Positions 1-64,000 of a stretch of 64,000 nt of DNA are shown here, one piece after another. Position numbers and translations under genes: made by a program. The notes below the pieces were generated by a model, which ran no database searches, was not told where the DNA came from, and worked only from the letters and a program-made list of their open reading frames with translations. Where the stretch lies: positions 1-64,000 of the forward strand of contig NZ_SDKK01000010.1 of assembly GCF_008107625.1 (NCBI RefSeq). The letters are read 5' to 3'. Origin of the DNA: Zoogloea oleivorans (GTDB taxonomy: Bacteria; Pseudomonadota; Gammaproteobacteria; Burkholderiales; Rhodocyclaceae). Positions within the stretch are counted from its first letter, which is position 1. Each line of letters begins with the position of its first letter.

Positions 1-77
1 GGGCGGGCGTAGTCGGGGCCGATGGTGCAGGCGGCGAGCAACAGGGGCAGCAGGAGCGTGGAGGCGGTGGTCTTCAT
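1..77 (-). CDS. Outer-membrane efflux lipoprotein (NodT/OprM family), N-terminal fragment
   Basis: Only the first 25 or so codons lie in the window; the gene runs off the left edge. The translation starts MKTTASTLLLPLLLAACTIG, a lipoprotein signal peptide with a lipobox (LAAC) followed by GPDYARP, the usual start of mature NodT/OprM-type outer-membrane factors. It follows the RND permease genes on the same strand, so it is most likely the outer-membrane channel of the same tripartite efflux pump, as in MuxABC-OpmB. The identity rests on the signal peptide, the GPDY motif and the context. Confidence 0.75.
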   Translation of the reverse strand, partial: MKTTASTLLLPLLLAACTIGPDYAR

Positions 78-108
78 TGTGAACACGGGCAATCGGTAGG
101 CTGCTTCT

Positions 109-174
109 GTGGGTCGGACTTCAGTCCGACATTCCCCGACTGAACGCGTGTTGTCGGAATAAATTCCGACCCAC
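109..174. repeat. REPIN (inverted pair of REP hairpins)
   Basis: Two hairpins face each other: GTCGGACTTCAGTCCGAC preceded by GTGG, then about 20 bp, then GTCGGAATAAATTCCGAC followed by CCAC. The GTGG tetranucleotide plus a palindrome is the hallmark of REP elements mobilised by RAYT (TnpA-REP) transposases. It sits between mdtC and the outer-membrane factor gene. Confidence 0.85.
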
Positions 175-180
175 AGGGCG

Positions 181-3100
181 TCATCGGGTGCGGCTCTCGC
201 GCCGGAAGCGGTCGAGCATCACGAACACCACCGGGGTGGTGTACAGCGTCAGAATCTGGCTGAGGATGAGGCCGCCGACGATGGCGATGCCCAGCGGCTG
301 GCGCAGTTCGGCGCCGTCGCCGCTGCCGATGGCCAGCGGAATCGCGCCGAAAAGCGCCGCCAGCGTGGTCATCAGAATCGGCCGGAAGCGCAGCAGGCAG
401 GCGTGGTGGATGGCGTCGCGGGCGTTCTCGCCCAGGTGGCGCATGCGCTCGATGGCCACGTCGATCATCATGATGGCGTTCTTCTTGACGATGCCGATCA
501 GGAGGATCACGCCGATCATCGCAATCAGGCTGAACTCCGTATCCACCGCCAGCAAGGCCAGCAGCGCGCCGACGCCGGCCGAGGGTAGCGTGGACAGGAT
601 GGTGATGGGGTGGATCAGACTCTCGTAGAGCATGCCGAGCACGATGTAGATGGTGAGGATGGCGGCGAGGATGAGGATCGGCTGGCTGCTCATGGACTTC
701 TGGAAAGCCCCGGCCGAGCCCTCGAAGCTGGTACGGACGCCCACCGGCACCCCAATTTTGGCCAGCGCGTCCTGAATAGCCTTGGTTGCCTCGCCAATGC
801 TGCGCCCTTCCGGCAGCGCGAAGCTGATCGTCGATGCCGCCGTGCCCCCCTGGTGGGCGACCGACAGGGGTGCCAGCGTGGACTCGAAGCGGGCCAGCGC
901 CGACAGGGGCACCAGCCCGCCGGCGGGGGTGACCAGCGTGAGTTGCGACAGCGACTCCGGCCCCTGCAGGTAGCCCGGCGCGGCCTCCATCACCACCCGG
1001 TACTGGTTGAGCGGGTTGTAAATGGTGGACACCTGGCGCTGGCCGTAGGCGTTGTTCAGCGCCGTGGTTACCGAGCGCATGGTCAGGCCATAGCGGGCCA
1101 CCGCGTCCCGGTCGATCACCAGCGTGGTTTGCGGGCCCTTGTCCTGCTGATCGGTGCTCACGTCGGTAATCTCGTCGAGGCGACTCATGGCGTTGCGGAT
1201 GCGCGGCTCCCACAGGCGCAGTTCGTCCAGGCTGTCGGACTGCAGGGTGAACTGGTTGCTGGAATTGCTGGAGCGCCCGCCGATGCGGATGTCCTGCACC
1301 GGACTGAGGTACAGGTTCGCCCCGGCCACATGCGAGAGCTTCTTTCTCAGCCGGCCGACGATGGCATCCGCCGATTCCTTGCGCTCGCCGATGGGCTTGA
1401 GGGTGATGAACATGGACCCGTAGTTGCGCTGCGAGCCGCCGGTAAAGCCCACCACGTTGGCCACCGACGGGTCGGCGCCGACGATGGCCAGAAAGATGTC
1501 CATCTTGCCCTTCATGGCCTGGAAGGAGATCGCCTGGTCGGCCTCGACAAAGCCGCGCAGGCGCCCGGTGTCCTGCTGCGGAAAGAAGCCCTTCGGTATG
1601 GTGTTGTACAGATAGACGTTGGAACCGATGGTGGCCAGCAGCACCGCCAGCACCAGCCAGGGGTGCAGCAGCGCCCAGCCAAGACTCTTGCGGTAGCCGC
1701 CCAGCAAGCGCTCCAGTGCGCGGCCGATGGCCAGGTCGATGCGGCCCCGTTCGCTCTCGGGCGGACGCGGGCGCAGCAGCTTGGCGCACATCATCGGCGT
1801 AGCGGTGAGCGACACCACCATCGACACCAGGATCGCCGCCGACAGGGTCACCGCGAACTCGCGAAACAACCGTCCGACAATGCCGCCCATGGCCAGGATG
1901 GGGATGAACACAGCGATCAGCGACAGGCTCATGGAGATCACCGTAAAACCGATTTCCCGCGCCCCGCGCAGGGCCGCCTGACGGGGCGGCATGCCCTCGT
2001 CCACATGGCGCGAGATGTTCTCCAGCACCACGATGGCGTCGTCCACCACGAAGCCGGTGGCGATGGTGAGGGCCATCAGGGACAGGTTGTCGAGACTGTA
2101 GCCGGCCAGGTACATCACCGAGAAGGTGCCCACCAGTGACACCGGCACCACCACGCTGGGAATCACCGTGGCCCGCCAGTTGCGCAGGAACAGGAAGACC
2201 ACCATCACCACCAGCGCCACCGAAATCACCAGCGTGCGCTCGACCTCCTTCAGCGAGCCGCGGATGGTCGGCGTGCGGTCCATCACCACGGTCAGGTCGA
2301 TGGCAGTGGCGATGCTGGCGCGCAGGTGCGGCAACAGGCCGGTGACCCGGTCCACGGTTTCGATGATGTTGGCGCCGGGCTGGCGATTGACCATCAGCAG
2401 CACGGCTGCGCGGCCGTTGGCATAGCCGTAGTTGCGGTCGTCCTGCACGCCGTCGCGCACCCGCGCCACGTCGGACAGGCGCACCGCCGCCCCGCTCTTC
2501 CAGGCGACGATCAGCGGTTTGTAGTCTTCGGCGGTACGCGCCTGGTCGTTGGCGCCCACCTGCCAGGCACGCTCGCCGTCTTCGACCACGCCCTTGGGGC
2601 GGTTGGCGTTGGTGCCGACGATGGCGGTGCGCACGTCGTCCATGTTGAGCTTGTTGGCGGCGAGACGATTGGGGTCGAGCTCGACCCGTACCGCCGGCAG
2701 CGAACTGCCGCCAATCGACACCTGCCCCACGCCTTCCACCTGCGACAGGCGCTGGGCGAGCACCGTGGAGGCGGCGTCGTAGAGCTGCCCTTGCGAGAGG
2801 GTGTCGGAGGTGAGCGCCAGGATAATGATCGGCGTTTCGGCCGGGTTCACCTTGCGATAGGTGGGGTTGCTCGGCAGGCTGGTGGGCAGTTGCCCGCGGG
2901 CCGCGTTGATGGCCGCCTGCACGTCGCGGGCGGCGCCGTCGATGTCGCGGGACAGCTCGAACTGCAGGGTCACGCGGGTGGAGCCGAGGGTGCTGTAGGA
3001 GGTCATCTCCGACACCCCGGCAATCTGCCCGAGAATGCGCTCCAGCGGCCCGGCTACCGTGGCGGCCATGGTCTCCGGGCTGGCCCCGGGCAGGTTGGCC

Positions 3101-3243
3101 GAGATCGAGATGGTCGGGTAATCCACCTGCGGCAGCGGCGACACCGGCAACAGGCGAAAGGCAATCATCCCGGCCAGCAACACGGCCAGCGTCAACAGCG
3201 TGGTGGCAACCGGGCGAAAGATGAACAGGCGCGAAAGGTTCAC
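181..3243 (-). CDS. mdtC: RND multidrug efflux permease, MdtC-like
   Basis: Proton-driven inner-membrane transporter of the hydrophobe/amphiphile efflux (HAE1) family, about 1020 residues, full length. The N-terminus [20 protein letters not shown] is typical of MdtC and the first membrane helix. The TM4 aspartate pair used in proton relay is present ([17 protein letters not shown]), as is the second-half motif [14 protein letters not shown]. MdtB and MdtC act as a heterotrimer with the MdtA adaptor. I chose the GTG start at 3243 because GGGGAGG lies just upstream; an open frame extending further upstream only translates a REP repeat. Third gene of the operon. Confidence 0.93.
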
Positions 3244-3256
3244 GCCACGCCTCCCC

Positions 3257-3591
3257 GCGGGTCGGACTTCAGTCCCACCCGGCTGGCTGAACGCGTGCTG
3301 TCGGACTGAAGTCCGACCCACAAAAGCAAACCGCGCAGGCCCCCTGTGGGTCGGACTTCAGTCCGACATCCCCAGGCTGAACGCACGTTGTCGGAATAAA
3401 TTCCGACCCACAAAGGCAAACCGCGCACGCTCCCCGTGGGTCGGACTTCAGTCCGACATCCCCAGGCTGAACGTGCGTTGTCGGAATAAATTCCGACCCA
3501 CAAAGGCAAACCGCGCACGCTCCCCGTGGGTCGGACTTCAGTCCGACATCCCCAGGCTGAACGTGCGTTGTCGGACTGAAGTCCGACCCAC
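3257..3591. repeat. Tandem array of four REPINs with 90-bp period
   Basis: Four inverted hairpin pairs lie at 3257-3321, 3346-3411, 3436-3501 and 3526-3591. The last three repeat every 90 bp, including a shared 24-bp spacer that ends in CTCCCC or similar. Arms occur in two compensating versions, GTCGGACT/AGTCCGAC and GTCGGAAT/ATTCCGAC, so stem pairing is kept while sequence changes. The array fills the 361-bp gap between mdtB and mdtC; I see no gene or promoter here. Confidence 0.88.
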
Positions 3592-3604
3592 AGATTCGGC
3601 GGCT

Positions 3605-6600
3605 TCATGCGGTCACGCCTTTCCAGCGCCGGGCCAGGCGGTCGAAGGCGAGGTAGATCACCGGGGTGGTGAACAGCGTCAGCACCTGGCTGACCAGCAG
3701 GCCGCCGACCATCGTGATGCCCAGCGGATGGCGCAGTTCCGAACCCACACCGGTGCCGAGCATCAGCGGCAGCGCGCCGAGCAGCGCGGCCAGGGTCGTC
3801 ATCAGAATCGGCCGGAAGCGCAGCAGGCAGGCCTGGAAGATCGCCTCCCGCGGGGCCAGCCCCTCGTTGCGTTCGGCGTCGAGGGCGAAGTCGATCATCA
3901 TGATGGCGTTCTTCTTGACGATGCCGATCAGGAGCACGATGCCGATGATGCCGACGATGCCCAGCTCGCTGCGCGCCAGCAGCAAGGCCAGCAGCGCGCC
4001 GACGCCGGCCGAGGGCAGCGTGGACAGGATGGTGACCGGGTGGATGTAGCTCTCGTAGAGCACGCCCAGCACGATGTACATGGTGACCACCGCGGCGAGG
4101 ATCAGCAGCAGGGTGCTCGACAGCGAAGCCTGAAAGGCCAGCGCGGCGCCCTGGAAGCTGGTTTCGATGCTCGCCGGCAGGCCCAGGTCGGCCTCGGCAG
4201 CGCGGATCGCTTCCACCGCATCGCCCAGCGCCGCCCCCTGCGCCAGATTGAAGGACACCGTGACCGCCGGGAATTGCCCCACATGGTTGATGGCCAGCAT
4301 GGTCGGCCGCTCCACCACCTTGGCCACGGCCGACAGCGGCACCTGCGCCCCGCCGGTGCCGGGCACGTACAGGTTGGCGATGGCGGCCGGACTGCTGCGG
4401 AACTCCGGCTTCACTTCCAGCACCACGCGGTACTGGGTGGCCTGGGTAAAGATGGTCGAAATCAGGCGCTGGCCGTAGGCGTTGTAGAGGGCATTGTCGA
4501 TGGCTGCGGTGCTCACCCCGAGGCGGCTGGCGGCGCTGCGGTCGATCTCGACCCACGCCTGCAGGCCCTTGTCCTGCAGGTCGCTGGCCACGTCGGCCAG
4601 TTGCGGCAGGGCTTGCAGGCGTTCAATCAGCTTCGGCACCCACTCGCCCAGCGCGGCCGAATCCGGCGATTGCAGCGAAAACTGGTACTGGGTGCGGCTG
4701 ACCCGGTCTTCAATCGACAAGTCCTGCACCGGCTGCATGTAGAGGGTGATGCCGGCCACTTTCTGCAACTCGGGGCCGAGGCGGCGGATCACCTCGGCGG
4801 CGCTGGCGTCGCGCTCGGCCAGCGGCTTGAGGCTGATCAACATGCGCCCGCTGTTGAGGGTGGCATTGCTGCCATCGACGCCGATGAAGGACGACAGGCT
4901 GGCCACGGCCGGGTCTTTCAACACCACCTCGGCCGCCGCCTGCTGGCGCTCGGCCATGGCCGGAAAGGAGATCGACTGGGCCGCCTCGGTGATGCCCTGG
5001 ATGGCGCCGGTATCCTGCAGCGGGAAGAAGCCCTTGGGCACCACCACGTAGAGCAGCGCGGTGACGACCAGCGTGCCGACGGCCACCAGCAGGGTCAGGC
5101 CCTGGCGGTCGAGCACCCATTCGAGCATGCGCGCGTAGCGGGCGATGACCCGGTCGAGGAACTCGCCGGTGACGCGGTAGAAACGACTCTGCTCGGACTC
5201 GGGCACGTGCTTGAGAAGTCGTGCGCACATCATCGGCGTCAGCGTGAGCGACACCACCGCGGAGATCAGGATGGCGATGGCCAGCGTGATGGCGAACTCG
5301 CGGAACAGGCGCCCGACCACGTCGCCCATGAAGAGCAGCGGAATCAGCACGGCGATCAGCGAGACGGTGAGCGAGATGATGGTGAAGCCGATCTGCTTGG
5401 CGCCCTTCAGCGCAGCCTGCATGGGCGTCTCGCCCTCCTCCACGTAGCGCGAGATGTTCTCGATCATCACGATGGCGTCGTCGACAACAAAGCCGGTGGA
5501 CACGGTCAACGCCATCAGCGTGAGGTTGTTGAGGCTGAAACCGGCCAGGTACATCACCCCGAAGGTGCCCACCAGCGACAGGGGCACTGCCACGCTGGGA
5601 ATGATGGTGGCCGGCACGCTGCGCAGGAACAGGAAGATCACCATCACCACCAGCGCCACCGCCAGCAGCAGTTCGATCTGCACGTCGTGCACCGAGGCAC
5701 GGATGGTGGTGGTGCGATCGCTCAGCACGGCCACATCCAGCGACGCGGGCAGGCTGGCGGTCATCTGCGGGAGCAGCGCGGCAACCCGGTCGGCCACCTC
5801 GATGACGTTGGCGCCGGGCTGGCGCTGCACGTTGATGATCACTGCCGAAGTCTGGTTGGCCCAGGCGGCCAGGCGCAGGTTCTCGGCGTCGTCCTTCAGG
5901 TCGGCCACGTCGTCGAGGCGCACCGGGTTGCCGTTTTTATAGGCGATGATCAGGCTGCGGTATTCGTCGGCGGAGCGCAGCTGGTCGTTGGCGTCGATGG
6001 TCGAGGCGCGCTGGGGGCCATCGAAGCTGCCCTTGGCCTGGGTCACGTTGGCGTTGGCGACGGCGGTGCGAATGTCTTCCAGGCCCAGCCCGTAGGCTGC
6101 GGCGGCAGTCGGATTGACCTGCACGCGCACCGCCGGGCGGCGTCCGCCGGCAATGCTCACCAGGCCCACGCCGGGCACCTGGGAGATTTTCTGGGCCAGG
6201 CGGCTTTCCACCAGGTCGTGGATGCGCGTGATCGGCAGGCTGGGCGAGCTGACCGCGATGGTCATGATCGGCGCATCCGCCGGGTTCACCTTGCTGTAGG
6301 TGGGCGGTGCCGGCAGATCCTGCGGCAGCAGGTTGGACGCGGCGTTGATGGCCGCCTGCACCTGCTGCTCGGCCACGTCGAGGCTCATCGCCAGTGTGAA
6401 GCGCAGGGTGATCACCGAAGCGCCACCGGAGCTGCTGGAGGACATTTCGTCGAGCCCCGGCATCTGGCCGAACTGACGCTCCAGCGGCGCGGTGATGGCC
6501 GAGGTCATCACGTCCGGGCTGGCACCGGGGTACAGCGTCTTGATCTGGATGGTCGGGTAATCGACCTCGGGCAGCGCCGAGATGGGCAAGAGCCGGTAGG

Positions 6601-6682
6601 CCACGATGCCGACCAACATGATGGCAAGCATCAGCAGCGAGGTGGCCACCGGCCGCAGGATGAACAGGCGGGAGGGATTCAT
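3605..6682 (-). CDS. mdtB: RND multidrug efflux permease, MdtB-like
   Basis: About 1025-residue HAE1-type RND transporter, full length. The N-terminus [20 protein letters not shown] and the segment [15 protein letters not shown] match MdtB closely. The proton-relay motif [21 protein letters not shown] and [20 protein letters not shown] are present. It would pair with the MdtC-like permease encoded downstream. The ATG at 6682 is preferred over one at 6691 because AGGA stands about 8 bases ahead of it and the protein then begins MNPSRLF, as in homologues. REPINs separate it from both neighbours, which is unusual for an operon whose products must assemble stoichiometrically. Confidence 0.93.
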
Positions 6683-6710
6683 GCCGGGCATCCTGTTGCT
6701 GAACCCGTGC

Positions 6711-6823
6711 TGTCGGACTGAAGTCCGACCCACAAAAGCAAGCGACGCAGCCTCCCCGTGGGTCGGACTTCAATCCGACATCCCCTGGCTGAGCGCGCGC
6801 TGTCGGAATAAATTCCGACCCAC
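6711..6823. repeat. REP half-element plus REPIN
   Basis: A single right-hand hairpin (6712-6733) is followed by the same 24-bp spacer length found in the 3.3 kb array and then a full REPIN (6758-6823). The layout looks like a truncated 90-bp tandem unit. It lies in the mdtA-mdtB gap. Confidence 0.85.
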
Positions 6824-6857
6824 GGAGATGCAAAAACGCTTGTCCGCAGCATCACGC

Positions 6858-8123
6858 TCAATGCCCCGGCCGGCCACTGCCGTTGCCGCGCTTCTTCTCG
6901 CGCCCCGGGGCGGTCACGGCTTTCGGGTCGATGGCCTCCACCTGGGCGCCGTCCTTGAGCTTGTCGAGGCCGTCCACCACCACCTTGTCGCCGGCGGCGA
7001 GGCCTTCATCCACGGCCGCCATGCCCGCATCGACCGCGCCGAGCTTGACCGGCACCGCCGCCACCTTGCTGTCGGCGCCAAGGCGATACACATAGCTGCC
7101 CTTGGCACCCTGCTGCACGGCAGCCGTCGGCACGGTGACCACGCCAGTCAGCGTATCGAGCAGCATGCGCACGTTGACGAACTGGTTCGGAAAGAGGCTG
7201 CCGTCCTTGTTGGCGAAGACCGCCTTCAGCTTGACGGTGCCGGTGGTGGTGTCGATCTGGCTATCCACGGCAAGCAGATCACCGGTGGCCAACCGCACCT
7301 TCATCTCCCGGTCCCACGCCTCCACCTTCAGGCCCTTGCCGTCGCGCACCCGCTGCATGACCGCCGGCAGGCGATCTTCGGGCACCGAGAACACCGCGGT
7401 GATCGGGCTCACCTGGGCGATGGTGACCAGCCCGGCGGTATCGGAAGCCTTGATCATGTTGCCCGGATCAACGGTGCGCAGGCCGGCGCGGCCAGCAATG
7501 GGGGCGGTGATCTTTGTGTAGGAAAGCTGCAGCTCGGCGCTTTTCACCGTGCCTTCGTCGGCCTGCACCGTGCCCTGGTACTGGCGCACCAGCGCTTCCT
7601 GGGTATCCACCTGCTGTCTGGCGATGGAGTCCTGGGCCAGCAGGCCCTTGTAGCGGTCGAGGTCGATCTTCGCGTTTTTGAGCAGCGCCGCGTCCCGCGC
7701 CAATTGGCCGCGGGCCTGTTCGAGGGTGGCCTTGAAGGGCTCCGGGTCGATCTGGGCGAGGAGTTCGCCGGCCTTGACCGGCTGGCCTTCGGTGAATTTA
7801 AGCGCCAGCAACTGGCCATCGACCCGCGAGCGCACCGTCACCTGGTTACGCGGCACCACGTTGCCAAGGGCCGGCAGCGTGACGCGGATGTCGCCGGGCT
7901 TGATCTCGGCGAGTGTCACCGGCGTGGGCCGGTCGCCCCGTCCGTTGGGGCCGCCGCGCGCTCCATTGGCCTGCTTGCCCTCAGGCCCGGCATCCTGCGT
8001 CGGGCGGTGAGTGGCGTACCAGGCACCGCCGCCGATCACGGCGACGCTCAACAGCCAGGGCCACAGACGACGTTTTTTGGGGGAAAGGGAGGAGGACGGC
8101 GCAGACGCAGACGGGCTGGACAT
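6858..8123 (-). CDS. mdtA: RND efflux periplasmic adaptor (membrane fusion protein), MdtA-like
   Basis: 421-residue adaptor that links the RND permeases to the outer-membrane channel. Residues 1-19 are cytosolic and Ser/Lys-rich, about 20-36 form a membrane anchor (WPWLLSVAVIGGGAWY), and the lipoyl half-motif lies near 95-125 (VDGQLLALKFTEGQPVKAGE), followed by a coiled-coil hairpin of about 60 residues, a beta-barrel and a C-terminal membrane-proximal domain (GVVTVPTAAVQQG). First gene of the mdtABC-outer membrane factor operon. The C-terminus is Arg/Lys/Gly-rich. No regulator is adjacent in the window. Confidence 0.92.
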   Translation of the reverse strand: MSSPSASAPSSSLSPKKRRLWPWLLSVAVIGGGAWYATHRPTQDAGPEGKQANGARGGPNGRGDRPTPVTLAEIKPGDIRVTLPALGNVVPRNQVTVRSRVDGQLLALKFTEGQPVKAGELLAQIDPEPFKATLEQARGQLARDAALLKNAKIDLDRYKGLLAQDSIARQQVDTQEALVRQYQGTVQADEGTVKSAELQLSYTKITAPIAGRAGLRTVDPGNMIKASDTAGLVTIAQVSPITAVFSVPEDRLPAVMQRVRDGKGLKVEAWDREMKVRLATGDLLAVDSQIDTTTGTVKLKAVFANKDGSLFPNQFVNVRMLLDTLTGVVTVPTAAVQQGAKGSYVYRLGADSKVAAVPVKLGAVDAGMAAVDEGLAAGDKVVVDGLDKLKDGAQVEAIDPKAVTAPGREKKRGNGSGRPGH

Positions 8124-8241
8124 GAAAAGATTTTCCGGGACGCACCCGGCCCGGGAGGGGCCAGGGAAAAGGCGCTGGGTATGCTACACGAAGCCTTTGT
8201 AAGACTGCGTAAAGACAGGACAAAGGCGCAGCAGGTTCCCC

Positions 8242-8306
8242 GTGGGTCGGACTTCAGTCCGACAACGCGCGTTCAGCCAGCCGAGTCGGACTGAAGTCCG
8301 ACCCAC
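8242..8306. repeat. REPIN
   Basis: GTGG plus hairpin GTCGGACTTCAGTCCGAC, a short spacer, then the inverted copy ending CCGACCCAC. It lies between the 97-residue gene and the efflux operon, both on the minus strand. Confidence 0.85.
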
Positions 8307-8319
8307 AAGACTCCGGCCT

Positions 8320-8613
8320 TTACTCTGCGCTCACGCTGCCGGGGACCACCGTATGCACGCCCGGCGCCCGCAGGCGTAGTTGCAGGACGAGGCTCGCCCC
8401 CGCCGTCAGGGCTTCGACGCGCGGCCGGTCTTCGGGTCCCACCAGCACCGTCAGCGCTTCACCGGCCGCCGCGTGGATCAGGCTGGGCAGCACGCCGCAG
8501 GGGCCGGCTTCGCTCACCGCCAGACTCACGCGCAGCCAGCCCGGCCGCGTCGGGTCGGCCCCTTGCTCAAGCAGGCGCGCTTTCAAGCGGGTGGCGTTGT
8601 CGACGATTTCCAC
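8320..8613 (-). CDS. Small uncharacterised protein, last gene of ATP-grasp/M6 operon
   Basis: 97-residue soluble protein of no family I recognise, with no signal peptide or membrane segment. It begins MEIVDNATRLKARLLEQGAD and is rich in Ala, Leu and Val, with a central PCGVLPSLIHAAAGEAL stretch. The start is GTG at 8613, chosen because an excellent Shine-Dalgarno sequence (GGAGGAG) stands 7 bases upstream; this makes it overlap the ATP-grasp gene by 47 bp, so translation is probably coupled. Its place at the end of the operon suggests an accessory or substrate-binding partner, but this is inference only. Confidence 0.65.
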   Translation of the reverse strand: MEIVDNATRLKARLLEQGADPTRPGWLRVSLAVSEAGPCGVLPSLIHAAAGEALTVLVGPEDRPRVEALTAGASLVLQLRLRAPGVHTVVPGSVSAE

Positions 8614-9538
8614 GGCGTGCTCCTCCGGATAGATGGATCACCAGCGCCTCGGCCACGGCCTCGGCCGACTCGCGGTCGAAACAACTATACGCTGGCGAGG
8701 GATTCACTTCGAAGCACACGTATTCGCCCTCCGGCGTGCGCTTCAGGTCGATGCCGCCCATCTCCAGCCCGAGGCTGGCGGTGAGGGCCACGCAGCGGCG
8801 GGCCAGATCGGGTGGCAGGCGGTCGGCCACCATCGCCGAGGCCTGGCCCTCCCGTCCGGCGTAGCGGTAATCAGTGGCATCCGAATCGATCCGCGTGCAG
8901 AAAACCTGCTCGCCTATCACATGCACCCGGTAATTCACCCCCGGCACATAAGCCTGGAAGAGGGTCGGCAGCGCCCGCACGCGGTCCAGTTGCGCGTCGA
9001 GCGCCCCTTCCAGCGGCGTCACGATGGAACGCACACCGCTGGCCGACTTGAACACCACGCGGCCATGCCGACGCCGAAAGGCCCGCACCGCATCCGGATC
9101 ATTGGTCAGCAGCGAAACCGGCGTGGCAAACCCGGCCGCACGGATCAACTGCGCCTGCCAGGGCTTGGACGCATTCGACATGCCCGCCGCCAGCCGGTTG
9201 GCTACGCGCAGCGGCGCCACCTCGAGCCAGGCATTGAGGGCATCGACAAAGTAATGATCGTGCAGCACCTCGCGCCCGTCGGTGGGCCGATTGCGCAGCA
9301 TGCCGGCCGGCACCACGCGCGTGTAGGCGCCACCGCAGCGCGTCAGGTCCACCGACTCGGCGCCGTTCCACCAGCGGGCAAAAAGCTGCCCACCGCGCAC
9401 GCCCGCCTCAATGTCCTGCCCGGCGAGCTGGCGCTGGTCGATAACCCGATGCGCCACCCCGAGGCGCTCGGCCGCCTCGATGGCCATGGCCAGCGGTGAC
9501 TCGCTGGCGATACCGCAGATCAGCACCGGGCCCTTCAT
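8567..9538 (-). CDS. ATP-grasp ligase (RimK-like)
   Basis: About 323 residues. ATP-grasp enzymes activate a carboxylate as acyl-phosphate and join it to an amine, thiol or hydroxyl. Visible features are a Lys in the nucleotide site (GRVVFKSASGVRSIV), the basic segment YRVHVIGEQVFCTRIDSD, and the metal/ATP motif GGIDLKRT...CFEVNPSPAY with the canonical D, E and N. An N-terminal pre-ATP-grasp region (MKGPVLICGIASESPLAMAI) precedes it. The start at 9538 overlaps the upstream stop as ATGA, indicating translational coupling. RimK-like enzymes modify peptides or protein tails; the substrate here is unknown, but the neighbouring M6 protease or its C-terminal tail is a candidate. Confidence 0.85.
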   Translation of the reverse strand: MKGPVLICGIASESPLAMAIEAAERLGVAHRVIDQRQLAGQDIEAGVRGGQLFARWWNGAESVDLTRCGGAYTRVVPAGMLRNRPTDGREVLHDHYFVDALNAWLEVAPLRVANRLAAGMSNASKPWQAQLIRAAGFATPVSLLTNDPDAVRAFRRRHGRVVFKSASGVRSIVTPLEGALDAQLDRVRALPTLFQAYVPGVNYRVHVIGEQVFCTRIDSDATDYRYAGREGQASAMVADRLPPDLARRCVALTASLGLEMGGIDLKRTPEGEYVCFEVNPSPAYSCFDRESAEAVAEALVIHLSGGARRGNRRQRHPLESAPA

Positions 9539-10338
9539 GACGCCACCGCCAGCGCGCGCTGCAGCCAGTCCGCACAACAGCCGGCCACCTTGTCGTCCTC
9601 CAGCGGCGGGCGGGGCTCAAGCTCGACGAGGCACGGCCCGACCGCCGTCGCCACAAAACCCAACGCTGCACAAGCAAGGCCAAGACGGCGCACGAAAGCC
9701 ACACACCGAGCAGCGAGCACCTTCTCCTCGTCCAGCCCGCAGCAGGCATCCCCGAACACATGAATCCACTGCAGAGCCAGCCCGGCGGCTTCGCCTCCCC
9801 GATACCAGCCCGCCACATCGCTGCCCCGCGGATAGGCACTCCCGCCCACCCGCCACAGGCCGGTGCCCGCACCGCCACGCAGGGACGAGGCAACCACAAA
9901 ATCCGCCACCTCGATCCCCTGTCCGGCCGCCAGCACATGCCAGCCGAGAGGATGCCGGGCGGCAGCATAAGGATTGTCACCCGACACCCAATTGGCCACC
10001 GGCACCTGAAGGCGGTGGAGCCAGCTGCTCAGCAGGGCGGCAAACTCGGCGCCGGCGTAATCGCGGTCGGCAGGACTGGCATGAGCAAAGGCCGGCAACG
10101 CCAGCGACGCGAGGCGGTTCAACACCACCCCGATGCTGGCGTCGTGGACTTGGCGCCCATCGGCAAAAACAAGCGTCGTGGCGCCTTCCCCCTCCGGCGA
10201 ATGCTGCCAGCGGGCACGGGCCAGATCGGCCACCGAGACGCGCAGCACCCGGCAGCCACGCTGGCGCAACTGGCGCCCGACGAACTCACTCGATACGTCG
10301 TCGGGCTCGGCGAGAATCAGCACCACACGCTCAGTCAC
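9535..10338 (-). CDS. Degenerate ATP-grasp-like protein
   Basis: 267 residues, no family confidently recognised. The N-terminus (VVLILAEPDDVSSEFVGRQL) resembles the pre-ATP-grasp region of peptide-maturing ligases, and the C-terminal part (LGLACAALGFVATAVGPCLVELEPRPPLEDD) lines up with the final ATP-grasp metal site, but the D and N of the D-E-N set are lost (FVATAVG, ELEPRP). I therefore read it as a catalytically dead ATP-grasp paralogue, perhaps a partner of the active ligase encoded immediately downstream. GTG start at 10338 follows a purine-rich GGGGGGAG; it is 23 bp after the protease gene and overlaps the ligase gene by 4 bp. Confidence 0.6.
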   Translation of the reverse strand: MTERVVLILAEPDDVSSEFVGRQLRQRGCRVLRVSVADLARARWQHSPEGEGATTLVFADGRQVHDASIGVVLNRLASLALPAFAHASPADRDYAGAEFAALLSSWLHRLQVPVANWVSGDNPYAAARHPLGWHVLAAGQGIEVADFVVASSLRGGAGTGLWRVGGSAYPRGSDVAGWYRGGEAAGLALQWIHVFGDACCGLDEEKVLAARCVAFVRRLGLACAALGFVATAVGPCLVELEPRPPLEDDKVAGCCADWLQRALAVAS

Positions 10339-10361
10339 CCTCTCACTCCCCCCGCAGCCCG

Positions 10362-12179
10362 CTAGCCCTGGGGCCGGTCCAGCAGGCGCTTGCCGACGCT
10401 GGAGTCGGGGTCGACCTCGCTGTCCTCCTCGGCGTAGGCGCTGTCCGACAGGTCTGGACGCAAATCCCGGGAGATAAAGGGCTCCGCCACCTGTCCGCCC
10501 ATCAACAGCGCCTCGATATTGGCGATGCGCGCCTCCAGGGAGTTGATCTGGGCCACCCGCAGACCGGTACCGATGCCCGGACGGTCGGCCAGCTTGTTCT
10601 CGACCAATTTCTCGGTGAAACCCTTGTCGAGCCCCACCGATTTGTCGGTCACCGGCTTTTCGGGCTGCTTCTCGATGCGCTTTTCGACCAGCTTCTCACT
10701 CGCCACACTCTTGTCCGCAGCCAGCAGCTTTTCGGTCGCGACTTCCTTCCTCAGCTTGGTCACCGTGCACTTCACCCGCAGGTTGGCGCTGATCATCGGG
10801 CCGGAAGGGCCGATACCCGTTACCGCCACGCAGGTATTGGCCCCCGAGTACGACATGGAGTTGGGGGTCGAGGTGTTGTTGAAAGTGGTGTTGTTGCCGG
10901 AGCCCGGGTACGGGTCGCCGCCATCGCCGCGATTGTGGTCGAGCTCCATGTCGCGCTTGCCGTCGGCCTGCATCAGCGCCACCTTGTAGTGGGACTCGTT
11001 GGTGTTGCCGGCCACGCTGTCGTCGATGTGCCAGATGAGCAGCCCGCCGGCCGGCAGCGACGCATCGAAGCCGGTCTTCTGGCGGTTCTCGACCAGGAAG
11101 TATTCGCTGCTCGCCGCGCCGTTCTTCCACAGGCGATAAATCTTGCCCGAGTCCTTCACGTCGGCGATGTTCTTCGACCCGTTGGCAGTCACGTTGGTCA
11201 CGCTGGCCCAGCCCTGGTTGGCCTTGCACCACGCCGACGGATGCACCGGCGTATTACCGCCGCCACCCCAGCTGCCGCCCGCCATCAGACACCAGTTACC
11301 GATACCTTCCGAGGTGTAGTCGGTGTCGTACAGATCGGGGAAGCCGAACAGCAGGTGACCCAGTTCATGGCAGCACACACCGATCTTCGAGTCTTCCGGC
11401 ACCGTCAGGTAGGCGTAGATCTTGGTGCCGTCCACATTCATCGCACCGCCGTCGACAGTCCATTTGTGCGACCAGATGTCTCCGGAGCTGCCCGTCACCT
11501 CGGCCCCGCCCCCCGCGTGCACGACGATAAAAGCATCCACATAGCCGTTGCCGTCGTTGTCATAGAGCCCGAAGTTGACGCTGGCGTTGGAGGCCAGCAC
11601 CGCATCCCGCGCCATCGTGCGGGCGTTGGGCAGGGCCGCGCCGGTGCCCGATGCGCCGTGGGCGTACTGGGCCAGCGTCTTCGGCATGCGGAAGGGCCCG
11701 ACCACCTGGCCCTGGATGTTCACCAGCCCGCGCGTCACGTCGGTGAAATACTCGCGCACGCTCTTGGTCGGGATCACCCCGGTCGAAAAGAACAACTGCT
11801 CGAAGTGGGAAGGCGTTTGTATCATCGGCTTGTCGGAAAAATCCACCAGCACCACGATCACCCGCACCACGCCCCGCAGCGGCGCCCGCTCGGCCGCCGC
11901 GCCGCGGATCATGCTCGGCGAGGCGCCCAGCGGATAATCCTCCGGCGGAAAAATCATGCCGTCGTTGAAACCGTCATGCCGCGGCTCCGATGCACGAAGC
12001 TGGAACGAGGCCATGAAATCCTTGGCCTTGCCGCGCATCGATGTCAGCTCCTTCTTCAGCTTGTCCGCCAGTTCGGGGCATGGCGCCACCATGCAGCGCT
12101 CCCCGTCCTCACTGGCCCGCGCTTCCCTGTAGATGTGCTGCAAATCCGACGACAGGGACCGATAACGATATGTGCTCAT
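10362..12179 (-). CDS. M6-family zinc metalloprotease with charged C-terminal tail
   Basis: 605 residues. The zinc motif HELGH (about 271-275) is followed by LLFGFPDLYD, as in immune inhibitor A-type M6 peptidases. Other M6 features are DGNGYVDAFIVVHAGGGAEV, IWSHKW and GIGNWCLMAGGSW. Most M6 enzymes are secreted, yet this one starts MSTYRYRSLSSDLQHIYREA with no signal peptide. Beyond about residue 480 is a low-complexity tail with repeated EK/DKS pairs, then a heptad segment (VAQINSLEARIANIEALLMG) and an acidic Ser/Asp end (SDSAYAEEDSEVDPDSS). The ATG at 12179 has AAGGAGGGCGAG upstream. First gene of the operon with two ATP-grasp-like genes; the tail is a possible modification site. Confidence 0.85.
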   Translation of the reverse strand: MSTYRYRSLSSDLQHIYREARASEDGERCMVAPCPELADKLKKELTSMRGKAKDFMASFQLRASEPRHDGFNDGMIFPPEDYPLGASPSMIRGAAAERAPLRGVVRVIVVLVDFSDKPMIQTPSHFEQLFFSTGVIPTKSVREYFTDVTRGLVNIQGQVVGPFRMPKTLAQYAHGASGTGAALPNARTMARDAVLASNASVNFGLYDNDGNGYVDAFIVVHAGGGAEVTGSSGDIWSHKWTVDGGAMNVDGTKIYAYLTVPEDSKIGVCCHELGHLLFGFPDLYDTDYTSEGIGNWCLMAGGSWGGGGNTPVHPSAWCKANQGWASVTNVTANGSKNIADVKDSGKIYRLWKNGAASSEYFLVENRQKTGFDASLPAGGLLIWHIDDSVAGNTNESHYKVALMQADGKRDMELDHNRGDGGDPYPGSGNNTTFNNTSTPNSMSYSGANTCVAVTGIGPSGPMISANLRVKCTVTKLRKEVATEKLLAADKSVASEKLVEKRIEKQPEKPVTDKSVGLDKGFTEKLVENKLADRPGIGTGLRVAQINSLEARIANIEALLMGGQVAEPFISRDLRPDLSDSAYAEEDSEVDPDSSVGKRLLDRPQG

Positions 12180-12337
12180 GACCTCGCCCTCCTTCTTGGG
12201 CGCGCTGCGATGGCGCGCACCAGTCATTGATCGAATCAACGCGGAGACGGACAGCTTCCACACCCGGAACGGGTAGGCAAAAGAGATGCAGAAGGACTTT
12301 GGACAACTGAAAGATATCAGCCCCCGGAGATATGAGA

Positions 12338-13495
12338 CTAGGTTATGGATGGCGCCCGGGCAAGAGAACGTGTGCTGGCCTTGCGGGCACGCACCTTGTG
12401 CCGCCAGCGCAGCCAACCGGTCGCAAAGGCCAGCGTCGGCAGCAGCCCGCCCAGGCAGGCCAGCAGGCGCCCGGCCAGGCCGAAAACCTCGCCGTTGTGG
12501 AGAGGATGCATCCAGTCCATGAAAGTGTCGCCACCGCTGTTCTCCAGCGGATCGCGCACGGCGAGGATGTCCCCGCTTGCCGGATGCACCCACACCTGGC
12601 TGCGTGGAAAACGCCGTCCTGGCTCGGCAGCCTGATGAAAGCGCACCGAGATCGGCTTGCCGGCGCGGCCCGGGGTTTCGATCCAGCGCAGCTCGGCGCC
12701 GGGGAAGCGGGCCTGGGCGATGCGTACCGCCTCGGCGAGCGGAATCGGCGTGGCGCCCTCCTCCAGCAAACCGGCCGGCGCCCGGAAGGACGGGCGCAGG
12801 GGCGAGAAGCGGTCCACCACACTGCGGGCCTCGTCCGGCAGGGCCAGCACGCTGCCGGTAAGCGCCAGCACGGCCAGCACGACAAAGCCGTAAACACCCG
12901 ACAACACATGCAGATCATAGGTCTTGCGCACGACACCGCGACGCAGCACCGGCTTCAGCGCCGCCCCCAGACGCGCCCGGCTCGGCCACCACAGGTACAG
13001 CCCGCTGAACAGCGAGACCAGCAGCACCAGCCCGGCAATGCCCACCGCCGTTTTGCCGGCGGAGCCCAGCAGCAACGTGTAGTGCAGATCATAGAGCCAG
13101 GTCACCGCGTAGTCGCCCCACAGGCGCCCGCTGGTCACCTGCAGGGAGTCCGGATCAAGGCTCAACATGAGCGGTGCAAAACCGCGTCCGGCTGTTTCCG
13201 GCGGATTGTAGTAACGCACCCGCAAGGCGTCGTTGGCGTCCAGCGGCATCTCGATGCGCCACGGCCCGTCGTGTTCGGGATACACGGCCTGGACCCGGCT
13301 CAGCACCGCGTCCGGCGACGGCGCCTCGATCACCGGGCGACTCACCTGCAGCGCCGGGTTGAGCGCCTCGTCCACGCCCAGGTAAAAAACCAGCACGCTG
13401 CCGGTCAGCCCGAGCAGCGCAAACAGCCCGCCCAGCACCAGCCCGACGTACAGATGCACGTCCAGCCACAGGCGCCGGGCGCGCGAAGCCGCCAT
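12338..13495 (-). CDS. PepSY-domain membrane protein (iron-uptake associated)
   Basis: About 385 residues. It has four or so transmembrane helices: near residues 12-34 (LYVGLVLGGLFALLGLTGSV), about 150-172 (GIAGLVLLVSLFSGLYLWW), about 195-220 and about 345-370, with PepSY-type periplasmic regions between them. The DWMHPLHNGEVFG motif ahead of the last helix is characteristic of the PepSY_TM family that accompanies siderophore receptors and may act in ferric reduction. The ATG at 13495 overlaps the stop of the TonB receptor gene as TGATG, so the two are translated together. Confidence 0.87.
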   Translation of the reverse strand: MAASRARRLWLDVHLYVGLVLGGLFALLGLTGSVLVFYLGVDEALNPALQVSRPVIEAPSPDAVLSRVQAVYPEHDGPWRIEMPLDANDALRVRYYNPPETAGRGFAPLMLSLDPDSLQVTSGRLWGDYAVTWLYDLHYTLLLGSAGKTAVGIAGLVLLVSLFSGLYLWWPSRARLGAALKPVLRRGVVRKTYDLHVLSGVYGFVVLAVLALTGSVLALPDEARSVVDRFSPLRPSFRAPAGLLEEGATPIPLAEAVRIAQARFPGAELRWIETPGRAGKPISVRFHQAAEPGRRFPRSQVWVHPASGDILAVRDPLENSGGDTFMDWMHPLHNGEVFGLAGRLLACLGGLLPTLAFATGWLRWRHKVRARKASTRSLARAPSIT

Positions 13496-15525
13496 CAGAA
13501 CTTGGCGCTGAGCGTGCCGTACACGCTGCGCGGCGTACCCGGCGCATGCAGGGACTGGGCACCGTCCCACCACACGTATTCGCTGTAGCGGTCGAACAGG
13601 TTGCGCACCTGCACTTCCACGCTCACCTTGGGCGTCAACTTGTAGGCTGCCGACACGTTGGCCAGCGCATAGCCGCCGAACTTGCCGGTGGTGTTGCTGC
13701 GCTCCAGGTAATAACTGCCCTGCCCGTTCAGCCATGCCGACACGCGCAGCGCGTCGCTGGCCTGGTAATCGGCGCCCAGGTTGTAGAGCAGGTGCGGCAC
13801 GTGATCGATTTCGCGGCCGGTGGTGGCCAGCGAGGCCGCATCGGCCTGCAGGATCTTCGAACGCTGCAACGCGGCGGCCACCCACAGCCCGAGTTGGCGC
13901 GAGGGCTGGGCGTTGAGCTGCAGGTCGATGCCCTGGCGGCGTGTCTGGCCGACGTTCTCGGCGTCGTTGGCGGGGTCGTTGAGACGGCGGCGAGCCTCGT
14001 TGGAGGCGGTCTGGCGCCATGCGGCCACACGCCCGTCGAGCCAGGCGAGCGGACGGAACTTGAGACCGGCCTCCCAACCCTCATTGATCGACGGCGACAG
14101 GTCGGCGCTCTGGTTCACTTTGTAGGACGCGGTGCCCACACCCACCTGGAAACTGCGGCCCCAGTTGCCGTACACCGAGTAACCGTCCGCCAGCACATAC
14201 ACCGCGCTCAGCTTGGGCTGCTTGATGTTGCCGTAGTCGTTGGCGTCGTAGCTCTGGCCATTGAGTTTGTTGGTGTAGGTCCCGTCGATGCGGTCCACCC
14301 GGAAAGCCGGCGTCAGGGTCAGCCCGGCAATCGGCTTGATCACCGCCTGCACAAAGGCCCCGGCGGTATTGAACTCGAAGGCCTGGTCGCGGGTGCGGGT
14401 CTGGCGCGCCTGATTAAGGGTGGTGTAGCGCTGGCTGCGGTTCTCCTGGTGCTCGGCATCCACGCCCCCCATCACCGACACATCGCCGATGACGGTCTTG
14501 CCGCCACGCCAGGTCAGGGTCGTGGACGCGCCCGTGTGGGTCTCGGCGACGATACGCTCCTGCTGGGCCGCGCCGGCCGAGAACTTCACGAAGCGCCGGT
14601 CGGCCAGGTCGTTGAGGTACACCTGTCCAGCCCAGAAGAGTCGCTCGCCGATTTCCGACTCGCCCTGCAGCGCAAACTGGCTGACCTGGCGGCGGTCTTC
14701 GTCGCTGGCGTTGTGTACCGGCGACTGGTCCGGGTTGGCCGTGCGCTGGGCGGCGGTCAGGTAACCGGCCTCCTCGGCACTGGCCGTGTAGTGACGGGCG
14801 ATCAGGCCGAAGCGGCTAGTGCCCTTGTCCGGCGTGACGAACCACTTGCCCGAGAAGCTGGCATTCTCGGCTTTGGAATGATCCCGGTAGCCATCGGTCT
14901 TCTGGTAGGCCACGGCGTAGTTCTGCGACAGCGCGTCTTTCTCGAAGCCCGCGGCGGCCTGCAGCTCGTGTGTCTGGAAGCTGCCGGCGGTAACGCGGCC
15001 AAGCAGGTAGTTGCCGCCGCTCTTGGTGGTGATGTTGGCGTTGCCGGCAATGTTGTGCAGGCCGTAGCGCGGATCGTTGGTGCCGCGCACCACTTCGATG
15101 GACTCGATGTCGAGCCGCGGCGCGAGATCGATGTAGGGCATGTTGCCATCGTTGCTGTTGCCCGGCACCCCATCGATCAGCAGCTTCACCGCGTTGATCT
15201 CGCCCTCCCCGTTGAAGCCGCGCATCGAGAACTTGCCCGACGTCGTCCCCTGGCCGAACTGGGTCAGCATGACCCCCGGCACCTGGCCGAAGAGCTCCCA
15301 GTTGTTCGACACCACCTGGCTCTCAATGCGCGCCGTGGGCAGGATGTCCACCGAACTGAGCACCCGGCGCGCCTCCAGCGGCCCGCCGGCGGCACTGCTC
15401 ACCAGCACTTCGCCGAGGGTCAGGGCAATGCTGTCGGCCGGGCGGGCGGCTTGCTGGGCAAACGCGGAAGTCGTCAGGGCAAGGCCCAGCGCGAGGGCGA
15501 TTGGAGTGAGCTGCGGGCGAATCAT
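13495..15525 (-). CDS. TonB-dependent outer-membrane receptor, siderophore type
   Basis: About 676 residues. A signal peptide (MIRPQLTPIALALGLALTTSAFA) is followed by the plug domain with the usual signatures (GQVPGVMLTQFGQ, FSMRGFNGEG, IESIEVVRGTNDPRYG, NITTKSG) and a beta-barrel ending in the expected terminal Phe (YGTLSAKF). The plug also carries LLIDGVPGNSNDGNMPYID. It should import a metal chelate or cofactor powered by TonB-ExbBD, which is not encoded here. The downstream PepSY protein favours a siderophore or iron role; no clear Fur box is visible upstream. The start at 15525 is chosen because the signal peptide follows directly. Confidence 0.9.
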   Translation of the reverse strand: MIRPQLTPIALALGLALTTSAFAQQAARPADSIALTLGEVLVSSAAGGPLEARRVLSSVDILPTARIESQVVSNNWELFGQVPGVMLTQFGQGTTSGKFSMRGFNGEGEINAVKLLIDGVPGNSNDGNMPYIDLAPRLDIESIEVVRGTNDPRYGLHNIAGNANITTKSGGNYLLGRVTAGSFQTHELQAAAGFEKDALSQNYAVAYQKTDGYRDHSKAENASFSGKWFVTPDKGTSRFGLIARHYTASAEEAGYLTAAQRTANPDQSPVHNASDEDRRQVSQFALQGESEIGERLFWAGQVYLNDLADRRFVKFSAGAAQQERIVAETHTGASTTLTWRGGKTVIGDVSVMGGVDAEHQENRSQRYTTLNQARQTRTRDQAFEFNTAGAFVQAVIKPIAGLTLTPAFRVDRIDGTYTNKLNGQSYDANDYGNIKQPKLSAVYVLADGYSVYGNWGRSFQVGVGTASYKVNQSADLSPSINEGWEAGLKFRPLAWLDGRVAAWRQTASNEARRRLNDPANDAENVGQTRRQGIDLQLNAQPSRQLGLWVAAALQRSKILQADAASLATTGREIDHVPHLLYNLGADYQASDALRVSAWLNGQGSYYLERSNTTGKFGGYALANVSAAYKLTPKVSVEVQVRNLFDRYSEYVWWDGAQSLHAPGTPRSVYGTLSAKF

Positions 15526-15916
15526 GGCGTTCCTTGTCAGTCGGCAAGCGGGGGCCGGACTGTACCAAGCGAGCACACCAAGAACACTTGATTCCTGTTA
15601 AAAATCAGGCGACTGCGACACTATGCCGCAGAACGCACGGTGCTACCAGGCGTAGCTGAGCGAGATGACCTTGTGGATATCCAGCAAGTAGCTCAGCGCC
15701 ATGCTGCGAACTAACCGATCCTCCTGCGCTTCGCGGGGAATGGGCTGAGCCACTGCACCCGCTCGAAAGACTACATTTCTGTCATTATCCGGCCGACCCG
15801 CTTCGCACGAAACCGACCATGCCATTTGAGCTCTCCATCACCCGCTGTAGCAACTCCCGCTGCAACACCGGACTCCCCCTGCTATGGGCGGAAAATAATG
15901 CCCACCGGGGTTCAGC
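15526..15916. other. 391-bp divergent intergenic region
   Basis: This lies between the TonB receptor (leftward) and the NERD protein (rightward) and must carry both promoters. I see no convincing Fur box, repeat or RNA gene. A short imperfect palindrome CCTGTTAAAAATCAGG lies near 15595-15610. A 60-codon minus-strand frame (15643-15825) has no recognisable family and is not called. Confidence 0.5.
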
Positions 15917-16801
15917 ATGACTGCTGTCTGGATTTTTCTCCTGTCCCTGTTACCACTGCTGATCATGGTTCCGGCAGTGTTCGGCTATCGCTGGTGGATG
16001 GACCGGCAACCTCGTCGCGACCCGCTCACGACGGATTTGCGCCGCCTGCCGGGCAACAGCCTTCAGGAAAGGCGCGACACCGAACGGGAAAAGGTCATGA
16101 CGCTAATGATATGGGCTCTCGCCTCGGGCTTTATTACCGGCATCACCGTCATAGGACGCCATCTGCCACAGAACGGATTCAACTGGCAGCACACAGACAC
16201 AATCTACCTGCTGATCGGCCTGGGCGCCTCTGCGATTCTCACCTGGCGAATGGTCCGCTACATGCCAGCACTGCAAAGAATGAAAGAAGGCGTGCGTGCC
16301 GAACAAGCTGCAGCTCAGGAGCTTGGCGAAGCACTGGCGGGCCGCAATCGCATCATCCACGATGTGCAAGCGGGGGCCTTCAACATCGACCATGTGGTGA
16401 TCACGCCCGGCGGGATCTTTGCAGTAGAAACCAAGTCGCGTCTAAAGCCCCCCGCAGGCAAGGGCGCCGAGGCGGTCAAGGTGCGCTACGACGGGAAGAA
16501 ACTCGACTTTCCCGGGTGGAGCGAAACCGCACCGCTGGAGCAGGCCCGCCGCCAGGCCGACTGGCTGGCCCGCCACTTGAAGGCTGCCACCGGTGAGAGC
16601 TTCCCGGTCCTGGCTGTACTTGCCCTGCCCGGTTGGTATGTGGAGAACACAGCCCGCATCACCGACGAAATGGTGCGGGTGCTAAACCCCAAGAACGCTA
16701 GCTGGCTCTTCATTAAGCGCCCTGTCAGCCTCGACGACGCGGCTCTGCAACGAGCGATTTTTGCGGTCGAGAAACTGGCGGCCGAACCCGTACCGGATTA
16801 G
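15917..16801 (+). CDS. Membrane-anchored NERD-domain protein
   Basis: 294 residues. Hydrophobic helices lie at about 3-24 (VWIFLLSLLPLLIMVPAVFG), 62-80 and 96-112. The C-terminal half is a NERD (nuclease-related) domain: GRNRIIHDVQAGAFNIDHVVITPGG, FAVETKSR and a KKLDFPGW...QARRQADWLARHL segment. The IDHVV...VETK pattern matches the restriction-endonuclease-like core (D, ExK). Such proteins are thought to act on nucleic acids, but the family is little studied and the membrane location is puzzling. It converges on the CorC-type gene with a gap of 32 bp and no visible terminator. Confidence 0.85.
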   Translation: MTAVWIFLLSLLPLLIMVPAVFGYRWWMDRQPRRDPLTTDLRRLPGNSLQERRDTEREKVMTLMIWALASGFITGITVIGRHLPQNGFNWQHTDTIYLLIGLGASAILTWRMVRYMPALQRMKEGVRAEQAAAQELGEALAGRNRIIHDVQAGAFNIDHVVITPGGIFAVETKSRLKPPAGKGAEAVKVRYDGKKLDFPGWSETAPLEQARRQADWLARHLKAATGESFPVLAVLALPGWYVENTARITDEMVRVLNPKNASWLFIKRPVSLDDAALQRAIFAVEKLAAEPVPD

Positions 16802-16833
16802 ACATCAATGCCGACCTGGCGGCACCAGACTCG

Positions 16834-18144
16834 TCAGGACGCCTTCCCCGCCACGGGCAGCGACACCAGCACCTTGTCCACCCGGTTGCGATCCATGTCC
16901 ATGACCTCGAAGCGCCAGCCCGAAACTTCAAAGTGATCGGCGGGCGCGGGGATGCGGCCGAGGGAATGCATGATGAAACCACCGAGGGTATTGAAGGAGT
17001 GCTCCTCCTCGCCCGGCAGGTCGGCATCGATATCGAGTACCGACTTGAGACGCTCGACACCGACGTCGCCATCGACCAGCCACGACCCGTCCTCCCGCTG
17101 CACCATGTCGCGGTCTTCGGGAGCGGCCGGCTCGGAAAGCTCTCCGACGATCGCCGACATGACATCGGTGAGGGTCACCAGGCCCTGCACCTCGCCGTAT
17201 TCGTCGACGGCCAGCGCGAACTGCATGCGGGCGCGGCGGAAATTGGCCAGCAACTGGGTGGTGCTCACCGACTCGGGGATGTATAGCGGCGGGTGCAGCA
17301 GGGACTCCACATCGGCCACCGTGACGCCGTGGCCGGGCAGCACCTTCTTGAGCAGGTCACCGGTCTGCAGGATGCCGAGCACGTGCTCGAGCCCGTCGCG
17401 GCACACCACCAGGCGCGAATACTCGGTTTCGATGATGCGCTGCCACAGGGTCTCCTCGTCCTCATCCAGGTCGAGCACGAACATATCGCGGCGCGGCGTC
17501 ATGATGGCGGCGATGCGCTGCTCGTCGAGACGCAGCACGTTGGAAACGATCTCCTGTTCACTCTCGTGGAAGACGCCGGCTTCGGCGCCCTGCTCCATCA
17601 GCACCTTGATCTCGTCGTCGGTCACCGGCGGCTCTTCGCGGCTGCGCGTGCCGAGCAGGCGCAGCACGGTCGAACAGGAGCCGGAAAGAATGACCACCAG
17701 CGGATGGGTGGCACGGGCCAGCACCATCATCGGCCGGGCGATCAGCGAAGCGATGCCCTCCGGCGCCAGCAGCGCCAGGCGCTTCGGCACCAGTTCGCCG
17801 ATGACGACCGAAAAATAGGTCAGGCCAACGACGGTAATGGTCAGCGCAATCGTCCGGGCATGAGTGTCCACCAAGGGAATGCCGGCCAGCCAGCTGGCCA
17901 GTGGATCGGCCACGGCAGCCTCACCGATCGCACCGCTCAGAATCCCGATCGAGGTGATGCCAACCTGGATGGTGGACAGGAAACTGGATGGATCCTGATG
18001 CAGCGACAGGGCTGCCTGGGCACCCAGGCTGCCATCGTCAGACAGGTTCTGAAGCCGGGACTTGCGCGAAGAAACAACGGCCATCTCGGACATGGCGAAC
18101 ACGCCATTGAGAAGGATGAGCAAAACAACGAGGACAATATCCAT
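16834..18144 (-). CDS. CNNM/CorC (HlyC/CorC) family membrane protein with CBS pair
   Basis: About 436 residues. The N-terminal DUF21/CNNM transmembrane domain (MDIVLVVLLILLNGVFAMSE, VTVVGLTYFSVVIGELVPK) is followed by a CBS-domain pair (EQRIAAIMTPRRDMFVLD, VLGILQTGDLLKK) and a C-terminal CorC_HlyC domain (WLVDGDVGVERL, HSLGRIPAPADHF). Members are linked to magnesium or cobalt homeostasis; the old haemolysin label is misleading. The ATG at 18144 opens the first helix directly, though its ribosome site is weak; an in-frame ATG at 18207 is a possible alternative. Confidence 0.9.
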   Translation of the reverse strand: MDIVLVVLLILLNGVFAMSEMAVVSSRKSRLQNLSDDGSLGAQAALSLHQDPSSFLSTIQVGITSIGILSGAIGEAAVADPLASWLAGIPLVDTHARTIALTITVVGLTYFSVVIGELVPKRLALLAPEGIASLIARPMMVLARATHPLVVILSGSCSTVLRLLGTRSREEPPVTDDEIKVLMEQGAEAGVFHESEQEIVSNVLRLDEQRIAAIMTPRRDMFVLDLDEDEETLWQRIIETEYSRLVVCRDGLEHVLGILQTGDLLKKVLPGHGVTVADVESLLHPPLYIPESVSTTQLLANFRRARMQFALAVDEYGEVQGLVTLTDVMSAIVGELSEPAAPEDRDMVQREDGSWLVDGDVGVERLKSVLDIDADLPGEEEHSFNTLGGFIMHSLGRIPAPADHFEVSGWRFEVMDMDRNRVDKVLVSLPVAGKAS

Positions 18145-18316
18145 TAGTGCAGGCCAGCAGCCGGCAACAACACCGGTAACTGGCTCGGAAGTGGTGACAG
18201 CCGACATTGTAGTGGCTGCGTCAAGCACACACGGGCGCCGTATCGGCATGGCAGTGGCGACTTGCCTGCCCGATGCGCTACCTTGAGCAACCCGAAGGAG
18301 TCCCGACAGGAGCAAC

Positions 18317-19036
18317 ATGACGCTGCATGCCCCCCATTCCATTCCCGACGCCGTCTTCGAGCACGCCCGTGCCGCCTTCGCCACTGCCGGGCAGACCCTG
18401 CAGAACGTGCGCCGGGACTTTCCCGAATGGCACCGGGGCCGGCCGCGCTACGCCCTGTGGGCGCTGGACGTGGACGTGGCGCCGGTACGCGAGGCGGTGG
18501 CCGGCGCCACGTGGCATCTGGACGGTTATCTCCTCGACGACTATCGCCGCCAGCCGCACATCACCCTGGCCCTGTGCGGCTTTCCGAGCAACTCGCCACA
18601 ACATGCGGATGACTTTGGTCCTGCCGCCCTCTGCGCCCAGGTGGCCGCCCTGCAGGCACAGGCCCCGGCGCCCTTCACGGTGGAGATCGGCCAGTTGGCC
18701 AGCTTCAGCTCGGCGCCCTTCCTGGCGGCGCGGGACGTGGACGGTGGCATCGGCAAGCTGCGCAGCGCCCTCACCGGCGCCTCGTCCGAACCCGGCGGCC
18801 CCTACACGCCCCACGTGACGGTCGGGTTGTATGGCGGGGCCTGGCCCACGGCCGACGTCCAGTCCCGGCTCGATGGATTCGACCGCCATCCAGCCATCCA
18901 CTGCCATATCGAACGACTCAGCCTGATGAGCTACGCCGCACCGGAAATCGGCGGCCCGCTGGCAACCCTCGCCGATTTCTGCCTGGTCACCCGACAACTC
19001 GTGTGGGCGGCAGGCAGGCCACTCGCCGGCTTTTGA
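18317..19036 (+). CDS. 2H phosphoesterase / 2'-5' RNA ligase-like protein
   Basis: 239 residues. Two HxT/Sx motifs are present, PHITLALCGF and PHVTVGLYGG, about 100 residues apart as in the two-histidine phosphoesterase fold shared with LigT/ThpR and YjcG-like proteins. Predicted to act on 2',3'-cyclic or 2'-5' phosphodiester bonds in RNA or nucleotides; the exact substrate cannot be read from sequence. Start ATG at 18317 has AGGAG 5 bases ahead. The gene stands alone, divergent from the CorC-like gene. Confidence 0.82.
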   Translation: MTLHAPHSIPDAVFEHARAAFATAGQTLQNVRRDFPEWHRGRPRYALWALDVDVAPVREAVAGATWHLDGYLLDDYRRQPHITLALCGFPSNSPQHADDFGPAALCAQVAALQAQAPAPFTVEIGQLASFSSAPFLAARDVDGGIGKLRSALTGASSEPGGPYTPHVTVGLYGGAWPTADVQSRLDGFDRHPAIHCHIERLSLMSYAAPEIGGPLATLADFCLVTRQLVWAAGRPLAGF

Positions 19037-19057
19037 CCTGGAACGCCGGCCAGTGCC

Positions 19058-19074
19058 ATCAAAAAATTTTTGAT
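19058..19074. other. AT-rich perfect inverted repeat
   Basis: ATCAAAAAATTTTTGAT, in a GC-rich setting, 22 bp after the 2H-phosphoesterase gene and 89 bp ahead of the flavin oxidoreductase. It has no GC stem, so it is unlikely to be an intrinsic terminator; it could be an operator for the downstream gene. Confidence 0.35.
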
Positions 19075-19162
19075 AGCGCATCAACAGGCAGCCCCATTAC
19101 CAACTCGACCGTCCATCCTTAAACTTGGACCGATACGCCACGCCACCACCCGGAGCCCGTCC

Positions 19163-20275
19163 ATGAGCCAACTGTTTTCGCCTTTCTCCATCGGCCAGCT
19201 AAGCCTCAGGAACCGCATCGTGATCGCCCCGATGTGCCAGTACTCGGCCGACAACGGCCTGGCGACCGACTGGCACCTGATCCACCTCGGCCATCTGGCC
19301 CTGTCCGGCGCCGGCCTGCTGATCCTCGAAGCCACCGCCGTCGAACCCGAGGGGCGCATTTCCCCGGCCGACCTGGGCCTGTGGTCGGACGCCACCGAAG
19401 CGGCCCTCGGCAACACCCTCGCCTCGGTACGCAAGTATTCGTCGATGCCCATCGCCATCCAGCTTGCCCACGCCGGCCGCAAGGCCTCAAGCCACGTGCC
19501 CTGGGAAGGCGGCCAGCTGATTCCGCCCGACCAGGGCGGCTGGCAGCCCTTTGCCCCGTCGGCCGAACGCTACAGCCCGGATGAGGCGCCACCGCTCGCC
19601 CTCGACCGCGAAGGCCTCGCCCGAGTGCGCGACGCCTTCGTCAGTGCCGCCTGGCGCGCCCACCGCATCGGCCTCGACGCCATCGAAATCCACGGCGCCC
19701 ACGGCTACCTGCTGCACCAGTTCCTGTCGCCCCTCTCCAACACCCGCACGGACGAATACGGCGGCTCGCTGGAGAACCGCATGCGCTTTCCGCTGGAAGT
19801 CTTCGACGCGGTGCGCGCCGCGGTGCCGACCACCATGCCGGTGGGCATGCGCATCTCGGCCACCGATTGGGTCGAGGGCGGCTGGGATCTGGAGCAAAGC
19901 GTCGTTTTTGCGCGGGCACTGGAGCAGCGGGCCTGCAGCTTCATCCACGTGTCGAGCGGCGGCCTGTCGCCGCTGCAGCAGATTCCCGTGGGCCCGAACT
20001 ACCAGGTGCCGCTGGCCGAACGCATCCGCCACGAAACCGACCTGCCGGTGATCGCCGTCGGGCTGGTGACCGAAGCCGCCCAGGCCGAAGCCATCGTCGC
20101 CGAAGGCCGTGCCGACATGGTCGCGCTGGCCCGCGGCATTCTCTTCGACCCGCGCTGGCCCTGGCATGCGGCGGCAGAACTCGGCGCCCAGGTGGATGCC
20201 CCGCCCCAGTACTGGCGCTCGCAACCGCGGGATCAGAAGGCCCTGTTCGGTGCCGCCCGCATTGGCCAGCGCTGA
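19163..20275 (+). CDS. Old-yellow-enzyme family NADH:flavin oxidoreductase (YqjM/NamA type)
   Basis: About 370 residues, FMN-binding TIM barrel. It starts MSQLFSPFSIGQLSLRNRIV and contains IAPMCQYSADNG, whose Cys tunes the flavin in YqjM-type enzymes, plus IEIHGAHGYLLHQFLSPLSN with the substrate-binding His, the TDEYGGSLENR signature and the phosphate site MVALARGILFDPRWPWHAA. Expected to reduce activated alkenes (enones, nitro compounds) with NAD(P)H. The ATG at 19163 is preferred to an upstream in-frame ATG because homologues begin with this LFSPF segment. Confidence 0.9.
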   Translation: MSQLFSPFSIGQLSLRNRIVIAPMCQYSADNGLATDWHLIHLGHLALSGAGLLILEATAVEPEGRISPADLGLWSDATEAALGNTLASVRKYSSMPIAIQLAHAGRKASSHVPWEGGQLIPPDQGGWQPFAPSAERYSPDEAPPLALDREGLARVRDAFVSAAWRAHRIGLDAIEIHGAHGYLLHQFLSPLSNTRTDEYGGSLENRMRFPLEVFDAVRAAVPTTMPVGMRISATDWVEGGWDLEQSVVFARALEQRACSFIHVSSGGLSPLQQIPVGPNYQVPLAERIRHETDLPVIAVGLVTEAAQAEAIVAEGRADMVALARGILFDPRWPWHAAAELGAQVDAPPQYWRSQPRDQKALFGAARIGQR

Positions 20276-20344
20276 AAAAGGACAGACATGAACGAGACCC
20301 GCGTACTCATCCTGGCGGGCAGAAGATAAAAATCCGCTGCAGAC

Positions 20345-20372
20345 TGTAAGAAACCGGGACGGGCAGCGTCTA
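20345..20372 (+). promoter_or_regulatory. Possible ECF-sigma promoter of the thioredoxin-like/CcdA pair
   Basis: TGTAAG (20345-20350), a 16-bp spacer and CGTCTA (20367-20372) resemble the GTAA-type -35 and CGTC-type -10 of group IV (ECF) sigma promoters. It is 50 bp ahead of the thioredoxin-like start codon. No sigma factor is encoded in this window. Confidence 0.4.
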
Positions 20373-20422
20373 AGGAATACACGCAATCAATGCGTTTCTT
20401 CCTACCCGCCCCGGAGCCCGTC

Positions 20423-20806
20423 ATGAACACCCTGCAACGCCTCACCACCAGCATCGCCCTTCTGCTGTGCATGGGCGCCGCCCACGCACTGGAAATTCAG
20501 CCCTACACCCCGGCCGCCCTCGCCGATGCGCAGAAGGCCGGCCAGCCGGTGGCGCTCCACTTCCACGCCAGCTGGTGTCCGACCTGCCGCGCCCAGGAGA
20601 AAGTCTTCAACGCGCTCAAGCCGGACACCACCCTGGCCCTTCCGCTGCTCGTCGTCGATTACGACAAGGAACGCGCGCTCAAGCAAAAGCTCAAGGTGCA
20701 CACCCAGTCGACGGTGATCGTCTATCGCGGCGACAAGGAAACCGCCCGCGTCGCTGGCGAGACCGATCCGGCCAAGCTCAAGGCCGCGCTGCAGTCGGCC
20801 CTCTGA
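20423..20806 (+). CDS. Exported thioredoxin-like protein
   Basis: 127 residues. A signal peptide (about 1-23, MNTLQRLTTSIALLLCMGAA) is followed by a compact thioredoxin fold with the active site WCPTC and the conserved cis-Pro region (VHTQSTVIVYRG, where the usual Pro is replaced by Ser-Thr). It should act as a periplasmic disulfide reductant. The next gene, 11 bp downstream, is a CcdA-type electron carrier, so the two resemble a split DsbD: CcdA passes cytosolic thioredoxin electrons to this protein. A possible ECF promoter precedes it, suggesting stress control. Confidence 0.85.
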   Translation: MNTLQRLTTSIALLLCMGAAHALEIQPYTPAALADAQKAGQPVALHFHASWCPTCRAQEKVFNALKPDTTLALPLLVVDYDKERALKQKLKVHTQSTVIVYRGDKETARVAGETDPAKLKAALQSAL

Positions 20807-20817
20807 GGCAGGCCGCC

Positions 20818-21552
20818 ATGAACGAAACGCTATCCCTGTCCCATCTCGGGCTGAGCCTTGTCGCCGGCAGCCTGACAACCCTCTCGCCCTGCGTATTTCC
20901 GATTCTGCCACTGGTCGTCGGCGGCGCCGTGCAGGCCAACCGGCTGGCGCCGGTAGCAATGGGCATCGGCATGGCGACGTCGTTTGCACTGATCGGCCTG
21001 CTGCTCGGCGCCCTTGGCCCGGCCCTCGGCATCGACAGTCAGAGTGTGCGGACTTTCGGTGGGGTGATGCTGGTGGCTTTCGCTGCGGTGATGCTGATCC
21101 CGGCCTTGAGCCGGCGCTTCACCGAACTGATGTTGCCGATTGCCTCGTCGGCCAATGCGGCGTCGAGCCGGCTCGATGGCGGCTCGCTCGGCGGCGCCTT
21201 TTTGCTGGGCGGATTGCTCGGCCTGATCTGGAGCCCCTGCTCCGGCCCCCTCCTCGCCTCGGCCCTGACACTGGTGGCCAGTGACGGCGGTGCCGGCAAG
21301 GGCGCGCTGATCCTCGGTCTGTTCGGCACCGGCGCAGCACTGCCGCTGGTGGCCGTGGCCTACGCCTCACGCAGCGGTTTCGCCAAGGCCAGGGGCTGGG
21401 TGCTGACGCGCGTCGAAACCGTGAAAAAGGGACTCGGCGTGCTGATTGGCCTCACCGGCCTGGCCATCCTCACGGGTGGGGACAAGTGGCTGGAGACCCG
21501 GCTGGTCAATGTGCTGCCCGACGCCTGGGTCAATTTGACCACGCTGTTCTGA
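20818..21552 (+). CDS. CcdA/DsbD-type transmembrane thiol-electron transporter
   Basis: About 244 residues with six hydrophobic helices. Two Cys-Pro-type redox motifs appear, SPCVFPILPLVVGG near residue 20 and WSPCSGPLLASAL near 140, the hallmark of the CcdA/DsbD membrane domain that moves reducing equivalents from cytoplasm to periplasm. Its partner is presumably the exported thioredoxin-like protein encoded immediately upstream. It could serve cytochrome c maturation or repair of oxidised periplasmic thiols; no ccm genes are nearby, which slightly favours repair. Confidence 0.85.
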   Translation: MNETLSLSHLGLSLVAGSLTTLSPCVFPILPLVVGGAVQANRLAPVAMGIGMATSFALIGLLLGALGPALGIDSQSVRTFGGVMLVAFAAVMLIPALSRRFTELMLPIASSANAASSRLDGGSLGGAFLLGGLLGLIWSPCSGPLLASALTLVASDGGAGKGALILGLFGTGAALPLVAVAYASRSGFAKARGWVLTRVETVKKGLGVLIGLTGLAILTGGDKWLETRLVNVLPDAWVNLTTLF

Positions 21553-21592
21553 GGGAGCCCTTTACGAGCCCCCTCAGCCCGCGGTCGGCCGC

Positions 21593-23023
21593 TTATTCGC
21601 CGTAACCGATGATCGCCTTCACTTCGAGGAACTCCTCGATGCCGAAGGCGCCCCACTCGCGACCAAGACCGGACTGCTTGTAACCGCCGAAGGGGCCGGC
21701 CAGATCCAGCTGCGCGCCGTTGAGATGCACATTGCCGGTGCGCAAACGCCGCGCCACGGCCCGGGCACGGCCCAGGTCCGCCGATGACACGTAGCCCGAC
21801 AGGCCATACACCGTATCGTTGGCGATGCGGATGGCGTCGTCCTCATCCTTGTAGGTGAGGATGGACAGCACCGGACCGAAGATTTCTTCACGGGAGATGG
21901 TCATCTCCGGCGTCACGCGGCTGAAGATCGTCGGGCGCGTATAGAAACCGCGCTCGATGCCTTCCGGCCGGCCGGGGCCGCCAGCCACCACTTTGGCGCC
22001 CTCGGCGATGCCGGTGGCGATGAGTTCCTGCACCCGCCTGAACTGGGCCGCGTTGGCCAACGGGCCCATGGTGGTGCCGTCGGCCAGCGGGTCGCCAACG
22101 ACAACGCGGGCCAGCGTGGCGGCGGCGATCGCTTCGACTTCGTCGAGCCGGTTCTCGGGCACCAGCATGCGCGAGGGCGCGTTGCAGTTCTGGCCGCTGT
22201 TGGTCAGCAGGGTCAGCACGCCAACCTTCACCATCTTTGCGAAGTCGGCGTCGTCGAGGAGGATGTTGGCCGACTTGCCGCCAAGTTCCAGTGCCACTTT
22301 CTTGACCGTGTCGGCGGCCGCCTGCATGACCAGCTTGCCGGCCCGGGTGGAGCCGGTGAAGGACATCATGTCCACGTCCGGATGGCTGGAGAGCGGCGCG
22401 CCAACACCAGGGCCATCACCGTTCACCAGGTTGAAGACCCCCGCCGGCACACCGGCTGCGTGGAGAATTTCGGCCAGGATGACGGCCGAGAAAGGTGCCA
22501 GCTCGCTGGGCTTGAGGACCATCGTGCAGCCGGCGGCCAGCGCCGGGGCGATCTTGCAGGCCATCTGGTTGGCCGGCCAGTTCCATGGCGTGATCAGCCC
22601 GCAAACACCAATCGGCTCGCGCACGATGAGGGTGCTGCCACGAGCAGTCTCGAAAGTGAAATCCTTCAGCGCGGTGGCCGCCATGTTGAAATGGGCCAAC
22701 CCCGAACCCACCTGACCTGTGCTGGCGAGGGCCTTGAAGGGCGCGCCCATCTCTTCGCAAATGGCCTCGGCCATGTCCTTGAAGCGCGCCTTGTAGGCGG
22801 CGCCGATGCGCGCCAGCAGGTCAAGACGCTCCTCCCGCGTGGTCAGCGAGAAAGACGGGAAGGCCGCGCGGGCAGCGGCCACGGCACGCTCCACGTCGGC
22901 AGCGCCGCCCATCGCGATGGAACCGGCGACGGCTTCGGTAGCCGGATTGATCACGTCCAGCCGGGCATTCCCTGCGGGCTCAACCCACTGGCCGTTGATG
23001 TAAAACTGGTGGTGATTGCGCAT
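21593..23023 (-). CDS. NAD(P)-dependent aldehyde dehydrogenase
   Basis: About 476 residues, ALDH superfamily. Catalytic Cys is in NSGQNCNAPSRML and the general-base Glu in KVALELGGKSANILL; the nucleotide-site signature FTGSTRAGKLV and the C-terminal FGGYKQSGLGREWGAFGIEE are present. It oxidises an aldehyde to the acid, but the substrate cannot be told from sequence and the gene stands alone. The ATG at 23023 gives MRNHHQFYINGQWVEP, the normal family start; an upstream in-frame extension would translate REP repeat DNA. Confidence 0.9.
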   Translation of the reverse strand: MRNHHQFYINGQWVEPAGNARLDVINPATEAVAGSIAMGGAADVERAVAAARAAFPSFSLTTREERLDLLARIGAAYKARFKDMAEAICEEMGAPFKALASTGQVGSGLAHFNMAATALKDFTFETARGSTLIVREPIGVCGLITPWNWPANQMACKIAPALAAGCTMVLKPSELAPFSAVILAEILHAAGVPAGVFNLVNGDGPGVGAPLSSHPDVDMMSFTGSTRAGKLVMQAAADTVKKVALELGGKSANILLDDADFAKMVKVGVLTLLTNSGQNCNAPSRMLVPENRLDEVEAIAAATLARVVVGDPLADGTTMGPLANAAQFRRVQELIATGIAEGAKVVAGGPGRPEGIERGFYTRPTIFSRVTPEMTISREEIFGPVLSILTYKDEDDAIRIANDTVYGLSGYVSSADLGRARAVARRLRTGNVHLNGAQLDLAGPFGGYKQSGLGREWGAFGIEEFLEVKAIIGYGE

Positions 23024-23105
23024 GCTCTCCGTCCTGTGTCTTGTTATGGGAAAAGAGACAAGGTACCGGAAACGGCAGGGCCTGAGGAGGTGGCTGGACG
23101 TGTGC

Positions 23106-23241
23106 TGTCGGACTGAAGTCCGACCCACAAAATCATAGCGCCCGAAAGACCAGACCTATCGGCCTGCGATGCTTCGAGTCGGACTGAAATCCGACCTACA
23201 AAACCGTAGCATCCTCGGTGGGTCGGACTTCAGTCCGACTC
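23106..23241. repeat. Three REP hairpins
   Basis: Single hairpins of the REP family lie at about 23106-23128 (GTCGGACTGAAGTCCGAC, then CCAC), 23178-23199 (a diverged copy with GAAATCC) and 23218-23239 (GTGG orientation). They occupy most of the gap between the aldehyde dehydrogenase and the lytic transglycosylase. Confidence 0.8.
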
Positions 23242-23248
23242 GGGCACT

Positions 23249-24193
23249 TCAGCTGCGGGCCACTTCAGCGTGGCGCGGCGCCCGGTAGAAGGCCATCACC
23301 CGGCGCACGTATTCCTGGGTTTCAGCGAAGGGCGGGACGCCCTTGTAGCGGGCCACATTGCCTTCACCCGCGTTGTAGGCGGCAGCGGCCAGGGACACGT
23401 CGCCGTTGAAAAGCTTGAGGAGCACGCGCAGGTAAGCCAGGCCGCCGCGGATGTTCTGCTCCGGATCGAGGGCATCGCGCACGCCAAAGCGTTCAGCGGT
23501 ATCGGGGATCAGCTGCATCAGGCCGAGGGCGTTTTTCGGCGAGCGGGCGGTGGCATCGAAATTGGATTCGGTACGCACGATGGCCAGCGCCAGACGCGGG
23601 TCGATGCTGAAGCGCGGGGCCAGCTTCTGGACCATCTGGGCATGGCGACGCTTGTCGGCGGGCAACGCCTTGACGAAGCGGTCGACCACTTCCTGCGGCA
23701 CCGCTTCGCCGCTGTCCGCCGCCGCCATCAGCACGGCCGGGGCCTTGCCGGTGACGAGGCAGTCGGGCAGCTTTTCGGCGGAGGCCATCGCCACAACCAG
23801 GCTCTGGGCCTTCTCATGGCCGCGCTGGGCGGCAATGGCCAGCAGGGTCGAGCCGATCTGGTTGTCGCGGGCCACGCCCTGCCCGCTCAGGTACAGGCGG
23901 CCGAGGCGGTACTGGCCTTCGACACTGCCATCGCGGGCGGCGGCGCAATAGCTGGCGGCGGCAATTCCGGGCTGGCGATTGACTTCGGCCTGATAACCGC
24001 TTTCCAGCAAGCGTGCGAGGGCCGGCGGCTCGTCACTCCATTCCGGCGCTTCAAGCTGGCCGGCGTCCCGCGTGGCCGCCTGGGCACCCATGGCGCACAG
24101 GGCCAAAAGTGCGACAGCAGCATGACGAAAACGACGGGACAGGAAGGAAGCGCTCATCGGGTGCGGGACCGTATGGAAAATCAGTACCCGCAT
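23249..24193 (-). CDS. Lytic transglycosylase with Sel1-like repeats
   Basis: About 314 residues. An N-terminal hydrophobic signal (AAVALLALCAMGAQAA) precedes a Sel1/TPR-like segment (EGQYRLGRLYLSGQGVARDN) and a C-terminal SLT (goose-lysozyme-like) domain: catalytic Glu in VRTESNFDATARSPKNALG, then LMQLIPDTAERFGV and VSLAAAAYNAGEGNV. It cleaves peptidoglycan glycan strands in the periplasm. I chose the ATG at 24193 because AAGGA lies 7 bases ahead; the ATG at 24157 would give a tidier signal peptide but has no ribosome site. Confidence 0.87.
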   Translation of the reverse strand: MRVLIFHTVPHPMSASFLSRRFRHAAVALLALCAMGAQAATRDAGQLEAPEWSDEPPALARLLESGYQAEVNRQPGIAAASYCAAARDGSVEGQYRLGRLYLSGQGVARDNQIGSTLLAIAAQRGHEKAQSLVVAMASAEKLPDCLVTGKAPAVLMAAADSGEAVPQEVVDRFVKALPADKRRHAQMVQKLAPRFSIDPRLALAIVRTESNFDATARSPKNALGLMQLIPDTAERFGVRDALDPEQNIRGGLAYLRVLLKLFNGDVSLAAAAYNAGEGNVARYKGVPPFAETQEYVRRVMAFYRAPRHAEVARS

Positions 24194-24320
24194 GATGCAG
24201 TCCTTCATGCGGCAAGGCCGTGATGCACTCGCCACTCAAGGCCGAAAAGAACACGCGGCAACCGTCAATTAGCAGAAAATGCGATGAAATTCACAATGGC
24301 GGCAGTGCCGCAGCCGAAGC

Positions 24321-25490
24321 ATGGACGCACTGTCGACTCTCCAGTCTCCCCTTGTGCTGACAATCGCCGTGCTCGGACTTGGCCTCCTGGGTGCGGCGCT
24401 GGCGGCCATTGCCAAGCTCCGGCGCACCCAGGAGGAAATGCGGATCAGCAAGGAGTTCTTCCAGAGCACCTTCGAATCCGCAGCGGTCGGCATGGCGGTC
24501 GCAGACCAGGGCGGGCACTACATCAAGGTCAATCGGGCGATGTGCAATTTCGTCGGCTATTCCGAAGCGGAACTCCTCGGCATGAGCTACCACGACGTCA
24601 CCCACCCGGACGACCTGAAAGAGAACGTGCAGGCGCGGGCGCGCCTCCTCAGCGGAGAGCTGCCCACGTTCCATCAGGAGAAACGCTACGTCCGCAAGGA
24701 CGGGCAGATCGTGTGGGCGTTGATGGTGGCCTCCCAGGTGCTCGACCGGAACGGCAGGGTCGCCTATTCCGTCGGACAGATGCTCAACATCGAGCCACAG
24801 AAAAAGGTCGAGCGGGACCTGCTCGAATCGCGCCGCCAACTGCGCGAACTGTCGTCGCACCAGACCACCCTGCTCGAAGAGGAGCGCAAGCATATCGCCC
24901 GGGAAATCCATGACGAGCTCGGCCAGCGCCTGACCGCCCTGAAGATGGAAATCTCGCTGCTGCGCCTGTGCTTCGGCAATAACCCGGAGCTGTTCCGGAT
25001 CGCCGAGGAAATGCGTTCACTGGCCGACAGCACCATTGACGTGGTGCGGCAGGTCGCCAGCAATCTGCGCCCGGCAGCCCTCGACCTGGGGCTGGTGCCA
25101 GCCATCGAGTGGCTCGCCGAAGACCTGCAGCTCCGCTCGGAAATAAGCTGCCAGCTGGAGATCGGCAACGAAGAATTCATCATGGACGAAACCCAGGCCA
25201 CGGTTGCGTTCCGGGTGGTCCAGGAATCCCTGACCAATATCGCCCGTCATTCCGGGGCCAGCGAAGTCCATATCGCCCTGTGGGATGGCGATGCCCAGCT
25301 CCACTTGCGCATCCATGACAACGGGTGCGGATTCAACCCGGTCACCGCCAGCAAACAGGAAAGCTTCGGGCTCCTCGGCATGCGGGAACGGGTTCTGGCC
25401 ATGGGAGGCACCCTGCAACTCGACAGTACGCCGGGCCAGGGCACCACTGTTTCCATTCAAATGCCGCTCCAGGAGAATGACAGGAAATGA
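24321..25490 (+). CDS. PAS-domain sensor histidine kinase, NarL type
   Basis: 389 residues. One N-terminal membrane helix (about 10-32) is followed by a PAS domain (about 43-160; FQSTFESAAVGMAVADQGG, YVRKDGQIVWALMV), a HisKA_3 dimerisation domain with the phospho-acceptor His near 197 (REIHDELGQRL), and a HATPase_c domain (N-box VVQESLTNIARHSGASEV, G-box IHDNGCGF and GLLGMRERV). It phosphorylates the response regulator whose gene overlaps its last codons. The PAS domain shows no obvious haem or flavin ligand, so the signal is unknown; its neighbours suggest oxygen, redox or metabolic input. Confidence 0.92.
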   Translation: MDALSTLQSPLVLTIAVLGLGLLGAALAAIAKLRRTQEEMRISKEFFQSTFESAAVGMAVADQGGHYIKVNRAMCNFVGYSEAELLGMSYHDVTHPDDLKENVQARARLLSGELPTFHQEKRYVRKDGQIVWALMVASQVLDRNGRVAYSVGQMLNIEPQKKVERDLLESRRQLRELSSHQTTLLEEERKHIAREIHDELGQRLTALKMEISLLRLCFGNNPELFRIAEEMRSLADSTIDVVRQVASNLRPAALDLGLVPAIEWLAEDLQLRSEISCQLEIGNEEFIMDETQATVAFRVVQESLTNIARHSGASEVHIALWDGDAQLHLRIHDNGCGFNPVTASKQESFGLLGMRERVLAMGGTLQLDSTPGQGTTVSIQMPLQENDRK

Positions 25491-26119
25491 TCCGGATCCT
25501 GATTGCCGACGACCACGCCATCGTGCGCAGCGGCCTGAAGCAAATCTTCGCGACCACCCTGGACATCTGTGTGGTGGGGGAAGCCACACGGGGCGAGGAT
25601 ATTCCGGAGCAGCTCAAGGACCGGCAAGTCGATCTGCTCCTGCTCGACATGGCGATGCCCGGCCTGGCCGGTATCGAGCTCATTCGCACACTGCGCATGC
25701 AGCAAGGCGAGATTCCGATCCTCGTGCTGTCGATGCACAACGAGGGGCAGATCGTGGCCCGGGCGCTGAAGGCCGGCGCAAACGGCTATGTCACCAAGGG
25801 CAGCGAACCGGAAGTGCTGCTCGAGGGCATACGCAGGGTAGCCAGAGGAGGAAAGTTCATCGACCCGGCCCTGAAGGACGCGATGAACAGTGACGTCGGC
25901 AAGCATTCGACGCCCACCCACCCAGCCCTTTCCGAACGGGAACGGCAGGTTCTCGAAGGCATTGCCGCGGGGCAATCCCTTGGTGACATCGCCGACCGCC
26001 TCCACCTGAGCCCTAAAACCGTCAGCACCCACAAGATGCGCCTGATGGACAAGCTGTGCATCGACAACAACGCAGACCTCATTCGCTACGCCATTCGTCA
26101 TGACCTGACCAACCGCTGA
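25487..26119 (+). CDS. Response regulator, NarL/FixJ family
   Basis: 210 residues. Receiver domain with the acidic pair (IADDH) and phospho-acceptor Asp near 54 (LLLLDMAMPG), Lys in YVTKGS, then a C-terminal LuxR-type helix-turn-helix (LSERERQVLEGIAAGQSLGD, LSPKTVSTHKMRLMDKL). Start and upstream stop overlap as ATGA, so kinase and regulator are translationally coupled. Targets are unknown; the chemoreceptor and c-di-GMP genes downstream on the same strand are plausible. Confidence 0.93.
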   Translation: MIRILIADDHAIVRSGLKQIFATTLDICVVGEATRGEDIPEQLKDRQVDLLLLDMAMPGLAGIELIRTLRMQQGEIPILVLSMHNEGQIVARALKAGANGYVTKGSEPEVLLEGIRRVARGGKFIDPALKDAMNSDVGKHSTPTHPALSERERQVLEGIAAGQSLGDIADRLHLSPKTVSTHKMRLMDKLCIDNNADLIRYAIRHDLTNR

Positions 26120-26317
26120 CCCGGCCCTCCGGGAGCGATTCAGGAAATCCTGACATACACCCCCATAAAAGATTGTTATCGTCACTGGCCGAGCCCTGCC
26201 CACGCAACAGCAGGACAGACCCGGGATATTTGCCTCCGCACTTTCCCCAATCGCCGGACATGACGATTCGGATGCCTGCCGAAATGAATCGCCATGCCCG
26301 CTTCCGCAGGAAATGCC

Positions 26318-27934
26318 GTGAAGATCAATCAACCCGTCACTCAACGCGAAGTCCCCTTTCCCCCAGGTCGCTACCTGGTTTCGAAGACCGATCTGAAAGG
26401 GATCATCACCCACGCCAACGATGCCTTTGTGGACATCAGCGGCTTCAGCCGTGACGAGCTGATCGGCAGCGCCCACAACATGGTGCGCCACCCGGACATG
26501 CCCCAGGAGGCCTTCGCCGACCTGTGGAGCACGATCAAGAGCGGGCTTCCGTGGCACGGACTGGTCAAGAACCGCTGCAAGAACGGGGATTATTACTGGG
26601 TCAAGGCCTTCGTCGTGCCCGTGCGCAAGGACGGCCGGGCCATCGGTTTCATGTCGGTACGCACCGAACCCGGTCGCGAGGAAGTGCGCAGCACCGAAGC
26701 CCTGTACCGGCAAGTGCGCGACAAACAGGCGCGCTTTCCGTCCATCAACCCCGGCCTGCTCGGACGCTTCTCCTTCAGCACGCGTCTGTGGGCCATCATG
26801 GGCGGGATGGCCCTGCTGTCGGCGGGCATCACGGTCGCCTCCTTCGCCGGCGGCCTGAGCCCTGACAAGGCCATGTTCGTCGGCGGTGCAGCCCTGCTCA
26901 GCACGCTGGCGGCCATTTCCGTCGGGATCTATTTTTCGTTGAAGTTCAATCGCCCCCTGTCACGGGTCACGGAATTCTTCAACCAGATCGCCGAAGGCAA
27001 TCTGACCAACCAAGTGGACGTCTCCAGCCGGGACGAAACCGGCCTGCTCTTCTGCCAGCTGGGCGGGATGCAGGTGCACTTGCTGGCCATGCTGGACGAC
27101 ATTGCCACGGCAGCGAATGCCATTGATACGCGCTGCCACAATCTCGACCGGCAGATCGAACAGGTCAGTGCGCAATCCACCCTGCAATACGACAGCGCCA
27201 AGAGCGTTGCCTCGGCCACCGAGCAATTGAGCGTTTCGGTGCGCGAAGTCGCCCACAGCGCCAACGACACCACCCGCGCGGCCCAACAGGCCCAGCAACT
27301 CATCGAGGCGGGCAACCAGCGAATCGGCCAGAGCGTCGAGATGACCCGGCGCGTCGTCGATGCCGTCGCCCAGTCGAGCGACACCATCAATGCCCTGTCG
27401 AGTGCCATCAACAAGATCGGCAGCATCACCCAGGTCATCACCGAAGTCGCCGGGCAGACCAATCTGCTGGCCCTCAATGCGGCCATCGAAGCCGCCCGCG
27501 CCGGCGAGCAGGGCCGCGGCTTTGCCGTCGTCGCCGACGAAGTGCGGACGCTCTCCGAACGCACCGCCTCGAGCACCCGGGACATCGCCGCCACGGTGGC
27601 CGAGATCCAGACCATCACCGCCCAGGCGGTAAGCGCCATGGCCTCGGCCCGTCAGGAAGTCGAAGCCACCATCATCCATCTGCAGGATGGCGCCGAGAGC
27701 CTCAACGGCGTGACCCGGGCCGCCGACGACGTGACCACGATGTCCCGCAACATCTCCGCCGCCACCGTCGAGCAAACCCAGGCCAGCGAAGACGTCGCCC
27801 GCAACATGGAACGCATTACCCAACTCATCGAAGGCAACCTGCAGGCAGCCCGCCAAGCCACCGCGGCCGCCAACGAGCTCCTCGACACCTCAGGCGACCT
27901 GAAGGCGATGATCGGGGGGTTCCGGATTCATTAA
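26318..27934 (+). CDS. Aer-like PAS methyl-accepting chemotaxis protein
   Basis: About 538 residues. An N-terminal PAS domain of the Aer type ([52 protein letters not shown]) probably binds FAD. Two membrane helices follow (about 160-210), then HAMP and a signalling domain with the hairpin tip [20 protein letters not shown] and [17 protein letters not shown]. Expected to steer aerotaxis or energy taxis. I chose the GTG at 26318 (AGGA 7 bases ahead), giving [14 protein letters not shown] as in Aer homologues, instead of an ATG 24 bases upstream without a ribosome site. Confidence 0.9.
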
Positions 27935-27966
27935 CGGTGACAAGTACATCACCGAAGGACAAACGC

Positions 27967-28737
27967 ATGCGCAACATCCCCCTGTTCAGTTCAGACAAAC
28001 ACAAGTTCATCCTGCTGAACGAAAGCGAGCCGGGCGAAGAAGACGGCATCCGCTCCAACCAGTACCTGATCGCCCATGGCGAGCATGGCGTACTGCTCGA
28101 CCCGGGCGGTTTCGGCGTGATGCCGCGGGTCCTGTCCGAATTGCTGCGCTACATCGGCCCGGACAAGCTGCTGGCGATCATGCTGTCCCACCAGGACCCC
28201 GACATCGTCGGCGGCATCGCCACCTGGCTGGAGATCAGCGAAGCACCGGTGTATGTGTCCTCCATCTGGCTGCGCTTCCTGCCCCACTACGGACTGACCT
28301 CCATGGAACGCTTCATCGGCGTACCCGATGAAGGGATGCAATGCCAGCTGGCCCCCGGTTTCGAACTGGAACTGGTGCCGGCCCACTTCCTGCACTCCGA
28401 GGGGCAGATCAACGTCTACGATCCGATCTCGCGAATCCTGTTCACCGGCGATATCGGCGCGGCCATGATGCCCGAGGGCTCGGAGCACCCCTACGTGGAC
28501 GACTTTGTCGCCCACCTGCCCTACATCGAGGGCTTTCACCGTCGCTACATGGCCTCCAACAAGGCCACCCGCCTGTGGGTCGAAGCCATATCCCGGCTCG
28601 ACATCGACATGATCGCCCCCCAGCACGGCCCGGTTTACCGGGGAGCAGCCGTCCCGGCCTTCCTGGAGTGGTTCCGCAACCTGGAATGCGGCGTCGACCT
28701 GATGACGGCCGCCGGCCGGTTCCGGACGGATTTCTGA
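27967..28737 (+). CDS. Beta-lactamase-fold diiron protein (ODP/flavodiiron-like, no flavodoxin domain)
   Basis: About 256 residues. The metallo-beta-lactamase metal site has the altered motif SHQDPD (H75, D77, D79) plus H140 or H143, D162 (FTGDIG) and H220 (APQHGP), the pattern of flavodiiron proteins and of the oxygen-binding diiron protein ODP that senses oxygen for a Treponema chemoreceptor. No flavodoxin domain follows, so it cannot reduce oxygen alone and is more likely a sensor. The ATG at 27967 (AAGGA 8 bases ahead) is preferred to a GTG at 27937. The GGDEF-EAL gene starts 2 bases after its stop and the Aer-like gene ends 32 bp upstream, supporting a signalling role. Confidence 0.8.
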   Translation: MRNIPLFSSDKHKFILLNESEPGEEDGIRSNQYLIAHGEHGVLLDPGGFGVMPRVLSELLRYIGPDKLLAIMLSHQDPDIVGGIATWLEISEAPVYVSSIWLRFLPHYGLTSMERFIGVPDEGMQCQLAPGFELELVPAHFLHSEGQINVYDPISRILFTGDIGAAMMPEGSEHPYVDDFVAHLPYIEGFHRRYMASNKATRLWVEAISRLDIDMIAPQHGPVYRGAAVPAFLEWFRNLECGVDLMTAAGRFRTDF

Positions 28738-28739
28738 GC

Positions 28740-30929
28740 ATGAAGGCCAATCCCCTGGTGACGTCCGAACGTCAGGAAGCCATGCGTCAGCGCGTCCTGG
28801 AGAGCTTCGCCGCCCTTTTCGAGAGCCAGATGCGCACCCGCCGCTTTGCCTCGAGCATCACTGAACTGACCCGCGACACCCAGGCCGAACTCCTCGGCAG
28901 CCTGCGCGAATCGATCACCCGTATCGCCGACCTGAAACTCGACAGCCGTGCGCAGGACGGGATCGTCGCGGGCCTCCAACGCGCCGTGGCCCGCTGCGAG
29001 CGCTTCGACCAGACCCACAGCCTGCTGGTGGAAGAGCGCCGGCGCCAGTGGCTGAGCAATTCCCGTGACTTGCAGCACGTGATGCTCGAGTTCAACCGCA
29101 CGTCCAGTGAGCTGGCCGGCACCCTGATCGAAAAGGATCTGCTCGAACGCCAGAGCCAGGTTCTCGAAACCATCGTGCTGTCCCACGAAAAGGTCACCCA
29201 GTGGAAAGCCTTCGTGCAGGAAGTGCTGCGGGGTTTCCACGAGTTTTTCCCCTTCGACGTTTTCTTCATTGCCTTTGCCGAAGAGAACATTCTGTCCCTG
29301 TACATCTATTACATGGGCGACTACCCGGACGAGGTGAAGGCTTCGGCCAGAAGCAGCCTGGCGCGAGACATGATTGCCCAGCTGGCGCTGCCGGCCGACG
29401 TCCCGCTGGACATCGAGGAGTTCCAGGTGGCCCACCGCAAGGGGCGCGCCCTGAGTGACGTCGAGGACATCCGGATGATCACGGTGCCCGTGCCGGACCT
29501 CGAAGCCTCCAACCTGGCCGGCTTGCTGGGCATTGCCTACGCCTCCCTCGAAGGTCTGACGCCCCAGGAAAGCAGCGTCATCCACTCCATCCTGGCCGTC
29601 ATGGTGATGGTGGTCGGCTCCAGCAAGGCCCTCAGCCGGACCCTCTCGGAACTCGAATACTATTCGACCCACGACCCCCTGACCGGACTGCACAACCGGC
29701 GCTACTTCAACGAAATCCTCGGCTATGAAGTCGGGCGCTCCGAGCGCCACAACCACCAGTTCTCCATCCTCATGCTGGACCTGGACGACTTCAAGGACGT
29801 CAACGACACCTACGGCCACCCATGTGGCGACCGGGTCCTGCAGCAGGTCGCGGACAGAATGCGCGCCTCCATGCGCAACGGCGACCTGGCGACCCGTATC
29901 GGCGGCGACGAATTTGCCATCATCCTAGTGGAGACCGGCGTGGAAGGCGCCCTGGTGGTCGCCGAAAAACTGCGCACCGAACTGCGCCAGATGACCTTCG
30001 AGGGCGAAGAGGACAAGTACTTCCACGTCACCACATCGATTGGCGTGGTGACCTACCCGAGCGACGCCCGCAGCATCTCCGACCTGATGGCCGGCGTCGA
30101 CCTGGGCCTCTATCGCGCCAAGGAACTGGGCAAGGACACCATCGGCACGCTCGAATCGGTCAAAGACCGGGTCAATGCCAGCCGGCTGACCCGCGACTAT
30201 GCCGAAAAACTGCGCGTATCCCTGCGGGAAGGGCGCGTCATTCCCTACTACCAGAGCATTTTCGACTGCCGGACCGGCGAGCCTTTCGCCTACGAAACCC
30301 TGGCCCGGATCATCGAACCCGACGGGCGGACCCTGTCGGCCGGCACCTTTATCGACACCATCGAAAAATACGGCCTGGGCCGCGATCTCGACCGCACCAT
30401 CATCGCCCAGGCCATGCACGCAGCCCGCGCCCGGCTCGATGCGGACAAACCACCCTTCCGGATTTTCATCAATCTTTCGGCCCAGGAAATCCAGGGCCGC
30501 GGCATCCTCGGCTACGCCGAACAACTGTGCACCGAGCTGGGCATCCCCCCCAATGTGATCGTCTTCGAGATCCTCGAACGGGATGCCATCGGCGACATGA
30601 CCCACATGCGCAAATTTCTCAGCGATCTGCGCAAGAAGGGCTTCCTGTTCGCCCTCGACGATTTCGGCAGCGGCTACAACTCCTTCCACTACCTGCGCGA
30701 ACTGACCTTCGACTACGTGAAGATCGATGGCGCCTTCGTGAAGAACATCGTGCGCTCGAAGGTGGACCGTACCCTGGTGCACAACCTGACCCGCCTGTGC
30801 CAGGAACTCGGCATCCTGACCATCGCCGAATTCGTCGAGTCAGAGGACATCCTGCAGGCCCTGCGCGGCATGGGGGTCGATTACGCGCAGGGCTTCCATC
30901 TCGGCATGCCGGCTCCGCAGATGCCCTGA
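28740..30929 (+). CDS. GAF-like/GGDEF/EAL c-di-GMP signalling protein
   Basis: About 729 residues. An N-terminal helical region (1-170) and a GAF-like domain (about 170-300) precede a GGDEF domain with intact GGDEF (about 388-392) and an RNGD I-site five residues before it, so cyclase activity with product inhibition is expected. The EAL domain follows (from about 500): the EAL triplet is ETL, but Asn (INLSAQ), the Glu in FEILER, DDFGSGYNS and the Lys in DYVKIDG are kept, so phosphodiesterase activity is plausible. No PAS or membrane segment is seen, so input may come from the ODP-like protein encoded directly upstream. Confidence 0.9.
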   Translation: MKANPLVTSERQEAMRQRVLESFAALFESQMRTRRFASSITELTRDTQAELLGSLRESITRIADLKLDSRAQDGIVAGLQRAVARCERFDQTHSLLVEERRRQWLSNSRDLQHVMLEFNRTSSELAGTLIEKDLLERQSQVLETIVLSHEKVTQWKAFVQEVLRGFHEFFPFDVFFIAFAEENILSLYIYYMGDYPDEVKASARSSLARDMIAQLALPADVPLDIEEFQVAHRKGRALSDVEDIRMITVPVPDLEASNLAGLLGIAYASLEGLTPQESSVIHSILAVMVMVVGSSKALSRTLSELEYYSTHDPLTGLHNRRYFNEILGYEVGRSERHNHQFSILMLDLDDFKDVNDTYGHPCGDRVLQQVADRMRASMRNGDLATRIGGDEFAIILVETGVEGALVVAEKLRTELRQMTFEGEEDKYFHVTTSIGVVTYPSDARSISDLMAGVDLGLYRAKELGKDTIGTLESVKDRVNASRLTRDYAEKLRVSLREGRVIPYYQSIFDCRTGEPFAYETLARIIEPDGRTLSAGTFIDTIEKYGLGRDLDRTIIAQAMHAARARLDADKPPFRIFINLSAQEIQGRGILGYAEQLCTELGIPPNVIVFEILERDAIGDMTHMRKFLSDLRKKGFLFALDDFGSGYNSFHYLRELTFDYVKIDGAFVKNIVRSKVDRTLVHNLTRLCQELGILTIAEFVESEDILQALRGMGVDYAQGFHLGMPAPQMP

Positions 30930-30931
30930 GT

Positions 30932-30947
30932 CAGGCCTTCAGGCCTG
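30932..30947. terminator. Hairpin between convergent genes
   Basis: CAGGCCTTCAGGCCTG, a 7-bp perfect stem, spans the 9-bp gap between the GGDEF-EAL gene and the convergent gene and overlaps the latter's stop codon. There is no T-run on either side, so termination would be weak at best. Confidence 0.35.
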
Positions 30948-31922
30948 CTCGATACTCAGATAGACCTGCGTCTGGTTGAGCAGCAGGTAGGCGATCTCGC
31001 CAAAGGTCATCGGCCCGGTGAGCGCCCCGGTGGTACGCCCTTCCAGTCCGCAATACAGGTAGTTGAGGATGCAGTTGCACGACCACAGGGGCAGCGCCTC
31101 CACCTCGGCGCCCTGGGCCAGATTGAAGTCCACCGGTGCGGCGAGGCGGTACTCCACGTCGTCGAACACCGGCGCATAGAAATCCACGCGGCCGGCGATG
31201 CTGTCGACGCCCTTGATCGACACGTTGATCGACGCCCCGCCGTAATCGGCCACCAGCGGCAGACGCACGTCGGCCTGGCGCGCTTCGAGGTAGGCGGCGA
31301 AGTCCGTATCCACGCCATTAACCAGGCAACGGTGGGCCGAGAAACCGGTTTCCGGAAAGCGCAGGCTATCGCCGTCGCCCTGACCCAGCGTATTGAAAAT
31401 CTCGATCCGGGCGAAGGCCGACTCCGGCAGCGGCACATGCATCACCACTGCCCGTTCCCCGTCAAAAGCCCGCTCCAGCCCGTTCACCACCAGCGGCGCG
31501 ACCTTGCCAAAATCGTCCAGGTGGCTGCCGGCAATCCAGCCGACCACCGGCTTGATGAACATGTCGGCAAAACTGGGGGCCTTGCGGGCGTACAGCGAAT
31601 GCGTACCCGAAAAGGCGGGGATGATGATCAGGCTATAGCCGTTGGCCGGCCCGTCCTCGCAAACATGCTCCAGGTTGGTGATGTCGTAGAAACGGATTTC
31701 CGGCGCCCCTGCCGTGACCGGGATTTCAGTGACGAAGAGCAGCGCCCGGCTCGCCAGCCCGCCATGCTCGCCCATGAAATAGGGAATCGTGCCGCCGATC
31801 CAGTTGCCCGCCGGCAGGCGGCGCAGCAGGGCCTCGTCGCCGGCAAGCATCAGAAAGTGCCCGGCCGCGATCAGCGCAGCGGCCTCATCCACCGTCATCA
31901 GGTGGTTGGCCAGAGTGCTCAT
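30939..31922 (-). CDS. Uncharacterised conserved protein (possibly DUF6976)
   Basis: 327 residues, soluble, no signal peptide or membrane helix. It starts MSTLANHLMTVDEAAALIAA and has AGDEALLRRLPAGNWIGGTI, which resembles sensory proteins where a peptide loop precedes a conserved IPYFM segment; a Cys-rich stretch near the C-terminus (LWSCNCILNYLYCGLEG) could bind metal or a cofactor. I cannot assign a function, and the family name is a recollection, not a search. Its start overlaps the stop of the upstream gene as ATGA, so the two proteins are probably made together. Confidence 0.7.
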   Translation of the reverse strand: MSTLANHLMTVDEAAALIAAGHFLMLAGDEALLRRLPAGNWIGGTIPYFMGEHGGLASRALLFVTEIPVTAGAPEIRFYDITNLEHVCEDGPANGYSLIIIPAFSGTHSLYARKAPSFADMFIKPVVGWIAGSHLDDFGKVAPLVVNGLERAFDGERAVVMHVPLPESAFARIEIFNTLGQGDGDSLRFPETGFSAHRCLVNGVDTDFAAYLEARQADVRLPLVADYGGASINVSIKGVDSIAGRVDFYAPVFDDVEYRLAAPVDFNLAQGAEVEALPLWSCNCILNYLYCGLEGRTTGALTGPMTFGEIAYLLLNQTQVYLSIEQA

Positions 31923-32656
31923 GCGGCCTCCCGGACGAGCTGTTGCAGCTCATGGGAAAGCATTCGCTCGTTCTTCAGGAAGTAGCGATGCATGTCGCGC
32001 AGCTTCATCATGCGCACCTCTTCGTCGGCGATCACCGCCACCTGGGAGCGCGTGCGGGAGAGCAGCAACTGCAGGCTGAGAACGCGCACATCGATATTCA
32101 GCGAGCCATCGACCAGGCGTGCCCACACCGGGTCGGACAGCTCGGGGACGCGGCTGTCGGCAGCCGGTTTGCCCGCATCCTTCGGAAAGGCCACCACTGG
32201 ATTCGGCGACGCCTTGCCGGCGCCCTCCGCGACGCCGTGGCGGCCGTTGTCGATGGCATGCCGGTAGCGCCACAGCTCGGCCATCGGCACATCGAGGATT
32301 GCGCACACACCGGCCATGTTCACCCCTTCGTTGAGCAGGGCCAGGATCTGCTTGTCGAGGGCCCGGGTGAAGGGCATGCCCGCCTCTCCGGCCCATTGCT
32401 GGCGCGGCAGTTCCGAGCCGACGGGCGGACGGACGTGGATCTGCACTTTCCAGCCGCCGAAGCCGCTGTGTCGCCACACCACCTCCGGCCCGCTGTCGAC
32501 CGGTTTGGGCCGACTCAGGCGAAACCAGCCGCGTGGCGCGTCCACGCCGATCCACACATTCATGCAGCGGTTGTACTCGTCCGCCCGGCATTCCCGCACG
32601 GCCCAGGGCTCCTGGACCTGCAGCAACTGTTTCCACAACGCCAACGCATCGGCCAT
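31919..32656 (-). CDS. Uncharacterised protein, operon partner of the preceding unknown
   Basis: About 245 residues, no family recognised. The N-terminal third is Trp/Arg-rich (VWIGVDAPRGWFRLSRPKPV, VVWRHSGFGGWKVQIHVRPP); a short helical segment in the middle (NMAGVCAILDVPMAELWRYR) could be a helix-turn-helix, and the C-terminus is helical and Leu-rich. The ATG at 32656 is chosen because GAGG lies 7 bases ahead. It is the first gene of a two-gene operon and overlaps the next gene by 4 bp. A DNA- or RNA-binding role is possible but unproven. Confidence 0.7.
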   Translation of the reverse strand: MADALALWKQLLQVQEPWAVRECRADEYNRCMNVWIGVDAPRGWFRLSRPKPVDSGPEVVWRHSGFGGWKVQIHVRPPVGSELPRQQWAGEAGMPFTRALDKQILALLNEGVNMAGVCAILDVPMAELWRYRHAIDNGRHGVAEGAGKASPNPVVAFPKDAGKPAADSRVPELSDPVWARLVDGSLNIDVRVLSLQLLLSRTRSQVAVIADEEVRMMKLRDMHRYFLKNERMLSHELQQLVREAA

Positions 32657-32901
32657 ATCCACCTCGCTGAAAAAGGAGTGCCAAAGCGAAGAGCGTGTGC
32701 AAGGGGCATGCCCGAAATGTAGCGCCCTTGCCGGTAAAGGGCTGGCGCCCCCCGGCCCGAAAAATGCCGCAGCGCATCATGTCCATTGCGTGAACATCTG
32801 TTGCAGCAGAGTCGCCCTGCCCTGCTGCAAATCGGTCCACCCCGACCAATCGACGATGCCGATAAAGATTTTTCATGCCGGAGGAGCACACATGCCCGCA
32901 A

Positions 32902-32923
32902 GTCGGACTGAAGTCCGGCCCAC
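32902..32923. repeat. Single REP hairpin, degenerate
   Basis: AGTCGGACTGAAGTCCGGC followed by CCAC, one diverged arm of the REP family, ending 10 bp before the terminator hairpin of the OmpA-like gene. Confidence 0.7.
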
Positions 32924-32933
32924 AGGCATGAAA

Positions 32934-32957
32934 AAAGCCGGGCGGACCCGGCTTTTG
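32934..32957 (-). terminator. Intrinsic terminator of the OmpA-like gene
   Basis: Read leftward, AAAAGCCGGG, a 4-base loop and CCCGGCTTTT form a 10-bp stem that ends in six T on the minus strand. It stands 22 bp after the OmpA-like stop codon, a textbook rho-independent terminator. Confidence 0.85.
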
Positions 32958-32978
32958 CTGGCGCAGTAAAGTGAAAGC

Positions 32979-33473
32979 TTACTGAACGCGAACTTCCACG
33001 CGACGCGCTTCGGCATCGTCGGCAGCACCGCCGAGGGTGACGGCCGGCTTGCGCATCTGGATCTTGTCGGCCGGCACGCCGGCAGCGATCAGGGCTTCCT
33101 TGACGGCCACGGCGCGGGACTTGGCCACTTCGGCATTCACCGCAGCGCCACCGGTTTCGTCGTGGTAGCCGGACAGCAGCACCAGCTTGGCGGGCTCTTC
33201 AGCCAGCTTGGCGAGGACCTTGGGCAGCTCTTCGGCGACGGCGGCGGCGGGCAGTTCAGCCTTGCCGGAGTCGAAGTACAGCTTGACCAGCGGCTCGCCG
33301 ATTTCGGCGATTTCGGGTGCTTCCTCGACGGCCGCCACGGCAGCCGGAGCAGTAGCGCTGCTGGTCTGGCCGGTGACATAGGTGGTGAGGCCAATCACGA
33401 GGCCGATCACCAGCGCAATGATGCCGAACAGGATACCCAGTACGAGGTTCTGGTTGTCGTCGTCTTCTTGCAT
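32979..33473 (-). CDS. Membrane-anchored OmpA-like domain protein
   Basis: 164 residues. A short acidic N-terminus (MQEDDDNQN) precedes one membrane helix (about 10-32, LVLGILFGIIALVIGLVIGL), an Ala/Glu-rich linker and a C-terminal OmpA-like domain (about 60-164: VKLYFDSGKAELPA, LLSGYHDETGGAAVN, LAKSRA-like AEVAKSRAVAVKEALIAAGV, RRVEVRVQ). Such domains bind peptidoglycan, so this tethers the inner membrane to the wall. A monocistronic unit with a clear terminator. Confidence 0.88.
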   Translation of the reverse strand: MQEDDDNQNLVLGILFGIIALVIGLVIGLTTYVTGQTSSATAPAAVAAVEEAPEIAEIGEPLVKLYFDSGKAELPAAAVAEELPKVLAKLAEEPAKLVLLSGYHDETGGAAVNAEVAKSRAVAVKEALIAAGVPADKIQMRKPAVTLGGAADDAEARRVEVRVQ

Positions 33474-33673
33474 GGAAAATTCCTTTCTAGGTCAATGATC
33501 AAATCAAACCCGCCGAGTATACCGGGTTATCCGGACAGACTTCACGCTGCCCCGGCCTGAAAGGTTAAATAGCTTTTCCAGAGCTGCTCCCTCCAAGCCC
33601 CTGGCATAAGTTGATTCCCCTATACTCCGGCCGCTCTTCCCGGATAGCCCTCGAGCAACGTCCTGCCCCCTGC

Positions 33674-36600
33674 ATGTCAGTCCATGATCTTTGCCTGCAT
33701 CTTCAGCTGATCGGCCCCCCGCAGTTGCAGCGCGCCGGGCAGGACGTGACGACAGACATCACCTACCGCAAGGGCTGGGCCTTGCTGGCCTATATGGCCA
33801 TGCACCGGGACCGCTGGCTGCAGCGCACATCCCTGGCCGACCTGCTGTGGCCGGATCTGCCCCGGGAGGCCGCACTGACCAATCTGCGGCAAGTCCTCAA
33901 CAACCTCCGTCGAGTGGTACAAACCGGCCTGCCGGCAACACCCCTGGGATGTGAGCGGGAACGCATCGGGCTATTCACCACGCCGGAGTTCCGGATCGAT
34001 CTGGATGAGTTCTGCGAGCACCGGGCCCTGGCGGTGGCCCAGGGCAAACCGGAAGCCATGGCCTGGCTGCTGAATGAGTTCGCGCCCCGGAGCGCCCACC
34101 TCCTCGACGAGTTCCTGCAGGGAATCCACTTGCCAGGCTGCCCAGCCTTCGATGACTGGCTGGACACCACCCGGAGCCATCTGGGCCGGGTACGGCGGCA
34201 ACTGCTGGCACACCTGTGCACCGCCCAGGCAGCGGCAGGACAGGACGCCATCGCCCTCGTCACCGCCAGCCGCCTGTGCGATCTCGATCCGCTGGACGAA
34301 ACGGCAGCGATGCGCTTGGCCGGCCTGCGCATGAACAGCGGAGACCGGCGGGGAGCCATCCTCGCCCTGCAGACACTGGAGCGACAGCTTGCCGCGGAAC
34401 TGGGCACCCGGCCGGGACCAGAGTTCCAGCAGCAGCTGCGCCAATGGCAAAGCAACGCCGCCGACGCCACGGCTGGCGCTGCGCCCCAAGGCAGCAGCAA
34501 GATCCCGACGATCACCGGACCGCAACTGGAGCCCGGCTGGGGGGCCGTGCTCTACGTACTCTGCAGCGCCGAGAACGCTACACAGGAAGGCCTCGAGCAG
34601 GATGCCCAACACCTCCTCGAGGTTCACCAGCGGGCAGCAGCGCTCGCCCGACGCCTGGACGGAAGGCTGCTCGCACCGGCCGGAACCGGCTTTCTGCTCG
34701 GCTTTGGCTTTGCCGCAGCCCAGGAAGGCAGCGCGCTCCGCAGCGCGCTGGCGGCCCGGGAGCTCATGAGCGCCGATGCAGGTACCGCGCCCCTCTGCAT
34801 CGGCATCGGCTTCGGCCCCGTGGTGCGCAGCACCAGCGGCCTGCTCGGACCACTCCCCGAGCAGGCTCGCCGCCTGGCCCGGCAGGCACGACACGGACAG
34901 ATCCTGGCCAACCAGGCGCTACGTGGCCCCTGCGGCGTCACCCCCCTGATCCGCTGGCAGGACTCCGGCGCAGACGCCGATGCACTCCTGCTGGAATGGC
35001 ACACCCCGCTCGAAAACCCTTGCCACGACGCACTCACCGCATGGGGCAGCCGCCCTCTGGCAGGCCGCAGCAAGCCCTTGCAGCAACTGCGTCAGGCATG
35101 GCGCCGAGCCGAGGCCGGACATCCCCAATGGGTCGTGCTGCAGGGTGAGGCGGGCGTCGGCAAGACCGCCCTGGCCATGGCCCTGGGTCAGGCCCTGCGA
35201 GAAGAAGGCCAGCACGTCCATGCCTGGCGCTGCGATCTGAGCCACCAGCACGAACCCTTTGCCTCCGTCCGGCGCGGCGTGGAACTCAGCCTGACGGACC
35301 TCGCAGATGTAGCCGCCCAAGCCGCATGCACCCTGATCGCCCTCCTCGAAACTCCCGCTGCCGAAGAGGCTGCAGGCACACATGCACGAAACGTCCTGCA
35401 GGCGGCATTCGACGTTCTGGACGGCATGTGTGCTCACGCCCCCATCCTGCTGATCGTCGACGATCTCCACTGGGCCGATCAGGCCACCCGGGACCTGCTG
35501 GCGGGCTATGCGGGCCAGTTCGGAGCACAAACCGTGATGCTCCTCACCACCGCACGCAAAGACTCAGCCATCGAATACGCAGGCACCGCCCCCCTGATCA
35601 TCGAACTGGAGGGCCTGCCGGCCCGGGATGCATACCGGATGCTGCGACAGCTCGACACCAAGGGACGACTCGGCACGCACCAACGGGAACGCATCATTGC
35701 ATCGAGTGGCGGCATCCCGCTGTTCATCGAACGTCTGGCCCTTGCAGGACAGGAAGAGGGCGCCCTGCCCCTGCTTTCCGTCCACGAACTCCTCCAGCTG
35801 GAGCTAAACCGGCTGGGGCCCTTCCGGGAGGTGCTGCAGCTCGCCGCCGTCATCGGACAGGAGTTCCGGGTGGACCTCCTGGCGCGCATTCTGCCGAATC
35901 AGAACATCCCGGCAGTCCTGCACCTCGCCGCCACTCATCGCCTCATCCTCGACACGGGCAACCCGGAAATCGGCATCTTCCGCCACGCACTGATCCGCGA
36001 TGCCGCCTACGCCAGCCTGCTCGACAGCCAGCGCCGAACGCGGCACGCCGACGTCGCGGCCGAACTGGCCCGTCAACCGGACGCCAACCCCGCCGAGCGC
36101 GCCTTCCACCACGAGGCCGCCCACCAGTGGCATGCCGCCCTGGAAGCCTGGCGCCTGGCCGGCCAGGCCGCTAGCGCGCTGGAATGCAGCAGCGATGCCC
36201 TCCTGCACTTCGAACTGGCCCTGCACATCGCCCGCACCCCGGAGCACAGCCTGATGGATCAAGCCCCGGCCCTCGGTCTGGCCGCAGGACACGCCGCCAT
36301 GCAGTGCCAAGGCTATGGCTCAACCCATGCCCACGGCCTCTTCCAGGCCATCCATGACGAGATGGCCGCCCTGCCCGCCCCCACGCCAGCCCAACGCACA
36401 ACCCTCTTCGAAGCCCTTGCCGGCCTCTACATGGGTAGCGGCTCTCAGGGCCGGAACCAGGGCCTGCTCATCGCCCAGCGCCTGAACCACCTGGCGGACG
36501 GCCCGGCCCAACGCCTGATGGCCTGCTTCGCCCTGGGCAACTCCCTCTTCTGGCGCGGCCGCTTCAAGGACGCTCTGGCCGCCCAGGAAGAAGGCATCGC

Positions 36601-37270
36601 CCTGGCCCGGGCCCTGGGCAGACGCGTGCGGCATACCCGCGGTGCCGACGACATCGGCGTGCTGACCCACGCCTTCCACTGCTGGACCCTCGCCTTGCTC
36701 GGCCGCCACCACGAGGCCCGGGCCTCGGCCGAAGCAGGCCTGGAAAGGGCCCGCAGCGCTGGCAACACCCACTCCCTGTGCTTCATGTTGACCTTTACCG
36801 CCGCCATGCACTGGACCGCCCGGGACGACCAGGCTGTACTCGAACATGCCGGCCTGGCAACACGCCTCGCCCGCCGCCACGGTTTTCCCCTGTGGCACAG
36901 CATGAATGCGCTGTTCAGCCTGTGGGCCCAGGCCCACCAGGGCAAGCTGCAGGGCATTGCACCCGCACTCGATGCCGTCGGCACTCTCCAGCAGGCCTAC
37001 CGCTCCGGCACAAGCACCGCCCGCTGGGTTCTGGCCGATACCCTGCTCACCCTCCGGCGCACCGATGAGGCCGCCGCCCTGCTTCGCGTCGTCACCGAAG
37101 ACGTGGAACGCTACCAGGACTATTACTGCGAATCCGCCATCCTCGGCCTGCAAGCCCGCTGCGAAGACGCAGCCGGCCGGAGCGGTACCGCCCTGCGCAG
37201 GCGCGCCCGGGCGCTGGCCGAGCTCCAGGGCGCGCACGGCCTGCTCCACAGCACCTGGCTCACCCCCTGA
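33674..37270 (+). CDS. SARP-type transcriptional regulator with cyclase-like, AAA and TPR-like regions
   Basis: About 1198 residues. The N-terminus is a SARP winged helix (RKGWALLAYMAMHRDRWLQR, SLADLLWPDLPREAALTNLR) followed by a BTAD helical domain (to about 250). Residues about 270-430 look like a degenerate class III nucleotide-cyclase domain (LAPAGTGFLLGFGFA, LCIGIGFGPVV), without the usual metal Asp pair. An AAA ATPase follows: P-loop GEAGVGKTAL near 491 and Walker B LLIVDDLHWAD near 592; the C-terminal 450 residues are TPR-like helices. This is the AfsR/LuxR-MalT-style signal-integrating layout. The ATG at 33674 is the only sensible start, with a weak ribosome site. It probably controls the next three genes. 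Confidence 0.87.
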   Translation: MSVHDLCLHLQLIGPPQLQRAGQDVTTDITYRKGWALLAYMAMHRDRWLQRTSLADLLWPDLPREAALTNLRQVLNNLRRVVQTGLPATPLGCERERIGLFTTPEFRIDLDEFCEHRALAVAQGKPEAMAWLLNEFAPRSAHLLDEFLQGIHLPGCPAFDDWLDTTRSHLGRVRRQLLAHLCTAQAAAGQDAIALVTASRLCDLDPLDETAAMRLAGLRMNSGDRRGAILALQTLERQLAAELGTRPGPEFQQQLRQWQSNAADATAGAAPQGSSKIPTITGPQLEPGWGAVLYVLCSAENATQEGLEQDAQHLLEVHQRAAALARRLDGRLLAPAGTGFLLGFGFAAAQEGSALRSALAARELMSADAGTAPLCIGIGFGPVVRSTSGLLGPLPEQARRLARQARHGQILANQALRGPCGVTPLIRWQDSGADADALLLEWHTPLENPCHDALTAWGSRPLAGRSKPLQQLRQAWRRAEAGHPQWVVLQGEAGVGKTALAMALGQALREEGQHVHAWRCDLSHQHEPFASVRRGVELSLTDLADVAAQAACTLIALLETPAAEEAAGTHARNVLQAAFDVLDGMCAHAPILLIVDDLHWADQATRDLLAGYAGQFGAQTVMLLTTARKDSAIEYAGTAPLIIELEGLPARDAYRMLRQLDTKGRLGTHQRERIIASSGGIPLFIERLALAGQEEGALPLLSVHELLQLELNRLGPFREVLQLAAVIGQEFRVDLLARILPNQNIPAVLHLAATHRLILDTGNPEIGIFRHALIRDAAYASLLDSQRRTRHADVAAELARQPDANPAERAFHHEAAHQWHAALEAWRLAGQAASALECSSDALLHFELALHIARTPEHSLMDQAPALGLAAGHAAMQCQGYGSTHAHGLFQAIHDEMAALPAPTPAQRTTLFEALAGLYMGSGSQGRNQGLLIAQRLNHLADGPAQRLMACFALGNSLFWRGRFKDALAAQEEGIALARALGRRVRHTRGADDIGVLTHAFHCWTLALLGRHHEARASAEAGLERARSAGNTHSLCFMLTFTAAMHWTARDDQAVLEHAGLATRLARRHGFPLWHSMNALFSLWAQAHQGKLQGIAPALDAVGTLQQAYRSGTSTARWVLADTLLTLRRTDEAAALLRVVTEDVERYQDYYCESAILGLQARCEDAAGRSGTALRRRARALAELQGAHGLLHSTWLTP

Positions 37271-37315
37271 ACCCAGTTCGGGTATCGCGCGCCCAGCCAA
37301 CCGGCGTGCGGCGGC

Positions 37316-37347
37316 CTTACGAGCCTCTTACGCAATGTCAATAGCAT
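37316..37347 (+). promoter_or_regulatory. Putative SARP operator: 11-bp direct repeats and -10
   Basis: CTTACG occurs at 37316-37321 and exactly 11 bp on at 37327-37332, with a weaker third copy (CGTGCG) at 37305. A TAGCAT -10-like hexamer follows at 37342-37347, 9 bp after the repeat. SARP regulators typically bind direct repeats spaced by 11 bp just upstream of the -10, and a SARP gene ends 45 bp before this site. Confidence 0.5.
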
Positions 37348-37379
37348 TACCTCGTCACCCACACCCACGAGGATCCATC

Positions 37380-37880
37380 ATGAGCTACACCCCAAACCCC
37401 CCCTTTGAATACATCTGGGGCGCCCCCGATTTCGAGCGTTTTACCCGCTTCCTCATTGCCGAATTCAACAGCGAGAACCTGGAAGCCCTGCTTTACCTCC
37501 AGTACCTGGAAATGCTCGACGACGCGATCACCGAGCATCACGCCAACTACTTCTGGTACCGCTACATCGCCGACCAACCGGGCGTTCCCCACGCTTCCGT
37601 CAACATTCCCAATATCACCATCAAAGCCATCAGCGACTTCACGGCCTTCGCCAACAATGCCCCGGTACGCAACAGCCTGATGATCTCCATCGGCCTGAAC
37701 CTGCGAGAGCCCTTCGCGCGCTACCAGATTAAGTACGGCACCCCGGACGCCCTGCTGCCCGCCCAGCCCATGACCCGGAAAGGCCTGCTGGCAGCCTACA
37801 ACCACTGCCTGATGCTGCAAGGCAAAAAAGCCTTCCACGAAGACACGCCGTACAAGATGCCGATCCGGGATCCCCGCTGA
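37380..37880 (+). CDS. Protein with RGS-like domain
   Basis: 166 residues. The segment from about residue 16 (DFERFTRFLIAEFNSENLEA) matches the first signature of the RGS fold (F..FL..E...EN), and later blocks (YFWYRYIADQP, VNIPNITIKAISDF, LREPFARYQIK) fall where RGS proteins have their Y..FI, VN and terminal FL helices. RGS domains activate eukaryotic Galpha GTPases, which bacteria lack, so a partner is unknown; the resemblance is from reading, not a profile search. GAGGA lies 7 bases before the ATG. It begins a three-gene run behind the SARP-type regulator, 46 bp before the next gene. Confidence 0.6.
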   Translation: MSYTPNPPFEYIWGAPDFERFTRFLIAEFNSENLEALLYLQYLEMLDDAITEHHANYFWYRYIADQPGVPHASVNIPNITIKAISDFTAFANNAPVRNSLMISIGLNLREPFARYQIKYGTPDALLPAQPMTRKGLLAAYNHCLMLQGKKAFHEDTPYKMPIRDPR

Positions 37881-37926
37881 CCCCCGCACCCACACCCGTA
37901 CTCCACATTCCAGAAAGGTACCTGCC

Positions 37927-39759
37927 ATGACAGATCCCATTTCCATGACCGACTACGCCATCAACATCGACGGCACCCCCTACAACATGCTCAAGGTTCC
38001 CGGCCAGGCCACTCCGGTCGTGGTCGAAGAGCGTGCCAGAATCCTGAGAAACATCGACCTCGATGCCGTCATCAATGGCCTGTCCCAATCAGCCGATCTC
38101 ATCTACCTGGCCCACAACGCCGTAGCCGGCTTCGGCGACCTTCGGGCCGGTACCGTCAAGCTCCACGACGACTTTCTCCGGCTGGGCATCGACACCAATC
38201 TCCTGCTCAACAGGATCGACTCCACCGGCGGCACCATCATCAACAAGCTCACCTGGACCTTCACCTTCCTGACCCAGTACCGGGAAGCCCAGGCCCTGGA
38301 CTTCCTGGCCATGTGCGGCAAGGAAGCCGCGGCCCTGGCGGCCCAATCCCATGAGCTGTCCAAGCGCTACGACACGGCCGGCGACGATGCCATCCAGATT
38401 CTCCGCTCCACCTACGAACGCCAGCACCTGGAGACCGAGAAAAAGAAACAGCTCGAAACCCAGACCAACGATCTCGAAGCCAAGACTGCGCGGGCAACAA
38501 CCCTGGTGAAGCAGCTCGGAACCCAGAAGAAGCGCCTGAAATCCCTCTACATGGAAGCCAAAAGAAAGTCGGAATCCGCCGAACAGCGGGCGTTCATGCT
38601 GGCCATCACCAGCGCCGTGATGAAGCCCATCGCCGACGGCATCGGCGCCTTTGGCGCGGTCTATTCCGGCGGCGCCCTGGCCGGGGTGGCCAAGAACATC
38701 ATGGCACCGCCCCTCGAACCCATGGAGCCCGCCAACGATCCCGCCCTGAAAAAAAAGGAAGAAGAGCTGGAGCAACAAACCGAAGTGCTGAAGCAGAGCG
38801 AATCCGAGGCCGCCACCCAGGAAGCCGCCGCCACCAAGGCCAGCACGGAAAAGAACGACAAGGAAGCCCGCGCCAGCGAACTGGCCGAGAAGACACGCGA
38901 GGCCGAGACCAAGCTCAAGGCCGCCCAGGACGACGCAGAGAAAGCCAAGTTCAAGGCCAGCCTGGAAACCCGCAAGGCCGAAGAGAAACAAGCCGCCACC
39001 GATGCCGCAGCAGCCCGCCAGCGGGCAGAAAAAGCCGCCGCCGAACTGGAAGCCGCCCGCAAGAAACAGGAACTCGCCAAGGCCTCGGTGGATGCCCTCC
39101 AGAAAAGCCTGAGTGCCGCCTCCGAAAAACTGCAGCACATGGCCAACGACTACAACGCGGTGGCCGCACAGTACGCCACGGAACGCACCAGCTACCTCAA
39201 ACTGATCATGCAAAAGGAGGACATGGAAGCCGACACCCTGGCGTGCATCCAGGAATACGCCGTGCGGATGAAGAACATCTCCACCGACGTCAACAACATA
39301 GACCTGGCCTGCACCAGCCTCTTCCAGGCCATCGGTGCGCTCAAGCAGGTCGCCGTCAGCCTGCGCCTGGCGGCGGCCTTCTGGGCCAACATGGCCGACG
39401 CCTGCTCAGCACTTGCCGACAACGATCTGACATCCCTGATCAAGACCGTCGCCAACCTGGAAAAAGAGATGCGCAAAGACTTCTACACCAGCGATCTCTT
39501 CAAGGAACAGACCATCCGTTACTTTGCCGCGTGGGTCGGAATCCGGGCCGTGGCCAACGATTATGCCGAGCAGGCCAGCATGATCGTCACGCGCACCGCC
39601 GATGACTTCAGCAAGAACCTGGACGGTGCCGAAGCCCGGGCCCTGGCGGTGAAACTGGGCGGCGAAGTCCTCGACAAGACAACCAGCGCGCTCGAAACCA
39701 ACGCACGCCGCAAGCTGGACCTCGAAGAGGCCCTCAAGGACAAACGCGCCGCAGCCTGA
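37927..39759 (+). CDS. Coiled-coil protein resembling alpha-helical pore-forming toxin subunits
   Basis: 610 residues, no signal peptide. Helical N-terminal part (1-220) is followed by a hydrophobic hairpin-like stretch at about 221-260 (AFMLAITSAVMKPIADGIGA, AVYSGGALAGVAKNIMA), a long charged coiled coil at about 270-410 (Glu/Lys/Ala-rich), and a helical C-terminus with LAAAFWANMADACSAL. A hydrophobic hairpin inside long helices is the layout of ClyA, HBL/NHE and XaxA-type toxins, but I cannot assign a family. Its neighbours are an RGS-like protein and an exported coiled-coil protein. AAAGG stands 9 bases before the ATG. It might equally be a scaffold or phage-shock-like coiled coil. Confidence 0.75.
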   Translation: MTDPISMTDYAINIDGTPYNMLKVPGQATPVVVEERARILRNIDLDAVINGLSQSADLIYLAHNAVAGFGDLRAGTVKLHDDFLRLGIDTNLLLNRIDSTGGTIINKLTWTFTFLTQYREAQALDFLAMCGKEAAALAAQSHELSKRYDTAGDDAIQILRSTYERQHLETEKKKQLETQTNDLEAKTARATTLVKQLGTQKKRLKSLYMEAKRKSESAEQRAFMLAITSAVMKPIADGIGAFGAVYSGGALAGVAKNIMAPPLEPMEPANDPALKKKEEELEQQTEVLKQSESEAATQEAAATKASTEKNDKEARASELAEKTREAETKLKAAQDDAEKAKFKASLETRKAEEKQAATDAAAARQRAEKAAAELEAARKKQELAKASVDALQKSLSAASEKLQHMANDYNAVAAQYATERTSYLKLIMQKEDMEADTLACIQEYAVRMKNISTDVNNIDLACTSLFQAIGALKQVAVSLRLAAAFWANMADACSALADNDLTSLIKTVANLEKEMRKDFYTSDLFKEQTIRYFAAWVGIRAVANDYAEQASMIVTRTADDFSKNLDGAEARALAVKLGGEVLDKTTSALETNARRKLDLEEALKDKRAAA

Positions 39760-39835
39760 AGCCCACCCTAGTCCCTCCACCGGGAACCACGACCCCCTGT
39801 GGCGTGGTTCCCGGCCGTCAAGGACCACCAAGACA

Positions 39836-40828
39836 ATGCACACACCACGCCTAAAACACCACTTCGCCGCCCTGGCACTGACACTGAGCCTGGGCACTCC
39901 GGCAACAGCCCGGGCAGCCGTGATCGATGAACGGACTTTCGGGCCGGCGCTCATTACCTATCTGCAGGAAGGCCGCCTTGCCGAAGCCAGCGACGAACTG
40001 ACCCGCTTGTCGCAATTCATGGACCAGACCCATTCCGACGTGTCGGACTACATCCAGCACGCACGCCAGTACCACGAAGGCTGCGCCACCCGGGTGGCCG
40101 GCCTGGAAATCCGGATCGGGGATCTCGGGGCAAAACTGCAGGAACTCGACCAGCGCATCCGCGACGCCGAGCAGGAATCCGCTGCACTGCTCAAATCCCG
40201 GGACACCCTGAACGGGCGCACCGCCCGCCTGCAGGAACTCGTCAGCAAGGCGCTGGCTGCCATGGAAGACTACCAGCACCACCAGGCCCTGCTGCGCGAC
40301 TACTGGTGGGTGCCGGGCTATGGCCAGTACCTGGAGATCAAGGTCAAGCTCGACCACCCGGCCCAGACCGGCCTGGCGAAAGAAGCCGCCACCAACGGAG
40401 CCACCCTCAAGGCCACCCTGGAAGACCGGGAGAAGAACCGGCAACTGATCTCCGCCCTCCGCGAACACCTGGCCGAAAACACCGAGCGACGCAAAGCCCT
40501 GGAGGCGATCGCAACGGAAAGCAAGGCCCTGAACACCCTCTACCGGCAACGGGTGAACCAGCTGACACAGCTCGAACTCCACCTGGACAGGGAAGACAAT
40601 CAGGTACTCCTGCGCCTGCGCGAGGACGCCCTCGGACTGGCCCAGTTCATCAACGCCTCCGGCGGCGGAAAACAGTTCCAGCGCGACGATCTGTACCGTG
40701 AAAAGGGCACCGAACTGCTCCGGGACATCGGCCCCACCCTGGGTGAAACGCTTGGCCTCCTGGACACCTCGCGCCACCACTTCGACGACATCAAGGCCAA
40801 ACTCGACGGTCTGAGTTGCGATCGCTAA
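39836..40828 (+). CDS. Exported coiled-coil protein, partner of the coiled-coil/toxin-like protein
   Basis: 330 residues. A signal peptide (about 1-28, HFAALALTLSLGTPATARAA) is followed by nearly continuous helix with two coiled-coil blocks (about 70-150 and 190-270). Between them sits an aromatic, proline-containing loop DYWWVPGYGQYLEIKVKL near residue 155, reminiscent of a short membrane- or tip-interacting segment between helices. No family recognised. It follows the 610-residue gene by 76 bp on the same strand, and both have related helical layouts, so a two-part secreted complex is plausible. Confidence 0.72.
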   Translation: MHTPRLKHHFAALALTLSLGTPATARAAVIDERTFGPALITYLQEGRLAEASDELTRLSQFMDQTHSDVSDYIQHARQYHEGCATRVAGLEIRIGDLGAKLQELDQRIRDAEQESAALLKSRDTLNGRTARLQELVSKALAAMEDYQHHQALLRDYWWVPGYGQYLEIKVKLDHPAQTGLAKEAATNGATLKATLEDREKNRQLISALREHLAENTERRKALEAIATESKALNTLYRQRVNQLTQLELHLDREDNQVLLRLREDALGLAQFINASGGGKQFQRDDLYREKGTELLRDIGPTLGETLGLLDTSRHHFDDIKAKLDGLSCDR

Positions 40829-40883
40829 CCCGGCCGCCGAGTTCTCACTACAGCGTCATCGACACCCCGCGGTCGCCCGCCGA

Positions 40884-43463
<2,580 letters not shown>

Positions 43464-43493
43464 AAGGCCTCCGGATTTTTGTCTGAGACCTAC

Positions 43494-43519
43494 ATGGGGG
43501 AGCGGGGGAAAACTTCAAG
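43494..43519 (-). promoter_or_regulatory. Sigma-32 heat-shock promoter of clpB
   Basis: Read leftward: CTTGAA (43519-43514), 14-bp spacer, CCCCAT (43499-43494) followed by GT. This matches the sigma-32 consensus CTTGAAA-N11-15-CCCCATNT and stands 31 bp ahead of the clpB start. Confidence 0.85.
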
Positions 43520-43559
43520 ACCGGATCCGGAAAAGCCTGCCCCGCCCGCGGTTGTGCGC

Positions 43560-44921
43560 CTAACGCTCCCGCCCTGCTTCCTGCCAGGCCTTGCGGACCG
43601 GCGACAGCAGGTATTCCATCACCGTGCGGTCGCCCTGATGGATTTCGGTGACCAGTTGCATGCCCGCGGAGAGGCGCATCTGCCGGCCGTCGGTGTCGAG
43701 GTGCTGGGTGTCGAGATGGACAATGGCCTTGTAGCGCAGGCTGCGCGGGTCGGCCGGATCGCCAGGGCGGCGCTCGGAGGTGGCGCCCTCCCCGGCGTCG
43801 GGGCCAACCTGGAGCACCGTGCCGTCGAGCATGCCGTATTTCTGAAAGGGATAGGCCGACAGCTTGACCTTGACCCGCTGGCCGGGATGGACAAAGCCGA
43901 TGTCCTCGTTGCGGATCAGCACCTCCGCCTGCAGCGGTTCGTTTTCCGGCACCAGCGACATCAGCACGGTGCCGGGCGACACCACGGCCCCCGGCGCATG
44001 CACGGCAAGGTCCTTGACGATGCCGGACTCGGGCGCCCGCAACACCAGCAGGCCCGACTTGTGTTCGTTCTTTTCGAGTTCGGCGCGCAGCTTCTGCAGG
44101 CGCGACTCAAGCTCGACGCGGTCTCTCTGCAGCTCGCTGTGGTAGCCGGAGGTGATCTGGGCTGTCTTGCGCGCACTGGCGGAAATCATCGACTGCAGGC
44201 TCGCGACGGTGGCCTCCTGGGCGCGAAGGTCGCGCTCCTTCTCGATCCGGTCGCGTTGCTTTTCCTCGACGGCAATGGGACTCAGGAAGCCGTCCTTGCC
44301 GAGCCTTGCATAGGCATCGGCGCTTTTGCGATAGCTGGGCACGGTGTCCTGCAGCTTGCGCTGAATTTCTTCGGCAGCCTGCAGTTCGTGACGGGCCTTG
44401 TCCAGTGCAGCCTGCTCCTGGGCCAGGGTGTCGAGGTAACTCTGGCGATGGGCAATATGCTGCTGGACAACCTGGGTGAACAAGCCGGGGGGATCGCCGA
44501 TTTCAGCGCGCACCGGACGACCGGCGAGTTCGGCATCGATACGGCGCAACTGCAGGCGCACGAGGTCGAATTCGTTGCGGATCGCCCGCGCGTCGGATTC
44601 GGTAGGCACCGCATCCATGCGCACCACCACCTCTCCGCGACGCACCGACTGGCCGTCGTGAACGAGGATTTCCTGGACGATGCCGGCATCCGCCGGCTGC
44701 ACGATCTTGACGTAAGTCAGCGGAATCAGCCGCCCTTCGGCCGAGGCGACGATATCCAGCCGGCCAAATACTGCCCACACCAGCAGCACCGCAAAAAGCA
44801 CGACGACGGTGTACAGCACCAAGCGCGGCAGCCGCGCCGGCGGGCTCTCCTGGATGGACAGCAGACCCGGTGCAAAATCGAGGGCATCGCGGGAAAGGGG
44901 CTTGATACTTGCGGTATTCAT
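43560..44921 (-). CDS. Type I secretion membrane fusion protein, HlyD family
   Basis: 453 residues. A single membrane anchor at about 32-53 (LVLYTVVVLFAVLLVWAVFG), a lipoyl half-motif (VQPADAGIVQEILVHDGQSV), a long periplasmic coiled-coil hairpin (about 130-290), a second lipoyl half (VLRAPESGIVKDLAVHAPGA) and the C-terminal beta domain (SPVRKAWQEAGRER end). It bridges the ABC exporter and a TolC-like channel for one-step secretion. It is the last gene of the locus, after the RTX protein gene; no outer-membrane channel is encoded here, so a genomic TolC probably serves. Confidence 0.92.
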   Translation of the reverse strand: MNTASIKPLSRDALDFAPGLLSIQESPPARLPRLVLYTVVVLFAVLLVWAVFGRLDIVASAEGRLIPLTYVKIVQPADAGIVQEILVHDGQSVRRGEVVVRMDAVPTESDARAIRNEFDLVRLQLRRIDAELAGRPVRAEIGDPPGLFTQVVQQHIAHRQSYLDTLAQEQAALDKARHELQAAEEIQRKLQDTVPSYRKSADAYARLGKDGFLSPIAVEEKQRDRIEKERDLRAQEATVASLQSMISASARKTAQITSGYHSELQRDRVELESRLQKLRAELEKNEHKSGLLVLRAPESGIVKDLAVHAPGAVVSPGTVLMSLVPENEPLQAEVLIRNEDIGFVHPGQRVKVKLSAYPFQKYGMLDGTVLQVGPDAGEGATSERRPGDPADPRSLRYKAIVHLDTQHLDTDGRQMRLSAGMQLVTEIHQGDRTVMEYLLSPVRKAWQEAGRER

Positions 44922-44953
44922 TCAACGTCAATCCATGGGACGGGCAAAGCCCG

Positions 44954-44995
44954 GCGGGCCGGCACAGGGGGAAATCCCCGCCCATGCCGGCCCGC
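44954..44995 (-). terminator. Strong hairpin between the RTX and hlyD genes (attenuator-like)
   Basis: GCGGGCCGGCA (44954-44964) and TGCCGGCCCGC (44985-44995) form an 11-bp perfect stem with an inner GGGG/CCCC stem, 12 bases after the RTX stop codon. No T-run follows, so it may stabilise the RTX mRNA or partly attenuate reading into hlyD. Confidence 0.55.
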
Positions 44996-45007
44996 TTGCT
45001 GCGTGGC

Positions 45008-47824
45008 TCAGGGTGCCATTGCGAAGGCCTGCGGCGAACTCAGGAAGCTCGAATCCTGAAGAATGCCCTGGGTCGCAACGATGCCGACTGACGACAGATC
45101 GCCGGTCGTCCCGTACTGGTAGGCCAGATTGCCGCCAAGCGCCGCCGAATCACTGCCCGACAGATGGGTGGTGAGCAGGGAATGGGTCAGGCTCCAGCTA
45201 CTCAGGGTCGGATCGGAGGTCCGCGCCTGATCGAAACTGCTGACCAGCTCCCCGAAATCGAAGGTTTCGACGCGCTGGTCGCGCAGGGTATCGCTGGAAC
45301 CCGGGGCGAAGTCCGTCATGGAACCGGTCAGCACCTGCAGCGTCACCAGCTTCTGGCTGCCCACCGAGGTGTACCAGTTCTTGATGGTCACGCCATCGCT
45401 GGCGCCGATCGACAAGACGAGGTCATCGCCACTCTTGCTGAAGGCCAGATCGCCGTAGGAGGCCAGCCCACCGAGGGAAAGCGCGTTATTGTCCCCGTTG
45501 ATGGCATTTACCGTATCGTGGCCGTCGCCGGTGTTGAAGGCGATGAGCGAGGTGCCCGTGCTGGTGGTGATCTCGTCGTTGCCGCGGCCACCCACGAGGA
45601 GGTCCCTGCCCACCCCGGCGGTCAGGAAGTCGTCCCCCTGGCCCCCCTTGAGAAGATTGCTGCCGGCACCACCGGTAATGTGATCGGCGGTAACCGTACC
45701 TGTAATGGCATCGTTACCGGCCCCGCCATCGATGGCGAAGTCATAGATTTCAAGCGCCGAAAAATCCAGCGTTTCGTTGGCCGCCGTACCGCAAATGGTG
45801 TTGTAGCCCCAATTGCCGTCGCCACCGTCGATCACCTGGATGTTCTTCAGGTTGGACAGCTGGTCATTCACATACAGCACATCGTAGGACCATCCGCCCA
45901 CAATCCCGTTGATGCCGTTACCACCGTCATACTGGTCAACACCGCTGAGATCGCCGCCCGTGTTGAGAATGAAGAGATCATTGCCACCCGCGCCGATCAG
46001 CACGTCATTGCCGCCGCCACCGCGAATGAAGTCGCCTGCGGCAGTACCGACAATGCGGTCGTTGCCGAGCCCGCCGTCGATGTAGCAGTTGCGCAGGATC
46101 TTGCCGGTGAAGTCGAGCCTGTCATCACCCGACGTTCCGGCGATGGTGTTGTAGGCCCAGGTGGTATCGCCACCATCGATGACCTGGATACCCTTCAGGT
46201 TGGACATGTCGCTGGCCACGTGCAGGACGTCGTAGGACCAGCCACCGATAATGGTGTTCACGCCCGTGCCACCGTCGTAGGAGTCGTAACCGCTGAGATC
46301 ACCGCCCGTATTCAGGCGGAAGATGTCGTTGCCGGCACCGCCGAGCAGCACATCGTTGCCGCCACCACCGATCAGAAGGTCTGCCCCCAACCCCCCCCGG
46401 ATGTAGTCGTTGCCGGTCGTCCCGGTAATCGTGTCGTTGCCGGCCCCACCGTCGATGATGAAGTTATTGACCGTCATGCCCGAGAAATCGAGCGTATCGC
46501 TGGCATCGGTTGCCATCACGGTGTTGTAGCCGAGGTTGCTGTCGCCACCGTCAAGCACCTGGATGTCGACCAGGTTTGCCAGGCGATCCATCACGCGCAG
46601 TGTGTCGAAGGACCAGCCACCGACGATGGCGTTGATGCCCGTGCCGCCGTAGAAGCGGTCGCTACCGTTGGCATCGCTGCCGGTAAGCAGCAGAAAGGTG
46701 TCATCACCCGCGCCCCCGCTCAGGACGTCATTGCCCGTCCCGCCGAGGATGTGGTCTGCCCCTGCAGTTCCGGTGATGACATCGTTGCCGGCACTGCCAT
46801 CGATGATGAAGTTGTTCACCTGATAGGTGGAAAAATCCAGCGTGTCGTTGCCGCCGGTGGCCAGGATGGTGTTGTATTGCCAGGTCGTGTCACCGCCGTC
46901 AAGAACCTGGATGTTCTGCAGGTTGCTCAACTGGTCCCGCACGTGCAGCGTGTCGTAGGACCAGCCGCCGACGATGGCGTTGATGCCCGTACCGCCGTCG
47001 TACATGTCGGTACCGTTGGTATCGCCCGCGGTGATCAGCAGGAAAGTGTCGTCACCCGCGCCGCCGGCGAGGACGTCATCGCCCGTACCACCGCGAATGT
47101 AGTCCCCCGCCGAGGTGCCGGTAATGACATCGTTGCCGGCGGCGCCGTCAATGATGAAGTTGTTGACCTGGTAGCTGGAAAAATCCAGGGTGTCGTTGCT
47201 GTCAGTGGCCAGAATGGTGTTGTACTGCCAGGTCGTGTCACCGCCGTCGAGGACCTGGATGTTCTGCAGGTTGCTCAACTGGTCCAGCACGTGCAGGGTA
47301 TCGTAGGACCAGCCGCCGACGATGGCGTTGATGCCCGTGCCGCCGTCGTATATGTCGGTACCATTGGTATCGCCCGCGGTGATCAACAGGAAGGTGTCGT
47401 TACCCGCGCCGCCATTGAGGACGTCATTGCCGGTGCCGCCGCGGATATGGTCGTCGCCGGCCGTGCCGGTGATCGTGTCGTTACCGGCCCCGCCGTCGAT
47501 GATGAAATTGCGGACCTCCACGGCAGAGAAGTCGAGCGTGTCGCTGGCATCGGTAGCCAGGATGACGTTGTTCTGCCAGGCGCCGTCACCGCCGTCGAGG
47601 ACCTGAATGTCCTGCAGGTTGGCGAGACCGTCGGTGACATGCAGCGTATCGGCGGACCATCCCCCCACGATGGTGTTGACACCGCCGCCGCCGATGAACT
47701 GGTCGGTGCCGTTCGCGTCCCCGCCCGTCGTGAGCTGAAAGGTGTCGTTGCCGGCGCTGCCGACCAGCATTTCGTCGCTGGAGCTGCCGTACACGGTACT
47801 GGAGGCGGTGGTGTCGATTGGCAT
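45008..47824 (-). CDS. RTX-type secreted protein with six long tandem repeats
   Basis: 938 residues, likely the substrate of the adjacent type I secretion system. Residues 24-728 are six repeats of 116-125 residues, each a beta-rich module (IVGGWSYDTLHV, NLQNIQVLDGGD, NDTLDFS, NNFIIDG) followed by calcium-binding nonapeptide blocks (GGAGNDTITGTAGDDHI). The C-terminal 200 residues have the RTX end domain (NTGDGHDTVNA, SGDDLVLSIG, VTIKNWY) and a secretion signal (SAALGGNLAYQYG, AMAP end). There is no N-terminal signal peptide or enzyme domain, so a surface, matrix or adhesion role is more likely than catalysis. The gene sits between the ABC exporter and hlyD. Confidence 0.9.
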   Translation of the reverse strand: MPIDTTASSTVYGSSSDEMLVGSAGNDTFQLTTGGDANGTDQFIGGGGVNTIVGGWSADTLHVTDGLANLQDIQVLDGGDGAWQNNVILATDASDTLDFSAVEVRNFIIDGGAGNDTITGTAGDDHIRGGTGNDVLNGGAGNDTFLLITAGDTNGTDIYDGGTGINAIVGGWSYDTLHVLDQLSNLQNIQVLDGGDTTWQYNTILATDSNDTLDFSSYQVNNFIIDGAAGNDVITGTSAGDYIRGGTGDDVLAGGAGDDTFLLITAGDTNGTDMYDGGTGINAIVGGWSYDTLHVRDQLSNLQNIQVLDGGDTTWQYNTILATGGNDTLDFSTYQVNNFIIDGSAGNDVITGTAGADHILGGTGNDVLSGGAGDDTFLLLTGSDANGSDRFYGGTGINAIVGGWSFDTLRVMDRLANLVDIQVLDGGDSNLGYNTVMATDASDTLDFSGMTVNNFIIDGGAGNDTITGTTGNDYIRGGLGADLLIGGGGNDVLLGGAGNDIFRLNTGGDLSGYDSYDGGTGVNTIIGGWSYDVLHVASDMSNLKGIQVIDGGDTTWAYNTIAGTSGDDRLDFTGKILRNCYIDGGLGNDRIVGTAAGDFIRGGGGNDVLIGAGGNDLFILNTGGDLSGVDQYDGGNGINGIVGGWSYDVLYVNDQLSNLKNIQVIDGGDGNWGYNTICGTAANETLDFSALEIYDFAIDGGAGNDAITGTVTADHITGGAGSNLLKGGQGDDFLTAGVGRDLLVGGRGNDEITTSTGTSLIAFNTGDGHDTVNAINGDNNALSLGGLASYGDLAFSKSGDDLVLSIGASDGVTIKNWYTSVGSQKLVTLQVLTGSMTDFAPGSSDTLRDQRVETFDFGELVSSFDQARTSDPTLSSWSLTHSLLTTHLSGSDSAALGGNLAYQYGTTGDLSSVGIVATQGILQDSSFLSSPQAFAMAP
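45641..47755 (-). repeat. Six tandem repeats inside the RTX gene (period 348 bp)
   Basis: Units at 47408-47755, 47060-47407, 46712-47059, 46337-46711 (375 bp, one extra nonapeptide block), 45989-46336 and 45641-45988. Units two and three are nearly identical at DNA level, which points to recent duplication, while units five and six form a second, more diverged pair. Confidence 0.85.
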
Positions 47825-47882
47825 TTTCTTCTTCCCTGGTTGGTTGTTGTTCGTGTTTGTGACGTATTGCGAAAATTTCCGC

Positions 47883-50081
47883 TCAGGCGGGCGCCGGTGC
47901 AGCGCGCTCCTGGCTTGCGGCGCCCGCGCGTTCGCCGCTGAGCACCGTCACGCGCTCGGCCCCGATGCGCACCACCTCGTCCACACGCAGGCTCCTGGGC
48001 AGCGCATGGGTGATGAAGAGCATCGTCACCTTGCCTTGCAGCTGGTTGACCGTGATGGCGAAGTGTTCGGCGGTCTGCGGATCGAGGGCGCTTGTCGCTT
48101 CGTCGAAGATGAGGATCTTTGGCTGCTTGAGCAGCGCCCGGGCAATGGCCAGCCGCTGACGCTGTCCGCCGGACAGTCCGGCACCGCGCTCGCCGATCGC
48201 GGTCTGATAACCCTGCGGCTGCTGCTCGATGGCAAGGTGGATTTCGGCCAGTTTGCAGGCATGTACGATCTGCTCGAAGCTGGCATGGGGATTGGCGGCC
48301 AGCAGGTTGTCGTAGATCGTGCCGGAGAACAGCACGGTTTCCTGAGGCACCACACCAAAGTAATGGCGCAGTTCGTTGGCAGAAAGGTTGCCGATATCCG
48401 TGCCGTCGATGCGGATCCGACCGTCAGCCGGCTGATAGAAACCCTGCAGGAGCTTGGCGAGCGTGCTTTTTCCCGAACCGGAAGCGCCCATGATCGCCAC
48501 CGTGCTGCCGGGCCGAACGGTCAGGCTGAAATCACGGTAGAGGTAGGGCAGATTGTCGGCATGGCGAAAGGCCAGCCCCTCGATTTCGATGAGGCCCTTG
48601 CCCTCGCGTACCCGCGAAGGGAGGAGCGAATAAGGCTCGGTCGGCGCGTTCATCAGATCGCCCAGCCGGCGTACCGACAGGTCAGCCTGCTGGAACTGCT
48701 GCCACAGCCCGACCAGACGCATCATCGGTTGTGAAACCTTGCCGGCGAACATCTGGAAGGCCACCAGCATGCCAATCGTGAACTCGGAGCCCTGCATCAC
48801 CGTCCATGCGCCCATCACCAGAATGAGCAGACTCATCAGTTGTTCGAGTGCCGACGCCGCCGTACTGTAGGTGTTGGCAAACTGCCGCGTGCGGAACGAG
48901 GCGCTCAGGTACTCGGCCAGGTAGTCGGCGTAGCGCTGCTTGAGCTGGGGCTCCATCTGCAGGCTCTTGACCGTCTCGATGCCGGCGACGTATTCGGTCA
49001 GAAAGGCCTGGTTGCGGGCCCCGAGCAGAAACTGCTGGTTGAGCTGGGCCTGGAACATCGGCGCCACCAGCAGGCTGAGAACCACGACAGCGCCGAGGAT
49101 CCCCATCACGATCAGGGTCAGGGTCAGGCTGTAGGTCAGCATGACGCCGACGAAGATCAGCAGGAAAGGCAGGTCGAGCATCAGCGTCACGGCGGCGCCG
49201 GCCACAAACTCCCGAATCGTCTCGACACCATTCAGGCGGGCCGAGATGACCCCGGTCGGACGCTTCTCGAAGTAGCGCGGCGGCAGGCGGAACAAGTGCT
49301 CGAAAACCGCTGCGGCGAGCACCGCATCGACGCGGTTGCCGGTGTGCAGGACCAGATACTGGCGTACCCAGGTCAGCAGCGCCGAGAAAACCATGAACAC
49401 CGCCATCCCGATGGCGATGACCGCCAGCGTGCTTTCGGTGCGATGAACCACCACCTTGTCGATGATGGTCTGGGTGAACAGCGGGGTCCCCAAGGCCAGC
49501 AACTGGATGACCAGCGACGCCAGCAACACGTCGCGCCACACCTTGCGGTGACGCAACAGCTCGGGGATGAACCAGCGGAAACCAAACGCCCTGGCGACTT
49601 CTTTCTCGGGATTGACCGGTGCAGCTTTTTCCCGCGCCACCAGAAAAACAAAGCCGGCGTACTGGCGGGCAAAATCATCCGGCGACAATTCGGCAGGGGC
49701 GTTGGTGCAGGCAGCAAAGAACAGCACACGCTGCGCCGAAATATCCGTCACCAGGCCCAGCCCGGCAGCCCCCTCTTCTCCCGCAGACTCGACCGGCGCC
49801 AGCAAAGCCACACACGGAAAGGCGGCGGTACCCAGTTGCGAGGCCGACAGCGCCTTGAACTTGATCCGGAAACCCAGCGCACGCGCGGCATGCACCAGCG
49901 TATCCGTGTTGTATGGAGGCGGAAACTGCCGCAGCAGCAATTCAGCATCGAACGGAACCCGGTTCAATGCGCACAAGCTGCCCAGCGCCCACACGAAGTG
50001 CGCCGGATCAAGCGTCCATCGTGCTCCATCCCGGGCATGAAGCCCAAGCGCCTGCATGGCGGGCTGTGCGCTCCACGGCAT
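47883..50081 (-). CDS. Type I secretion ABC exporter with C39-like domain (HlyB type)
   Basis: About 732 residues. An N-terminal C39-like domain (about 20-150) lacks the catalytic Cys at the position before the GLYAL-like segment (HFVWALGSLCALN), so it is a non-cleaving substrate-docking domain as in HlyB. Six membrane helices follow, then an ABC ATPase with Walker A GASGSGKST, signature LSGGQRQRLAIARALL and Walker B ILIFDEATSALD. It exports the RTX protein encoded 58 bp downstream. The start is set at the ATG at 50081; a GTG four codons upstream is possible, and neither has a clear ribosome site. Confidence 0.92.
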   Translation of the reverse strand: MPWSAQPAMQALGLHARDGARWTLDPAHFVWALGSLCALNRVPFDAELLLRQFPPPYNTDTLVHAARALGFRIKFKALSASQLGTAAFPCVALLAPVESAGEEGAAGLGLVTDISAQRVLFFAACTNAPAELSPDDFARQYAGFVFLVAREKAAPVNPEKEVARAFGFRWFIPELLRHRKVWRDVLLASLVIQLLALGTPLFTQTIIDKVVVHRTESTLAVIAIGMAVFMVFSALLTWVRQYLVLHTGNRVDAVLAAAVFEHLFRLPPRYFEKRPTGVISARLNGVETIREFVAGAAVTLMLDLPFLLIFVGVMLTYSLTLTLIVMGILGAVVVLSLLVAPMFQAQLNQQFLLGARNQAFLTEYVAGIETVKSLQMEPQLKQRYADYLAEYLSASFRTRQFANTYSTAASALEQLMSLLILVMGAWTVMQGSEFTIGMLVAFQMFAGKVSQPMMRLVGLWQQFQQADLSVRRLGDLMNAPTEPYSLLPSRVREGKGLIEIEGLAFRHADNLPYLYRDFSLTVRPGSTVAIMGASGSGKSTLAKLLQGFYQPADGRIRIDGTDIGNLSANELRHYFGVVPQETVLFSGTIYDNLLAANPHASFEQIVHACKLAEIHLAIEQQPQGYQTAIGERGAGLSGGQRQRLAIARALLKQPKILIFDEATSALDPQTAEHFAITVNQLQGKVTMLFITHALPRSLRVDEVVRIGAERVTVLSGERAGAASQERAAPAPA

Positions 50082-50209
50082 GCTCAAGGCCACAGCAAAA
50101 ACGGCACACCGCCGCCATCACAAACCTGATCCCATATAGCTATGGGGCAAACACCCGACGGCCCCAATTTAAACATCAAATGCAATCCGCTTAAGACAAT
50201 GTCAAAGGA

Positions 50210-50230
50210 TGTTATATCGATAACCTAACA
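50210..50230. promoter_or_regulatory. Inverted repeats, possible operator
   Basis: GTTATATCGATAAC (50211-50224) is a perfect palindrome. Overlapping it, TGTTA and TAACA (50210-50214 and 50226-50230) are 11 bp apart, the T-N11-A shape seen in LysR-type sites. No LysR gene is in the window. Confidence 0.4.
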
Positions 50231-50236
50231 TTCTTT

Positions 50237-50252
50237 CGTGACTTTTATCACG
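50237..50252. promoter_or_regulatory. CRP/Vfr-like binding site
   Basis: CGTGACTTTTATCACG is a perfect CGTGA-N6-TCACG dyad, one change per arm from the CRP consensus TGTGA-N6-TCACA. It stands about 156 bp ahead of the ABC exporter start. Confidence 0.45.
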
Positions 50253-50429
50253 GACAAAACAATAAGAAAAAATACATAAAAAGTACAATAAATTACTAAA
50301 AACAAAGGTTTTTTTAAAAAAACGAAAACCCAAAAAAACCATGCAACCTATTTTCACCCTATGCGAATCAAAAGTTTCAAAACCTCCCTCAAACCCCTGC
50401 ATATCGCACCACAACAAGGAAAAACAGAT

Positions 50430-51500
50430 CTAACCGATACGAATACGTTCTCCGTATCCGGTCATTTCCAGATAGCCCCGCCCAAACTCTCGACCAGCCT
50501 CCATCACCCGCACAGCCCCTTCCCAGTAAACCGCACCGGTAGACCGGCTGCTATCCAGCTCCTGATCGTCGAGGAGCGGCTGCAGATGGAAAAATCGCCA
50601 GCCGATGCGCACCCGCCACTCCACCGGGTACGTAATACCGGTACGAGTCGAACGCCACTGGCGCAGCGCCTCGAAACCGATGTCCACGGGCGACAGCACC
50701 CGGGCCGGGCCGTCTGTCGGTCGAAAAGTGGCGGCCGCCCACAAGGCCCGGCCATCCCTGCCGCGCATCCGGAAAGCCATCAGCGCACTGCCGTCGTCCA
50801 GATTGAGGCCGACCCAGTCCCAACCCTGAGCCCCATCCGGCAGCAGTTCGCTGGACCATTCGTGGTCGAGCCAGGCATGGCCGGTCACGCTCTGGGAGCG
50901 GCCCTCCAGCGTGACCGAGCCACTCACCTTCAACTGCGGACGGCTGTAGTAATAACTGGCGTGACGCGAGTCCGGCGCCTTGGTACTGAAGCCGGCCCGA
51001 CCGTTGAGCACGGGCGGATCATCGGCAAGCAGATCCAGCGCGTAGCTGAAATCCGCCGCCCGGACTTCCGCCCGGTAGCGCTCACCGGTCTGCTCGAAAC
51101 GCCAGTCGCCCACCCACACACGGGTGTGCCCGCTCTCGAAACCGGCACGACCGAAACCGACCCGCGCCGAACGCTCGTCATGGCGCAGGCGCCCCAGGCG
51201 CGGATCGGCGATGGCCGCATGGGCAAGGATCAGTTGGCGCGGCGCAAAGGCGCTCGGGCTGCCCTCCCCCATGCCGGTGCGCACACGAAAGAAGGTGGTC
51301 TGAAAGCCCAGCGGCGTACCGTCCGGCACATGTAGCCAGCCAGTCGCGTACCACCACTCGGTACGAAAATCCGGGTGAGCACCGTGATCCGCCGGAAAAA
51401 CCAGTCGGCGGCCGGGCAACACCGGCGCGAAGTCCACCGCCCGCGCGCCACGCCACACAGGCAAGCCAGCCAGCGCCAGCAGAAATACACGTCGATCCAT
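50430..51500 (-). CDS. AttH/CrtC-type lipocalin-like protein
   Basis: About 356 residues. An N-terminal signal-like helix (MDRRVFLLALAGLPVWRGAR) is followed by the AttH/carotenoid 1,2-hydratase fold: FPADHGAHPDFRTEWWYATG, LGFQTTFFRVR, HAWLDHEWSS, WDWVGLNLDDGSALMAFRMR. Family members with this signature are often encoded with ABC transporters of the FtsX/LolE type, as here, and probably bind a lipophilic ligand in the periplasm. The Trp-Trp-Tyr block and DHEWS are family hallmarks. The ATG at 51500 overlaps the permease stop as TGATG. Confidence 0.87.
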   Translation of the reverse strand: MDRRVFLLALAGLPVWRGARAVDFAPVLPGRRLVFPADHGAHPDFRTEWWYATGWLHVPDGTPLGFQTTFFRVRTGMGEGSPSAFAPRQLILAHAAIADPRLGRLRHDERSARVGFGRAGFESGHTRVWVGDWRFEQTGERYRAEVRAADFSYALDLLADDPPVLNGRAGFSTKAPDSRHASYYYSRPQLKVSGSVTLEGRSQSVTGHAWLDHEWSSELLPDGAQGWDWVGLNLDDGSALMAFRMRGRDGRALWAAATFRPTDGPARVLSPVDIGFEALRQWRSTRTGITYPVEWRVRIGWRFFHLQPLLDDQELDSSRSTGAVYWEGAVRVMEAGREFGRGYLEMTGYGERIRIG

Positions 51501-53992
51501 CACCAGTCCTCCCGCACCGCCAGCACCGCGTCCTGGCGCATGGCCTGACGCCCGGCGAGCACCGCCGCCAGCGCCGCCAGTGCAATCAGGCCAACGCCGA
51601 ACAGCGCCAGCGAGCCCCACGGCACATGCAGATCCATACTCCAGTGGAAACTCTGCCGATTGACCACCTCGATCAGCACCAGCCCGATGGCGCCACCCGT
51701 CAGCAGGCCACCGAGCACGCCGACGCCAGCCGCCAGCGCCCCTTCCTGGGCCAGCATCCAGCCGATCTGACGACGTGTCAGGCCCAGGTGACGGAGCATC
51801 CCGAACTCCCGCCGGCGCGCCGCCGCCAGTGCCGCAAAACTGGCCGCCACACCGGCCAGGCCGATGGCTACCGCCACCGCCTCCAGCAGATAAGTGACAG
51901 CAAAAGTGCGGTCGAAGATACGCAGGCTGATGGCACGGATTTCCCCCGGCCGGGCGACTTCCAGCGCCCGGGCACCGGCCATCGTCGTCAGCGCATCAGC
52001 CACCTGACTCGCGCCAGCCCCCGGGGCGAGCGCAATCGCCGCATCATTGGCGAGACGGTCACCGGTAAGACGGCGGTAATCACCCAGGTCGATCATCACC
52101 GCACCGGTCTGGCGCGCGTAATCCCGCCACACGCCAGCCACATGCACCGCCACCCGGCGCCCGGCAAGGGGCAGATCCACCTGCTGACCGGGCTGCCAGC
52201 CATACAAATCCTGCATCGCTTCGGAAATCCAGACTTGCGGCCCCTCGCCGCCGGGATGGACGCGGCCTGCCAGCGGCAACTCGCTGCCGTCCTTTGACAC
52301 CGGCCGGGCGATCAAGGCTACCGGAGCCTGACCAGCGGCCAGGCGCAGGCTTTCGTGACGAGTGAAAGCCACCTGCCCGACACCGGGCGTAGCGGCAATG
52401 CGCCGCTGCAAATCCTCATCGAGGTAGCCGCTGCCGCTGGCCTTGCCGGCGCGCAGGTAGAGATCGGCGGGCAGGATCTGGTTCAGCCACTGATCCACCG
52501 AATCGCGGAAGGACGCCACCATGATCGCCATGGCGGCCGCCAGCGCCACGCTGGTCAACACCCCGGCCGCCGCCACCACCGCATGCCCCGGCGCAGCCCC
52601 GAGACGGGCCAGTGCCAGACGCGCCGGTACCGGCCCCCGCGCCGGCAACAGCCAGGCGACCCCCGAGGCCACCGCCGGCAGCAACATCACCGCCCCGGCC
52701 AGCAGGCAGGCCACCGCCAGATAACCGCCAAGCGGCAAACCATCGACGGGCGGAATCCCGCACGCAGCAACGCTCAGCGCCAGCAAAGTCGCACCGCAGA
52801 CCGGATGCCCCCGCCCGCCCAGCAGCGCAGCCTCATCACCGGCCTTCAACGCCTGCGCCGGCGACACGGTGGCCGCCTCCCGCGCCGGCAACCAGGCGCC
52901 GGCCACGCCAGCGAGCATGCCAAGGGCAACGTAAGCGACACTGACACCCGGCTGGAACTGCAACTGCGGCGTGAGCCCGGAAAAGTAACCGGCCCCCAGA
53001 TCCCCCCCAAGCAGCACCAGCGCCCCCCAGGCCAGGCCGTAACCCAGCGCCGTACCCACGAGCCCACCAGCCAGTCCGACCGCCGCGCCTTCGGCCACCA
53101 GCCAGCCGAACAGGGTGCGTCGGGACAGCCCGATGGCGCGCAGAAAGGCAAACTCCGTACGCCGCCGCACCACCGACAAAGCCTGGGCCGAGAAGACAAG
53201 GAAACCGCCGGTCAGCAGCGCCATCGCCGCCAGCATGGTCAGGTTCACCCGGTAGGCCCGGGACAGATTGGCGGCCTGATCCTCTGCCGCCTCCGGCGCC
53301 TCGACGAGCACACCGGCCGGCAGAACGCCCTGCAATACATCACGCACCGCGCCGGGCTCAACGCCGTCGACCAGTCGCAGATCAATGCGCGTGAGCCGCC
53401 CCAGCCTGCCGAAACGGGCCTGCACGGCGGCGATGTCCATCACCGCCAGCCGTCGCGCGTCCCCCGCAGCGGGCAGATCGCCGGCAACACGCAGCGTCAC
53501 GTCCGTCGCCCCCACCTGCAGGCGGATCGCCTCACCGGACTTCAGGCCAAAAGCCTGGCGCACCGCCGCGCTCACGAAGATCCCGTCATCGGCCAGCACC
53601 GCAAAGCGCTCCCCGCCCTCATCCGCCCGGGGCAGCAGCAGTGGCGTGACCCGGGCCAGCGCAAAGACATCCACGCCGAGGAGCGTGAGCGTGTCCTCCC
53701 GCCCGGCCAGCTTCACCTCCACCTCGACCACCGGACTCGCATCGGCGACTTCGGGGCGGGCCGCCAGCTGCGCATAAAGCCCTTCGTCAAAGCCACCGCG
53801 CGGCCCGACCACCTGCAAGTCCGCCTGCCCGGCCAGCGAACGCAAGCCACGCCCAAACTCCGACAAGGCCGCCTCGTGCACCGCCTGCACGGCCATCCCC
53901 AGTGCCACACCGAGCACGATGGCCATCAACGAAAACAGCGTCGCCACACGTCGGCGGGCCAGCGAGCCAAGAAAAACCGGCGCCAGCTTCAT
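51500..53992 (-). CDS. ABC transporter permease, FtsX/LolE type (AttFG-like)
   Basis: About 830 residues. It is two MacB-PCD/FtsX halves joined end to end, each starting with an N-terminal helix and periplasmic domain followed by three helices (first half start RRRVATLFSLMAIVLGVALG; later ALSVVRRRTEFAFLRAIGLS, and RRREFGMLRHLGLTRRQIGW). The pair of FtsX signatures is typical of this transporter class, which moves lipids or lipophilic ligands rather than nutrients. The ATG at 53992 overlaps the ATPase stop as ATGA, and the gene overlaps the lipocalin gene downstream. Confidence 0.88.
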   Translation of the reverse strand: MKLAPVFLGSLARRRVATLFSLMAIVLGVALGMAVQAVHEAALSEFGRGLRSLAGQADLQVVGPRGGFDEGLYAQLAARPEVADASPVVEVEVKLAGREDTLTLLGVDVFALARVTPLLLPRADEGGERFAVLADDGIFVSAAVRQAFGLKSGEAIRLQVGATDVTLRVAGDLPAAGDARRLAVMDIAAVQARFGRLGRLTRIDLRLVDGVEPGAVRDVLQGVLPAGVLVEAPEAAEDQAANLSRAYRVNLTMLAAMALLTGGFLVFSAQALSVVRRRTEFAFLRAIGLSRRTLFGWLVAEGAAVGLAGGLVGTALGYGLAWGALVLLGGDLGAGYFSGLTPQLQFQPGVSVAYVALGMLAGVAGAWLPAREAATVSPAQALKAGDEAALLGGRGHPVCGATLLALSVAACGIPPVDGLPLGGYLAVACLLAGAVMLLPAVASGVAWLLPARGPVPARLALARLGAAPGHAVVAAAGVLTSVALAAAMAIMVASFRDSVDQWLNQILPADLYLRAGKASGSGYLDEDLQRRIAATPGVGQVAFTRHESLRLAAGQAPVALIARPVSKDGSELPLAGRVHPGGEGPQVWISEAMQDLYGWQPGQQVDLPLAGRRVAVHVAGVWRDYARQTGAVMIDLGDYRRLTGDRLANDAAIALAPGAGASQVADALTTMAGARALEVARPGEIRAISLRIFDRTFAVTYLLEAVAVAIGLAGVAASFAALAAARRREFGMLRHLGLTRRQIGWMLAQEGALAAGVGVLGGLLTGGAIGLVLIEVVNRQSFHWSMDLHVPWGSLALFGVGLIALAALAAVLAGRQAMRQDAVLAVREDW

Positions 53993-54642
53993 CCGACCAA
54001 ACCCTTGGCAGTCAGGCGCAATACCCGGTCGGCAGTCGCAGCCGCCTCCAGCGAATGGGTCACCAGGATGCCGATGGCCCCGGCCTCGCGGATGCGCTCG
54101 CCGAGCAAGGCCAGCACCTTCGCCCCGTTGGCCGGGTCGAGATTTCCGGTAGGTTCGTCGGCCAGCACCAGACGCGGCCGATGGACCAGCGCCCGGGCAA
54201 TCGCCACCCGCTGCATCTCGCCGCCAGAAAGCTCCCGCGGCCAGCTGCCGGCCCGCTCGCCCAGGCCGACGGCATCGAGCAGTTGCTGCGCCGGGCCGTC
54301 GGCGGCCAGGCCATCGACACCCTGCAGCCACAGGGGCAGAGCCACGTTCTGGCGCACGGTGAGATGGGGCAGCACATGAAAGGCCTGAAAAACGAAGCCC
54401 AGCTTGTCGCGGCGCAAATGGGTCAGCGCATCTTCGTCGAGCGTCGAATAGTCGCTGCCGTCCAGCACCAGCCGCCCGCCATCTGGTCGATCCAGCCCGG
54501 CGATGAGGTTGAGCAGTGTCGATTTGCCGACGCCGGACTCGCCGACGATGGCCACGTAGTCACCCGGCGCCAGGCGCAGGGACACGTCCTGCAACACCGG
54601 ACGAGCGTTGAAATGACGGGAGATGTTTTCGATTTCGAGCAT
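53989..54642 (-). CDS. ABC transporter ATP-binding protein (LolD/MacB type)
   Basis: 217 residues. Walker A GESGVGKST near 35, Q-loop in FVFQAFHVLPHLTV, signature LSGGEMQRVAIARAL near 138 and Walker B LVLADEPTGNLDP, whose EPTGNLD end is typical of the LolD/FtsE/MacB group. It powers the FtsX-type permease encoded next, with which it overlaps by 4 bp, and the lipocalin-like protein completes the operon. The substrate is unknown; lipid or hopanoid-type cargo would suit the divergent squalene genes, but that is a guess. Confidence 0.92.
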   Translation of the reverse strand: MLEIENISRHFNARPVLQDVSLRLAPGDYVAIVGESGVGKSTLLNLIAGLDRPDGGRLVLDGSDYSTLDEDALTHLRRDKLGFVFQAFHVLPHLTVRQNVALPLWLQGVDGLAADGPAQQLLDAVGLGERAGSWPRELSGGEMQRVAIARALVHRPRLVLADEPTGNLDPANGAKVLALLGERIREAGAIGILVTHSLEAAATADRVLRLTAKGLVG

Positions 54643-54691
54643 GATGAGTCTGAGGGGTCCAAGGCCGGTCGGTTCCGTCGCGTGCGCAGGG

Positions 54692-54697
54692 TATACT
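54692..54697 (+). promoter_or_regulatory. Possible -10 element of the hpnCDE operon
   Basis: TATACT stands 10 bp before the ATG of hpnC, so the transcript would have a very short leader. I see no convincing -35. Confidence 0.35.
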
Positions 54698-54707
54698 CCG
54701 CGCGCCC

Positions 54708-55529
54708 ATGCCCGTTGACCACTACGAAAACTTCCCGGTCGCCTCCTTCCTGCTGCCCGCGCGCCTGCGCGAGCCGGTGGAGGCCATCTACGCCTTTGCG
54801 CGCAGCGCCGACGACATTGCCGATGAGGGCGATGCCCTGCCGGTGATGCGACTCGCCCAGCTCAACGACTACCGCCGCGCCCTGCACGCCATCGAGCAGA
54901 ATCGCCCCTTCGACGATCCGGGCCTCGCCCCGATCTTCGAGCGCCTCGCCCGCAACATCCACCAGTTCAAGCTGCCCATCGGTCTCTTCCGCGACCTGCT
55001 GGACGCCTTCAGCCAGGATGTGGGCAAGACGCGCTACACCGACTTCGCCGAGTTGACCGACTACTGCCGCCGCTCCGCCAACCCGGTGGGCCGCCTGCTG
55101 CTGTGTCTGTACCGGGCCGAAACGCCGGACAACCTGATCATGTCCGACCAGATCTGCACCAGCTTGCAGCTCATCAACTTCTGGCAGGACGTCGCCATCG
55201 ACTGGCAAAAGCAACGCATTTACCTGCCCCTCGCCGACATGCAGCGCTTCGGCGTGACCGAGGCCGACATCAATGCCGGCGTGGTCAGCCATGAATTCTC
55301 GGCACTGATGGACTTCCAGGTCCAGCGGGCCCGCAGCATGATGCGCCACGGCGCCCCCCTCGCCCGCCGCCTGCCCGGCCGTATCGGCTGGGAATTGCGC
55401 CTGATGGTGCAAGGCGGGCTCGCCATACTCGACAAGATCGAGGCGAACGGCTACGACGTATTCCGGCACCGTCCGACCCTCGGCAAGACAGACTGGCTGC
55501 GCCTCGCCTGGCGCGCCACCATCCGGTAA
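54708..55529 (+). CDS. hpnC: Hydroxysqualene synthase HpnC
   Basis: 273 residues, squalene/phytoene synthase fold. The first Asp-rich motif is FARSADDIADEGD, the second NFWQDVAIDWQKQRIYLP. The starting segment MPVDHYENFPVASFLLPARL is typical of HpnC. With HpnD and HpnE it turns two farnesyl diphosphates into squalene via presqualene diphosphate and hydroxysqualene; HpnC catalyses the step from presqualene diphosphate to hydroxysqualene. First of three genes with spacing of 6 bp and then a 4-bp overlap. Confidence 0.93.
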   Translation: MPVDHYENFPVASFLLPARLREPVEAIYAFARSADDIADEGDALPVMRLAQLNDYRRALHAIEQNRPFDDPGLAPIFERLARNIHQFKLPIGLFRDLLDAFSQDVGKTRYTDFAELTDYCRRSANPVGRLLLCLYRAETPDNLIMSDQICTSLQLINFWQDVAIDWQKQRIYLPLADMQRFGVTEADINAGVVSHEFSALMDFQVQRARSMMRHGAPLARRLPGRIGWELRLMVQGGLAILDKIEANGYDVFRHRPTLGKTDWLRLAWRATIR

Positions 55530-55535
55530 GCCCCC

Positions 55536-56372
55536 ATGACCGATCCGCACGCCTATTGCCAGGAGAAAGCCGCCAGCAGCGGCTCCAGCTTCTACTACAG
55601 CTTCATGTTCCTGCCCCCCGAGCGGCGCCAGGCGATCACCGCCCTGTACGCCTTCTGCCGTGAAGTGGACGACGTGGTCGATGAATGCCACGACGTGCAG
55701 ATCGCCCAGACCAAGCTCGACTGGTGGCGCAATCAGGTCAAGCAGGTCTTTGACGGCGAGCCGCAACACCCCGTCGGCCAGGCCCTGAAGGACATCAGCG
55801 GGCGCTTCAACCTGCCCCGCGAGCAACTGCTCGAAATCATCGACGGCATGCAGATGGACCTGATGCAGACCCGCTACCTCGACTGGAAGGCGCTCAATCT
55901 GTACTGCTACCGCGTCGCCAGCGTGGTCGGCCTGCTGTCGGCCGAAATCTTCGGCTACCAGAACCGCCAGACCCTCAAGTACGCCCACGACCTGGGCCTC
56001 GCCTTCCAGCTCACCAACATCATCCGCGACGTGGGCGAGGACGCCCGGCGGGGCCGCATCTACCTGCCCATCGACGAGATGCAGCGCTTCAACGTGCCGG
56101 CCAAGCAAATCCTCGAAGCCCGCTACGACGACAACTTCCGTCAGCTGATGGCCTTCCAGGCCACACGCGCCCGTCAGCTCTACGACCAGGCCTTTGCCCA
56201 GCTCCCCGCCGAAGACCGCAAGGCCCAGCGCCCCGGCCTGATCATGGCCGCCATCTACCGCACCCTGCTCGACGAGATCGAAGCCGACGGCTTTCAGGTC
56301 CTCGACCGGCGCACCTCTCTCACCCCGCTGCGCAAGATCTGGATCGCCGGGAAAACCTGGTTCAAGGGATGA
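55536..56372 (+). CDS. hpnD: Presqualene diphosphate synthase HpnD
   Basis: 278 residues, same fold as HpnC. Asp-rich motifs REVDDVVDECHD and NIIRDVGEDARRGRIYLP, plus the family start AYCQEKAASSGSSFYYSFMF and the MQMDL pentad. It condenses two farnesyl diphosphate molecules to presqualene diphosphate. It lies between hpnC and hpnE and overlaps hpnE as ATGA. Confidence 0.94.
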   Translation: MTDPHAYCQEKAASSGSSFYYSFMFLPPERRQAITALYAFCREVDDVVDECHDVQIAQTKLDWWRNQVKQVFDGEPQHPVGQALKDISGRFNLPREQLLEIIDGMQMDLMQTRYLDWKALNLYCYRVASVVGLLSAEIFGYQNRQTLKYAHDLGLAFQLTNIIRDVGEDARRGRIYLPIDEMQRFNVPAKQILEARYDDNFRQLMAFQATRARQLYDQAFAQLPAEDRKAQRPGLIMAAIYRTLLDEIEADGFQVLDRRTSLTPLRKIWIAGKTWFKG

Positions 56373-57694
56373 GCGAGACCCCGCAGGTCGCCATCGTCGG
56401 CGGCGGCTACGCCGGCTTTTCGGCGGCCGTAACGCTGGCCCGTGGCGGCGCCCGGGTCACGCTCTTCGAATCGTCGCGCACCCTCGGCGGCCGCGCCCGG
56501 GTGGTAGACAAATACGGTATCGGGCTCGACAACGGCCAGCACATCCTGCTGGGCGCCTACACCGAAACCCTGCGCATGCTGCGCCTGGTCGGCGTCAAAC
56601 CCTCGGTACTCGAAACCCGGCGCCTCGCACTGGTCTATCCCGGCCACTGTGAACTGCGCACCGCGCCGCTGCCGGCCCCGCTGCATCTGGCCATCGGCCT
56701 GCTGCGCGCCAAGGGCCTCGACTGGCGCGACAAGCTCGCCATGGCGCGACTGATGCGCCAGCTCAAACGCACCCGCTTCCGCGTCGAGCCCGACCGCCCC
56801 GTCGCAGCCCTGCTCGCCGACAGCGCCCAGACCGACAAGCTCATCCGCCTGATCTGGGAGCCCCTGTGCGTGGCCGCGCTGAACACCCCGGTGGCACAAG
56901 CCTCGGCCCAGGTGTTCGCCCATGTGCTGCGCGACAGCCTCACCGCCGGCGCATCGGCCTCCGACATGCTGCTGCCACGGCTCGACCTGTCGGAACTCTT
57001 CCCGGTCCCGGCCTCCCGCTGGCTGGCCATGCGCGGACACACGGTGCGCACCGCCGAGCCGGTCAAGGCCATTCTTCGCTACGAACACGGCGACGGCTAC
57101 CGGCTGGATGGCGACCCGTGGGAGAGCATCTACGACCACGTGGTGATCGCCACCGCCCCCTATCACGTGGCCCCGCTGGTCGAATCCCTGCCCGCCATGG
57201 CGCCGGTGGTGGCGCAAATCGGCCAGCTCAAACACGAGCCGATTGTTACCGCGTGGCTGGCCTTTGATGGAGCAGTGAAGTTTCCGGAGCCGATGATCGG
57301 CATGACCGGTGGCTATGGCCAGTGGGTCTTCGACCGGACCGCCCTCGGCGGACCGGAAGGTCTGGTCGGCGTAGTCATCAGTGCCAGCGGCGCCCACCAG
57401 GACATCGCGAAGGAAGCCCTTGAGATCGCCCTGCTGCAGGAATTGCAGGCGGTGCTCGGCCCGCTGCCTCCGCTCCTGTGGTCGCAGATCATCACCGAGA
57501 AGCGGGCTACCTTCGCATGCACGCCGGGCCTTGTCCGGCCGAAGACACTCACGCCCGAAGCCGGCCTGTGGCTGGCCGGCGACTATGTGGCGTCGGAGTA
57601 CCCGGCGACAATCGAATCCGCCGTGCGCAGCGGCGTCATTGCCGGCCGCAGCATCCTGAAGCGCTGCGGGCTGAAGGAACAGTTTTTCCCGTAA
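56369..57694 (+). CDS. hpnE: Hydroxysqualene dehydroxylase HpnE
   Basis: 441 residues, FAD-dependent amine-oxidase/phytoene-desaturase-like enzyme. The N-terminal nucleotide-binding GGGYAGFSAAVTLARGG, then the substrate lobe and a C-terminal FAD motif (GLWLAGDYVASEYPATIESA). It removes the hydroxyl from hydroxysqualene to give squalene. No squalene-hopene cyclase is in the window, so the end product (hopanoid or other squalene use) must be settled elsewhere. Confidence 0.92.
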   Translation: MSETPQVAIVGGGYAGFSAAVTLARGGARVTLFESSRTLGGRARVVDKYGIGLDNGQHILLGAYTETLRMLRLVGVKPSVLETRRLALVYPGHCELRTAPLPAPLHLAIGLLRAKGLDWRDKLAMARLMRQLKRTRFRVEPDRPVAALLADSAQTDKLIRLIWEPLCVAALNTPVAQASAQVFAHVLRDSLTAGASASDMLLPRLDLSELFPVPASRWLAMRGHTVRTAEPVKAILRYEHGDGYRLDGDPWESIYDHVVIATAPYHVAPLVESLPAMAPVVAQIGQLKHEPIVTAWLAFDGAVKFPEPMIGMTGGYGQWVFDRTALGGPEGLVGVVISASGAHQDIAKEALEIALLQELQAVLGPLPPLLWSQIITEKRATFACTPGLVRPKTLTPEAGLWLAGDYVASEYPATIESAVRSGVIAGRSILKRCGLKEQFFP

Positions 57695-57717
57695 GTCGGA
57701 CCGAAGCCCGACCTACG
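57693..57717. repeat. Degenerate REP hairpin
   Basis: AAGTCGGACCGAAGCCCGAC followed by CTAC, overlapping the last bases of hpnE and filling the 29-bp gap between it and the convergent ABC ATPase. Confidence 0.65.
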
Positions 57718-57723
57718 GTGGTA

Positions 57724-58443
57724 TCAGTTGGTCACCAGGCGCCCGGCCGACAAGCGCAGGGTGCGTCCGCAGCGGGCGGCCAGGGCGTTGTCGTGGGTCA
57801 CCAGCACAAGGGTTGTGCCGGATTCGACGTTGAGGGAGAACATCAACTCGATCACCGCCTCGCCGGTTGCCACATCGAGATTGCCGGTCGGCTCGTCGGC
57901 CAGCACCAGCGCCGGTTTCGGCGCAAAGGCACGGGCCACGGCGACACGCTGCTGCTCGCCGCCGGAGAGCTGACGCGGGTAATGCCCCAGACGGGCAGCC
58001 AGGCCAACACGCCCGAGCCAGGCCTCCGCCTCCTGCCGCGCATCCCGACGCCCGGCCAGTTCCAGCGGCAACATCACGTTTTCCAGCGCAGTGAGGGCCG
58101 GCAGCAGCTGGAAAGACTGGAACACGAAACCCACGCAGGCCCCGCGCAGCGCCGCACGACCATCTTCATCGAGGGCAAAAAGATCTTGTCCGCGGATGCA
58201 TACCGAGCCGCTGCTCGGCGCATCCAGCCCGGCCAGCAGGCCGAGGAGCGTGGACTTGCCGGAGCCGGACGCACCGACGATGGCCACCGCCTCGCCGGCC
58301 ATGATCCGGAAGGACACCTTGTCGAGAATACGCAATTCGCTGCCGCCGTCGGACGTCACCGCACGGCACAGCTCACTGACCTCCAGCACCGGCGCAAGGG
58401 CCGCCGCAGTGGAGGACGAATCGGATCGGGTTCTGTTCAGCAT
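57724..58443 (-). CDS. ABC transporter ATP-binding protein, LolD/YbbA type, orphan
   Basis: About 239 residues. Walker A GASGSGKST near 58, FVFQSFQLLPALTALENVML, signature LSGGEQQRVAVARAF and Walker B LVLADEPTGNLD, a LolD/YbbA-type ATPase. Most of these are paired with an FtsX-type permease; here none is adjacent (hpnE convergent on one side, guaB upstream), so it must work with a permease elsewhere, possibly the one at 51.5 kb. No Shine-Dalgarno sequence precedes the ATG at 58443. In many relatives YbbA lies next to an esterase gene tesA, absent here. Confidence 0.85.
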   Translation of the reverse strand: MLNRTRSDSSSTAAALAPVLEVSELCRAVTSDGGSELRILDKVSFRIMAGEAVAIVGASGSGKSTLLGLLAGLDAPSSGSVCIRGQDLFALDEDGRAALRGACVGFVFQSFQLLPALTALENVMLPLELAGRRDARQEAEAWLGRVGLAARLGHYPRQLSGGEQQRVAVARAFAPKPALVLADEPTGNLDVATGEAVIELMFSLNVESGTTLVLVTHDNALAARCGRTLRLSAGRLVTN

Positions 58444-58537
58444 GGAAAGGTGGAGTCGATTTGCGTCGATAGGTTCAGGCCGCCCACGAAAAAGGGCAGC
58501 CCAAAGGCTGCCCTGGCGAACCACAGCGGAACAATGA

Positions 58538-60064
<1,527 letters not shown>

Positions 60065-60079
60065 CTACCGGAGTCCCCA

Positions 60080-60535
60080 ATGTTCCACAAGCTTCTCGTT
60101 GTACTGCTGGTTTGCGCCGGCCAGACGGCCTTTGCACAGAGTATCTACAGCTGGAAGGATGCCAGCGGCCAGGTCCATTATTCGGATACGCCGCCGCCCG
60201 ACGGCAAGGCACGCACCGTCAAGCAGCCGACCCTGGCCCCCGGCAAGACCGCCCCTACCGACAACGCCCAGCCGAGCTATGTCGACAAGGAACTGGCCTT
60301 CCGCAAGCGCCTCGCCGAAAAAACCGAAGCCGAGGAAAAAGCCCGCAAGGACAAGGCCGACAGCGAACAGCGCCAGCGCGAATGCAGCGCATCAAAGCAG
60401 CACCTTGCGGGCCTCGAAAGCGGCCAGCGGGTTGTCCGTTTCAACGAAGCCGGCGAACGCATCTTCATGGATGACGACGAGCGCGCAGCCGAAATCGAAC
60501 GCACCCGCAAGGCAGTCGAGCGCATCTGCAAGTAG
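60080..60535 (+). CDS. Exported DUF4124-domain protein
   Basis: 151 residues. A signal peptide (about 1-19, MFHKLLVVLLVCAGQTAFA) and the DUF4124 core (YSWKDASGQVHYSDTPPPDG), followed by a charged helical tail rich in Lys, Glu and Arg (residues about 70-151). Such proteins are common in betaproteobacteria and have no known function. The adjacent guaB, rnfH and ratA genes form a conserved neighbourhood. Confidence 0.88.
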   Translation: MFHKLLVVLLVCAGQTAFAQSIYSWKDASGQVHYSDTPPPDGKARTVKQPTLAPGKTAPTDNAQPSYVDKELAFRKRLAEKTEAEEKARKDKADSEQRQRECSASKQHLAGLESGQRVVRFNEAGERIFMDDDERAAEIERTRKAVERICK

Positions 60536-60548
60536 GCGTATCCCGCAC

Positions 60549-60878
60549 TCAGGCGGCGGAATCCTCGCCCGTCCCGCCACCCTTCTTCATCACCTTGCCC
60601 TCTTCGGCCCGTTTGCGCCGGACCTCCTTCGGGTCGGCAATCAGCGGGCGATAGATTTCGATCCGGTCCTTGTCGCGCAAGACAGTATCGGCCTTCACCA
60701 GCTTGGCGAACACGCCGAGTTTGTTGGTCTTGGCCAGATCGATCTCCGGGTGCTTCTGGAGCAGCCCCGAGGCATCGATGGCCCGCTGCACGGTGCAGCC
60801 TTCAGGCATCTTCAAACGCACGATCTCCTGGCGATCCCTGAGGGCGTAGCAAACTTCCACGTTGATCGAATCGGACAT
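60549..60878 (-). CDS. rnfH: RnfH/UPF0125 family protein
   Basis: 109 residues, beta-grasp ubiquitin-like fold: MSDSINVEVCYALRDRQEIV, GCTVQRAIDASGLL, LGVFAKLVKADTVLRDKDRI and the family signature EIYRPLIADPKEVRRKRAEE. RnfH accompanies RatA in most betaproteobacteria. Here it lies 1 bp downstream of the ratA stop, on the same strand, so the two form an operon. Its role is unknown. Confidence 0.92.
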   Translation of the reverse strand: MSDSINVEVCYALRDRQEIVRLKMPEGCTVQRAIDASGLLQKHPEIDLAKTNKLGVFAKLVKADTVLRDKDRIEIYRPLIADPKEVRRKRAEEGKVMKKGGGTGEDSAA

Positions 60879-60879
60879 T

Positions 60880-61317
60880 TCAGCTCTTGACGTAGATTTG
60901 CGCAGCGCGCTTGACGAAGGAGTCGACGAAGGTGTTGGCGATATGGCTGAACACCGGCCCGACAGCCTTCTCGATGAGGCGGCTGGAAAATTCGTAATGC
61001 AGGTTGAACTCGACCTTGCAGGCCGCCTCGCCCAGTGGCGTAAAATCCCAGCTTCCGTCCAGATGCGTGAATGGCCCGTCGGTCAGCCGGATGTGCATGT
61101 GGCCGGGATAGCGCTTTTCGTTCTCGGTGCTGAAGTGGGACTTGATCCCGTGGTAGTTGATATGGAGGGTCGCCTTGGTCACCTTCTCGTCGCGGCCATG
61201 CACCTCACTGCCACCGCACCACGGAAGAAACCTGGGGTAATCCTCGCAGCGGTCCACCAGCTCAAACATCTGGGCCGGGGTGAACTCGATCAGGACAATT
61301 TTCTTGACGGCTGCCAT
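60880..61317 (-). CDS. ratA: RatA/Coq10-type START-domain protein
   Basis: About 145 residues, START-like fold: [49 protein letters not shown] and [21 protein letters not shown]. coli RatA was described as a toxin that blocks ribosome subunit joining, but the same family includes coenzyme Q-binding Coq10. Either role is possible. The ATG at 61317 is the family start; the gene is divergent from smpB and precedes rnfH. Confidence 0.9.
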
Positions 61318-61344
61318 CGGAGCGCTAGCGGAGTACCGACCTGT

Positions 61345-61361
61345 TAAAATGCGCGATTTTA
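61345..61361. promoter_or_regulatory. Divergent overlapping -10 elements of ratA and smpB
   Basis: TAAAATGCGCGATTTTA is a perfect inverted repeat that supplies a TAAAAT -10 on each strand: 61345-61350 toward smpB (35 bp from its ATG) and 61361-61356 toward ratA (39 bp from its ATG). It is the most AT-rich spot in the 67-bp gap. Confidence 0.55.
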
Positions 61362-61384
61362 CGCGTCCGTTCGAGCCTACGCCA

Positions 61385-61831
61385 ATGAGCATCATCGACA
61401 ACCGCAAGGCCTTCCACGATTATTTCATCGAGGACAAGTACGAAGCCGGCCTGGTGCTGGAGGGATGGGAGGTAAAGGGCATCCGCGCCGGGCGCGCCAA
61501 CATCAAGGAAGCCTACGTGGTGATTCGCGGCGCCGAGATCTTCATCGTCGGCATGCACATCACGCCGCTGGAGTCCGCCTCGACCCACATCACGCCCGAC
61601 CCGACCCGCACCCGCAAGCTGCTGCTGCACGCGGAAGAGATCGCCAAGCTGATCGGCAAGGTGGAACGGGCCGGCTATGCGCTGATCCCGCTCGACCTGC
61701 ATTATGTAAAAGGGCGCGTGAAAATCAGCGTCGGCCTTGCCAAGGGCAAGAAACAGTACGACAAGCGCGAAACCGAGAAGGAACGCGACTGGGACCGGGA
61801 AAAGGCACGCCTGGTCCGCTCCAAGGGCTGA
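61385..61831 (+). CDS. smpB: tmRNA-binding protein SmpB
   Basis: 148 residues. It binds tmRNA and brings it to stalled ribosomes for trans-translation. Start [20 protein letters not shown], core [34 protein letters not shown], and the C-terminal tail ([20 protein letters not shown]) that is unstructured until it enters the mRNA channel. Length and sequence are typical. It stands opposite ratA. Confidence 0.97.
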
Positions 61832-61849
61832 GCGCCCCGCTGCGGCCCC

Positions 61850-62779
61850 TTACTCGAGTTCGCCCAGCGCCCACTCCACGTCGAGGCGCTCCAGCGCGTC
61901 GGCCGGCTGACAGGCCGCCGCTTCACCAAAAATCTCGTGGGCCCTCCCCGAATGCGCATGGCCAAAGGCCAGCTGGGTGGAGCGGGCGTATTCGGCCAGC
62001 ACCACCGGCGACTGGGGATGCAGGCCCCGGGCGGCCTCGAAGTGATCCACCACCGCCTCCTTGCGCGCGCCGTAGGTCAGGGCCGCGACCATCCCGCCAA
62101 CCTTGTCGATCACCTCTGCGTGATAGACCCCCAGTCCGACATGGGCATCCGCATGCCCTGGATTCAGCTGGATGACCCTGTGCAGGCTGTCCCGCACCTT
62201 GCCACCCAAACCCTGGGCCAGCGCTTTCACCACCGAGATGTTCTGGCTGTAGCGCCCAAGTGCCAGCCCGTAAACGTACCAGGCGTTGATCCAGTTGGGC
62301 GCCAGTTGAACCAGCGCGGCACACGACTCCACGGTATCCCGCAGGATGGCCAGCCGGCGCACCTCGTCTTCTTCGAGATGAGACGCATAGACCGCCGCCG
62401 CACGGGCCGCAACCACCATGCCGACCGGCCCGGCGGCGAGGCCATAATCGACCGCATCGGCAAAATCACCGGCATGATAGGCCCGCCAGGCATCCTCGAT
62501 GAGCGCAACGATGGCTGCCAGATCCGGTGCATGGGGCATCAGTTCAGGGTTGGTACCCAACAGCTCGGCCAGGCTGTCGGTCGTCGGATACGGCTCCAGG
62601 TCGCCCCGATGGAGGCGCGCCCAGTTGCTTGACAGTGCCGTCCCGCCGTAGCGGTAGATCCGGTCGCCATAGGGGAAACGTTTCCAGGTAGTTCTGTTCG
62701 CGCCCTGCCCTTCTTCGGCAGAGTTCGCTTGCTCACGCGAGCGTCGGCGGGCAGCGTTCCAGTCAAACGTCAGGTGCAT
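61850..62779 (-). CDS. TPR-like helical repeat protein, function unknown
   Basis: About 309 residues, soluble. From about residue 80 the sequence is a run of helical hairpins of TPR type (YHAGDFADAVDYGLAAGPVG, NWINAWYVYGLALGRYSQNI, NPGHADAHVGLGVYHAEVID). The N-terminus (MHLTFDWNAARRRSREQANS, GDRIYRYGGTALSSNWARLH) is distinct and not recognised. AAGGAG lies 10 bases before the ATG. It converges on smpB with an 18-bp gap. Probably a protein-interaction scaffold. Confidence 0.8.
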   Translation of the reverse strand: MHLTFDWNAARRRSREQANSAEEGQGANRTTWKRFPYGDRIYRYGGTALSSNWARLHRGDLEPYPTTDSLAELLGTNPELMPHAPDLAAIVALIEDAWRAYHAGDFADAVDYGLAAGPVGMVVAARAAAVYASHLEEDEVRRLAILRDTVESCAALVQLAPNWINAWYVYGLALGRYSQNISVVKALAQGLGGKVRDSLHRVIQLNPGHADAHVGLGVYHAEVIDKVGGMVAALTYGARKEAVVDHFEAARGLHPQSPVVLAEYARSTQLAFGHAHSGRAHEIFGEAAACQPADALERLDVEWALGELE

Positions 62780-62925
62780 CGGCGGTGATCTCCTTCGGGT
62801 TGTCAGGCTTGCTCTTATCGATTTCAAAACAATGCCGAAATCGTCGAAAACTACAGACCCGAAGGGCGAAGGTTAGCACCGTCACCGCAGACAATCATGT
62901 CGCAGTGCCGCAAACCCGAACGGAA

Positions 62926-63219
62926 TCAGGCCGCCGCCCGGCTCATGAAACGGGCAAGCTGAACATCCAGCTCCGTCACACCACCGGCATCATGGGTCGT
63001 CAGGGTCACGTCCACCCGGTTGTAAACGTTGAACCACTCAGGATGATGGTCAAGCTTCTCGGCCATCAAGGCCACCTGCGTCATCCAGCCAAAAGCGGCG
63101 TTGAAATCGGCAAAGCGGAATTGCCTGGTAAGGGCATCGCGCCCGGGCACTACCTGCCAGCCGTCCAGGGTGGCAAGCGCGGCCTGACGCTGCGCATCAT
63201 CGAGTTTTGCAGGTCTCAT
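62926..63219 (-). CDS. phhB: 4a-hydroxytetrahydrobiopterin dehydratase (PhhB/DCoH)
   Basis: 97 residues. The active-site region [20 protein letters not shown] has the two consecutive His and the Trp of pterin carbinolamine dehydratase, followed by [14 protein letters not shown]. It recycles oxidised pterin cofactor. The ATG at 63219 is chosen because AGGAGACAGGA lies just ahead. An ATG seven codons upstream overlaps the stop of the previous gene by one base but has no better ribosome site. Confidence 0.92.
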
Positions 63220-63239
63220 TCCTGTCTCCTGAAAATCCA

Positions 63240-64000
63240 TCAACGCAGGGAGAAATCCACCCTGCTCGTCTTGGCTCTGGTCTCCTTGCCATCAGCCCCC
63301 TCACGGGACGCCAGCACAAAGATGCGCTCGGCCGGAACATGGCCTTTGTCGAGAAGCCAGTTCTTCACCGCCAGCGCCCGCTGCTGGGCCAGGAGGCGCA
63401 GATCGTCGTCGCTGACGAGCGTGTTGGCCAGCATCAGCTTCTCCATCTCGGCCACTGGCAGATCCTTGGTCAGACCGACCAGATTGCGTGGCTTGGGGAA
63501 TTTCTCGTCCCGGTAAACCCGGGTCAGCAAGGGCGGATATTCGGCGGCATCGATGCGCACGCGTCCGTCATCGGCAAGAGACTCGCCCTTTCTGGCCATG
63601 TCCTTGATCTTCAGGGCCTCCACCTTGCTGAGCATCACCGCATGCTTCAGACCTTCCCGATCGTTTTCCGGATCGATCCGGCCGGCGATGTCGAGCGTCA
63701 GGCCGGTCTTCTCGTTCATGGCCCTGGCGATAGCGCTCAGTTTGGTCTCGGCTCCTTCGGCAAGACGCGAGAAGCCGGCATCGAACTCCAGCCAGGCCAG
63801 CTCCTCGCTATTGCCACCGAACACCGAACCGAGCAGCGCAAACGGCGAAGTGATGGCCTTGCCGATGAGATTGACGATCACCTTGAAAACAATCCCGCCA
63901 ATGCTGAACTCGGGATCGTCCAGCGAACCGCCGACGGGCAGATTGAGATCAATCTCGCCCCGGCTGTTCTTGAGCAGGGACACCGCCAGCAGCACCGGCA
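63240..64000 (-). CDS. DUF748/AsmA-like protein, C-terminal part (runs off the window)
   Basis: At least 253 residues; the N-terminus is beyond the right edge. The visible part begins with the barrel-like segment [33 protein letters not shown] and [20 protein letters not shown], standard for DUF748, and ends in an OmpA-like-looking C-terminus ([27 protein letters not shown]). DUF748 proteins are large envelope proteins of the AsmA/TamB superfamily, probably in lipid handling. Its end is 20 bp before the phhB start on the same strand. Confidence 0.85.

What the first reader, a model, noticed from the sequence alone, without database searches (positions are those of the whole stretch)
8320..12179. 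Four-gene M6 protease / ATP-grasp operon: candidate undescribed protein-modification system
A cytosolic-looking M6 metalloprotease, a degenerate ATP-grasp protein, an intact ATP-grasp ligase and a 97-residue protein are joined by a 23-bp gap, a 4-bp ATGA overlap and a 47-bp overlap. Seen: gene order, motifs, overlaps. Known: RimK and microviridin-type ATP-grasp enzymes ligate amino acids onto, or crosslink, peptide substrates. Inferred: the four genes form one system in which the protease is the substrate, the maturation protease or the effector released by modification. No small precursor-peptide gene is visible, which makes the protease tail the natural suspect.
Basis: partly seen in the sequence, partly recalled or inferred. 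Interest (0 to 1): 0.8.

Follow-up and report, generated by a model that had tools for sequence, protein, structure and literature searches.

The report
Crosslinkable tail shared by unrelated enzymes
A metalloprotease gene sits beside a pair of peptide-crosslinking-type enzymes, and related gene sets in very different bacteria suggest that the protein these enzymes modify is a portable tail carried by the protease, a tail that elsewhere is attached to quite different proteins.

Summary
In detail: M6 metalloprotease, degenerate ATP-grasp, intact ATP-grasp and a 97-aa protein, with the stated gap and overlaps. The ligase is nearest to graspetide synthetases, not RimK. The degenerate protein has their fold without the catalytic residues. 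The 97-aa protein is predicted to be an OB fold.

Relatives of the ligase in Zoogloea, Rhodocyclus, Bacteroidota, Acidobacteriota, Chloroflexota and a Rickettsiales plasmid form one group. The proteins beside them differ (M6, subtilase, trypsin-like, M43, kelch, Ig, DUF6519, PqqD-like, Rho_N, stand-alone peptides) but share one motif, FI-x4-RP-x-(L/V), usually in a C-terminal tail behind a Lys/Glu/Asp-rich track. The motif is in 27 of 28 such loci (the 28th is a cut contig) and in 0 of 21 related ATP-grasp loci. In six testable loci collected after the motif was fixed, all six had it. Four met the full prediction; two had it inside the ligase ORF without the track. Six M6 or trypsin-like homologues without a ligase nearby lack the tail.

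Best reading: the tail is the ligase's substrate. It would supply the precursor that Makarova et al. (2022) could not find for peptidase-linked ATP-grasp loci. The chemistry (Lys-Glu/Asp isopeptides) and the purpose are inferred.

The parts
10362..12179 (-). M6-family metalloprotease with C-terminal tail (605 aa), proposed cargo plus substrate
   Evidence: TIGR03296 4.4e-74; PF05547; translation
11325..11369 (-). HELGHLLFGFPDLYD, putative zinc-binding/catalytic motif (HExxH) of the M6 domain
   Evidence: located; identical in L019 and L064
10584..10757 (-). Lys/Glu/Asp-rich track, proposed crosslinking core (residues 475-532)
   Evidence: K/E/D columns 91% conserved against 65% for hydrophobic ones in seven M6 tails
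10479..10541 (-). helix-like segment SLEARIANIEALL... in front of the recognition motif (helix inferred from pattern)
   Evidence: alignment A2
10449..10478 (-). FISRDLRPDL, instance of FI-x4-RP-x-(L/V), proposed recognition motif (follower)
   Evidence: F, I, R and P invariant in A2
10365..10448 (-). acidic end of the tail after the motif
9535..10338 (-). degenerate graspetide-synthetase-like partner (pseudoenzyme, 267 aa)
8567..9538 (-). intact graspetide-type ATP-grasp synthetase (323 aa), proposed ligase
   Evidence: TIGR04187 4.4e-28; PDB 7drm (PsnB) 1e-22; ATP/Mg residues kept
8320..8613 (-). 97-aa predicted OB-fold protein, accessory
8242..8306 (.). 22-bp perfect inverted repeat between the operon and the downstream mdtA-like gene; a copy of a repeat dispersed in the window

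Best explanation
The operon makes an enzyme (here an M6 metalloprotease) whose C-terminal tail is the substrate of a graspetide-type ATP-grasp synthetase. The synthetase (window 8567-9538), probably in complex with its catalytically dead paralogue (9535-10338), binds the conserved follower at the tail end (a helix plus FI-x4-RP-x-L/V). It then uses ATP to activate Glu/Asp side chains in the neighbouring Lys/Glu/Asp-rich track and joins them to Lys side chains, giving isopeptide (lactam) crosslinks with a loss of 18 Da each. The product is a full-length protein with a covalently stapled tail. Shown by sequence: the gene unit, the ligase's family and catalytic residues, the partner's lost residues, the portable motif and its one-to-one link with this ligase group. 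Inferred: that the tail is modified, that the bonds are Lys-Glu/Asp, the role of the partner and of the OB-fold protein, and what the stapled tail does (for a protease perhaps latency, stability or anchoring).
For: The ligase is closest to graspetide synthetases by profile and by PDB sequence, with ATP and metal residues kept. With the ligase alone as bait, 28 loci of one group were collected (27 of them in one clade of the tree, support 98/97; L021, broken ORF, by profile score). The motif is in 27 of 28, and in 0 of 21 related ATP-grasp loci outside the group. One member, the Megaera plasmid L025, had first been placed among the controls; the tree put it in the clade, and a 41-aa ORF directly upstream then proved to carry the motif. 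A prediction noted was met in full in 4 of 6 testable new loci; the other two had the motif, but inside the ligase ORF and without a K/E track. Motif-bearing proteins are otherwise unrelated. A second, partner-like ORF lies beside the ligase in 27 of 28 loci. Strong tail matches (E<1e-14) occur in 16 of 27 whole genomes, all at the ligase locus, apart from one apparent duplicate at a contig end. Six cargo homologues with no such ligase within about 3-4 kb have no tail. In two Chloroflexota loci (L061, L090) the motif is near the N-terminus, as in an ordinary leader. Precedents: a graspetide leader still works when moved C-terminal and its key sequence is RPFG (PMC13003496); corallotide has KxxxD isopeptides in a large precursor (PMC13097080); ThfB cyclises engineered proteins (PMC12291112, abstract).
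Against: No chemistry was observed. The K/E track, the supposed core, is missing in 3 of 26 substrate ORFs (L062, L088, L089) and failed in 2 of 6 prospective loci. The 41-aa peptide of L025 is Lys-rich but has no acid outside the motif, so Lys-acid links inside its track are not possible as they are proposed here. K/E-rich stretches can also be plain spacers or helices. Lys-to-acid spacing has no single period (1, 4 and 5 enriched; repeats inflate the counts). The window ligase scores 98 bits against a TIGR04187 cut-off of 350. The common graspetide leader motif Phhx(1,2)h is not evident in the tail. The motif pattern was chosen by eye on the first 20 loci, seven of which are close relatives. 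L025 is a long branch whose place in the tree is unsure.
Confidence: 0.68

Rival explanations
1. Ordinary RiPP reading: the K/E track is a precursor core that is cut from the protein after crosslinking, and the product is a free peptide (for example a protease inhibitor). The enzyme domain would be an oversized leader or a self-processing protease.
For: Graspetide cores are normally released; Makarova 2022 states that all graspetides characterised so far are protease inhibitors (passage). A GG doublet lies within the 75 residues before the motif in 15 of 21 C-terminal-tail proteins, 6.8 expected from shuffling (in L059 it lies before the track). Stand-alone substrates exist (L022, L025, L061, L090).
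Against: The window tail itself has no GG. Cargo includes non-proteases (kelch, Ig, Rho_N, DUF6519). A whole catalytic domain as a leader has little sense.
Confidence: 0.15
2. The tail is only a docking tag: it recruits the ligase pair non-covalently or directs the enzyme to a site, and the ligase acts on another molecule or conjugates the cargo to a partner or to amino acids, as RimK does.
For: FI-x4-RP is more conserved than the K/E track; three substrate ORFs lack the track and the L025 peptide has no acids outside the motif. ATP-grasp enzymes of the RimK branch extend protein ends (recalled).
Against: Sequence and fold are nearer to graspetide synthetases than to RimK. In seven M6 tails K/E/D positions are kept more than the others. 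I noticed no other small gene that recurs beside the ligase across the group, but did not search for one systematically.
Confidence: 0.12
3. Maturation-protease reading (Makarova 2022; Carter 2026 for their group 32): the protease cuts or supplies precursors encoded elsewhere, or gives self-resistance, and its tail is irrelevant to the ligase.
For: The papers propose it for peptidase-linked loci.
Against: The same motif sits on non-proteases and on stand-alone peptides. Six homologous proteases away from ligases lack it.
Confidence: 0.05

Closest known systems
Graspetides (microviridin MdnB/MdnC, plesiocin PsnB, fuscimiditide ThfB)
   Same: ATP-grasp synthetase family and catalytic residues; substrates rich in acid plus Lys/Ser/Thr; a short recognition motif apart from the core
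   Different: the proposed substrate is the tail of a folded enzyme instead of a small precursor; the motif is mostly C-terminal and is FI-x4-RP-x-(L/V); a dead paralogue accompanies the ligase
Makarova 2022 ATP-grasp branches 7 and 8 (peptidase-linked, no precursor found)
   Same: peptidases of unrelated families next to an ATP-grasp enzyme and (branch 8) a truncated inactive ATP-grasp; by description this is probably branch 8, but the supplementary lists were not seen
   Different: here a precursor is proposed: the tail shared by those proteins; non-peptidase cargo is found as well
Corallotide (graspetide group 15, Carter 2026)
   Same: large precursor with repeated Lys/acid motifs; KxxxD isopeptide shown by NMR on one fragment
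   Different: a stand-alone precursor with an oxygenase; no enzyme cargo
Graspetide group 32 (Carter 2026)
   Same: 'diverse families of neighboring proteases'
   Different: the authors propose maturation or resistance; whether it is the same group could not be checked
RimK
   Same: ATP-grasp fold, acts on a protein tail (recalled)
   Different: weaker sequence and fold similarity
ThfB-cyclised proteins (Choi 2025, engineered)
   Same: a graspetide synthetase crosslinking whole proteins
   Different: laboratory constructs; here the arrangement would be natural

Membership tests
Graspetide biosynthesis | synthetase nearest to the TIGR04187/MvdC/MvdD families and to solved graspetide synthetases | tested here: met
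   best NCBIfam family TIGR04187 4.4e-28; best PDB matches PsnB, MdnB/MdnC, PruB, CdnC, AMdnB (protein names of 5ig8, 5ig9 and 9bou)
Graspetide biosynthesis | match over NCBIfam's curated cut-off for such a maturase | tested here: not met
   98.4 bits against 350 for TIGR04187; the L020 and L022 ligases 140.8 and 127.7; the cut-offs may define narrower subfamilies
Graspetide biosynthesis | intact ATP-grasp catalytic residues | tested here: met
   K125, K164, R204, D223, R225, E277, N279 in all four ligases aligned; aligned with PsnB
Graspetide biosynthesis | protein encoded beside the synthetase with a conserved recognition motif | tested here: met
   FI-x4-RP-x-(L/V) in 27 of 28 loci; in two of them inside the ligase ORF; different from Phhx(1,2)h
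Graspetide biosynthesis | small dedicated precursor peptide | tested here: not met
   in the window the motif is in a 605-aa protease; small ones in L022, L025, L061, L090
Graspetide biosynthesis | side-chain lactone/lactam bonds in the product | not testable with these tools
   needs mass spectrometry or NMR
RimK alpha-glutamate ligases | match to TIGR00768 over cut-off | tested here: not met
   42.2 bits against 143.4; Pfam's broader RimK-like ATP-grasp domain is just met, 21.9 against 21
M6 peptidases | M6 domain over curated cut-off with HExxH | tested here: met
   249.9 bits against 110.8; HELGH at residues 271-275; proteolytic activity not tested
Makarova branch 8 loci | ATP-grasp plus truncated inactive ATP-grasp plus peptidase, no small precursor | tested here: inconclusive
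   features agree, but the branch was not checked against the paper's supplementary tree, and the partner here keeps most of the fold (249 of 267 residues aligned to AMdnB)

The most novel reading that the evidence does not exclude
A widespread modular protein-modification system: one group of graspetide synthetases with a dead partner staples portable tails onto whole, otherwise unrelated enzymes, and the mature product is the full-length tailed enzyme (possibly linked between chains), not a peptide.
Probability: 0.4. Interest if true: 0.9.

Novelty: new variant of a known kind. Interest (0 to 1): 0.8.

Why it matters
A published genome survey left peptidase-linked ATP-grasp loci without a precursor and guessed that it is encoded elsewhere. 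The motif and tail found here give a concrete, testable substrate for loci of that description. If true, graspetide chemistry in nature is not limited to small peptides but is used to modify enzymes, with one tag on many cargos. That would open a ready-made way to crosslink or stabilise protein tails, and would explain some proteins with low-complexity Lys/Glu tails that otherwise look meaningless.

Tried and rejected
RimK-like addition of amino acids: set aside because graspetide families score higher. Defence system: no PADLOC match. Known domain for the tail: no Pfam or NCBIfam family over its cut-off there; weak matches to the charged track only. P0004 as a precursor or HesB-like protein (an early guess of mine): dropped after the OB-fold model; a 91-aa ORF at the same position in L064 is not significantly similar (E 0.07). 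Export by the downstream mdtA/RND genes: they follow the operon in 5 of 5 Zoogloea/Zoogloeaceae loci (L015 and L016 end inside them) but not in Rhodocyclus, so they are treated as neighbours. A single Lys-to-acid ring size: not found. Sigma-70-like promoter: 0 found in 8100-12500. PDB sequence match for M6: none at E 0.1.

Rows and choices that weaken counts: the first pattern allowed 2-6 residues between FI and RP and [DEPN] after it; the strict FI-x4-RP-x-(L/V) form was fixed after the first 20 loci and before the seven test loci. The tail HMM alone found 14 of the 20 first loci at E<1e-6, ten of which were used to build it; L059, L060 and L065 were weak, and L058, L061 and L062 were found by reading. 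L021 was left out of the tree because its ligase ORF is interrupted by a stop. L075 ends at a 3-kb contig and is not counted as testable. L024 and L070 carry identical ligases, and L069 and L099 nearly identical ones, so the 21 outside loci are fewer independent ones; L131-L134 were not in the tree, and some outside contigs are short. One stray motif hit in a PIN-domain ORF of L090. Of the partner-like ORFs, 22 were used to build the partner profile; L087's scores only as well as its ligase does. The trypsin-like label of L020 and L091 rests on sub-cut-off NAL1/trypsin matches (L091 passes only Peptidase_S7, 21.5 against 20) and on their 47% identity to each other. One of the six cargo homologues reaches 32% K+E+D, in its N-terminal part.
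Full report

CLOSE RELATIVES. A genome-contig scan with the ligase gave nine loci. In six of them (five Zoogloea/Zoogloeaceae and Rhodocyclus purpureus) all four genes are present in the same order. In Rhodocyclus the outer flanks differ, while in the five others mdtA/RND genes follow. The four-gene block is therefore the unit. The 97-aa gene was not found in any other of the 45 loci searched.

THE TAIL. In the other three loci (Chitinophaga L020, a Chloroflexota MAG L021, Acidicapsa L022) the ATP-grasp pair is kept but the upstream protein is not M6. It is a NAL1/trypsin-like protein (matches below cut-off, GDSG seen), a subtilase, and a protein of about 210-220 aa without an enzyme domain. 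All of these end in a Lys/Glu-rich track followed by a helix-like segment and a motif that reads FISRDLRPDL in the window. In alignment A2 of ten tails F, I, R and P are invariant. No Pfam or NCBIfam family over its cut-off covers the tail.

SURVEY. Samples of whole genomes were searched with a ligase profile. Counting E<1e-60 and each sample's seed genome: Bacteroidota 2 of 296, Acidobacteriota 3 of 297, Chloroflexota 5 of 301, Chitinophagaceae 4 of 195, Pseudomonadota 1 of 299, the window's own, one Chloroflexota class 6 of 158 and one Acidobacteriota class 3 of 193. With P0003 itself, 6 of 40 genomes had it at E<1e-160: the own genome and 5 of the 22 others of its genus. Weaker matches (1e-31 to 1e-43) are other ATP-grasp enzymes of graspetide type and served as controls. 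Neighbourhoods were fetched. In the first 20 loci a loose form of the motif occurred once per locus, and these were the only 20 hits in 1847 ORFs of 30 loci, ten controls included (one of these ten, L025, was reassigned later). Cargo types: M6 (also in a Chitinophagaceae genome, L064, where the ORF is interrupted by a stop), S8 (L021, L063), trypsin-like (L020), M43 (L057), a protein with an HELVEA stretch and no Pfam match (L060), kelch (L058), a protein with an N_BRCA1 Ig domain (L059), an unknown protein (L065), Rho_N (L056), stand-alone (L022), a stand-alone peptide with the motif near its N-terminus (L061) and a PqqD-like protein with an N-terminal motif (L062).

PROSPECTIVE TEST. The expectation was noted before seven further loci were obtained: an adjacent ORF with the strict motif and a track of at least 30% K+E+D. 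One locus (L075) ends at a contig edge. The six others all contain the motif. Four meet the expectation in full: a DUF6519 protein of 2218 aa (L087), a small protein with the motif near its N-terminus (L090), a trypsin-like protein 47% identical to that of L020 (L091) and a subtilase (L092). In L088 and L089 the motif is inside a C-terminal extension of the ligase ORF itself and there is no track (18% and 20%). The eight new control loci had none in 432 ORFs; one stray hit occurred in 339 ORFs of the test loci (a PIN-domain protein).

TREE. The ligases form one clade (98/97) that also takes in the plasmid-borne enzyme of Candidatus Megaera polyxenophila (L025). I had counted L025 as a control because no ORF of 70 aa or more carried the motif; it is a long branch and its place is unsure from the tree alone. 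A scan of ORFs down to 30 aa then showed a 41-aa Lys-rich ORF directly upstream with FISFDLRPDL. It has no acid outside the motif; the ORF before it (53 aa) is rich in Lys and Asp. Final count: motif in 27 of 28 loci of the group (27 tree rows plus L021); 0 of 17 other loci in the same scan and 0 of 4 further plasmid loci. A second, partner-like ORF accompanies the ligase in 27 of 28 (not recognised in L025); among the 17 outside loci only L068 has more than one match, and these are three complete synthetases. Cargo types are scattered over the clade: S8 occurs in Chitinophagaceae and Acidobacteriota (and in the Chloroflexota locus L021, not in the tree), trypsin-like in Chitinophaga and Acidobacteriota, M6 in Zoogloea/Rhodocyclus and Chitinophagaceae. 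This suggests exchange of cargo under a constant tag.

SPECIFICITY. In 27 whole genomes with the ligase the tail profile has strong matches (E<1e-14) in 16, all at the ligase locus except one apparent duplicate at a contig end; in the other 11 the best match is 0.0019 or weaker or absent, so this profile cannot exclude further distant tails. Six M6 or trypsin-like homologues on plasmids, with no such ligase within about 3-4 kb, have neither motif nor C-terminal track.

THE CORE. K+E+D reaches at least 38% of 60 residues in 23 of 26 motif proteins; L062, L088 and L089 are the exceptions (L025 not counted) and fall in one subclade. In seven M6 tails K/E/D columns are 91% conserved against 65% for hydrophobic and 70% for other columns, and length changes come largely in (E/D)K units. 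Lys-to-acid distances of 1, 4 and 5 are in excess, but repeats make these counts non-independent. A GG doublet lies within 75 residues before the motif in 15 of 21 C-terminal-tail proteins, 6.8 expected from shuffling, not in the window.

HOW IT PROBABLY WORKS. See Best explanation. Steps with direct support: family, intact ligase, dead partner, tag and its pairing with the ligase. Steps inferred from precedent: a C-terminal leader works for ThfB, whose key sequence is RPFG (PMC13003496: abstract and passages); Lys-Asp isopeptides in KxxxD repeats of a large precursor (PMC13097080: abstract, two sections and passages); a partner protein needed by a synthetase (same paper); crosslinking of whole proteins by ThfB in engineered form (PMC12291112: abstract and outline only). 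Function of the modified tail is open.

WHAT IS KNOWN. Makarova et al. 2022 (abstract, sections 5, 6 and 9 and passages) report two ATP-grasp branches with peptidases of unrelated families and no precursor, one of them with a truncated inactive ATP-grasp. This matches the present loci by description. Carter et al. 2026 mention a group with diverse neighbouring proteases and suggest maturation or resistance. Supplementary files were not seen, so the identity with either group is unproven. PMC13039773 was seen as abstract and outline only. My nine searches showed no report of graspetide substrates as tails of enzymes among the papers listed; some lists were capped (for example 15 of 1,835), and only open-licence papers are held. 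Iyer 2009 is not held; Lee 2020 and Ramesh 2021 were not read.

Noticed in passing
L066:8474-9601: A control locus (other graspetide-type synthetase) has a 375-aa upstream protein made of repeated DPKxxDPK units, a likely large Lys/Asp precursor of another graspetide group.
   Followed up: no
L025:5612-9112: Candidatus Megaera (Rickettsiales) plasmid: a 53-aa Lys/Asp-rich ORF, a 41-aa Lys-rich ORF with the motif, the ligase, a gene that looks like a degenerate ATP-grasp (by eye), then two genes annotated as isopenicillin N synthase-like dioxygenases.
   Followed up: partly
L062:4460-8440: Chloroflexota locus where the motif heads a PqqD-like protein near a gene that looks HPr-kinase-like (by eye): a possible link between two kinds of peptide modification.
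   Followed up: no
L088:6926-8677 and L089:1460-2938: The motif lies in a C-terminal extension of the ligase ORF itself: either a self-modifying ligase or a fused precursor.
   Followed up: no
L087:2-6658: 2218-aa tail-bearing protein with a DUF6519 domain and what look like Ig-type repeats (by eye).
   Followed up: partly
L064:2516-4288: M6 gene with tail in a Chitinophagaceae genome is interrupted by an in-frame stop; a 91-aa ORF (6092-6367) sits where the OB-fold gene sits in Zoogloea.
   Followed up: partly
window 113, 3300-3587, 6712-6729, 8246-8302, 23107-23239: Dispersed 18-bp repeat GTCGGACTTCAGTCCGAC, 6 copies on the plus and 5 on the minus strand of the window, in part paired as hairpins.
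   Followed up: partly
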